Shown: positions 1-38,587 of the stretch, in pieces
Numbering within the stretch: the first letter of the stretch is position 1
Layout of the letters: each line of letters starts with the position of its first letter
Source: Chitinophagaceae bacterium
GTDB lineage: Bacteria > Bacteroidota > Bacteroidia > Chitinophagales > UBA10324
Direction of reading: 5' to 3'
DNA: 38,587 bases
NCBI GenBank assembly: GCA_947474435.1
Contig: CANJII010000029.1
Span: forward strand, 1-38,587
The notes under the pieces: generated by a model
Told to the model about the DNA's origin: nothing
Database searches by the model: none
Seen by the model: the letters and a program-made list of their open reading frames with translations, nothing else
Made by a program: the position numbers and the translations under genes

Positions 1-486
1 GATATCAGTAAAAATCTGTTGATGGACAACAAACAGAAAATGGTGAGCATTTACAACAATAAGATTTCAGCTAAAGAAGCAACCATAAAAATTCTGACTG
101 ATTCCATTATCAAGTTGCGTAACCGATACAACCTCGCCGGAAATATTTCTGATTTAAATCGAATGAATTCAATGAGTGCTGAAGAGAAAGCAAGTTTTGA
201 TATGGCGAATGAGGAAATAAAAATATTAGACGATAAAAAGAAAGCAGCATTGAAAGAATTGAATAACTCAATTGGTTTATCAGAACAATTTAAAGCAACA
301 ATTAATCGTGATGTGCCAAGCATCTTTATTTTAGAGAAAGGATTTCCTGCCGAGAAAAAATCGAAACCTGTTCGCTGGTTGGTGGTATTCAGTTGTGTGT
401 TTATTGCTTTTGTGGTGATGACACTTACCGCCATTGTTGCTGATTATTACAAAAACATAAAATCAGTATTGAATGAACCACAGTAA
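1..486 (+). CDS. Wzz-like polysaccharide chain-length determinant, C-terminal part (5' end outside window)
   Basis: The reading frame is open from the first base, so this is the last 161 residues of a longer protein. The visible part has a long charged helical stretch (about residues 10-110, coiled-coil-like), then a short Pro/Lys segment (FPAEKKSKPVRW) leading into one transmembrane helix (WLVVFSCVFIAFVVMTLTAI) and a short cytoplasmic tail. That order is what the C-terminal end of Wzz/chain-length determinant proteins looks like: periplasmic coiled coil, Pro-rich edge, second membrane helix. Such proteins set O-antigen or exopolysaccharide length in the inner membrane. Its end overlaps the O-antigen ligase gene by 14 bases, so the two are very likely co-translated. 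The ATG at 22 is internal and should not be taken as the start. The family call rests on architecture and context, because the N-terminal domain is not visible. Confidence 0.7.
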   Translation, partial: DISKNLLMDNKQKMVSIYNNKISAKEATIKILTDSIIKLRNRYNLAGNISDLNRMNSMSAEEKASFDMANEEIKILDDKKKAALKELNNSIGLSEQFKATINRDVPSIFILEKGFPAEKKSKPVRWLVVFSCVFIAFVVMTLTAIVADYYKNIKSVLNEPQ

Positions 487-1921
487 AGCATTACCGCTTT
501 ACGAAAAAACAGTTCTGATTATTGCCGCAATTTTAACGCTCGGCAGTTTATCAGTTGGATGGCTCACCTATAATTATTACTGGTTTGCATTGCCATTTGC
601 TTTATTATTTCTGTATGTAACATTGGCCGATATAAAGTTTGCTTTTTATCTGTTGCTGTTTTGTTTGCCTTTATCAATAGAATTTTCATTCACCACATCG
701 TTAGGCACCGATTTACCTACCGAGCCGCTCATGCTTGGATTGATGCTCGTGTTTATTGCTTCCTGGCTTTCGAATAAAAAATTAGTAGCGCAGGAATTCT
801 TCACACATCCGTTATTCTTTTTACTCGCACTTCATTTTTTCTGGATCATTATTTCAGTTGTTTATTCTTCCAACCACCTTGTATCCTTCAAATTTCTGCT
901 TGCAAAAACCTGGTACCTTGTTGTTTTTGTTTTGCTTGGCAGCGTGGTTATGCGAGAAGTGAAAGATTTAAAAAAAGCATTCTGGTGCATTTTTTTTCCA
1001 ACAATTGCAACTATTTTTTACACACTATATCGTCATTCTAAAAAAGGATTTTCGTTTGCCGATGTGAATACGATGATGGAACCTTTCTATCGAAACCATG
1101 TGGCTTATGCAGCATTCGTGGCGCAACTGATTCCGTTAACATGGCTTGCTATAACCTGGTATAAAAAAAGAAGTGTTACACGAAATATGCTGATTGCTTC
1201 GTTGCTCGTTATGCTTGTTGCCGTATATTTTTCATACACGCGGTCATCATGGCTGAGTGTGATTGCAATTCTGCCGTGCGCATTTTTAATTAAGCATCGG
1301 TTACTTGGCAGAAGTATGTTGCTTGGCGCCGTACTTATTATCAGTGGAGTTTTTTACATGGGATATCAAAACCGCTACCTGTACTACGCGCCGAATTTTG
1401 ATGAAACCATAATGCATGAGGATCTTGAATCGCATTTGTCTGCTACCTATAATATGGAAGACATCAGCAGTGGCGAGCGGGTGTTTCGGTGGATTGCAGG
1501 TTTCCGAATGTGGGAGGCGAATCCGATTGTGGGTTATGGTCCGGGTAATTTTTATAATTTTTATAAACCTTATGCAGTGAGCAGTTATGCAACTTTCGTC
1601 AGTCGTAATCCGGAACGAAGCACCGTACACAATTATTTTTTATTGCTGTTAATTGAACAGGGAATTATTGGGCTTCTTATATTTTCCATATTCACAGGTG
1701 CATTGTTGTGGTACGGGCAGCGCATTTATCATCAGTTGCGCGACAAACAACTTCGCCGCTTTGCCATGGCACTTACGCTCACATTGATTGTAATTTACTG
1801 TAACACTTTTCTCAGCGACCTGATTGAAACCGATAAAGTGGGCACACTTTATTTTATGATTGTGGCGATGCTGATTAACCTCGATATAAAATCAAGAAGG
1901 GAATCACAGCCACAGAGCTGA
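473..1921 (+). CDS. O-antigen ligase / polymerase family membrane protein (Wzy_C)
   Basis: This 482-residue protein has about ten to twelve hydrophobic helices and the large extracytoplasmic loop typical of the O-antigen ligase/polymerase family (Wzy_C, PF04932). The diagnostic part is at about residues 335-400: ERVFRWIAGFRMWEANPIVG, then GYGPGNF, and a His in STVHNYFLLLLIEQGIIG, matching the conserved R...G.G...H pattern. Such enzymes join or polymerise undecaprenyl-linked glycans on the periplasmic side of the inner membrane. It starts inside the end of the Wzz-like gene (14-base overlap), and the glycosyltransferase/asnB cluster 4 kb downstream supports a surface-polysaccharide role. Sequence alone does not separate a ligase (WaaL-like) from a polymerase (Wzy-like). 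Confidence 0.85.
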   Translation: MNHSKALPLYEKTVLIIAAILTLGSLSVGWLTYNYYWFALPFALLFLYVTLADIKFAFYLLLFCLPLSIEFSFTTSLGTDLPTEPLMLGLMLVFIASWLSNKKLVAQEFFTHPLFFLLALHFFWIIISVVYSSNHLVSFKFLLAKTWYLVVFVLLGSVVMREVKDLKKAFWCIFFPTIATIFYTLYRHSKKGFSFADVNTMMEPFYRNHVAYAAFVAQLIPLTWLAITWYKKRSVTRNMLIASLLVMLVAVYFSYTRSSWLSVIAILPCAFLIKHRLLGRSMLLGAVLIISGVFYMGYQNRYLYYAPNFDETIMHEDLESHLSATYNMEDISSGERVFRWIAGFRMWEANPIVGYGPGNFYNFYKPYAVSSYATFVSRNPERSTVHNYFLLLLIEQGIIGLLIFSIFTGALLWYGQRIYHQLRDKQLRRFAMALTLTLIVIYCNTFLSDLIETDKVGTLYFMIVAMLINLDIKSRRESQPQS

Positions 1922-1993
1922 AAAAATTTATTTTCGATTCAACATACTATTTATAAAACTTTGCAGTTTGACATCCGCAAAACACATTCTTAA

Positions 1994-3361
1994 ATGGAAA
2001 AACCATCAGTATTCGAACGCTTTAATAATTGGGTGCGACGCTCTGTAACACTCAAACTTTTATCCATTGCATTTCTCATTTTATTACTCATGATACCAAC
2101 CGAGATGCTCACCTCGCTGGTGTACGAGCGACAAACATTGCGCGATGATGCAACAGTTGAAGTCAGCTCAAAGTGGGGCGACAAACAAATAATCGGCGGA
2201 CCTGTACTTTCCATTCCATACTACACTTACTCCAAAGATTCGAAAGGAGTTGAGTACCGCGAAATTAATTATGCGCATTTTCTGCCTGATGAATTAAACA
2301 TTACGGGAACAGTTACACCTGAAAAAAGATACCGGGGTATTTATGTTGTTGTTCTTTACAATTCTAAACTTCATGTGAAAGGAAAATTTTCTTATCCGAA
2401 TATTAAAGCGCTCACCATTGCCCCTGAAAATTATCTGTTCAATAAATCATTTATTTCTCTCGGCATTTCTGATATGAAAGGTGTGAACGATGACATTAAT
2501 GTGAAGTGGAACGATTCATCATTCAACATCAATCCGGGATTGCCTACTCATGATATTCTTGCTTCGGGCGCAGGCTTTGAATTTGATTTGGGAAATAAGG
2601 AAACTTACAATTTCGAATTCGATATTAATCTGAACGGAAGCACATCGCTCAGTTTTCTTCCTTTCGGAAAAGAAACAAATGTGGCATTGCAATCAACATG
2701 GGATAGTCCGAGTTTCGATGGTTCATTTCTTCCCGACACAAGAGATATCGGCTCAAAAGGATTTACTGCAAACTGGAAAGTGTTGCAGTTAAATAGAAAT
2801 TATCCGCAGCAAGGTTTAGGTGCATACATACCCGGCACCAATACCGATGAATATGGAAACAACGAAAGTGGCTCTGCCTCTTTCGGGGTAAAATTATTAT
2901 TGCCGGTTGATGAATATTTAAAAACCATGCGCTCAGTAAAGTATTGCCTCATGTTTATCATCATCACATTTCTATCGTTCTTCTTTATTGAAGTGTTGAA
3001 CAAAAAACGAATTCACCCCATACAATACCTGCTTGTAGGATTTGCCGTGTGTTTATTTTATGTATTACTTCTTTCCATTTCAGAACACCTGCCATTCAAT
3101 ACTGCTTACCTGATTGGAAGTGTTGCCATTCTTTCGCTCATTACTTTTTATGCTAAACATGTTTTTCAAAATACAAAACTCACGCTTGTTTTTTCAGTTT
3201 TGCTTGCATTGCTTTATGGATTCTTTTATTCGTTGTTACAACTCGAAGATTATTCATTACTGCTCGGAAGCATTGGTTTATTCCTGATTCTCACCACCAT
3301 TATGTACCTGACACGAAAAGTGAATTGGTATAATATTACGGGAGAGAAGACGGAGGAATAA
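1994..3361 (+). CDS. creD: CreD family inner-membrane protein
   Basis: The 455-residue product matches CreD (PF06123) over its whole length. There is one N-terminal membrane helix (about 20-40), the family signature around residues 45-75 (ERQTLRDDATVEVSSKWG, then GGPVLSIPY), a large extracytoplasmic domain to about residue 310, and four to five C-terminal helices. CreD is an inner-membrane protein linked in enterobacteria to the CreBC regulon and colicin/beta-lactam phenotypes; its biochemical function is unknown. No creBC-like regulator lies next to it, so regulation here is probably different. The gap to the ligase is 72 bases, with a weak promoter-like AAACTTTG at 1956-1963, one base off TAnnTTTG. 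The ATG at 1994 fits the family N-terminus. Confidence 0.9.
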   Translation: MEKPSVFERFNNWVRRSVTLKLLSIAFLILLLMIPTEMLTSLVYERQTLRDDATVEVSSKWGDKQIIGGPVLSIPYYTYSKDSKGVEYREINYAHFLPDELNITGTVTPEKRYRGIYVVVLYNSKLHVKGKFSYPNIKALTIAPENYLFNKSFISLGISDMKGVNDDINVKWNDSSFNINPGLPTHDILASGAGFEFDLGNKETYNFEFDINLNGSTSLSFLPFGKETNVALQSTWDSPSFDGSFLPDTRDIGSKGFTANWKVLQLNRNYPQQGLGAYIPGTNTDEYGNNESGSASFGVKLLLPVDEYLKTMRSVKYCLMFIIITFLSFFFIEVLNKKRIHPIQYLLVGFAVCLFYVLLLSISEHLPFNTAYLIGSVAILSLITFYAKHVFQNTKLTLVFSVLLALLYGFFYSLLQLEDYSLLLGSIGLFLILTTIMYLTRKVNWYNITGEKTEE

Positions 3362-3570
3362 TACGGCGATGTTGTTATTGCCTGGTATTGCCTAATGATA
3401 ACCTGAAGTTCCTTATTTTTTAAAAATGAAATTTAGCTGTTATATCCATTGAACTATTCAGATAATGAAGTCCTGTTCGTTTACCATTTGATAAAACATC
3501 CGGTTTATATGCAGAAATAAAAAAATCTATTTTCATTTCTAATCACTTACCATAATATATTTGGTCGCTC
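3362..3570. other. Intergenic region creD to vWA gene
   Basis: These 209 bases hold no credible gene and no strong hairpin. The only signal is a promoter-type box at 3556-3563, listed separately. Confidence 0.5.
3556..3563 (+). promoter_or_regulatory. Bacteroidota-type -7 box (TATATTTG) before the vWA gene
   Basis: TATATTTG fits the Bacteroidota sigma-factor -7 consensus TAnnTTTG exactly. It ends only 7 bases before the GTG start at 3571, so a transcript from it would have almost no leader. No good TTG/TTTG -33 box is seen at 19-21 bases upstream, so the call is tentative. Confidence 0.4.
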
Positions 3571-5700
3571 GTGTCAGGCTTAACTTTTCAATTCTCTACT
3601 TACTGGTTGTTGGTGTGTGTGCTCGCCGGAGTGCTGTATGCATTGGTGTTGTACTACCGAGAAACACATTTTACCGAAGCCGGTCAAAAACCAAAGTGGT
3701 GGTTGTATGCACTGGCAGTGGTTCGCGCCGTTTTGATTTTTTTCATTGCGGCATTACTGCTTTCACCATTACTGAAATTAGTGAATCACGAAACCGAGAA
3801 GCCCATTATTTTATTGGCGCAGGATAATTCGGCAAGCATCCGAATGCATTTCAAGCAACAGGATTCTGCTGCATACACTAGCAACTTCAATAAACTTCGC
3901 GATGCATTATCAAAAAATTACGAAGTAAAAACTTATCTCGTGGGCAATAAAGTTCGTGAAGGCACACAGGCAGATTATAAAGACGGCAGCACCAACCTCT
4001 CCGATTTTTTTGAGCAAGTACAGAATTTATTTTCCAACCAGAATCTCGGCGCCATTATTCTCGCTTCCGATGGAGTTTACAACGAAGGAAGCAATCCTGT
4101 TTATTCAGCCGGCGAAAAAATGGCTCCTGTTTATACCATTGCATTGGGAGATACCACAGTAAAAAGAGATTTACTGATTTCAAAAATGTATTTCAATCCG
4201 GTTGCGTATCTCGGAAACAATTTCAGTGTGCGTGCCGATGTGCAAGCGCAGAATTGCAAGGGTGAAGCAATTAAGTTGCAAGTGTTTCGTGTGGAAGAAA
4301 ACACCAATCGTTTGTTGCAGGAACAAAGTTTTACTACCCAATCAGATTATTTTGTAAAGCCTGCCGAGTTCACTTTCGCTGCCGATAAACCCGGCATCAT
4401 TCATTATCGGTTTCTGTTGAATCAACTGAGTGATGAAGTCACTTTTGCCAATAACACCACTGATGTATTTGTGGAAGTGCTGGAAGTAAACGAAAAAATT
4501 TTGTTGCTTGCTAATGCTCCACATCCTGATTTAGCAGCTTTGAAGCAAGCCATTGAATCAAATAAAAATTATGAGTGCGACATTGTGTATGCGCAGGGAA
4601 ACAATGCCGATGTAAAAGATTACAGCCTGATTATTTTTCATCAGTTGCCAAGTGGTGCGCAAACTGCACAGGGAATTATAGCAGCATCAAAGGCGCAAAA
4701 AAAATCAATGCTGTTCATCACCGGAGCGCAAACAAATATTTTGCTTTTCAATTCATCACAAGATGCTTTGAAAATTAATGGCGGAAATAATTCAATGGGC
4801 GAAGCCACTGCTGCTCCTGAAAATGATTTCACTTTATTCAATCTTTCAACCAATGCCATGCAAGCGTTGCAGGCATTTCCTCCACTGAAAGTTCCGTTCG
4901 GCGACTATCGTCCTGCTCCATCAACAGTGGTTCTTGCTTATCAGAAAATCGGAAATGTTTCTACAAAGTATCCGCTCATTTCTTTTTATCAGTCACTTGA
5001 TTCTAAAATCGGAATCATCAGCGGCGAAGGAATATGGCACTGGCGCAATTATGATTTTCTTCAACACAAAACAGGTGATGTGTTCAATGAAATAATTACA
5101 CGCACTGTTCAGTACCTGTCAGTAAAGCCCGATAAAAAACAATTTCGTGTGACACCTGAAAACCGCAGCCGCAGTGGCAACGAGCGCATGTTCAGCGAAA
5201 GCGAAACAGTAATTTTCAATGCAGAATTATACAACGACACTTACGAACCCGTGAACCAACCCGATGTGAAACTGGTGGTGCGCGACGAGAAAGGAAAAGA
5301 ATTTAATTATGTAATGAACCGAAACGGAACCGGTTATACTTTGAATGCAGGAAGTTTTGCTTCAGGAAATTATTCGTACACAGCATCAGTAATTTTCAAT
5401 AATAAAAGTTTTACTGAGAAAGGTGAATTCATGGTGAGTCCATTGCAGTTAGAGAATTCGCAAACACGAGCCGACCATCAATTACTGAATTTGCTCAGCA
5501 CAAAAAGCGGCGGCAAACTTTTTTATCCGAATCAGATTGATGATTTAATAAAAACAATTGAAACACAGGAGAGCATTAAGCCGGTGATATACACCACTCA
5601 AAAAACCGAAACGGTCATCAACCTGAAATGGATTTTCTTTTTACTCGCCGGACTTTTATCTATCGAGTGGTTTGTAAGAAAGTATAATGGAGGGTATTAG
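3571..5700 (+). CDS. Membrane-anchored vWA-domain protein
   Basis: The 709-residue product has two N-terminal membrane helices (about residues 8-26 and 40-62), then a von Willebrand factor A-like domain. A MIDAS-type motif DNSAS (DxSxS) sits at about residue 87 and an ASDGVYNEGS strand/loop at about 165. A long beta-rich periplasmic part follows, and the protein ends with a single helix (LKWIFFLLAGLLSIEWFV) and a short basic tail. This layout resembles the vWA membrane proteins common in Bacteroidota, which are related to Bat/aerotolerance proteins; the exact role is unknown. The start is GTG at 3571: the in-frame stop TAA at 3553 lies just upstream and any later Met would remove the first helices. 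Its stop sits in a palindrome shared with the convergent GT2 gene. Confidence 0.75.
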   Translation: MSGLTFQFSTYWLLVCVLAGVLYALVLYYRETHFTEAGQKPKWWLYALAVVRAVLIFFIAALLLSPLLKLVNHETEKPIILLAQDNSASIRMHFKQQDSAAYTSNFNKLRDALSKNYEVKTYLVGNKVREGTQADYKDGSTNLSDFFEQVQNLFSNQNLGAIILASDGVYNEGSNPVYSAGEKMAPVYTIALGDTTVKRDLLISKMYFNPVAYLGNNFSVRADVQAQNCKGEAIKLQVFRVEENTNRLLQEQSFTTQSDYFVKPAEFTFAADKPGIIHYRFLLNQLSDEVTFANNTTDVFVEVLEVNEKILLLANAPHPDLAALKQAIESNKNYECDIVYAQGNNADVKDYSLIIFHQLPSGAQTAQGIIAASKAQKKSMLFITGAQTNILLFNSSQDALKINGGNNSMGEATAAPENDFTLFNLSTNAMQALQAFPPLKVPFGDYRPAPSTVVLAYQKIGNVSTKYPLISFYQSLDSKIGIISGEGIWHWRNYDFLQHKTGDVFNEIITRTVQYLSVKPDKKQFRVTPENRSRSGNERMFSESETVIFNAELYNDTYEPVNQPDVKLVVRDEKGKEFNYVMNRNGTGYTLNAGSFASGNYSYTASVIFNNKSFTEKGEFMVSPLQLENSQTRADHQLLNLLSTKSGGKLFYPNQIDDLIKTIETQESIKPVIYTTQKTETVINLKWIFFLLAGLLSIEWFVRKYNGGY

Positions 5701-5708
5701 TTAACTAA
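5697..5708. other. Palindrome holding the stop codons of two convergent genes
   Basis: TTAGTTAACTAA is a perfect 12-base palindrome. It contains the TAG stop of the vWA gene on + (5698-5700) and the TAG stop of the GT2 gene on - (5705-5707). Short flanking AGGG/CCCT blocks could lengthen a stem, but no strong T-run follows, so a terminator role is doubtful. Confidence 0.5.
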
Positions 5709-6664
5709 CCCTTCTTCTGGAGTTCCTTATTCTTTATTACTTTATCAATAATAAACAATGGTCGTTCACGCACCTGATCATAAATGCGCAAAACATATTC
5801 ACCAATAAACCCCAGTGAAAGCAATTGAACACCACTAAAAACGGTGATTGCAAGAAACATAGAGGTAAATCCAGGGGGCACACCACCAAATAAATATTTT
5901 TTTATGACCACATATACAAAAAATAAAAAAGCCCCTACCATGCTCAACATTCCCATACGGGTAATAAATTTTACCGGAAATTCACTGAAATTGAATATAC
6001 CATTGTAAGCAAGATTAAAAAGCATTTTAAAAGTATACTTTGCTTCTCCGGCAGATCGCGCATCGCGCTCGTATTCTAAACCGGTTTGACGGAAACCAAT
6101 CCATGTACGCATACCTCTGATAAAGCGACTGCGCTCTGGCATAGCATTCAGGTGATCAACTACTCTTCGACTTAATAAAGCAAAATCGCCACTGTCTAAA
6201 GGAATATCGATAGTTGAAATATTTTTCAGTAAACGATAATAAATCCAGTACAGCATTCGCTTCAAAACACCTTCCTTTCTTTTTCTTCTGATACCATATA
6301 TTACCTCATAGCCTTCCTTTAATTTATCATAAAAGTGACCAAGCAATTCGGGTGGATCCTGCAAGTCACCATCAATTACAAAAACAGCTTCGGTACACGA
6401 CACCTGTGCTAATCCTGCTGTGAGTGCTAACTGATGACCATGATTGCGGGCAAGAAAAATACATTGATAATGACTATCAGTCAACGCCAGCTCATTCATC
6501 ATTAAAGGTGTTTTATCACTGCTGCCATCATTCACTAAAACAACTTCAATTGTACACGACGAATTTTTAATCAATTGATTTAAACGATCAATCAGCAAAG
6601 CGAAACTTGCTTCTTCATTATAAAGCGGAACAACAATACTTATTTGTGGAAGTGTTTCTGACAT
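5705..6664 (-). CDS. GT2 family glycosyltransferase, DPM1/GtrB-like with two membrane helices
   Basis: The 319-residue protein starts with a GT-A fold domain: SIVVPLYNEE near residue 10, VLVNDGSSDKT at about 45, and the acidic metal/sugar-nucleotide motif DGDLQDPPE at about 100. The middle carries family blocks such as SGDFALLSRRVVDHLNAMPE and RSAGEAKYTFKMLFNLAYNG. Two membrane helices follow (about 238-258 and 272-295), then a basic tail. This architecture is that of polyprenyl-phosphate glycosyltransferases (GtrB/ArnC/DPM1 type), which load a sugar onto a lipid carrier on the cytoplasmic face. It is the last gene of a - strand set with asnB and a GT4-like gene (61-base gap to asnB). The sugar donor cannot be told from sequence. 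Confidence 0.88.
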   Translation of the reverse strand: MSETLPQISIVVPLYNEEASFALLIDRLNQLIKNSSCTIEVVLVNDGSSDKTPLMMNELALTDSHYQCIFLARNHGHQLALTAGLAQVSCTEAVFVIDGDLQDPPELLGHFYDKLKEGYEVIYGIRRKRKEGVLKRMLYWIYYRLLKNISTIDIPLDSGDFALLSRRVVDHLNAMPERSRFIRGMRTWIGFRQTGLEYERDARSAGEAKYTFKMLFNLAYNGIFNFSEFPVKFITRMGMLSMVGAFLFFVYVVIKKYLFGGVPPGFTSMFLAITVFSGVQLLSLGFIGEYVLRIYDQVRERPLFIIDKVIKNKELQKKG

Positions 6665-6725
6665 CAGAACAAATGTAACAGTGAGAATGAAAATTTAAAC
6701 CGAAAGGCTTTTAAAAATTAAAAAT

Positions 6726-8582
6726 TCATTTGTCATTTCGATTTTCTTTTTCGAGCCACTGATGCAATATCATCAGATTCCAGATTCGGTTGTACAGATA
6801 TTCTTCTCCGTTCATAAACCGTGAAATAATATTTTTTACTTCAATGAAATTGATCACTCCATGTTTCTCAATCATTTCCTTTGATAAATAAAAATCAACT
6901 AAGTGCCTGAGTTCCTTTTTCAGCCAATGTTTTAACGGAATGGAAAATCCCCACTTAGGCCGGTTAAAATATTCGCGGGGTACATAATCAAACAACAATT
7001 CTTTGAGCAAATATTTTGAAGTGCCATTTTTCAATTTCAGGTTTTCATTCAGGTTCAATGCAAATTCCACGACCCGATAATCCAAAAAAGGAGTTCGGGC
7101 TTCCAATGAAAATTTCATACTTGCTCTGTCCACCTTCACTAATAAATCATCTTTCAAATAATAGTTTAAATCAAAAAGCGCTTGCTCTTCTTTGACTGAA
7201 AGATTTCTTTTCAGCGAAGAACAATTCTGCCTAATCCGAAATTCTTCATTGCAATTTTCAACCAACAGGTTTTTAATTTCATCAGCAGAAAAAAAATATT
7301 GTTCCTGCGAAAAAATATGCGATTGAAGAAATGCACGATCATCGTAATTCAATAACTCCGCAACTCTTTTATATTTTGAAGGAAGCATAGAAAGAATTCC
7401 GCTCAATGGTTTTCTGAAATTGGTGAGCAATGGATTCTGAAAACGCTCCGCCCATTTATAAGCTCCATATCCCATGAATAATTCATCCCCGCCATCACCG
7501 CTTAAAGTCATAGTCACATATTGCCGCGCCAATTTTGAAACAAGCATGGTTGGAATAATAGATGGGTCGGCAAAGGGTTCGTCAGTTACATCCACAATAT
7601 TATCGGCCAGTTCAATGGCTTCCTTGTAAGTAACCATGAATTCATAATGTTCGGTATGCAGGTGCTGCGAAACTTTTTTAGCATACTCGCTTTCATTAAA
7701 TCCTGATTCTTTAAATCCGATTGAAAAAGTTTTTACCGGATCAGCCGAAACTGATTGTGCAATCGCAGTAATCAAACTCGAATCTATTCCTCCACTTAAA
7801 AATGTTCCGAACGGCACATCGCTGATCATACGCATCTGCACACTGCTTCGCATCAAATCGTTCAACTTATTTTTTGCAGAAACAAAATCGCTTTCAATAT
7901 TTTTTTCAATCTTTTCTTCAGCTTTCCAATAAAAAGAAAAAATTAATCCTGATGAATCAATTTTCGCGTAAACGCCAGAAGGAAATTTATAAATGCCCTC
8001 GTAAATAGTTTGCGGTTCAGCTATGTATCCGATGTTCAGATATTGCGCAATTGCTTTTTGATTTTTCTTTCGTCCGGTTTTAAAATCAGGAAATTGCAAC
8101 ATCGCTTTTAACTCCGATGCAAAAACAAATTTTCCGTTTTGAAAAGAATAATAAATGGGTTTCACTCCTAACCGGTCACGAAAAATAGAAAGCGTTTTTT
8201 CCTGCTTATCATATAGTGCGATGGTGAACATGCCGTTAAATAAATTCACTGCATCTGCTCCCTGTTGCGATAACAGTTCTAATATTACTTCGGAATCAGA
8301 ATGTGTTTGCAGTGAAGTTTTTACCAATGAAGCTATTTCCTGAAAATTAAAAATCTCGCCATTGAAAACCATTGCATAACGCGAGTTGTGCGAATACATG
8401 GGTTGATTGGCAGCGCTTGACAAATCAATAATGCTCAATCGCCGGTGCCCCAAACCGCAATGTTCATCAAAGAAAAATCCATCGGCATCGGGCCCGCGAT
8501 GCGAAATGACATCGGTCATTTGCCTCAGCGATTTTTCATCACTGAATTTTTCAATGGAATAATATCCTGCAATGCCGCACAT
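6726..8582 (-). CDS. asnB: Asparagine synthase (glutamine-hydrolysing)
   Basis: The 618-residue length is normal for AsnB. The N-terminal glutaminase domain begins MCGIAGYYS, so Cys2 is the amide-transfer nucleophile after Met removal, and continues with RGPDADG, GHRRLSI and FNGEIFN blocks. The synthetase domain has the PP-loop FLSGGIDSSLITAIA at about residue 262 and LSGDGGDELFMGY at about 360. The reaction is Asp + Gln + ATP to Asn + Glu. Bacteroidota often keep asnB copies inside O-antigen/exopolysaccharide clusters, where they may amidate a sugar acid instead of making free Asn. Here it sits between two glycosyltransferase genes, and its ATG overlaps the preceding stop by one base (TAATG), so translational coupling is likely. 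Confidence 0.95.
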   Translation of the reverse strand: MCGIAGYYSIEKFSDEKSLRQMTDVISHRGPDADGFFFDEHCGLGHRRLSIIDLSSAANQPMYSHNSRYAMVFNGEIFNFQEIASLVKTSLQTHSDSEVILELLSQQGADAVNLFNGMFTIALYDKQEKTLSIFRDRLGVKPIYYSFQNGKFVFASELKAMLQFPDFKTGRKKNQKAIAQYLNIGYIAEPQTIYEGIYKFPSGVYAKIDSSGLIFSFYWKAEEKIEKNIESDFVSAKNKLNDLMRSSVQMRMISDVPFGTFLSGGIDSSLITAIAQSVSADPVKTFSIGFKESGFNESEYAKKVSQHLHTEHYEFMVTYKEAIELADNIVDVTDEPFADPSIIPTMLVSKLARQYVTMTLSGDGGDELFMGYGAYKWAERFQNPLLTNFRKPLSGILSMLPSKYKRVAELLNYDDRAFLQSHIFSQEQYFFSADEIKNLLVENCNEEFRIRQNCSSLKRNLSVKEEQALFDLNYYLKDDLLVKVDRASMKFSLEARTPFLDYRVVEFALNLNENLKLKNGTSKYLLKELLFDYVPREYFNRPKWGFSIPLKHWLKKELRHLVDFYLSKEMIEKHGVINFIEVKNIISRFMNGEEYLYNRIWNLMILHQWLEKENRNDK

Positions 8583-9925
8583 TAATCAGTTGAGTTTATT
8601 AATTGCTTCAGAAAATTCACTAATCGTTTCGATTGATTTTTTCGGGTATAAAAAAGCGCTTTTTCTTCATCAACAGAAAACGACAAGGTTTTTTCTCCCG
8701 TTTTCTTATTCACAATTTGTTCAAGCAGAAATTTTTTTAAATCAGAAATGGAATTAAAAGAAATTCCGGAATTTGTTTGCTTCACAATTTCACTCACCAA
8801 ACCATTGTCGCCGGGAATAACTAAAATGGTTCTTCGTGATGCAATGTAATCGTAAACCTTTGCGAATAAAGTCTGATTGTTTTCTTCAGTAAAAGCAATT
8901 AAAAAATCAGAAGACTGATTAATCGTTAAAGCTTTTTCGCGGGGTAACCGGGCAGTTGTTTTTATAAAATCAGCAATGTCTTTATTAAAATTAAGTACTC
9001 TGTTCAATTGCGCATTGAAATATTCCAGCCCGATAAACTGCAATAAAATATCACCCTTCTGAATTTTATTTTCATTTTTTAATTCTACAATCGCCTGCAG
9101 AATAAATTCAACACGCTGGCCAATGGTTAATGTGCCGGTGTGTGTGAGCGTTAATGTTTTATCTGTTTCGGAATGAACTGTTGAATTTTCCGGTAAAAAC
9201 TTTTCGAATCCATTGTAAATGATTTCACATTTTTTTTTATGAAGTCCGGTCAGTAATTCTTTTCGCTGCGGGTCGGGTGTAATAATTAAATCACAGTTTT
9301 TAATGTATTTTTTTTCAAACTGATATTCATACCAAATCATGAATCGGTTGACCAAATCTTTTTTTAACGAGGTAACATGATTCATGTACCACGCATCGCG
9401 ATAATCGGCCACCCACTTAATTTCAAATTCTTTTTTAAGCAGGTACCCATATTTGAAAAGTATAAACGGCTCACCTGAAATCAGAACAACATCAATTTTT
9501 TCAGTACGAATAATTTTGCGCGCCTGCTCATAAATTTGTTTGTGCTTATCAAACGAAAAAAAAACGAACGACATCATTTTATAAATCATGGTCAGCAATC
9601 TTCTGAAAATCCGGAATTTATTTTCTCCGAACCTGACATACATTTTCTCTGAAGGAATGAGCGTGACCGGCAGGCGGTAAACGATTCCATAATCATTTTT
9701 TTCTATTACCACATTAGTTGAATCGCTTGCCTTCATTACATCCGATGGCAATTCAATATTTTCTTTCCATTGTTTTGTTATAATAATTGGTTCTGCATCA
9801 AATTCTTTAAACCATTTGTACCAACTGAATGGTCGTAAAGCACCAACAGAATTCAGTGGAGGAAAATCATTGCAAATAATGAGTACGCGCAAAATGTTGT
9901 TTGTAGCGCCAAAAATAACTTTCAT
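8582..9925 (-). CDS. GT4-like glycosyltransferase
   Basis: The N-terminus LRVLIICNDFPPLNSVGALR is typical of GT-B (GT4-type) glycosyltransferases with an N-terminal nucleotide-fold domain. Later blocks fit too: DVVLISGEPFILFKYGYLLK, WVADYRDAW, CDLIITPDPQRKELL, and a C-terminal donor-site region (YDYIASRRTILVIPGDNG) followed by the acceptor-loop Gly/Ser stretch. It most likely adds a sugar during assembly of the surface glycan; the donor is unknown. The stop overlaps the asnB start by one base. The start is uncertain: ATG at 9925 is used here, a TTG at 9961 extends it by 12 residues, and a TTG at 9892 would give the family-like N-terminus MRVLII. Confidence 0.8.
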   Translation of the reverse strand: MKVIFGATNNILRVLIICNDFPPLNSVGALRPFSWYKWFKEFDAEPIIITKQWKENIELPSDVMKASDSTNVVIEKNDYGIVYRLPVTLIPSEKMYVRFGENKFRIFRRLLTMIYKMMSFVFFSFDKHKQIYEQARKIIRTEKIDVVLISGEPFILFKYGYLLKKEFEIKWVADYRDAWYMNHVTSLKKDLVNRFMIWYEYQFEKKYIKNCDLIITPDPQRKELLTGLHKKKCEIIYNGFEKFLPENSTVHSETDKTLTLTHTGTLTIGQRVEFILQAIVELKNENKIQKGDILLQFIGLEYFNAQLNRVLNFNKDIADFIKTTARLPREKALTINQSSDFLIAFTEENNQTLFAKVYDYIASRRTILVIPGDNGLVSEIVKQTNSGISFNSISDLKKFLLEQIVNKKTGEKTLSFSVDEEKALFYTRKNQSKRLVNFLKQLINSTD

Positions 9926-10026
9926 GAATTCATAATTTGAATTGCGATCAAATGTTTTCAAGAAAATAATGCTGAATTTTTTCTATCGAAATAAATTTCT
10001 ACTTTTCGAAATCAAATTTTCAACCC

Positions 10027-10488
10027 ATGAAAAAAATCCTCTCCGTTTTATTTCTCATTGCCACTTCACAATTTGTTTTGGCTGATGGGTATCCGGTATT
10101 GAAAGTTATTATGAAAGGAGGAATCAGTGGTCGTGTTGAATCGGTAGTTGATGATTTGAAAGACCGATCGGGTGCGGGCAGCTGGTATTTTGATTATGTG
10201 CAGCAAACTCTTGGCAATCTTGAAAATGATAAAGTTGAATTTGGTTCTTATTTGAAATTAGATGTAACTGATTACAGAGTAAGCAATGAATTGCTCGAAT
10301 ATGCTCATCAGGAAATTTTGAACAATCACCTGAAGGGGACTTTTACCCGCGAAGTTTCCGATGTTATTACAGGATGCAAAAGAGTTTATGTTTTAACCTG
10401 GTCATCAAAAAATAAATTTGGTGATAAGGGAAGTATCAGTGTTGTTAAACTCGATACTCCTTCGTGTTTGCAATCATTGGTTTCGTGA
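10027..10488 (+). CDS. Small exported protein of unknown function
   Basis: The 153-residue product begins with a clear Sec signal peptide (MKKILSVLFLIATSQFVLA, cleavage after VLA at about residue 19). The mature part of about 134 residues is mixed alpha/beta, with two cysteines near the C-terminus that could pair. I recognise no family. It is divergent from the GT4 gene with only about 100 bases between starts. It is followed 22 bases later by the DUF1801 gene, which may be co-transcribed with it, but nothing in the sequence links their functions. Confidence 0.65.
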   Translation: MKKILSVLFLIATSQFVLADGYPVLKVIMKGGISGRVESVVDDLKDRSGAGSWYFDYVQQTLGNLENDKVEFGSYLKLDVTDYRVSNELLEYAHQEILNNHLKGTFTREVSDVITGCKRVYVLTWSSKNKFGDKGSISVVKLDTPSCLQSLVS

Positions 10489-10510
10489 TTGCAGACTGCA
10501 TTATAATTTA

Positions 10511-10906
10511 ATGGCGAAAAGGAAAATTGTTTTTCAACCAATAAAATTTTCTTCATTGGATGAATGTTTTGAATCAATTCCTGAACATGAATTGAAAATT
10601 GTAGAGGCATTGCGAAAGATTATTTTCAATTGCATTCCTGATGTGGAAGAAAAACTTTCGTACAACACACCGTTTTATAAACGAAAAGGAAATATCTGTT
10701 TCATCTGGCCGGGGTCTATTCCATGGGGGAAAACCAAGGAAGGTGTGCAACTCGGATTTTCAAAAGGATATTTATTATCTGATGATGGATACCTGGAGAA
10801 GGGAACACGCAAGCAGGTTTTCTGGAAAACATTTTATTCCGTTAATGAAATTGATAATGATAAAATCAGCGCACTTTTATATGAAGCTGTATTGCTCGAC
10901 CATTAA
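10511..10906 (+). CDS. DUF1801 domain protein
   Basis: The 131-residue protein matches the DUF1801 (YdhG-like, PF08818) pattern: a helical N-terminal half (VEALRKIIFNCIPDVEEKLS) followed by the hallmark strand set NTPFYKRKGNICFIWPG and a glycine-rich VQLGFSKGYLL. The family is small, cytoplasmic and of unknown biochemical role. ATG at 10511 is chosen because it gives the family-like N-terminus MAKRKIVF; a longer frame from 10418 overlaps the upstream gene. Its TAA stop overlaps the TAA of the convergent lpd gene by four bases (TTAA). Confidence 0.75.
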   Translation: MAKRKIVFQPIKFSSLDECFESIPEHELKIVEALRKIIFNCIPDVEEKLSYNTPFYKRKGNICFIWPGSIPWGKTKEGVQLGFSKGYLLSDDGYLEKGTRKQVFWKTFYSVNEIDNDKISALLYEAVLLDH

Positions 10907-12306
10907 ATATGCAACGCGCGATTTTCAGTTGCCGCTAAACATGCTTCGCGAAATGCTTCACTGAAAGTCGGATGTGGATGACTCATGCGCGAAATATCTT
11001 CTGCACTTGCGCGATACTCCATTGCTACAACAGCTTCCATAATTAAATCGGCCATGCGTGGACCAATCATGTGCACGCCAAGAATTTCATCGGTCTCGGC
11101 ATGCGCCAGAATTTTCACAAAGCCATCCAAGTCCATACTCGCACGAGCGCGACCACTTGCACGAAACGGAAAACTTCCTTTCTTGAACGGAGTTTTATTT
11201 TTTATTAATTCTTCTTCGGTGTTTCCAACTGCTGCAACTTCGGGCCAGGTATAAACCACTCCCGGAATGAGATTGTAATTGATGTGCGGTTTTTGTCCCG
11301 CTAAAAATTCGGCAACAAAAACTCCTTCTTCTTCCGCTTTGTGCGCGAGCATAGCGCCGCGAACCACATCGCCGATTGCATAAATATTTTCTACTGAAGT
11401 TTGCAAATTTTCATTCACCGTTATTCTTCCTTTCTCATCTGTTTTCAAACCTGCTTTTTCCAAACCTAAATTTTCGGTGAACGGTTTTCTGCCAACTGCC
11501 ATCAAACAATAATCGGCTGACCAGTCGTGCATTTTTCCTTCCGCATCTTCAGCACTCACCATCACTTCATTGTCCACACGCATTACTTCTTTCACTTTAA
11601 AACCTAAGTGCATTTCCACTCCGAGTTTGCGCATCACTCTTTCTAATTCCTTGCTCAGGTCTTTGTCCATTGTCGGAATCAGATTGGGCAGGTATTCAAC
11701 AATGCGAACTTTTGTTCCGATGCGCGCATACACCGATGCCATTTCGCAACCAATAACTCCGCCGCCAATCACAATCATTTCTTTCGGAATTTCTTTGAGT
11801 GCAAGTGCTTCAGTTGAAGAGATTATTCTTTCTTTATCAATAACAATATTCGGCAGTGATGCAGGTTTGCTTCCGGTTGCAATGATGATGTGCTTCGCTT
11901 CAATTTCCTGTTTCTCTCCTTTATCATTTTGAATGGAAATTGTTTTTGCGTTCACAAAACTTCCGACTCCTGTGAGCACATCAATTTTATTTTTCTTCAT
12001 CAGAAAAGAAACTCCATCGCAGGTTTGTTTCACCACTTCATTTTTGCGCTTAATCATTTGCGTGAAATCAACCTTCAGATTCTCGAGTTGAATGCCGTGC
12101 TTTTGAAAAGTTGTTTTTGCATTGTGATAATGTTCGGTGCTGTCGAGCAAGGCTTTACTTGGAATGCAGCCAACATTCAAACAGGTTCCACCGAGCGTAT
12201 TATATTTTTCAATCACGGCAGTTTTAAAACCAAGTTGCGCACAACGAATTGCAGATACATATCCGCCGGGGCCGCTGCCAATAATTGCTACATCGTATTG
12301 AGTCAT
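10903..12306 (-). CDS. lpd: Dihydrolipoyl dehydrogenase (E3)
   Basis: The 467-residue flavoprotein is complete. The FAD-binding GSGPGGYVSAIRCAQLG is at residues 11-27, the redox disulphide in GGTCLNVGCIPSKALL is at about 40-55 (Cys43/Cys48 region), the second Rossmann motif GGGVIGCEMASVYARIG is at about 180, and YAIGDVVRG is at about 310. The C-terminal HPHPTFSEAFREA supplies the active-site His and Glu. It reoxidises dihydrolipoamide on E2, passing electrons to NAD+, for the 2-oxoglutarate, pyruvate and branched-chain dehydrogenase complexes. It lies 43 bases downstream of sucB on the same strand, so it most likely serves the 2-oxoglutarate complex. Confidence 0.97.
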   Translation of the reverse strand: MTQYDVAIIGSGPGGYVSAIRCAQLGFKTAVIEKYNTLGGTCLNVGCIPSKALLDSTEHYHNAKTTFQKHGIQLENLKVDFTQMIKRKNEVVKQTCDGVSFLMKKNKIDVLTGVGSFVNAKTISIQNDKGEKQEIEAKHIIIATGSKPASLPNIVIDKERIISSTEALALKEIPKEMIVIGGGVIGCEMASVYARIGTKVRIVEYLPNLIPTMDKDLSKELERVMRKLGVEMHLGFKVKEVMRVDNEVMVSAEDAEGKMHDWSADYCLMAVGRKPFTENLGLEKAGLKTDEKGRITVNENLQTSVENIYAIGDVVRGAMLAHKAEEEGVFVAEFLAGQKPHINYNLIPGVVYTWPEVAAVGNTEEELIKNKTPFKKGSFPFRASGRARASMDLDGFVKILAHAETDEILGVHMIGPRMADLIMEAVVAMEYRASAEDISRMSHPHPTFSEAFREACLAATENRALHI

Positions 12307-12349
12307 TTTATTCAGTGAAAAGTTAAAGGTGAAAAACTAAAAGCGTGAT

Positions 12350-13639
12350 TTATAAATCCAACAAATATTTCATCGGGTCTTGTCCGAATAAAAGATGTGA
12401 TGGATTTTCTAATTGTTCTTTTATGCGAACTAAAAATGTAACAGATTCTTTTCCGTCAATCATGCGGTGGTCGTATGAAAGTGCGAGGTACATCATGGGG
12501 CGAATTACTACTTGTCCGTTCAATGCAATTGGTCGCTCCTGAATTTTGTGCATTCCCAAAATTGCAACCTGTGGAATGTTAATGATTGGCGTTGACATCA
12601 ATGAACCAAACACACCACCGTTACTGATGGTGAAAGTTCCGCCGGTCATTTCTTCGAGCGAGAGTTTATTGTCTCTTCCTTTTTTTGCAAGCTCCGCAAC
12701 TTTCATTTCTATTTCCACCATGCTTAAACTTTCAGCATTTCGAATCACTGGAACCACCAATCCTTTGGGAGTGGAAACAGCAATTGATATATCGCAATAG
12801 TCATGATAAATTATTTCATCGCCATCGAGACTTGCATTCACTGCCGGAAATTCCTGCAACGCATTGCAAACCGCTTTTGCAAAAAATGACATGAAGCCAA
12901 GATTCACTCCATGTTTTTCTTTGAATGCATCTTTAAACTGATTGCGGATATCCATAATCGGTTTCATATCCACTTCGTTGAAAGTGGTGAGCATGGCTGT
13001 TTGATTTTTCGCTGTGACTAAATGTTTGCTCACTGCTTTGCGAAGCGAACTCATTTGCTCTCGACGCTCCAAGCGAGTTCCGAGTTTTGTAAAACCGGTT
13101 TCGAGTTTCGGGTTTTGTGTTTCGAGTTGAGTTTCGGGTTTATGTTTTGGATTTTTTATTGCGGCGAGTATATCTGCTTTTGTAATTCTTCCGCTCTTAC
13201 CACTTCCTGAATTTATTTCTACTCCTGATTCACGAATCATTTTTGCTGCGGCAGGTGATGGAGTTCCGGTTGCATAATTTTTTTCAACTATAGTTTCTGT
13301 TTTTTCAACTGATAGAACCGGAATGGGTTGAGTAGTTTCTGTTTTTGGAATCTCAGTTTTTGTATCGACTCGTTTTGATTCTTCTTTTTTTTCTTCGGGT
13401 AGAATGGAGGTATCAATTCTTGCAACTACCTCTCCGATTTTTAAAACTGCTTTGTCGGTTGCAACTACTGATAATTTTCCGGCTTGTTCGGCGCTCAGTT
13501 CAAAAGTTGCTTTCTCTGATTCAAACTCGCATAAAATTTCATCGCGATGAACAAGGTCGCCATCTTTTTTCAACCACTTCGCCAATGTTACTTCATTGAT
13601 TGTTTCGCCAACAACTGGAACTTTTATTTCTATAATCAC
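12350..13639 (-). CDS. sucB: Dihydrolipoyllysine succinyltransferase (E2 of 2-oxoglutarate dehydrogenase)
   Basis: The 429-residue E2 has one lipoyl domain (residues 1-80, lipoyl Lys in ESEKATFEL), a Lys/Thr/Pro-rich linker, a peripheral subunit-binding domain ([20 protein letters not shown] at about 130-165), a second linker, and the catalytic domain with [18 protein letters not shown] near the end (His and Asp of the acyltransferase site). The succinyl rather than acetyl type is inferred from the single lipoyl domain and from C-terminal blocks such as MPIINIPQ-like [17 protein letters not shown]. The start is GTG at 13639. The second linker carries an in-frame low-complexity repeat (see repeat at 13058-13155). 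lpd follows 43 bases later. The E1 gene sucA is not adjacent, which is unusual. Confidence 0.95.
13058..13155. repeat. GAGTTTCGGG-type low-complexity repeat inside sucB
   Basis: On the + strand this stretch is a run of near-copies of a 9-11 base unit, GAGTT(T/C)CG(G/A)(G/A)TTT. Examples are CGAGTTCCGAGTTTTGTAA, GGTTTCGAGTTTCGGGTTTT and GTTTCGAGTTGAGTTTCGGG. On the sucB strand it reads in frame as [20 protein letters not shown]. The same sort of 'speech-like' repeat is familiar from intergenic regions of environmental Bacteroidota. Here it lies in the flexible linker between the E3-binding and catalytic domains, where extra residues are tolerated. Confidence 0.7.
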
Positions 13640-13808
13640 AGGATATTTATTTGGGAGGACAAAGGTGGAGTAAGATAATTATAGTAGCAAGTATTGAGAT
13701 GAATGAAAGCTCTGAAGATTTTTCTGCATGGCCTTTTTATTTTAATTATTTTGCGAGCGCAGTTTCTCTTCATGAGTACACGAATCGATACTAAAAAAAT
13801 CTATCATT

Positions 13809-14684
13809 ATGAAGTTCACAGCATCACGACTTTCAGAAGGAAACAAAATTTTCCCAGCAGAAATTATTATTGAACCAAATGGACTAACTGTAAAAATTCC
13901 AGGACTGTTCAGCGGACAATCTCGACATCTTGACTATCTGAACATTGGTGAGGTTGGTGTTGAAGCACCGTTAGTTGGTTATTCAACAATTACTTTTTTC
14001 ACAGCCGGGACAAGAGTTTCAGTACACGGTTTTACAAGTAACGAAGTGAAACAAATTAAAGAAGCGATTGAAAAAGGTAAAAACGGATTTACGACAGTAG
14101 CAAATACACATCCTATTGAACAGCAAAAAACGCGAGAACAAATTCTTGCAGAAAAGGAAGCAGAAAAAATGGAGTATGAGCTCGAGAGAAAAATGAAATA
14201 CGATAACTCTCAAAAACCTTGGTTGAATGACGACAACTTTAGTGGTAAATCCTCAATCAATGCAATCTCTTTTCCTATCAATGTTAACGACATTGAAAAG
14301 ACAATTGAAAAAATAATAAAGGCAGGAGTTGAAGAAATAAAAGAAGTTTTAGGAGAGCATAATGCAACTGCCATTCAATACACACTTGGCGACAAAAACT
14401 TTTTCAAACCATATTCAGAGCAATTTGATATGGTTGAATCGTGTATTGAAAAAACACAGGAAGGAATTAAAAAATTAAAAAGGAAAGACGACACAGAGCA
14501 CCCTAAATTAAGACACATTATTGCAGACATTGAAGAAAGTTTATTGGACTTAAATGAAAAATGGTTTCCGAAACTTGTTGAGCAGAGAGCAAAAAAGAAA
14601 CGCAAAAACATCATTGTTGTCATTGTAATCATCGGACTTAATATCGTGTTTTGGGGAGGACTTTGGTTAGCAAGTAAAAAATAA
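13809..14684 (+). CDS. Membrane-anchored protein with PH-like N-terminal domain
   Basis: The 291-residue protein begins with a beta-rich domain (residues 1-95: EIIIEPNGLTVKIPGLFSGQ, then YSTITFFTAGTRVSVHGF and an amphipathic helix VKQIKEAIEKGK) that has the feel of a bacterial PH-like domain. A highly charged helical segment follows (about 105-145), then a second helical region, and one membrane helix at the end (KNIIVVIVIIGLNIVFWGGL, about 266-286). I do not recognise a named family, and the PH-like call is an impression from strand pattern. A 59-residue gene follows after 3 bases, suggesting a two-gene operon. It is the first gene of the accessory island between sucB and fabG. Confidence 0.65.
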   Translation: MKFTASRLSEGNKIFPAEIIIEPNGLTVKIPGLFSGQSRHLDYLNIGEVGVEAPLVGYSTITFFTAGTRVSVHGFTSNEVKQIKEAIEKGKNGFTTVANTHPIEQQKTREQILAEKEAEKMEYELERKMKYDNSQKPWLNDDNFSGKSSINAISFPINVNDIEKTIEKIIKAGVEEIKEVLGEHNATAIQYTLGDKNFFKPYSEQFDMVESCIEKTQEGIKKLKRKDDTEHPKLRHIIADIEESLLDLNEKWFPKLVEQRAKKKRKNIIVVIVIIGLNIVFWGGLWLASKK

Positions 14685-14687
14685 ATT

Positions 14688-14867
14688 ATGGACAAACAAC
14701 CACAGACATCAGAAGAATGGTATGACTACTTCTGTAATCGACTTCAAGACATTGCAGTTAATTTAGACAAGAACAGACATACACTCAAACAAACAGAAGT
14801 TGAAGACCTGTTGCATCGTGCAGCACAAATCAAACTACAACTTGAAATAATAGCGAAAGACTTTTAA
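14688..14867 (+). CDS. Small helical protein (59 aa), unknown
   Basis: ATG at 14688 opens a 59-residue frame, beginning MDKQPQTSEEWYDYFCNRLQ and ending AQIKLQLEIIAKDF, with TAA at 14865-14867. The composition (Asp/Glu/Lys/Gln-rich, amphipathic, no membrane segment) suggests two helices. It starts 3 bases after the stop of the PH-like membrane protein gene, an operon-like spacing that makes a real gene likely. No family is recognised; an accessory or immunity-type partner of the upstream membrane protein is only a guess. Confidence 0.6.
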   Translation: MDKQPQTSEEWYDYFCNRLQDIAVNLDKNRHTLKQTEVEDLLHRAAQIKLQLEIIAKDF

Positions 14868-15001
14868 TGTGAAAGAAGTAACGGTGTGAGAACCTCTCAC
14901 GGTTGTGCTTCGATTGAGCGAATAAATTTTTGAGTAAAAAACAAAGAATTTAAATTACAGGTTTCTGATTACGGTAACCCAGAGACTAAATAATATTATA
15001 A

Positions 15002-15787
15002 GTGACTACAATTAATTTCCACGGACCATTTCATTTTGATGATATTAATTTAAAAGGGGAAATAATAAATAATATACAGGGCATTCCTGATCCTAATAAA
15101 CCGGGAATTTATGTCTGGGGATTTATGTTTCACTTTAATAATTATGGGATAATAACTCCTGTTAACTTTAGGAAACTCACTCCTGTTTTTAATAAAGATG
15201 TTATGAAATTTATCCCATATTATGTTGGCAAAAGCGAATCAAATATATTTAGTCGAATTAAAAAGCATCACGATGTAAGAAATACAAAAAGTTTAAGAAC
15301 GGATGCTGATAAGTATATGAGATTGTCGCATGGCTATATGACCAAATTCTTTAAAGATGATTTGTTTCCAATTAAAGTTGGAAATTCTTCGCGTGCAACA
15401 GAACTAATTAATTTATTAAAAATATTTCCTGACACAATTACTTATCATAATGAATTAAAAGTATTGTTAGAAATATATCCAAATCTTCAAATCTCACCTT
15501 CAGGGAATAATCATCCTATAACTTTACAAAAAATCGAAGGTTTTTGTATACCTGATACTTTAGAGGATTTAGTTGTTGATATGAATAACTTCTGGTTTTG
15601 TTTTACTCCATTTAGTCAACCGAAAAATAAATTGACAAATCTTGAAACTTATGTTTTTTATTCTTTGAAAGGAAAAACAATTAGTAAAACTAATAAATAC
15701 AATAATGCTATAAATAATATTATAATTGACAATTCAAATACAGATATTTTTAAGGATAAACCATCCGAACAATTTTTAGGATATTAA
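15002..15787 (+). CDS. GIY-YIG-like nuclease domain protein
   Basis: The 261-residue protein carries the ordered signature of a GIY-YIG catalytic domain: GIY in KPGIYVWGF (residues 35-37), the YIG equivalent in IPYYVGKSES (73-76), an Arg and His in FSRIKKHHD (Arg85, His89/90), and far downstream a Glu and Asn in LTNLETYVFYSL and SKTNKYNN (Glu215, Asn231), as expected for the metal-binding Glu and the terminal Asn. The span between YIG and the Glu is much longer than in simple GIY-YIG enzymes, so there is a large insertion. GTG at 15002 must be the start, since TAA precedes it directly. It leads a tight three-gene set (14-base gap, then a 4-base overlap) of very AT-rich DNA, which suggests a transferred module. 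The target is unknown. Confidence 0.6.
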   Translation: MTTINFHGPFHFDDINLKGEIINNIQGIPDPNKPGIYVWGFMFHFNNYGIITPVNFRKLTPVFNKDVMKFIPYYVGKSESNIFSRIKKHHDVRNTKSLRTDADKYMRLSHGYMTKFFKDDLFPIKVGNSSRATELINLLKIFPDTITYHNELKVLLEIYPNLQISPSGNNHPITLQKIEGFCIPDTLEDLVVDMNNFWFCFTPFSQPKNKLTNLETYVFYSLKGKTISKTNKYNNAINNIIIDNSNTDIFKDKPSEQFLGY

Positions 15788-15801
15788 TAAATTAAATAAC
15801 T

Positions 15802-16176
15802 ATGAACTACACAAAACTTACTGAATTAATTGGAAAAATAATTACCCCCAATGAGCCCAACATTATCGCTGAACCAATTAATGATGTGTATTATAATAAA
15901 ATCAAAATTACTTGGAGATTTCAGGTCAAAAAAACTTTGAGACTGAAAAATGATTTTATAGAAATAATTCATCAGTTAGAAATAGACATGGTTTCATTGA
16001 TTGAAAATATTAAGCGAAAAGGACATGATGATTTCTCTAAAGAATTTGCATTAATTGCCATTGCTTTAAATTATGATAAATCAATTATGTTGATTTCTAA
16101 TAATCAATATGAAGAGTTGGCAGATTTAGTCATTCAAAAAAGAGGCGAAGCATTAGCTTATAAGAATGGAATATGA
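15802..16176 (+). CDS. Hypothetical protein, second gene of GIY-YIG set
   Basis: The 124-residue product is soluble, with a beta-rich first half (KIKITWRFQVKKTLRLKNDF) and a helical second half (EFALIAIALNYDKSIMLIS). There is no signal peptide or membrane helix. I recognise no family. It begins 14 bases after the GIY-YIG-like gene and overlaps the next gene by 4 bases (ATGA), so the three are almost surely one operon and may form one functional unit. Confidence 0.65.
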   Translation: MNYTKLTELIGKIITPNEPNIIAEPINDVYYNKIKITWRFQVKKTLRLKNDFIEIIHQLEIDMVSLIENIKRKGHDDFSKEFALIAIALNYDKSIMLISNNQYEELADLVIQKRGEALAYKNGI

Positions 16177-16586
16177 CACTTCAAGAATTCATCAAGGAAT
16201 ATGGTTATGAGGGTTCTTTAGTTTCTGATATTGATATAAATGAATGGATTGCAAATGCAATGACAGATAGGGATGAGCAAATTGTTTTACTCACGAAAGC
16301 ATTTTCAAAATTTCCAGAACCATTTATTATCAAGCGAGTCCCTCCAATAGATTCAACCAAGCAAGCAATTGAAATTGGTATTAAGCATTCTTGGTTTTTT
16401 TATACCACACCATCTTTTCTTGACATCGAACAATACATTCCGGATTGGGAAGACAATGATTGGGAAATTGGTTTCTCATATTTTTTAAATGAATTCAGTA
16501 TTGATGTGATAGAAAAAAACGCTCATATTCTACCTAATGAAGCAAAGGAAAATTTGTATAAGTTGATTGATAAAATTGAATGGTAA
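16173..16586 (+). CDS. Hypothetical protein, third gene of GIY-YIG set
   Basis: The 137-residue acidic protein (many Asp/Glu, Trp-rich segment IPDWEDNDWEIGFSYFLNEF at about residues 89-108) has no signal peptide or membrane helix. The start ATG overlaps the preceding stop (ATGA), indicating translational coupling. No family is recognised. An acidic small protein coded next to a putative nuclease could be an inhibitor or immunity partner, but that is inference from charge and context only. Confidence 0.65.
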   Translation: MTLQEFIKEYGYEGSLVSDIDINEWIANAMTDRDEQIVLLTKAFSKFPEPFIIKRVPPIDSTKQAIEIGIKHSWFFYTTPSFLDIEQYIPDWEDNDWEIGFSYFLNEFSIDVIEKNAHILPNEAKENLYKLIDKIEW

Positions 16587-16605
16587 TTTTTTTCTGACAG
16601 GTCTA

Positions 16606-16754
16606 CTCCATTTGCAATGGAGTTTTATTTATAAATCTGGTTTGCAACTGGTAGCACAAGCAAACTTGCATCAACAATAAATATGGCTAAAGCCATTTTC
16701 TACTTTTATAAAAAATCAGTTGCTTAAAAGCAACTGCAATTGATGAGCAGCAAG
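16606..16754. repeat. Palindrome-rich direct repeat, copy A
   Basis: A 149-base block begins with the hairpin CTCCATTTGCAATGGAG (16606-16622), passes through TGGCTAAAGCCA and GTTGCTTAAAAGCAAC (16719-16734), and ends in GATGAGCAGCAAG. A second copy in the same orientation at 17607-17753 matches over the full length at roughly 85% by eye, with small indels. The chain of short hairpins with 2-3 base loops resembles REP/BIME-type elements. The two copies bracket the MNT/HEPN gene pair. Confidence 0.85.
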
Positions 16755-16787
16755 ATAGTTTTTCGGTGAATTTTATTTCGGAGTGAT

Positions 16788-16831
16788 GATTTGCCGGTTT
16801 TTTTATCTTAAGAAAATAAAACCGGCAAATC
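16788..16831. promoter_or_regulatory. Large inverted repeat upstream of the MNT gene
   Basis: Arms GATTTGCCGGTTTT (16788-16801) and AAAACCGGCAAATC (16818-16831) are perfect 14-base inverted repeats around an A/T centre that itself contains CTTAAG. The element ends 48 bases before the chosen ATG of the MNT gene, where an autoregulatory operator of a toxin-antitoxin pair could sit. It could equally be another dispersed palindrome, since REP-like repeats surround it. Confidence 0.5.
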
Positions 16832-16879
16832 TCCGCAATGCAGAAAGTAAAATTTATTTTCGCCCTTGAACCACATAAC

Positions 16880-17191
16880 ATGACACAAGAACTAAAAAAT
16901 GTAGTTGACATAATCGTGCGAGATTTCGCACCGGATAAAATTATATTGTTTGGTTCTCGTGCTCGTGGAGATTTTAAAAAGAACAGTGATTATGATTTAT
17001 TGGTTTTGAAAAATGATTTGAAGGATTCTGATTCAATTGAAAAAAAAATCTACCAAAGAATGGTCGGCACAGGAGTGGGAGTGGATGTTTTAGTTGATAC
17101 ACAATCAAGATTCAATACACTCTCGCTTAATCCTTATCTGATTTATAAAATGATAATGAAGGAAGGCAAAACTCTGTATGAAAAAAAATGA
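16880..17191 (+). CDS. MNT-type minimal nucleotidyltransferase (MntA-like antitoxin)
   Basis: The 103-residue protein has the polymerase-beta superfamily minimal nucleotidyltransferase signature GSRARGDFKKNSDYDLLV. The catalytic acids are Asp37 and Asp39, and the third Asp is in VGVDVLVD (Asp69). Its gene overlaps the HEPN gene by 14 bases. MNT/HEPN pairs are a known toxin-antitoxin class; in MntA/HepT the MNT protein AMPylates and silences the HEPN RNase. The start ATG at 16880 (MTQELKN) is preferred over 16838, because the family begins just ahead of the first helix and the longer frame adds 14 residues that look like untranslated DNA. Whether this pair acts as TA or in another role is not shown. 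Confidence 0.88.
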   Translation: MTQELKNVVDIIVRDFAPDKIILFGSRARGDFKKNSDYDLLVLKNDLKDSDSIEKKIYQRMVGTGVGVDVLVDTQSRFNTLSLNPYLIYKMIMKEGKTLYEKK

Positions 17192-17582
17192 GTTAGCTGC
17201 AATTTGGTTAGAGAGAGCCGCAAGCAATCTTGCAGGTTCAGTTGCGATGTTGAAAGCAGGAAATGTTAACCACGAAGATGTATGTTATTTCTGTCAGCAA
17301 ACTGCTGAGAAAGCACTTAAAGCATTATGTATTTATCTCAAAATTGAATATGAATTCACTCATTCTGTTTCATTTCTCATTGATATAATTGAAAAAAATA
17401 ATTTCAGAATCCCGGAAAAAATAAAGGACGCATCGGACCTGACCACTTATGCAGTTAAAACAAGGTATCCAGGCGATTATGTTCGATTGAAAAAACGAGA
17501 TTCAAAAACTGCAATAAAAAAAGCAAAGTCAGTTTATGATTGGGTTGAAAAACAAGTAAGCAAAAATTTATTTTCAGAATGA
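17178..17582 (+). CDS. HEPN domain protein (partner of MNT)
   Basis: The 134-residue helical protein fits the HEPN family (PF05168): an N-terminal WLERAASNLAGSVAML helix, the signature CYFCQQTAEKALKALCIYL at about residues 36-54, THSVSFLIDII, and LTTYAVKTRYPGDY at about 88-101. These proteins bind nucleotides or act as RNases paired with MNT proteins. The canonical R-X4-6-H RNase motif of the active HEPN toxins (and the RX4HXY of HepT) is not seen, so this subtype may not be a classical RNase. Overlap of 14 bases with the MNT gene implies coupled translation. Copy B of the flanking repeat starts 25 bases after the stop. Confidence 0.85.
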   Translation: MKKNELAAIWLERAASNLAGSVAMLKAGNVNHEDVCYFCQQTAEKALKALCIYLKIEYEFTHSVSFLIDIIEKNNFRIPEKIKDASDLTTYAVKTRYPGDYVRLKKRDSKTAIKKAKSVYDWVEKQVSKNLFSE

Positions 17583-17606
17583 ATGATATATAAAAATTCA
17601 TTTCCG

Positions 17607-17753
17607 CTCCATTTGCAATGGAGCTGTATTAATAAATCCATTTTGCAACCGGTAGCATCAGCAAACTTGCATCAACATTAAATGTGGCTAAAGCCATCAT
17701 CTGCTTTTATAAAAACAATTGCTTAAAAGCAACTGCAATAGATGAGCAGCAAG
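17607..17753. repeat. Palindrome-rich direct repeat, copy B
   Basis: The 147-base partner of 16606-16754, in the same orientation, starts with the identical CTCCATTTGCAATGGAG and ends with the identical GATGAGCAGCAAG. The start-to-start distance of the copies is 1001 bases, and the interval is filled by the MNT/HEPN genes. Confidence 0.85.
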
Positions 17754-17853
17754 CATCCATTGCAGTTCACTTTAGTGAACTGAGAAAAAATTTATTGTGT
17801 AGTTGGCTTTAGCCGCATTGTTTAGTTGAGAATTAAATACAAGCGTGTTAGCG

Positions 17854-17877
17854 TCCTTCGACAAGCTCAGGATGACA
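17854..17877. repeat. Dispersed CTTCGACAAGCTCAGGATGA repeat, copy 1
   Basis: Twenty-four bases matching a sequence that is widely dispersed in many bacterial genomes (reverse form TCATCCTGAGCTTGTCGAAG). A second, diverged copy in the opposite orientation is at 18965-18988. Confidence 0.7.
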
Positions 17878-18082
17878 AGTGTGTGAGCGAAATTATTGTT
17901 GAGACCAAAACCTACTCCGGTGCAACCGGAGATGCAGCGAAGACAAATCCCGACTTTAATGTCCGGGATGTTCCACCCGCGTTTTGACAAACCATTGAAG
18001 ACAAACCAGAGTGGGCTGTATTCTTTTCCCCTAAAAAAAATGAACATTAGAATAATTGAACATTTGAATAATGAATGTTGAA

Positions 18083-18829
18083 TTAAATACTCAACCCACC
18101 ACAAACAGTAAGCACTTGCCCGGTAATGTAACTGCTCATATCGGAGCCGAGGAAAACACAGAGGTCGGCGACTTCGGAGGTGGAGCCGAATCGTTTCATT
18201 GGGATATCGTTTAAAAAATTTTCTTTCACTTCGGGAGTGAGTGCGTGGGTCATTTCGGTATCAATGTAACCGGGGGCAATGGCATTGCATCGGATATTGC
18301 GCGAGCCGAGTTCTTTGGCAATTGACTTGGTGAAACCTATGATGCCCGCCTTGCTTGCCGAGTAATTTGCCTGACCTGCATTGCCGAAAATGCCAACAAC
18401 GGAACTCATGTTGATGATGCTTCCGCTGCGCGCTTTGAGCATGTGCTTAGTTGCGTGCTTGGTGATATTGAAAACTGATTTGAGGTTGGTATCAATAACT
18501 TCCTGCCATTGTTGTTCACTCATGCGAAGCAGTAATCCATCGCGGGTGATGCCTGCATTGTTTACCACAATATCAATTTTCTGAAACTCCATCATCACAT
18601 TTCCAATCAAGTGTTCGGCTTCGGCATACGATGCTGCATTTGATTTATAGCCGATTGCTTTAATTCCGTAAGTGTGTAATGTATTTTCTAAAGTCAACGC
18701 TTTTTCGGCGGAGGATAAATAGGTGAACGCAATATTGGCTCCGTGCTCGGCAAATTTTTTTGCAATGGTTTCTCCTATGCCGCGCGAGGCGCCTGTGATG
18801 AGTGCAGTTTTTCCTTCGAGAAGTTTCAT
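18083..18829 (-). CDS. fabG: 3-oxoacyl-ACP reductase
   Basis: The 248-residue short-chain dehydrogenase has TGASRGIG at residues 12-19 (NADPH-binding), NNAG at about 90, the catalytic Ser in INMSSVVGIFGN at about 140, YSASKAG (Tyr/Lys, about 154-158), and the FabG-type C-terminus FLGSDMSSYITGQVLTVCGG. It reduces 3-oxoacyl-ACP in fatty-acid elongation in the cytosol. Length and motifs match genuine FabG rather than a generic SDR. It is isolated from other fab genes and lies between two repeat-rich gaps. The nearest - strand upstream gene, sucD, is 165 bases away across repeats. Confidence 0.93.
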   Translation of the reverse strand: MKLLEGKTALITGASRGIGETIAKKFAEHGANIAFTYLSSAEKALTLENTLHTYGIKAIGYKSNAASYAEAEHLIGNVMMEFQKIDIVVNNAGITRDGLLLRMSEQQWQEVIDTNLKSVFNITKHATKHMLKARSGSIINMSSVVGIFGNAGQANYSASKAGIIGFTKSIAKELGSRNIRCNAIAPGYIDTEMTHALTPEVKENFLNDIPMKRFGSTSEVADLCVFLGSDMSSYITGQVLTVCGGLSI

Positions 18830-18860
18830 AGTTGATTTCGGGGTTTGTTGCTTATAAAAT

Positions 18861-18909
18861 TTAACCGCAGATTCCGATGGCTATCGGAAGGAGAGACGCA
18901 GAGATTAAA
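18861..18909. repeat. Nested repeat upstream of fabG
   Basis: The stretch TTAACCGCAGA...GAGACGCAGAGATTAAA looks like a known type of CGCAGAG-based dispersed repeat. A TTCCGAT / ATCGGAA palindrome (arms 18872-18878 and 18883-18889, loop GGCT) sits in its middle, suggesting one repeat inserted in another. Confidence 0.55.
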
Positions 18910-18964
18910 TTCTAAAAAAAATTATTTCTATCGCAATTTATTTAATGAATTAATCATTCACGAT

Positions 18965-18988
18965 TGTCATGCTGAGCTTGTCGATGCA
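18965..18988. repeat. Dispersed CTTCGACAAGCTCAGGATGA repeat, copy 2 (inverted)
   Basis: TGTCATGCTGAGCTTGTCGA plus four bases matches the reverse complement of copy 1 (17854-17877) with three differences in 24. It lies just after the sucD stop, so the two copies flank fabG in opposite orientations. Confidence 0.65.
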
Positions 18989-18994
18989 CACTAT

Positions 18995-19879
18995 TCAAAA
19001 AGTTGTTACACTCATTGCCTTCGCCATTGTTGCGCCGATTTGTGCAGGGCTTTCGACTACCATCACTCCGCACTCTTTCAGTATTTTCATTTTGGCTGCT
19101 GCTGTATCATCGTGTCCGCCAACAATTGCTCCGGCGTGTCCCATTCTTCTTCCGGCGGGTGCGGTTTGTCCGGCTATGAACCCTACAACGGGTTTTTTAT
19201 TTCCGTTTGCTTTTATCCATCGCGCTGCTTCGGCTTCCATTCCTCCACCTATTTCTCCAATCATAACGATGCTGTCTGTTTCAGGATCGTTCATTAATAA
19301 TTCTACTGCTTGCTTTGTTGATGTACCGATTACAGGGTCGCCGCCAATGCCAATTGCGGTGCTTACACCCAATCCTGCCTTTACAATCTGGTCGGCCGCT
19401 TCATAAGTTAGTGTTCCCGATTTGGAAACAATTCCTACTCTTCCTTTTTTGAAAACAAAGCCGGGCATGATTCCAACTTTTGCTTCATCGGGAGTAATGA
19501 CACCCGGACAATTAGGTCCAATGAGTGTGCAGTTTTTATCCTTAATGTATTCTTTTGCTTTCACCATATCCTGAATCGGAATGCCTTCGGTAATGCAAAC
19601 GATAACTTTAATTCCTGCTTCAGCTGCTTCCATAATTGCATCGGCTGCAAATGCAGGTGGAACAAAAATGATACTGGTATTTGCACCGGCTTGTTTCACT
19701 GCATCGGCCACGGTATTGAAAACAGGTTTTTCTAAATGAGTGGTTCCGCCCTTGCCGGGTGTTACTCCGCCAACCACATTGGTTCCGTATTCAATCATTT
19801 GTGTTGCATGAAAAGTGCCTTCGGTTCCGGTGAATCCCTGCACAATTACTTTTGAATTTTTGTTGACTAAAACGCTCAT
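18995..19879 (-). CDS. sucD: Succinyl-CoA ligase alpha subunit
   Basis: The 294-residue protein has the CoA-binding Rossmann start ([20 protein letters not shown]), the GVTPGKGG loop, [32 protein letters not shown], and the phosphohistidine region [12 protein letters not shown], in which the His is the phosphorylated residue. It forms succinyl-CoA ligase with SucC (beta) and makes ATP or GTP from succinyl-CoA in the TCA cycle. sucC is not in this window, so the two subunits are encoded apart, which is common in Bacteroidota. It follows mlaF by 84 bases of repetitive DNA on the same strand. Confidence 0.96.
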
Positions 19880-19884
19880 CTTTA

Positions 19885-19960
19885 TTAGTTATAAGTTATT
19901 TGTTGATTGGTTGACTGGAATACAAGTTACTTGTTGATTCGTGATTGGTTGATTAGTTGT
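19885..19960. repeat. TTGATTGGTTGATT-type simple repeat
   Basis: The sucD-mlaF gap is filled by loosely repeated words (TTGTTGATTGGTTGACTGG, TTGTTGATTCGTGATTGG, TTGATTAGTTG) on the + strand. It is another 'speech-like' intergenic repeat and has no hairpin or gene. Confidence 0.55.
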
Positions 19961-19963
19961 TTT

Positions 19964-20749
19964 CTATTTATTTTTTTCGTCGGAAAGTCTTTTTGTGTTC
20001 TGTTCTTTTATCTCACGGAAAAACTTGCCGGCAAATATAAAATCATTCAACTGTTGATTGGTTGCATTCATGATTTCATCACGATGACCTTCCCAGTATT
20101 TTTCTCCTTTGTAAAGAAACAATACATAATCACCAATCTCCATTACCGAATTCATATCGTGTGTGTTTACGATGGTGGTGATTTTATATTCGTCAGTAAT
20201 GTCTTTAATCAATTTATCAATTACGATTGAAGTTTGCGGATCGAGACCGGAGTTTGGTTCATCGCAAAAAAGATATTTCGGATTCATGACAATGGCGCGT
20301 GCAATGCCCACCCGCTTTTTCATTCCACCACTCAGCTCATTCGGATACAATTTGTTCGCATCTTTCAGATTTACTCGCTCCAGACATTCATTCACCCGAT
20401 TCATTTTTTCTTTGTAAGTCATGTTCGTAAACATGTTCAATGGGAATACCACATTCTTCTCCACCGATAATGAATCAAACAAGGCAGAACCCTGAAACAG
20501 CATTCCTATTTGCTTCCGCAATTCCTTTCTTCCTGAATCTTCAATTTCTAAAAAGTCAGTATCGTTATTATAAATAATGTGACCACTGTTAACGGGAATT
20601 AATCCAACAATACTTTTCATCAGCACTGTTTTTCCTGAACCACTTGCGCCAATAATCAAATTGCATTTTCCTGCTTCGAAAGTTGCAGATATTCCTTTCA
20701 GAATTTGTTTGGCCCCGAATGATTTATTTAAATCCTGAACTTCAATCAT
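19964..20749 (-). CDS. mlaF: ABC transporter ATPase, MlaF-like
   Basis: The 261-residue ABC ATPase has Walker A GASGSGKTVLMKS (about residues 36-48), the Q-loop in IGMLFQGSALFDSLSV, signature LSGGMKKRVGIARAIV (about 143), Walker B YLFCDEPNSGLDP, and switch His in NTHD. The ALFDSLSVEKNVVFPL block is typical of MlaF/Ttg2A ATPases, which power retrograde phospholipid transport with MlaE, MlaB and the MCE protein MlaD. Its start overlaps the mlaE stop by 4 bases. No MlaD/MCE gene follows; sucD does. The C-terminal about 25 residues are charged and variable. Confidence 0.92.
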   Translation of the reverse strand: MIEVQDLNKSFGAKQILKGISATFEAGKCNLIIGASGSGKTVLMKSIVGLIPVNSGHIIYNNDTDFLEIEDSGRKELRKQIGMLFQGSALFDSLSVEKNVVFPLNMFTNMTYKEKMNRVNECLERVNLKDANKLYPNELSGGMKKRVGIARAIVMNPKYLFCDEPNSGLDPQTSIVIDKLIKDITDEYKITTIVNTHDMNSVMEIGDYVLFLYKGEKYWEGHRDEIMNATNQQLNDFIFAGKFFREIKEQNTKRLSDEKNK

Positions 20750-21483
20750 AAGAGCAACTGCGCGAGTATGTAGTCAAACAATAAAATTAAAACGCAACAA
20801 ACCACCACTGCGCGTGTTGCACTTCTTCCAACTTCCAATGCACCGCCTTCAGTATAGTAACCATAATAAGATGAAACGGATGAAATTATAAAACCGAAAG
20901 TGGTTGCTTTTATCAAAGCAAAATTTGCCATGAACGGAATCCAGTATTGAATGGCTCCGGTCATAAAGTCTTCTTTAGAAACTGCACCCGTAAATTCACC
21001 AACCCACATGCCTGAATAAATACTTAAGAATGCAGAGATAATTACCAATAACGGAATCATTAAAGTAGAAGCTAAAATTTTTGGAAGAACGAGATATGCA
21101 GATGAATGAACACCCATAATTTCCAATGCATCAATTTGTTCGCTGATTCGCATAGTGCCTAATTCACTTGCGATTTTACTTCCGATTTTTCCGGCAAGAA
21201 TTAATACTGTAACAGTAGGAGCTAATTCTAAAATGATACTGTTTGCAGCAATGCTTCCGATAATTGATTTACTGATGAGTGGAGTGGTTAACTGATAAGC
21301 AGTTTGAACTGTTACAACTGCCCCGAGAAAACATGAAACGATTACAACAATTCCAACTGAGCCTACACCAATCTCCACCATTTGACGAGCAATTTCTTTC
21401 CAGTAAATGGATGTTTTCTCAGGTCGAACCAAGAGACTTTTCAGTAATAAAACATACCGGCCAAAATGATTAAAAAAAGTCAT
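20746..21483 (-). CDS. mlaE: ABC transporter permease, MlaE-like
   Basis: The 245-residue permease matches MlaE (PF02405): an N-terminal amphipathic part, then about five helices, with family blocks VGSVGIVVIVSCFLGAVVTVQ, ELAPTVTVLILAGKIGSKIA, ELGTMRISEQIDALEIMGV (the EQIDAL motif) and a C-terminal GATRAV-like SATRAVVVCCVLILLFDYIL. It is the inner-membrane channel of the phospholipid-transporting MCE/Mla system. It leads the mlaE-mlaF pair with a 4-base overlap. A good promoter lies upstream at 21544-21573. Confidence 0.92.
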   Translation of the reverse strand: MTFFNHFGRYVLLLKSLLVRPEKTSIYWKEIARQMVEIGVGSVGIVVIVSCFLGAVVTVQTAYQLTTPLISKSIIGSIAANSIILELAPTVTVLILAGKIGSKIASELGTMRISEQIDALEIMGVHSSAYLVLPKILASTLMIPLLVIISAFLSIYSGMWVGEFTGAVSKEDFMTGAIQYWIPFMANFALIKATTFGFIISSVSSYYGYYTEGGALEVGRSATRAVVVCCVLILLFDYILAQLLL

Positions 21484-21525
21484 TTATTGATTTGGTAAAT
21501 TGATGATTTGGTAATAAAAATACAT
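21484..21525. repeat. TTGATGATTTGGTAA-type simple repeat
   Basis: ATTGATTTGGTAAATTGATGATTTGGTAA upstream of mlaE shares its vocabulary with the stretch after ispG at 26578-26612, so both belong to one low-complexity intergenic family. The run is short and could be chance in AT-rich DNA. Confidence 0.4.
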
Positions 21526-21543
21526 TCGAAAAATGCATTGGCT

Positions 21544-21573
21544 CAAATGTAATTTGTTTAAGGCTTTGTGCAA
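21544..21573 (-). promoter_or_regulatory. Promoter of mlaEF (TTG-n19-TACATTTG)
   Basis: On the - strand the -33 box TTG (21573-21571) is followed by 19 bases and then TACATTTG (21551-21544), an exact TAnnTTTG. Spacing and both boxes match the Bacteroidota housekeeping promoter. The mlaE start is about 60 bases downstream. Confidence 0.6.
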
Positions 21574-21627
21574 GAGCTATTGAAGATGAAGATGTGCTTG
21601 TTACCTTCGTTGAAAATTTTTAAAATT

Positions 21628-22344
21628 ATGTTGGCAGTTATTACCGGTGCAACAAAAGGAATTGGAAAAGCAATTGTGGAATCATTTGCAAGCGAAGGTT
21701 TTGATATTGTGTTTTGCGCGCGCACTGCTAAAGATGTGAAGCAGTCAGAAAAAGAATGGCAGAAAAAATTTCCTTCACAAAAAATAATTGGAGTTTCATG
21801 TGATGTCAGCAAAAAATCTGATTTGCAAAAACTGTTGCAGCAGGTTCTTACTTTAAAAATATCAATTGATGTATTGGTGAATAATGCCGGACTTTTTTTT
21901 CCTGGAAAAATTTCATCAGAGAAAGAAGGAACACTTGAAAAACTGATGGCAGTGAATCTTTACGGCGCTTATCATTTAACGCGAATGATCGTTCCGATGA
22001 TGATAAAACAAAAACGCGGTCACATTTTTAATAATTGTTCCACTGCCAGTTTGTTTGCTTATTCTAACGGAGGTTCGTACGGCATTACCAAGTATGCGAT
22101 GCTTGGCTTTACAAAAAATCTGCGCGAAGAATTAATTCCATTCAATATAAAAGTAACTGCTGTAATTCCCGGAGCTACTGATACTCCAAGCTGGGAAACA
22201 GTAAAACTTCCGCCCAACAGAATGATGCCTGCAATGGATGTGGCAAATATGATGATGGCTGCTTTTAAAACTTCGCCGCAAACAGTAGTGGAAGAAATTT
22301 ATATGCGCCCGATGAAAAAAGATATCAGCGAAGAAGAGTTTTAA
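21628..22344 (+). CDS. Short-chain dehydrogenase/reductase
   Basis: The 238-residue SDR has the cofactor motif TGATKGIGKAI at residues 6-16, NNAGLF at about 87, the catalytic Ser in FNNCSTASLF, and YGITKYA (Tyr/Lys at about 152-156). The C-terminus (SWETVKLPPNRMMPAMDVAN) is that of the '3-ketoacyl-ACP reductase-like' SDRs; the substrate is unknown and it need not be a fatty-acid enzyme. ATG at 21628 gives the family N-terminus MLAVITGATKG; a longer frame from 21568 is rejected because its extra 20 residues have no match to the fold. It is divergent from mlaE and convergent with the lipoprotein gene, 3 bases away. Confidence 0.88.
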   Translation: MLAVITGATKGIGKAIVESFASEGFDIVFCARTAKDVKQSEKEWQKKFPSQKIIGVSCDVSKKSDLQKLLQQVLTLKISIDVLVNNAGLFFPGKISSEKEGTLEKLMAVNLYGAYHLTRMIVPMMIKQKRGHIFNNCSTASLFAYSNGGSYGITKYAMLGFTKNLREELIPFNIKVTAVIPGATDTPSWETVKLPPNRMMPAMDVANMMMAAFKTSPQTVVEEIYMRPMKKDISEEEF

Positions 22345-22347
22345 TTA

Positions 22348-22650
22348 TTATTTTTTCTTCGGGTAAGAATTTTTTATTGAATCCACTTTGCTTTGATTCG
22401 GAGCATGATGCTCAGGCATTTCATTATTTTCTTTTTTAGGTTCTGAAGAAATTTCTTTCCTTTCTTCCTTCATTTCAGCATCCTTCATTTCCAGGGTTGT
22501 ATCTGTAACAGTTGTAGAATCTGAAGTTGATGGTCGTAAAGTATCAACTGCTGAAACAGTACTATCTAATTTATTTGCATCAATGGTTGTTGAATTACAC
22601 GAAACAAAAACCAACGATGAGATTAAGCTATTGAATAACAATTTTTTCAT
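22348..22650 (-). CDS. Small lipoprotein, unknown
   Basis: The 100-residue protein has a short lipoprotein signal (MKKLLFNSLISSLVFVSC) with Cys18 as lipidation site. The mature part is low-complexity, rich in Thr/Ser/Asp then Lys/Glu, ending in PKKK, and looks disordered. It begins inside the 3' end of the upstream T9SS gene (23-base overlap), which argues for co-expression. No family is recognised. Confidence 0.65.
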   Translation of the reverse strand: MKKLLFNSLISSLVFVSCNSTTIDANKLDSTVSAVDTLRPSTSDSTTVTDTTLEMKDAEMKEERKEISSEPKKENNEMPEHHAPNQSKVDSIKNSYPKKK

Positions 22651-24469
22651 TCTTCAGATTTTTATTTCCTGATTGTATTTGCAAAACATAAGTTCCTTTT
22701 TCCAATTGATTCGTTTCAAATGAAAATGAAAAGTCTCCCCTCTTCATTTCCTCATTCATTAATTGTTGAACTAATTTTCCCTGCATATCATAAAGCGAAA
22801 TTACAAGCTTGTTTATTTCACTGTTTTCGAAACTCACTGAAACCCAACCATTGGAGGGATTTGGGAAAAAAGAAACTGTTTCCGGTGATTGAATAACTTG
22901 TTCTACATCTACTAAACTGTTCACAGTAATTTTTGCAATCCAGTTACCATATTCATTAAGGCTGGTTCCATAAATACCGAATATGAAGACAGTGGGTGAT
23001 GCTTGTGAATGGTATTTTGCTAAACCTGTATAATCTCCCCAACGCTCAGTCCCGCCTTGCCCCATATCAATATAAGACGCTCCTTGTTTTACAACAACTT
23101 CTGATGAAGAATTTCCGGCATCATCAATACCAATGACATCGAATTGCGGATTTATTGATGAATTAGAACGAGTGAAAGCAATAACTACAGACTTATCATT
23201 TGCGCTTTTACCAACCCACCCAACTGCAGGGTAGCCCCAATCCTGACCATTAATTCCATATATAAATGAAGTGGCAGATAAATTAGAAGTGATTATTCTA
23301 CTATAATAAATGCCATTCCAACCACTCACAAAATTGGCAGTAAACACAAGATGCACAATTCCATTCTGGTAAAAAGCTCCCTTTATTCTGCAATCACCAA
23401 TGTCTAAATCGTTTCCCGGAGATGGCTGATTTGCATTTGCACCGATTTGAAAATTTGTTGTAATAATTGAATTTCCAATTAACTGCTCATTATTACTACT
23501 CATATCATTAGTAATATGAAATAATTGTAGCCTGTTACTTCCTCCCGGGTCAGTATTTCCTACCATAAAAACACCAGGTCCATAATTTGTTGCACTGCCT
23601 GAAGATACAGGATATAACGAAAAGGTAAAATTTCCTGCATCATCCTGAATGTTATCATAATATTGAAAATTCATAGTTCCCCCTGAATAACATGCAGTTT
23701 TTTGAATTTGAAGGGCAAGCACATCACTGAAATTATCCCCGCCATCAAACTGATTTACTGTTACATAAACTTCATTATTACTTACAGCAATATTCGGATA
23801 ATCAGCCCAAGTGCTGTTTCCATTAACATCCGCACTTATTGTATAGTACCACCATCCATCGGCAGGATTATTTGTTTTAGAAAAATAAAGAAGTATATTT
23901 GAACTACCAACCGTAAATCCGGCGAGTTCAACCATGAAAAAACGATCAGCACCTGCATCATACACTACTTTAGGATCAAAAAGAATTGATGAAACAGTAT
24001 TATCATTTGTAAATTGTGTTACATCCTGCGAAAATGTTTTTGCACCGGCAGTAGTAAAATAGGCAATGTTGCTGTTTATGACACTCACTATTTTTCCTCC
24101 ATTTGAAATTGCAATGGTGTTATCTGACGGATAACTCAAATCAAAAAGGTTTCCGGCGAAATTTGTACTCACAATCGGTGTTACCTGACCATTTGCTTCA
24201 ATTTTATCTGATGATGAGCCGGATGAAAGTTTTTTCTCTTTCATCATTTGTTCCTTTATTGAATTCACATTAGGGAATGCATTGTCTTCACTTTCCATAT
24301 TCCGCAATCGAATTGGCCATGATTTACTAACCTCATTTCCGGTTTTAAGTCCACGGCATTGAACCTGCAATGGCTGCGATTTATATGCAACAATTTTTTC
24401 AGATTTATTTTGTGAAAATGAATCAACTGAAATTAATAGAATGATGAACTGGAGAAAAATTTTTTTCAC
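22628..24469 (-). CDS. Large T9SS-secreted protein, propeller-like body
   Basis: The product of 613 residues starts with a signal peptide (MKKIFLQFIILLISVDSFSQ from the GTG at 24469). The ORF can be extended to 24520, but that adds 17 non-signal-like residues. The body has repeated Trp/Gly/Asp-rich strand units (for example WADYPNIAVSNNEVYVTVNQ, then WGYPAVGWVGKSANDKSVVI and ERWGDYTGLAKY), which suggest a beta-propeller. The last about 75 residues are a type A T9SS sorting domain: SFFPNPSNGWVSVSFEN, LYDMQGKLVQQLMN and LEKGTYVLQIQSG. It should be carried across the outer membrane by the type IX system and attached or released. The ligand or enzymatic role is unknown. It is divergent from ispG. 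Confidence 0.85.
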   Translation of the reverse strand: MKKIFLQFIILLISVDSFSQNKSEKIVAYKSQPLQVQCRGLKTGNEVSKSWPIRLRNMESEDNAFPNVNSIKEQMMKEKKLSSGSSSDKIEANGQVTPIVSTNFAGNLFDLSYPSDNTIAISNGGKIVSVINSNIAYFTTAGAKTFSQDVTQFTNDNTVSSILFDPKVVYDAGADRFFMVELAGFTVGSSNILLYFSKTNNPADGWWYYTISADVNGNSTWADYPNIAVSNNEVYVTVNQFDGGDNFSDVLALQIQKTACYSGGTMNFQYYDNIQDDAGNFTFSLYPVSSGSATNYGPGVFMVGNTDPGGSNRLQLFHITNDMSSNNEQLIGNSIITTNFQIGANANQPSPGNDLDIGDCRIKGAFYQNGIVHLVFTANFVSGWNGIYYSRIITSNLSATSFIYGINGQDWGYPAVGWVGKSANDKSVVIAFTRSNSSINPQFDVIGIDDAGNSSSEVVVKQGASYIDMGQGGTERWGDYTGLAKYHSQASPTVFIFGIYGTSLNEYGNWIAKITVNSLVDVEQVIQSPETVSFFPNPSNGWVSVSFENSEINKLVISLYDMQGKLVQQLMNEEMKRGDFSFSFETNQLEKGTYVLQIQSGNKNLKNEKIVIQ

Positions 24470-24603
24470 TATTAGATTGTTTAGAGTTGGTGAAAATAAT
24501 AATTGAAACTTCTCATTCAAATGACTCGATCCTTATCAAAAAACAAGTGCAATTATTAACATATGTTGATTTGTAAAAAATCAATTTATAGAATGCAGAA
24601 TTT

Positions 24604-24611
24604 TACTTTTG
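24604..24611 (+). promoter_or_regulatory. -7 box TACTTTTG before ispG
   Basis: TACTTTTG is an exact TAnnTTTG box ending 6 bases before the ATG at 24618. A start of transcription at the usual distance would give a leader of only a few bases. No convincing -33 box is seen at the right spacing. Confidence 0.45.
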
Positions 24612-24617
24612 CCTTCA

Positions 24618-26579
24618 ATGAAAATTTCTGATAAAAAGTATTGTAACAGCTTAACGGCTTATTCAAGATTTCTTACCCGTGAAGTAATGATTGGTAATGT
24701 TGGAATCGGCGGCAAAAATCCCATTCGATTGCAAAGCATGACTACAACAGATACTATGAATACCATTGCTACTGTTGAGCAAAGTATTAAAATGATTGAG
24801 GCAGGTTGTGAACTCGTGCGCATCACTGCACCAAGTATTAATGAAGCAAAGAATTTAGAAAACATAAAAAAGGAATTGCTCGCACGCGGATATAAAATTC
24901 CGTTGATTGCCGATATCCATTTTACTCCAAATGCTGCAGAAGTAGCTGCACGAATTGTAGAGAAGGTGAGAGTGAATCCCGGAAACTTCGCCGACAAGAA
25001 AAAATTTCAATCGCTCGAATACACCGATGGGGAATACAATGAAGAGTTGGAGCGCATCAGAGAAAAATTTTCTCCACTTGTAAAAATTTGCAAGGAGTAT
25101 GGAACTGCCATGCGCATCGGCACCAATCATGGTTCTCTTAGCGATAGAATTATGAGTCGCTATGGCGATTCTCCAAAGGGAATGGTGATGAGTGCTTTTG
25201 AATTTCTGGATATTGCTGAAGACCTCGGCTATCAGAATATCGTGCTGAGCATGAAATCGAGCAACACGCAGGTGATGGTGCAGGCTTATCGATTACTTGT
25301 GCATGAGATGATGAAGACCGGACGGAATTATCCATTGCATCTTGGAGTAACTGAAGCCGGTGATGGTGAAGATGGAAGAATAAAATCAGCTATCGGAATC
25401 GGAACTTTACTGGAAGATGGATTGGGTGATACCATTCGCGTATCACTCACCGAAGATCCTGAGTTTGAAATTCCGGTTGCGAAAATTTTGGCTGACCGGT
25501 ATTCTGAAAAAAGACAAACTCCTGTTGTTCCTTCCATCAAAGAAAATCCGATTGACCCGTTTCATTATTCAAGAAGAGAAACCATTGCAATAAAAAATAT
25601 TGGCGTGCACAAAGTTCCTGTTGTAGTTGCTGATTGCAGTGCGGAACGAAACATTTCTCATGCATCATTTATTCCGCTTGGTTATAGTTACGATGAAGCA
25701 AGTGACAAATGGAACATCAGTGATACTGCCGCAGATTATATCTATACCGGAATTCATAAAGTTGATTTTGAAATCCCTGGAACTCTTGGGTTGATTCAGA
25801 ATTATAAAGCGTGGCGTGAAAAGACCGACGCGGTTTTAAAAACCGCGTCGGTCTCTCAAACCTTCAATTACTTTCCGCTATTAACTGCAACAGAATTTAT
25901 AACTGAAACAATTTTATCCCCATCATTAAATTTTATAAAAATTTCATTGGATGAATTTTCTGATTCGTTTTTGGAAAAATTAGAAGAGCAAAAAAATTGC
26001 GTACTGGTTATTTCTTCCACCCACATAAATGGAATGATGCATCAACGAAGATTATTTTTTGAATTGCTGAATGAAAAAAACTCGTGCCCGGTAATTATCA
26101 AGCGCGAATACAATAATTTATCTTCTGATGAACTCTCACTTCATTCCGCAACAGATTTTGGTGCGTTGTTGTTAGATGGATTTGGTGATGGCATTTGGCT
26201 GAAAGCCGATAATCAACTTTCGCAAAATGTAAATCGCTTGTGTTTCGGAATTTTACAGGGTTGCCGTCAGCGCATTTCGAAAACCGAATACATCAGTTGC
26301 CCGAGTTGCGGTCGCACACTTTTTGATTTGCAGGAAACCACTGCGAAAATTCGTGCAGTCACCAATCATTTGAAAGGAATGAAGATTGCCATTATGGGAT
26401 GCATAGTAAATGGTCCAGGCGAAATGGCTGATGCTGATTACGGTTATGTGGGAAGCGGCCCCGGAAAAATTACTTTATACAAAGGGAAAGATATTATGAA
26501 GCGAAGCATTAATACCGAAACTGCTGTTGATGAATTAATAAATCTGATAAAGGAGAATGGTGATTGGGTGGAGGGCTGA
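24618..26579 (+). CDS. ispG: (E)-4-hydroxy-3-methylbut-2-enyl-diphosphate synthase, long form
   Basis: The 653-residue enzyme acts in the MEP isoprenoid pathway, converting MEcPP to HMBPP with a [4Fe-4S] cluster. The N-terminal TIM barrel has IRLQSMTTTDTMNTIATVEQ, CELVRITAPS, PLIADIHFTPN and RIGTNHGSLS. The C-terminal iron-sulphur domain has ISCPSCGRTLFDLQ (two cluster Cys), MGCIVNGPGEMADADYGYVG (third Cys) and KITLYKGK. Between them is the extra A* domain of about 260 residues found in Bacteroidota, Chlamydia and plant enzymes. ATG at 24618 is used; the TTG at 24609 would add three residues. A perfect 33-base palindrome lies in frame in the A* domain at residues about 402-413. The gene stands alone on its strand, divergent from the T9SS gene. 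Confidence 0.97.
   Translation: MKISDKKYCNSLTAYSRFLTREVMIGNVGIGGKNPIRLQSMTTTDTMNTIATVEQSIKMIEAGCELVRITAPSINEAKNLENIKKELLARGYKIPLIADIHFTPNAAEVAARIVEKVRVNPGNFADKKKFQSLEYTDGEYNEELERIREKFSPLVKICKEYGTAMRIGTNHGSLSDRIMSRYGDSPKGMVMSAFEFLDIAEDLGYQNIVLSMKSSNTQVMVQAYRLLVHEMMKTGRNYPLHLGVTEAGDGEDGRIKSAIGIGTLLEDGLGDTIRVSLTEDPEFEIPVAKILADRYSEKRQTPVVPSIKENPIDPFHYSRRETIAIKNIGVHKVPVVVADCSAERNISHASFIPLGYSYDEASDKWNISDTAADYIYTGIHKVDFEIPGTLGLIQNYKAWREKTDAVLKTASVSQTFNYFPLLTATEFITETILSPSLNFIKISLDEFSDSFLEKLEEQKNCVLVISSTHINGMMHQRRLFFELLNEKNSCPVIIKREYNNLSSDELSLHSATDFGALLLDGFGDGIWLKADNQLSQNVNRLCFGILQGCRQRISKTEYISCPSCGRTLFDLQETTAKIRAVTNHLKGMKIAIMGCIVNGPGEMADADYGYVGSGPGKITLYKGKDIMKRSINTETAVDELINLIKENGDWVEG
25822..25854. 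repeat. Perfect palindrome within ispG coding sequence
   Basis: Arms AGACCGACGCGGTTTT (25822-25837) and AAAACCGCGTCGGTCT (25839-25854) are perfect 16-base inverted repeats around a single A. The total of 33 bases equals 11 codons, read as part of KTDAVLKTASVS. Its GC-rich arms stand out from the AT-rich surroundings. A hairpin this long in a coding region is not expected by chance. Confidence 0.9.
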
Positions 26580-26615
26580 TTTGATGATTTGATGATATGG
26601 TAATTTGATAATGAA
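26578..26615. repeat. TGATTTGATGATATGG-type simple repeat
   Basis: Immediately after the ispG stop lies TGATTTGATGATTTGATGAT followed by ATGGTAATTTGATAATG, a tandem of a 7-9 base TTTGATGA word. It is akin to the stretch upstream of mlaE (21484-21525). Confidence 0.55.
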
Positions 26616-26666
26616 AAAAAATTACATTGAAATATATTTTCCAATTACAATTGTGTGTTTGAAATA

Positions 26667-28922
26667 ATGAGAAAGAAGAAACCGCAACTTATTCTTTCGG
26701 CAATTGCATTTATTTTTTTTCTGAATATTATTATCAATGGTTTTTATTCCTGTAAAAATCCTTCAACAGAAAATAATTTAACTGATAAAGACTCTGTAAA
26801 TTCTTCATCTGTTTTTGTTGGCGATAAAGTTTGCGGTTCGTGCCATGCAAAAGAATTGGCCGACTGGAAAATTTCTGACCACTATCATTCCATGCTTCCG
26901 GCAACTGACAGCACTGTGCTTGGCAATTTTAACAATTCAACTTTTACTGCTGATGGAGTTACTTCACATTTTTTTAAACGGGATGGAAAATTTTTCATCA
27001 ATACTCAAAATGAAAATGGAAGCAATCAGGATTTTGAAATCATATATACTTTCGGATATAAACCGTTGCAACAATACCTTGTTCAGTTTTCGGGTGGAAG
27101 AATGCAAGTAACCCGACAGTGCTGGGACACCAATAAAAAAATATGGTTTCATCAATCACCGAATCAAGTGATTGCTTCGCATGACTGGCTGCACTGGACC
27201 GGAAGAGCTCAAAACTGGAATTCCTCCTGCGCAAGTTGCCACTCAACCAATCTGCAAACAAATTATAATTATCAGGCTGATACATTTCATACAACTTGGT
27301 CAAGTGTAAATGTGAGTTGCGAAAGTTGTCATGGTTCAGGAAAAAAACATGTTGATTATATTTCTTCAACTGATTATAAAAATGAAAAAAAAAATTCCGG
27401 TTCCTTGTTGTTGCTTCATTTAAAACAAACTTCAAAAGAGCAAATCACCACCTGTGCTTCCTGCCACAGCCGGAGAACTGCCATTGATGAAAGTCCGTTT
27501 CAAACATTACAATTGTTTAATCATTTTATTCCTGAAACTCCACACATACCTGCCTACTTTCCAGATGGACAAATTGATGCTGAAGATTATGAGTTCAGTT
27601 CTTTCTCGCAAAGCAAAATGTATATGCACGATGTAAAGTGCAGTGATTGCCACAATCCGCACAGTGGAAAAATGGTGAAGATCGGAAATCCGCTTTGTAT
27701 AAACTGTCACGATAAAAAATTCGATTCACCTGCTCATACATTTCATGCAATAAATTCTGAAGGTTCGCAATGCATCAGTTGCCACATGCCTTCTAAAACA
27801 TACATGGGAAACGATTTGCGTCGCGACCACAGTTTCCGTGTTCCGCGTCCAGATCAGAGTGTGAAATACGGAACACCAAATGCATGCAACAATTGTCACT
27901 CCGATAAAAATGCACAATGGGCTTCATCTAAAATAATTAAATGGTATGGCCCGAATCGTCAATATCATTTCAGCGATGATTTAATTCCGGGAAGTTTTGG
28001 AAATTTTGCTGCAGGAAAATACCTGCAAAAATTATGTGTACCTGATACCAATGTGCCTGTAATTATTCATGCTACAGCATTGTACTATATGTCGTTTGCC
28101 AATGACCCGAAGAATATTTCTTTCTTAATTGATGGATTGAAAAATGAAGATGCTCAGGTTCGTTACGAAGCTTTAAACTCATTGAAGTTTTATCCGATTC
28201 AACAATGGAAAAACGATGCCTCGATTTTACTTAATGATAAAGTGAAAGCAATTCGAATTGCTGCTGCCGATTTATTTCTTCAATATGCTGATAGTTTAAA
28301 TACAAATTATCATTCTTCTTTTTCATTGGCAAAAAAAGAATTGTTTGATTTTCTGGAGAAAAACTCTTCGGAACCATCAAGCAGAATGATGAAGGCAGAT
28401 GCAGAATCGAAAACAAAAAATTTTAATCAAGCTGAAAGGGATTATCACTTTGCTATAAAGATGGATAGTCTGTTGGTGCAGGTGCGTTTGAATCTCGCTA
28501 CCATGTATGATAATATCGGTCAGCCGCAAAATGCGTTGAACCAATTAAAAATTGCTTCGGCAATTGAGCCTTCAAATGCGCAGGTAAATTATTTTCTCGC
28601 ACTATTGTATGTTGAGCTGAATGAAAATAATTCTGCATTGAAATATTTTATGCAGGCAGCTACCAATTCAAAAAACACAAAAGTGTTTTACAATTATGGC
28701 TTGTTGCTCGAACAAATGAAGCAGGATGCTGAAGCAGAAAAAATTTACAAAAAAGGATTACAGCTTGATGTTAATGATGTTGACCTGAATTATGTGCTTG
28801 CAATATTTTATTACAACAGGAATAAAAAAGCACTAGCTGCCAATTGCTTTTTCAAACTTATGCAGTTAGCTCCCGACAATGTGGAGTTTCAGCAATTGTA
28901 TAATCAGGTGAAAAATGAATAA
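26667..28922 (+). CDS. Octaheme c-type cytochrome lipoprotein with HEAT-like and TPR C-terminal parts
   Basis: From the ATG at 26667 the protein is 751 residues. The N-terminus is a membrane/lipoprotein signal (LNIIINGFYSC), Cys29 being a likely lipidation site. Eight CxxCH heme-binding motifs follow at residues about 56 (CGSCH), 188 (CASCH), 218 (CESCH), 263 (CASCH), 325 (CSDCH), 344 (CINCH), 369 (CISCH) and 407 (CNNCH), in an arrangement like cytochrome c554-type multiheme proteins. Residues about 440-560 look like HEAT-type helical repeats, and about 590-750 like tetratricopeptide repeats (for example NLATMYDNIGQPQNALNQLK). It is likely an extracytoplasmic redox protein with a protein-binding tail; the electron acceptor is unknown. 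The c554 likeness is a pattern call. Confidence 0.88.
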   Translation: MRKKKPQLILSAIAFIFFLNIIINGFYSCKNPSTENNLTDKDSVNSSSVFVGDKVCGSCHAKELADWKISDHYHSMLPATDSTVLGNFNNSTFTADGVTSHFFKRDGKFFINTQNENGSNQDFEIIYTFGYKPLQQYLVQFSGGRMQVTRQCWDTNKKIWFHQSPNQVIASHDWLHWTGRAQNWNSSCASCHSTNLQTNYNYQADTFHTTWSSVNVSCESCHGSGKKHVDYISSTDYKNEKKNSGSLLLLHLKQTSKEQITTCASCHSRRTAIDESPFQTLQLFNHFIPETPHIPAYFPDGQIDAEDYEFSSFSQSKMYMHDVKCSDCHNPHSGKMVKIGNPLCINCHDKKFDSPAHTFHAINSEGSQCISCHMPSKTYMGNDLRRDHSFRVPRPDQSVKYGTPNACNNCHSDKNAQWASSKIIKWYGPNRQYHFSDDLIPGSFGNFAAGKYLQKLCVPDTNVPVIIHATALYYMSFANDPKNISFLIDGLKNEDAQVRYEALNSLKFYPIQQWKNDASILLNDKVKAIRIAAADLFLQYADSLNTNYHSSFSLAKKELFDFLEKNSSEPSSRMMKADAESKTKNFNQAERDYHFAIKMDSLLVQVRLNLATMYDNIGQPQNALNQLKIASAIEPSNAQVNYFLALLYVELNENNSALKYFMQAATNSKNTKVFYNYGLLLEQMKQDAEAEKIYKKGLQLDVNDVDLNYVLAIFYYNRNKKALAANCFFKLMQLAPDNVEFQQLYNQVKNE

Positions 28923-28938
28923 TAAGAATTCAATGAAA

Positions 28939-29592
28939 TTATTTTTTCAGCATTTTAAATGCCTGGGACCATTGATTGCGCAGAAAACCCGGAAGGCACC
29001 ATAAAATAACAAGTGGTTCAATTGCTCTTGCTGATTCTACTTTGCCCATGTCTTCAGTTTCCCAATTGAAAGCTGTAAGAATTTCATTCACTTCTTTTTT
29101 TGCAGCATCATTATTTCCGCAGATAAACATGGTTGGTTTTATTCCATCGAAATCCGGATTCACCATAAATACATTTCCCACACAACTGAATGCTTTTACA
29201 AAATTTATCTCAGGAAAATGTTTTTGCAACTGTTCCATCAGCGAATCATTTGGTCCGGTAAATAATTGTATCACTCCATTTACAGGAGGCAATTCTGCAA
29301 TAGGATTGGTGGTGTCAATCACTGTTTTGCCATTTAGATTTTGAATGCCGGATTGTTCAATCACTGCTTTCGCTACCATTCCTTTTACTGCCAGCACAAT
29401 AATTTCTCCGTAGTGTGCAGTCTGTTCAAAAGAACCGATTTTAAATTTATTTTCATTTTGTTCATTGAAGACTTTCAACTTCGACAGATCGCGTGTTCCC
29501 AGCATTACTTCGTAACCGTTTTGCAAAAAGCCTTTTGCCAATGCTTTTGCCACTGCTCCTGATCCTAATATTCCGATTTTCTTATTCAGCAT
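28939..29592 (-). CDS. NADP-dependent F420 oxidoreductase-like Rossmann protein
   Basis: From ATG at 29592 the protein is 217 residues and starts MLNKKIGILGSGAVAKALAK, a dinucleotide-binding GxGxxA motif typical of NADPH:F420 oxidoreductase-type proteins (PF03807). Further blocks fit: VMLGTRDLSKL (NADP-phosphate-binding Thr-Arg), GEIIVLAVKGM, KTVIDTTNPI and FVKAFSCVGN. Bacteroidota do not normally use F420, so it more likely acts on another substrate; the function is unassigned. The longer frame from a TTG at 29619 adds nine residues and is less likely. It is convergent with the cytochrome gene. Confidence 0.85.
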   Translation of the reverse strand: MLNKKIGILGSGAVAKALAKGFLQNGYEVMLGTRDLSKLKVFNEQNENKFKIGSFEQTAHYGEIIVLAVKGMVAKAVIEQSGIQNLNGKTVIDTTNPIAELPPVNGVIQLFTGPNDSLMEQLQKHFPEINFVKAFSCVGNVFMVNPDFDGIKPTMFICGNNDAAKKEVNEILTAFNWETEDMGKVESARAIEPLVILWCLPGFLRNQWSQAFKMLKK

Positions 29593-29668
29593 AAAATTTA
29601 TTTTTTGTTTTGGGGTCAACAGAATTGCTAAAGAATAGTTTCAAACCGTAAAAATAATTTGAAAGATA

Positions 29669-30187
29669 TTATGTAAAATAAAAATTAAACCCGACTTCCT
29701 TTTTCAAAAGTTCAATTGTATTAAACACAATCGGACAGATTTTATAATACTCCATCACCCGCTTCCAATACATTTTAATCCTCGATTCATCGATGTATGG
29801 AAAATCTTTACACGAATGTGGTCGAGATTCGTAAATCGAACAGATATTTTGATTTAAAAAAACACAAGGTCTTGCGGTCATGTACTGAATCATGGTGCCT
29901 TTTTCCCGGGCTGTAAATTGATTTTTAAAATCTTCAACATTAATATTTTTTATTGAGGAGAGTCCTGAAATTTCTTCTTCACTCAATCCTGGTTGCAGTT
30001 GCCGGCAACAATTGCCACACTGCGTGCAATCAATATTTTTTTCGACTTCAGGGATAATTACATCCAATGTAAAATCAATCTGCTTCGATGGAAGCGCATG
30101 AATAAAATTCCGGAACGATTGATTCTCCGCTGACTTTTCGGTGACTAAAGCATGGAGATTTTCAGGGCGTTTTTCCAATATTTTCAT
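29669..30187 (-). CDS. YkgJ family cysteine-cluster protein
   Basis: The 172-residue protein has the metal-chelating cluster CTQCGNCCRQLQPGLSEEEI at about residues 54-73 (CxxCxxCC), a Cys in ARPCVFLNQNICSIYESRPH and the final SCKDFPY, matching the YkgJ/UPF0153 (CxxCxxCC) family proposed to bind Zn or an Fe-S cluster. The function is unknown and it is probably cytoplasmic. It stands 76 bases from the F420-like gene on the same strand and is divergent from the following PKD protein gene. Confidence 0.88.
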   Translation of the reverse strand: MKILEKRPENLHALVTEKSAENQSFRNFIHALPSKQIDFTLDVIIPEVEKNIDCTQCGNCCRQLQPGLSEEEISGLSSIKNINVEDFKNQFTAREKGTMIQYMTARPCVFLNQNICSIYESRPHSCKDFPYIDESRIKMYWKRVMEYYKICPIVFNTIELLKKEVGFNFYFT

Positions 30188-30309
30188 TGAGCGAAAAATA
30201 AAAAAATCAACTAAAAAACGAATGAGAAGGTAAGAAATATTTAATCCATTTATTAATCATCGTTTCAACTTCATTACTATTGAGGTACTAAAAAAAAAAA
30301 CACAAACAC

Positions 30310-32178
30310 ATGAAAACACTTTACACCTCATTTCTGCTCACCATTTTATTGATAGCAGGAATCAATCAGCAATCAAAAGCCTGTTACGCCAACTACACAC
30401 ATACCAATGCCTGTGCAGGCGATACGGTTTGGTTTTATGCACTCGATCTTTATGCAGTTCATAGCTGGGATTTTGGTGATTCCACCAGCGGAAACCCAAA
30501 CACTGCTTATGACGATACTGCGTTCCATGTTTACACAACTCCCGGAACATACTATGTAACTCACTTCGATAACATTGGTGCCGAGTGGGCTTTCGAAACA
30601 CAGGTGATAACTGTGAGTGCTACCTGTTTCGAAGCTGCCTTTAATGCTCAATGCGGTGGTTCATTTTCTTTCAACTTCACCAACCAATCTGTTGGAAACA
30701 ACCTCACTTATCAATGGACTTTCGGCGAACCATCTTCAGGATCAAGCGACACGAGTAACCTTTTAAATGCATATCACGCTTATGCAAGTGCCGGTTCTTA
30801 CACTGTTACACTTATTGTTTCTGATGGAACGCAAAACGATACTACTTTTCAAACCATCAATGTTTCTGCCAATTGCATGTCGTTTTATATCAGTTACATG
30901 TTAAACCCGTGTGCGAATGACACCACACATTTCTATTATAACTTTTCAGGTGTAACAAGTGTGCTCTGGAATTTTGGCGACCCGGCATCTGGTGCGGCAA
31001 ATACTTCAACTGATTTTGTGCCATATCATATATTTTCTGTACCCGGAGTTTATGTTGGGTCAGTAATTTATACCGATGGAATTTCTATTGATACACTTGC
31101 TGTCATTTCAAATATTGTTGATTGCAATGTATTTCCCGGTGATGCAAATCGCGATGGAAAAGTTACTGGCGAAGATATTTTAGCACTCGCACTTTACTAT
31201 GGAGATACAGGAGTTGCAAGACCAGGTGCTTCATTAAACTTTACTCCACAAGCATGTAGTGATTGGGGATTGACGAACAGCACTTTCACCGGAAATATGT
31301 ACCTGAATGATATGGTGAATTTAAAAAATGCTGATTGTAATGGTGATGGAGTAATTAATGATTTAGATGTTCAAGCTGTAACACAAAACTTCGGAATGGT
31401 TTCGCATCCGCATAATATTGAATCGCAAATGCAATTGGTGTCGGCGAGTGCGCCACATTTAAAAGTTGAATTTAGTGCAGCGAGTTATGATGGATGGAAT
31501 GACACAGGTCATGCAACTATTAAATTGGGTGATATGACCATGCCTGCTTCAAATATTTATGGCACCAGCATTTATATTGGTTATGATCCATCTATTATTA
31601 GTGGAAGTTCAATTTCAATTGATTTTTCAAATTCCTGGCTAGATACAATTGGTCAACCTGACTTGATTACATTTTTCCATAATGACATTGCAAATGGACA
31701 TCTTACAATTGTACTTGGAAGAACTGATCATATTTGCAAATCTGGAAATGGAGAAATTGCAAATCTGAATTTTGCCTTTGCAGGAAATGATGGTGCGGTG
31801 AATTTAAATATTCAAGCGAGTTCAAAAGTGATGACCAATAATATGTTTGGCAATTCCGGATTCATACAGAATTTCATTGATGTAAATATTGATAATAATT
31901 CGTCTTATGTTATTTGGGGTGGTATCAATGAAATCTTAACCTACAATAATCTCACTCTCTATCCATCCCCTGCAACCGACCAATTATTTATTTCTTCAAA
32001 AGAAAATATCCGTGATGCGCAGTTGAAAGTTTATGATGCAGCCGGAAAATTATTATTGGAAAATAAAATGTCAGGAATGAACACATCAATTAATGTGAAG
32101 AATTTTGCTGATGGAATTTATTTGTTGGAAGTGAGTAATGGCGTGAATGTTTACAGAAACAGATTTGTGAAACAATAA
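30310..32178 (+). CDS. T9SS-secreted protein with PKD-like and dockerin-like repeats
   Basis: The 622-residue protein has a signal peptide (MKTLYTSFLLTILLIAGINQ). Three PKD-like domains follow, each with a WxFGxP/D strand and a Y-H-x-x-x-x-x-G-x-Y tail: AVHSWDFGDSTSGNP, LTYQWTFGEPSSGSS and VTSVLWNFGDPASGAAN. At about residue 275 and about 340 are two EF-hand-like segments, GDANRDGKVTGEDILALALY and DCNGDGVINDLDVQAVTQNFG, the pattern of a type I dockerin; they probably bind calcium. A cohesin-like beta region comes next, and the end is a T9SS sorting domain (LYPSPATDQLFISS, VYDAAGKLLLENKM, FADGIYLLEVSNG). It is likely a surface or extracellular adhesin; the binding partner is unknown. Confidence 0.85.
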   Translation: MKTLYTSFLLTILLIAGINQQSKACYANYTHTNACAGDTVWFYALDLYAVHSWDFGDSTSGNPNTAYDDTAFHVYTTPGTYYVTHFDNIGAEWAFETQVITVSATCFEAAFNAQCGGSFSFNFTNQSVGNNLTYQWTFGEPSSGSSDTSNLLNAYHAYASAGSYTVTLIVSDGTQNDTTFQTINVSANCMSFYISYMLNPCANDTTHFYYNFSGVTSVLWNFGDPASGAANTSTDFVPYHIFSVPGVYVGSVIYTDGISIDTLAVISNIVDCNVFPGDANRDGKVTGEDILALALYYGDTGVARPGASLNFTPQACSDWGLTNSTFTGNMYLNDMVNLKNADCNGDGVINDLDVQAVTQNFGMVSHPHNIESQMQLVSASAPHLKVEFSAASYDGWNDTGHATIKLGDMTMPASNIYGTSIYIGYDPSIISGSSISIDFSNSWLDTIGQPDLITFFHNDIANGHLTIVLGRTDHICKSGNGEIANLNFAFAGNDGAVNLNIQASSKVMTNNMFGNSGFIQNFIDVNIDNNSSYVIWGGINEILTYNNLTLYPSPATDQLFISSKENIRDAQLKVYDAAGKLLLENKMSGMNTSINVKNFADGIYLLEVSNGVNVYRNRFVKQ

Positions 32179-32217
32179 GCCCCATCCCTAACCCTTCCCT
32201 TTAGGGCAAGGGGACAG
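32179..32217. repeat. GCCCCATCCCTAACCCTTCCC repeat with imperfect hairpin
   Basis: The GC-rich, strongly pyrimidine-biased stretch directly after the stop contains CCCTTCCCTTTAGGGCAAGGG with complementary ends (CCCTT/AAGGG). The CCCATCCCTAACCCTTCCC string is a familiar dispersed intergenic repeat in Bacteroidota. It could also help terminate transcription, but no T-run follows. Confidence 0.55.
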
Positions 32218-32262
32218 ACGCGCTGATTTGATTCGATTTTTTGAAAAATAATTTTATAAAAA

Positions 32263-38587: not shown

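Follow-up and report, generated by a model that had tools for sequence, protein, structure and literature searches.

The DNA analyzed here (hereafter the window, 38,587 nt at its full length) belongs to a Chitinophagaceae bacterium and carries on its forward strand, at 24609..26579, the long form of ispG (gcpE; Pfam PF04551, E = 1.3e-126), the translation of which starts at either a TTG at 24609 or an ATG at 24618. Like ligA, which is considered below, ispG is an essential gene. Within it lies, at 25822..25854, a perfect palindrome of 33 bp (no strand being assigned to it), which we refer to as family A. Its left arm, AGACCGACGCGGTTTT (25822..25837), and its right arm, AAAACCGCGTCGGTCT (25839..25854), both reported on the forward strand by an inverted-repeat scan, are 16 nt long and 100% complementary, and are separated by a single A (16+1+16). 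The element amounts to 11 codons, read in ispG as (K)TDAVLKTASVS, and corresponds to residues 402-412 counted from the ATG, in agreement with the placement at about 402-413 in the original prediction. That prediction had also described a perfect palindrome lying in frame in ispG, with GC-rich arms amid AT-rich DNA, and both statements are borne out, the GC content being 0.55 in the element and 0.34 in the 200 bp on either side. From base composition, only about 1.5e-4 inverted repeats with arms of at least 16 nt and a loop of at most 5 nt are expected in the window. The ispG copy is the single member of family A in the window, where longer inverted repeats also exist: one at 37520-37553 with perfect arms of 17 nt, and two with 22-nt arms that contain mismatches. 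Long inverted repeats outside family A were noted at 37520-37553, 35081-35127 and 16788-16831.

The palindrome falls into a linker of variable length (25809..25871, forward strand), the limits of which, from a conserved W to F/YFP, were read from our own alignment. This linker belongs to the middle part of IspG, outside the solved short IspG structures; the best solved structure, 3noy, matches residues 21-292 and 546-648 only and leaves the palindrome region outside. In an AlphaFold model computed with 27 sequences (pLDDT 87.5), the insert forms the end of a helix (396-409) together with a stretch of pLDDT under 50 (410-413), which precedes a strand at 418-423. As the 11 codons are in frame and without a stop, it might be supposed that the 11 residues serve IspG itself. 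This is extremely unlikely, since the model confidence is low at 410-413, a near-identical peptide occurs in MnmG, and the 11 residues are missing from all 29 other IspG orthologue loci aligned (L046 only in part), as the original prediction had anticipated for relatives. The same 29 loci rule out a conserved IspG motif, and two congeners, G001 and G003, have a linker of 10 residues at the position of the insert.

At the RNA level, the palindrome is predicted to form a strong hairpin (-26.1 kcal/mol, z -7.2), and ispG is presumably translated with the hairpin in place. A hairpin retained for an action in ispG RNA or DNA, such as attenuation, mRNA stability or protein binding, would be in line with this prediction as well as with the presence, in three congeners, of a hairpin of another family at the same place in ispG. 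We nevertheless regard such a role as highly improbable, because no such hairpin is found at the linker in G001, G003 and 24 other orthologue loci, the copies in mnmG, ligA and intergenic regions have no gene function in common, and no Rfam family matches at the palindrome, tRNA being the only Rfam match in the window.

The 33-mer recurs in this genome, in accordance with the original prediction and excluding that it occurs only once. With up to three mismatches it is found at 8 places, 3 of them exact (0 in the reversed-pattern control), while a generic pattern with up to two mismatches finds 9 places, adding copies on contigs C43 and C10, and a relaxed scan adds one on C42, so that the union of the scans gives the modest number of about 11 family-A copies. 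Two further copies lie in frame in housekeeping genes, namely mnmG and ligA, and a fourth lies near the start of a HlyD-like ORF, the start codon of which is uncertain; the remaining ones are intergenic or within short ORFs. The ispG and mnmG copies give the same peptide (EKTDAVLKTASVS), and the ligA copy is read in another frame. Across six members of the genus (G000 to G005), the inner 15-mer with at most one mismatch occurs 17, 5, 13, 8, 7 and 7 times, not all of which are true copies, and its controls occur 3, 0, 0, 2, 2 and 1 times; an exact-pattern scan of the genomes of the order detected no exact class member in G001 and G003.

Orthologues from the same genus are devoid of the insert in all cases that could be compared, i.e. 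5/5 for ispG, 3/3 full-length ones for mnmG and 5/5 for ligA. The mnmG insert adds 20 aa relative to G001, G003 and G004 (96-97% identity) and the ligA insert adds 19 aa relative to the five congeners (93-96% identity). In DNA alignments, the palindrome is missing in 8/8 mnmG loci, two of which belong to another genus and contain a long linker of a different kind, and in all 11 alignable ones of 12 ligA loci; the mnmG search gave no match in G005, G009 and G012 and only a fragment in G002. The inserts in these three genes, being absent in orthologues of the same genus, are therefore insertions. Those in mnmG and ligA are longer than 33 bp, with a half copy located 15 bp (mnmG) and 21 bp (ligA) upstream of the palindrome.

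Half copies adjoin the palindromes in mnmG, ligA and the HlyD-like ORF and point to rearrangement in situ. Together with the perfect arms, they could be taken as signs that template switching during replication (quasi-palindrome correction) generated the palindrome locally, with no mobile unit involved; such correction could also keep the arms identical and explain the covariation of the core described below. However, unrelated loci of this genome share the 33-mer, three of them exactly, it also occurs in other genomes, and no precursor half-arm was seen at the ispG, mnmG and ligA sites of the congeners. The exact copies at unrelated loci largely refute an origin by template switching, which is thus very unlikely. 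The original prediction of a mobile palindrome inserted in a tolerant loop with the frame intact is supported instead, its mobility being deduced from dispersal and from presence and absence among relatives.

The ispG linker at 25809..25871 contains family A in this genome, is empty in two congeners, and in three sister species is occupied at the same site by an unrelated hairpin, family B (GTTGTTGGT..ACCAACAAC plus a one-sided GGCGG). In these three (G005, G004 and G002; loci L019, L020 and L021) the hairpin, GTTGTTGGTG-AAAA-CACCAACAAC or GTTGTTGGTC-AGGC-GACCAACAAC, directly follows W-x-E. In the tree of ispG and ligA, G000 stands beside G002, G004 and G005 (UFBoot 67 and 51); at ispG, family B may have come first, in the ancestor of this genome, and then been replaced, or the two may represent independent insertions. 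With at most two mismatches, family B occurs at 13, 0, 17, 5, 9 and 6 places in G000 to G005 (controls: 1, 0, 0, 2, 0 and 1), and the first three bases of its one-sided GGCGG are conserved in 35, 40 and 37 of 42 aligned copies. In this genome it lies in frame in pyrD, cysS, ispD, an ABC-3 permease gene and a UbiD-type decarboxylase ORF, in the last of which it sits beyond the part matched by the family profile. The peptides VVGENTNNGG or VVGQATNNGG were observed as its in-frame translations in pyrD, cysS, ispD and other genes; the family as a whole has about 42 copies in G000 to G005. One loop of pyrD holds yet another palindrome, family D (LTPNPSPKERG), in this genome (L259:835-1938) and family B in G004 (L295:1099-2172), while a second pyrD loop holds family B here and is empty in G004; family D occurs at 13, 0, 13, 0, 12 and 10 places in G000 to G005 (control: 0). 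Moreover, the ispG gene of L043, from another family of the order, contains a 33-bp palindrome of family C elsewhere in the same middle part. Family C was found in 3 of 298 genomes, and none of its other copies that were read (L302-L312) lies inside an ORF of at least 120 aa. The middle part of ispG has thus taken at least three unrelated palindromes (families A, B and C). Palindromic stretches were also noticed in the IspG genes of L030 and L046.

The family-A palindrome belongs to a wider class with the consensus AGACC-N5-GGTTTT-N-AAAACC-N5'-GGTCT, which is strictly symmetric and has a 5-bp core specific to a genome or lineage. Of the 298 genomes from the order, 27, this one included, contain exact matches to the pattern GACC-N5-GGTTTT-N-AAAACC-N5-GGTC (control: 0), and a scan of GTDB species genomes returned at least 118 stretches; among the 80 listed, 47 have Bacteroidota titles and 33 have others, the latter including Methylococcales, Thiotrichaceae, Desulfobacterota, Geobacteraceae, Chloroflexota, Calditrichaceae and a cyanobacterium. 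The phyla of the listed matches were assigned from record titles. Boundaries and cores were analyzed for the loci L067-L092 and L111-L190, which provide 113 distinct sites. The N5 core is fully complementary in 94 of them, where about 0.1 is expected, and has one mismatch in 11, two in 6 and three in 2; 124 of 146 full 33-mers (137 loci) are perfect. An A is present at -1 in 108 sites and a T at +1 in 106, and there is no conservation beyond. These sharp ends and covarying cores indicate a unit of exactly 33 bp, in which a framework conserved across phyla encloses a self-complementary core that is free to vary. A foot, tag or guide tetranucleotide (GT[AG]G or CGTC) was not detected, no base being conserved beyond -1/+1 in the 113 sites and no 4-mer recurring in the 146. 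Nor was a clear target-site duplication, a feature of MITEs, found: repeats of 3-8 bp are not in excess, and 2-bp direct repeats are slightly so (17 vs 8.5 in shuffles, with a shuffle maximum of 18). As only 13 of the 113 sites lie entirely inside an ORF of at least 120 aa, the class is mostly intergenic. In one genome, four family-A palindromes follow one another at intervals of exactly 294 bp, in the manner of a tandem array (G103:C15:175346-176258).

Members of this class adjoin Y1 transposase genes with an NHFH motif, with a copy on each side in L132 (from Aquimarina amphilecti), L160 and L196, and ORFs of RAYTs (REP-associated tyrosine transposases) with an in-frame palindrome inside were found in L070, L147, L160, L189 and L196. 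When a RAYT of G002 was used as the query, a homologue was detected in 13 of 144 family-A loci vs 1 of 116 other loci; 12 of these 13 are located within 150 bp of a copy, compared with 5.9 expected by random placement (P ~1e-4), part of this adjacency being the RAYT ORF itself containing the palindrome. This homology search replaced a stricter HuH motif filter, by which only four ORFs were found in family-A loci; each of them lies close to a copy, against an expectation of 1.7 (P 0.03). Ten RAYT-like proteins match the NCBIfam family REP_Tyr_transpos with E values of 1e-10 to 1e-17, all below its 80-bit cut-off. In L160:1272-2741 and L196:5712-7184, the RAYT domain, by our reading of the sequence, continues through the palindrome into an apparent coproporphyrinogen oxidase, as if two genes had been fused across the palindrome.

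A search with PF01797 identified three Y1-transposase genes in this genome, which were rejected as the RAYT of family A, no family-A copy being near any of them. By our reading of their size, two of the proteins look like the IS200 type. When two of the Y1 proteins of this genome served as queries, homologues in the class loci were not detected at E 1e-3, whereas the NHFH motif and the G002 query did find RAYTs there. The third (contig C60, L343:12479-13072) matches REP_Tyr_transpos and is RAYT-like; its gene lies 42 bp from the contig end and is preceded by another hairpin, CCCCGCCGTGTC..GACACGGTGGGG, half of which is repeated at the contig end. A RAYT flanked by its own AGACCGACGCGG palindromes was not found in this genome by the PF01797-based search, and since PF01797 hardly detects NHFH-type RAYTs, one may have been missed. 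On either side of the G002 RAYT (L285:5813-6604) stands a 33-bp palindrome that belongs to a different family (AACTTTTCC...), whereas family A lies at a distance of 3.5-4.3 kb. It is conceivable that the element depends for its movement on some system different from RAYTs, and that its RAYT neighbourhood reflects a shared tolerance of intergenic space. The lack of a family-A/RAYT pair among the three Y1 genes of this genome would agree with this, as would the absence from the class of the GT[AG]G foot of canonical REPs, as these are described in PMC6006769. We consider it unlikely, however, since family-A loci contain RAYT homologues far more often than control loci do, and most of these homologues lie next to a copy, with one on both sides in several cases.

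Taken together, comparison of the sequences establishes that the family-A copy was inserted, orthologues being without it, that it is dispersed in this genome and its congeners, and that its class adjoins RAYTs elsewhere. We are fairly confident that the ispG palindrome represents a short, dispersed repeat of REP-like type, one copy of which lies inside this gene, and that the repeat is mobilized in trans by a RAYT and is tolerated in a variable loop. Speaking against this are the absence of family-A copies beside the three Y1 genes found here, the distance of family A from the G002 RAYT, the scores of the ten RAYT-like proteins under the NCBIfam cut-off, the failure to detect a guide tetranucleotide or a clear target-site duplication, the longer mnmG and ligA inserts with their half copies, the share of RAYT adjacency that stems from a RAYT ORF containing the palindrome, and the lack of exact class members in G001 and G003. 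A RAYT, as a HuH single-strand transposase, would recognize the hairpin and copy or move it in trans, and the copies landing in genes would survive solely in tolerant loops. In ispG, the frame was kept because 33 bp equal 11 codons, which are free of stops as read here, and the insertion would have been tolerated because these codons fall into a variable loop; the enzyme would thereby have gained an 11-residue loop without a needed function. As a bolder proposal, which we hold to be rather less probable than its negation, the footless, fully symmetric, exactly 33-bp REP class of several phyla, with its own RAYTs, might constitute a frame-neutral mobile unit that embeds itself in proteins, its core co-evolving with the RAYT in each lineage, and loops of housekeeping enzymes (ispG and pyrD) might be docking sites for unrelated palindrome families in sister species and a recurrent source of new protein loops.

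The in-frame palindromes in housekeeping genes of this Bacteroidota-like genus, whose sites are cleanly empty in sister species, bear on which loops accept peptides and how, and the widespread symmetric 33-mer tied to RAYT genes offers, through its covarying cores, a test case for concerted change of transposase and repeat. Annotators should be aware that translated repeats can be the source of peptides such as KTDAV.KTASVS, VVGENTNNGG and DLxGFxNLxGL. Among openly licensed PMC papers, none was found for the core strings or the peptides, which may still have been published.

The original prediction knew of no described Bacteroidota counterpart, which holds only in part. REPs are reported to occur inside tnpA-REP genes without loss of frame, in a subclass abundant in Cyanobacteria and Bacteroidetes (PMC6006769), and within ORFs of many bacteria, Bacteroidetes being among the hosts of CGTC repeats (PMC3733652). 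As a dispersed palindrome of 33 bp with about 11 copies, family A is within the 20-40 bp of a canonical REP, and the flanking of a RAYT by the repeat was observed for the class (12/13 within 150 bp) but not for the variant of this genome; the foot or tag tetranucleotide at one end is absent. Canonical and double-foot REPs, as presented in PMC6006769, have a 5' GT[AG]G foot, whereas family A is footless and fully symmetric. It resembles TnpA-REP/RAYT subclasses 2.4 and 2.6 of that paper: there too, in Bacteroidetes and other phyla, NHxH-type Y1 genes are accompanied by short hairpins, which have further copies in the same genome, among them ones lying in frame within tnpA-REP genes. Subclass 2.6 is said there to have 'atypical structures', and family A, to go by the descriptions, may be identical to these. 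The palindromic elements of Rickettsia described in PMC10969869 likewise are palindromic units of several families lying in frame in unrelated housekeeping genes, but they are ~150 bp long, whereas family A has 33 bp with sharp ends, has RAYTs nearby and is mostly intergenic outside this genus; it works like a Rickettsia palindromic element yet is not one. The GTAG/CGTC REPs of PMC3733652 are also found inside ORFs, including that of a DNA ligase (O. terrae), and different REPs occupy about the same recB site in two Xanthomonas species, which parallels the same-site use reported here; they carry an unpaired terminal GTAG or CGTC, whereas family A has no conserved terminal tag. Intragenic REPs, even same-site cases, are therefore already published, and what is new is the footless symmetric class, the covariation of its core and the finding that, in congeners, unrelated families have occupied one and the same site.
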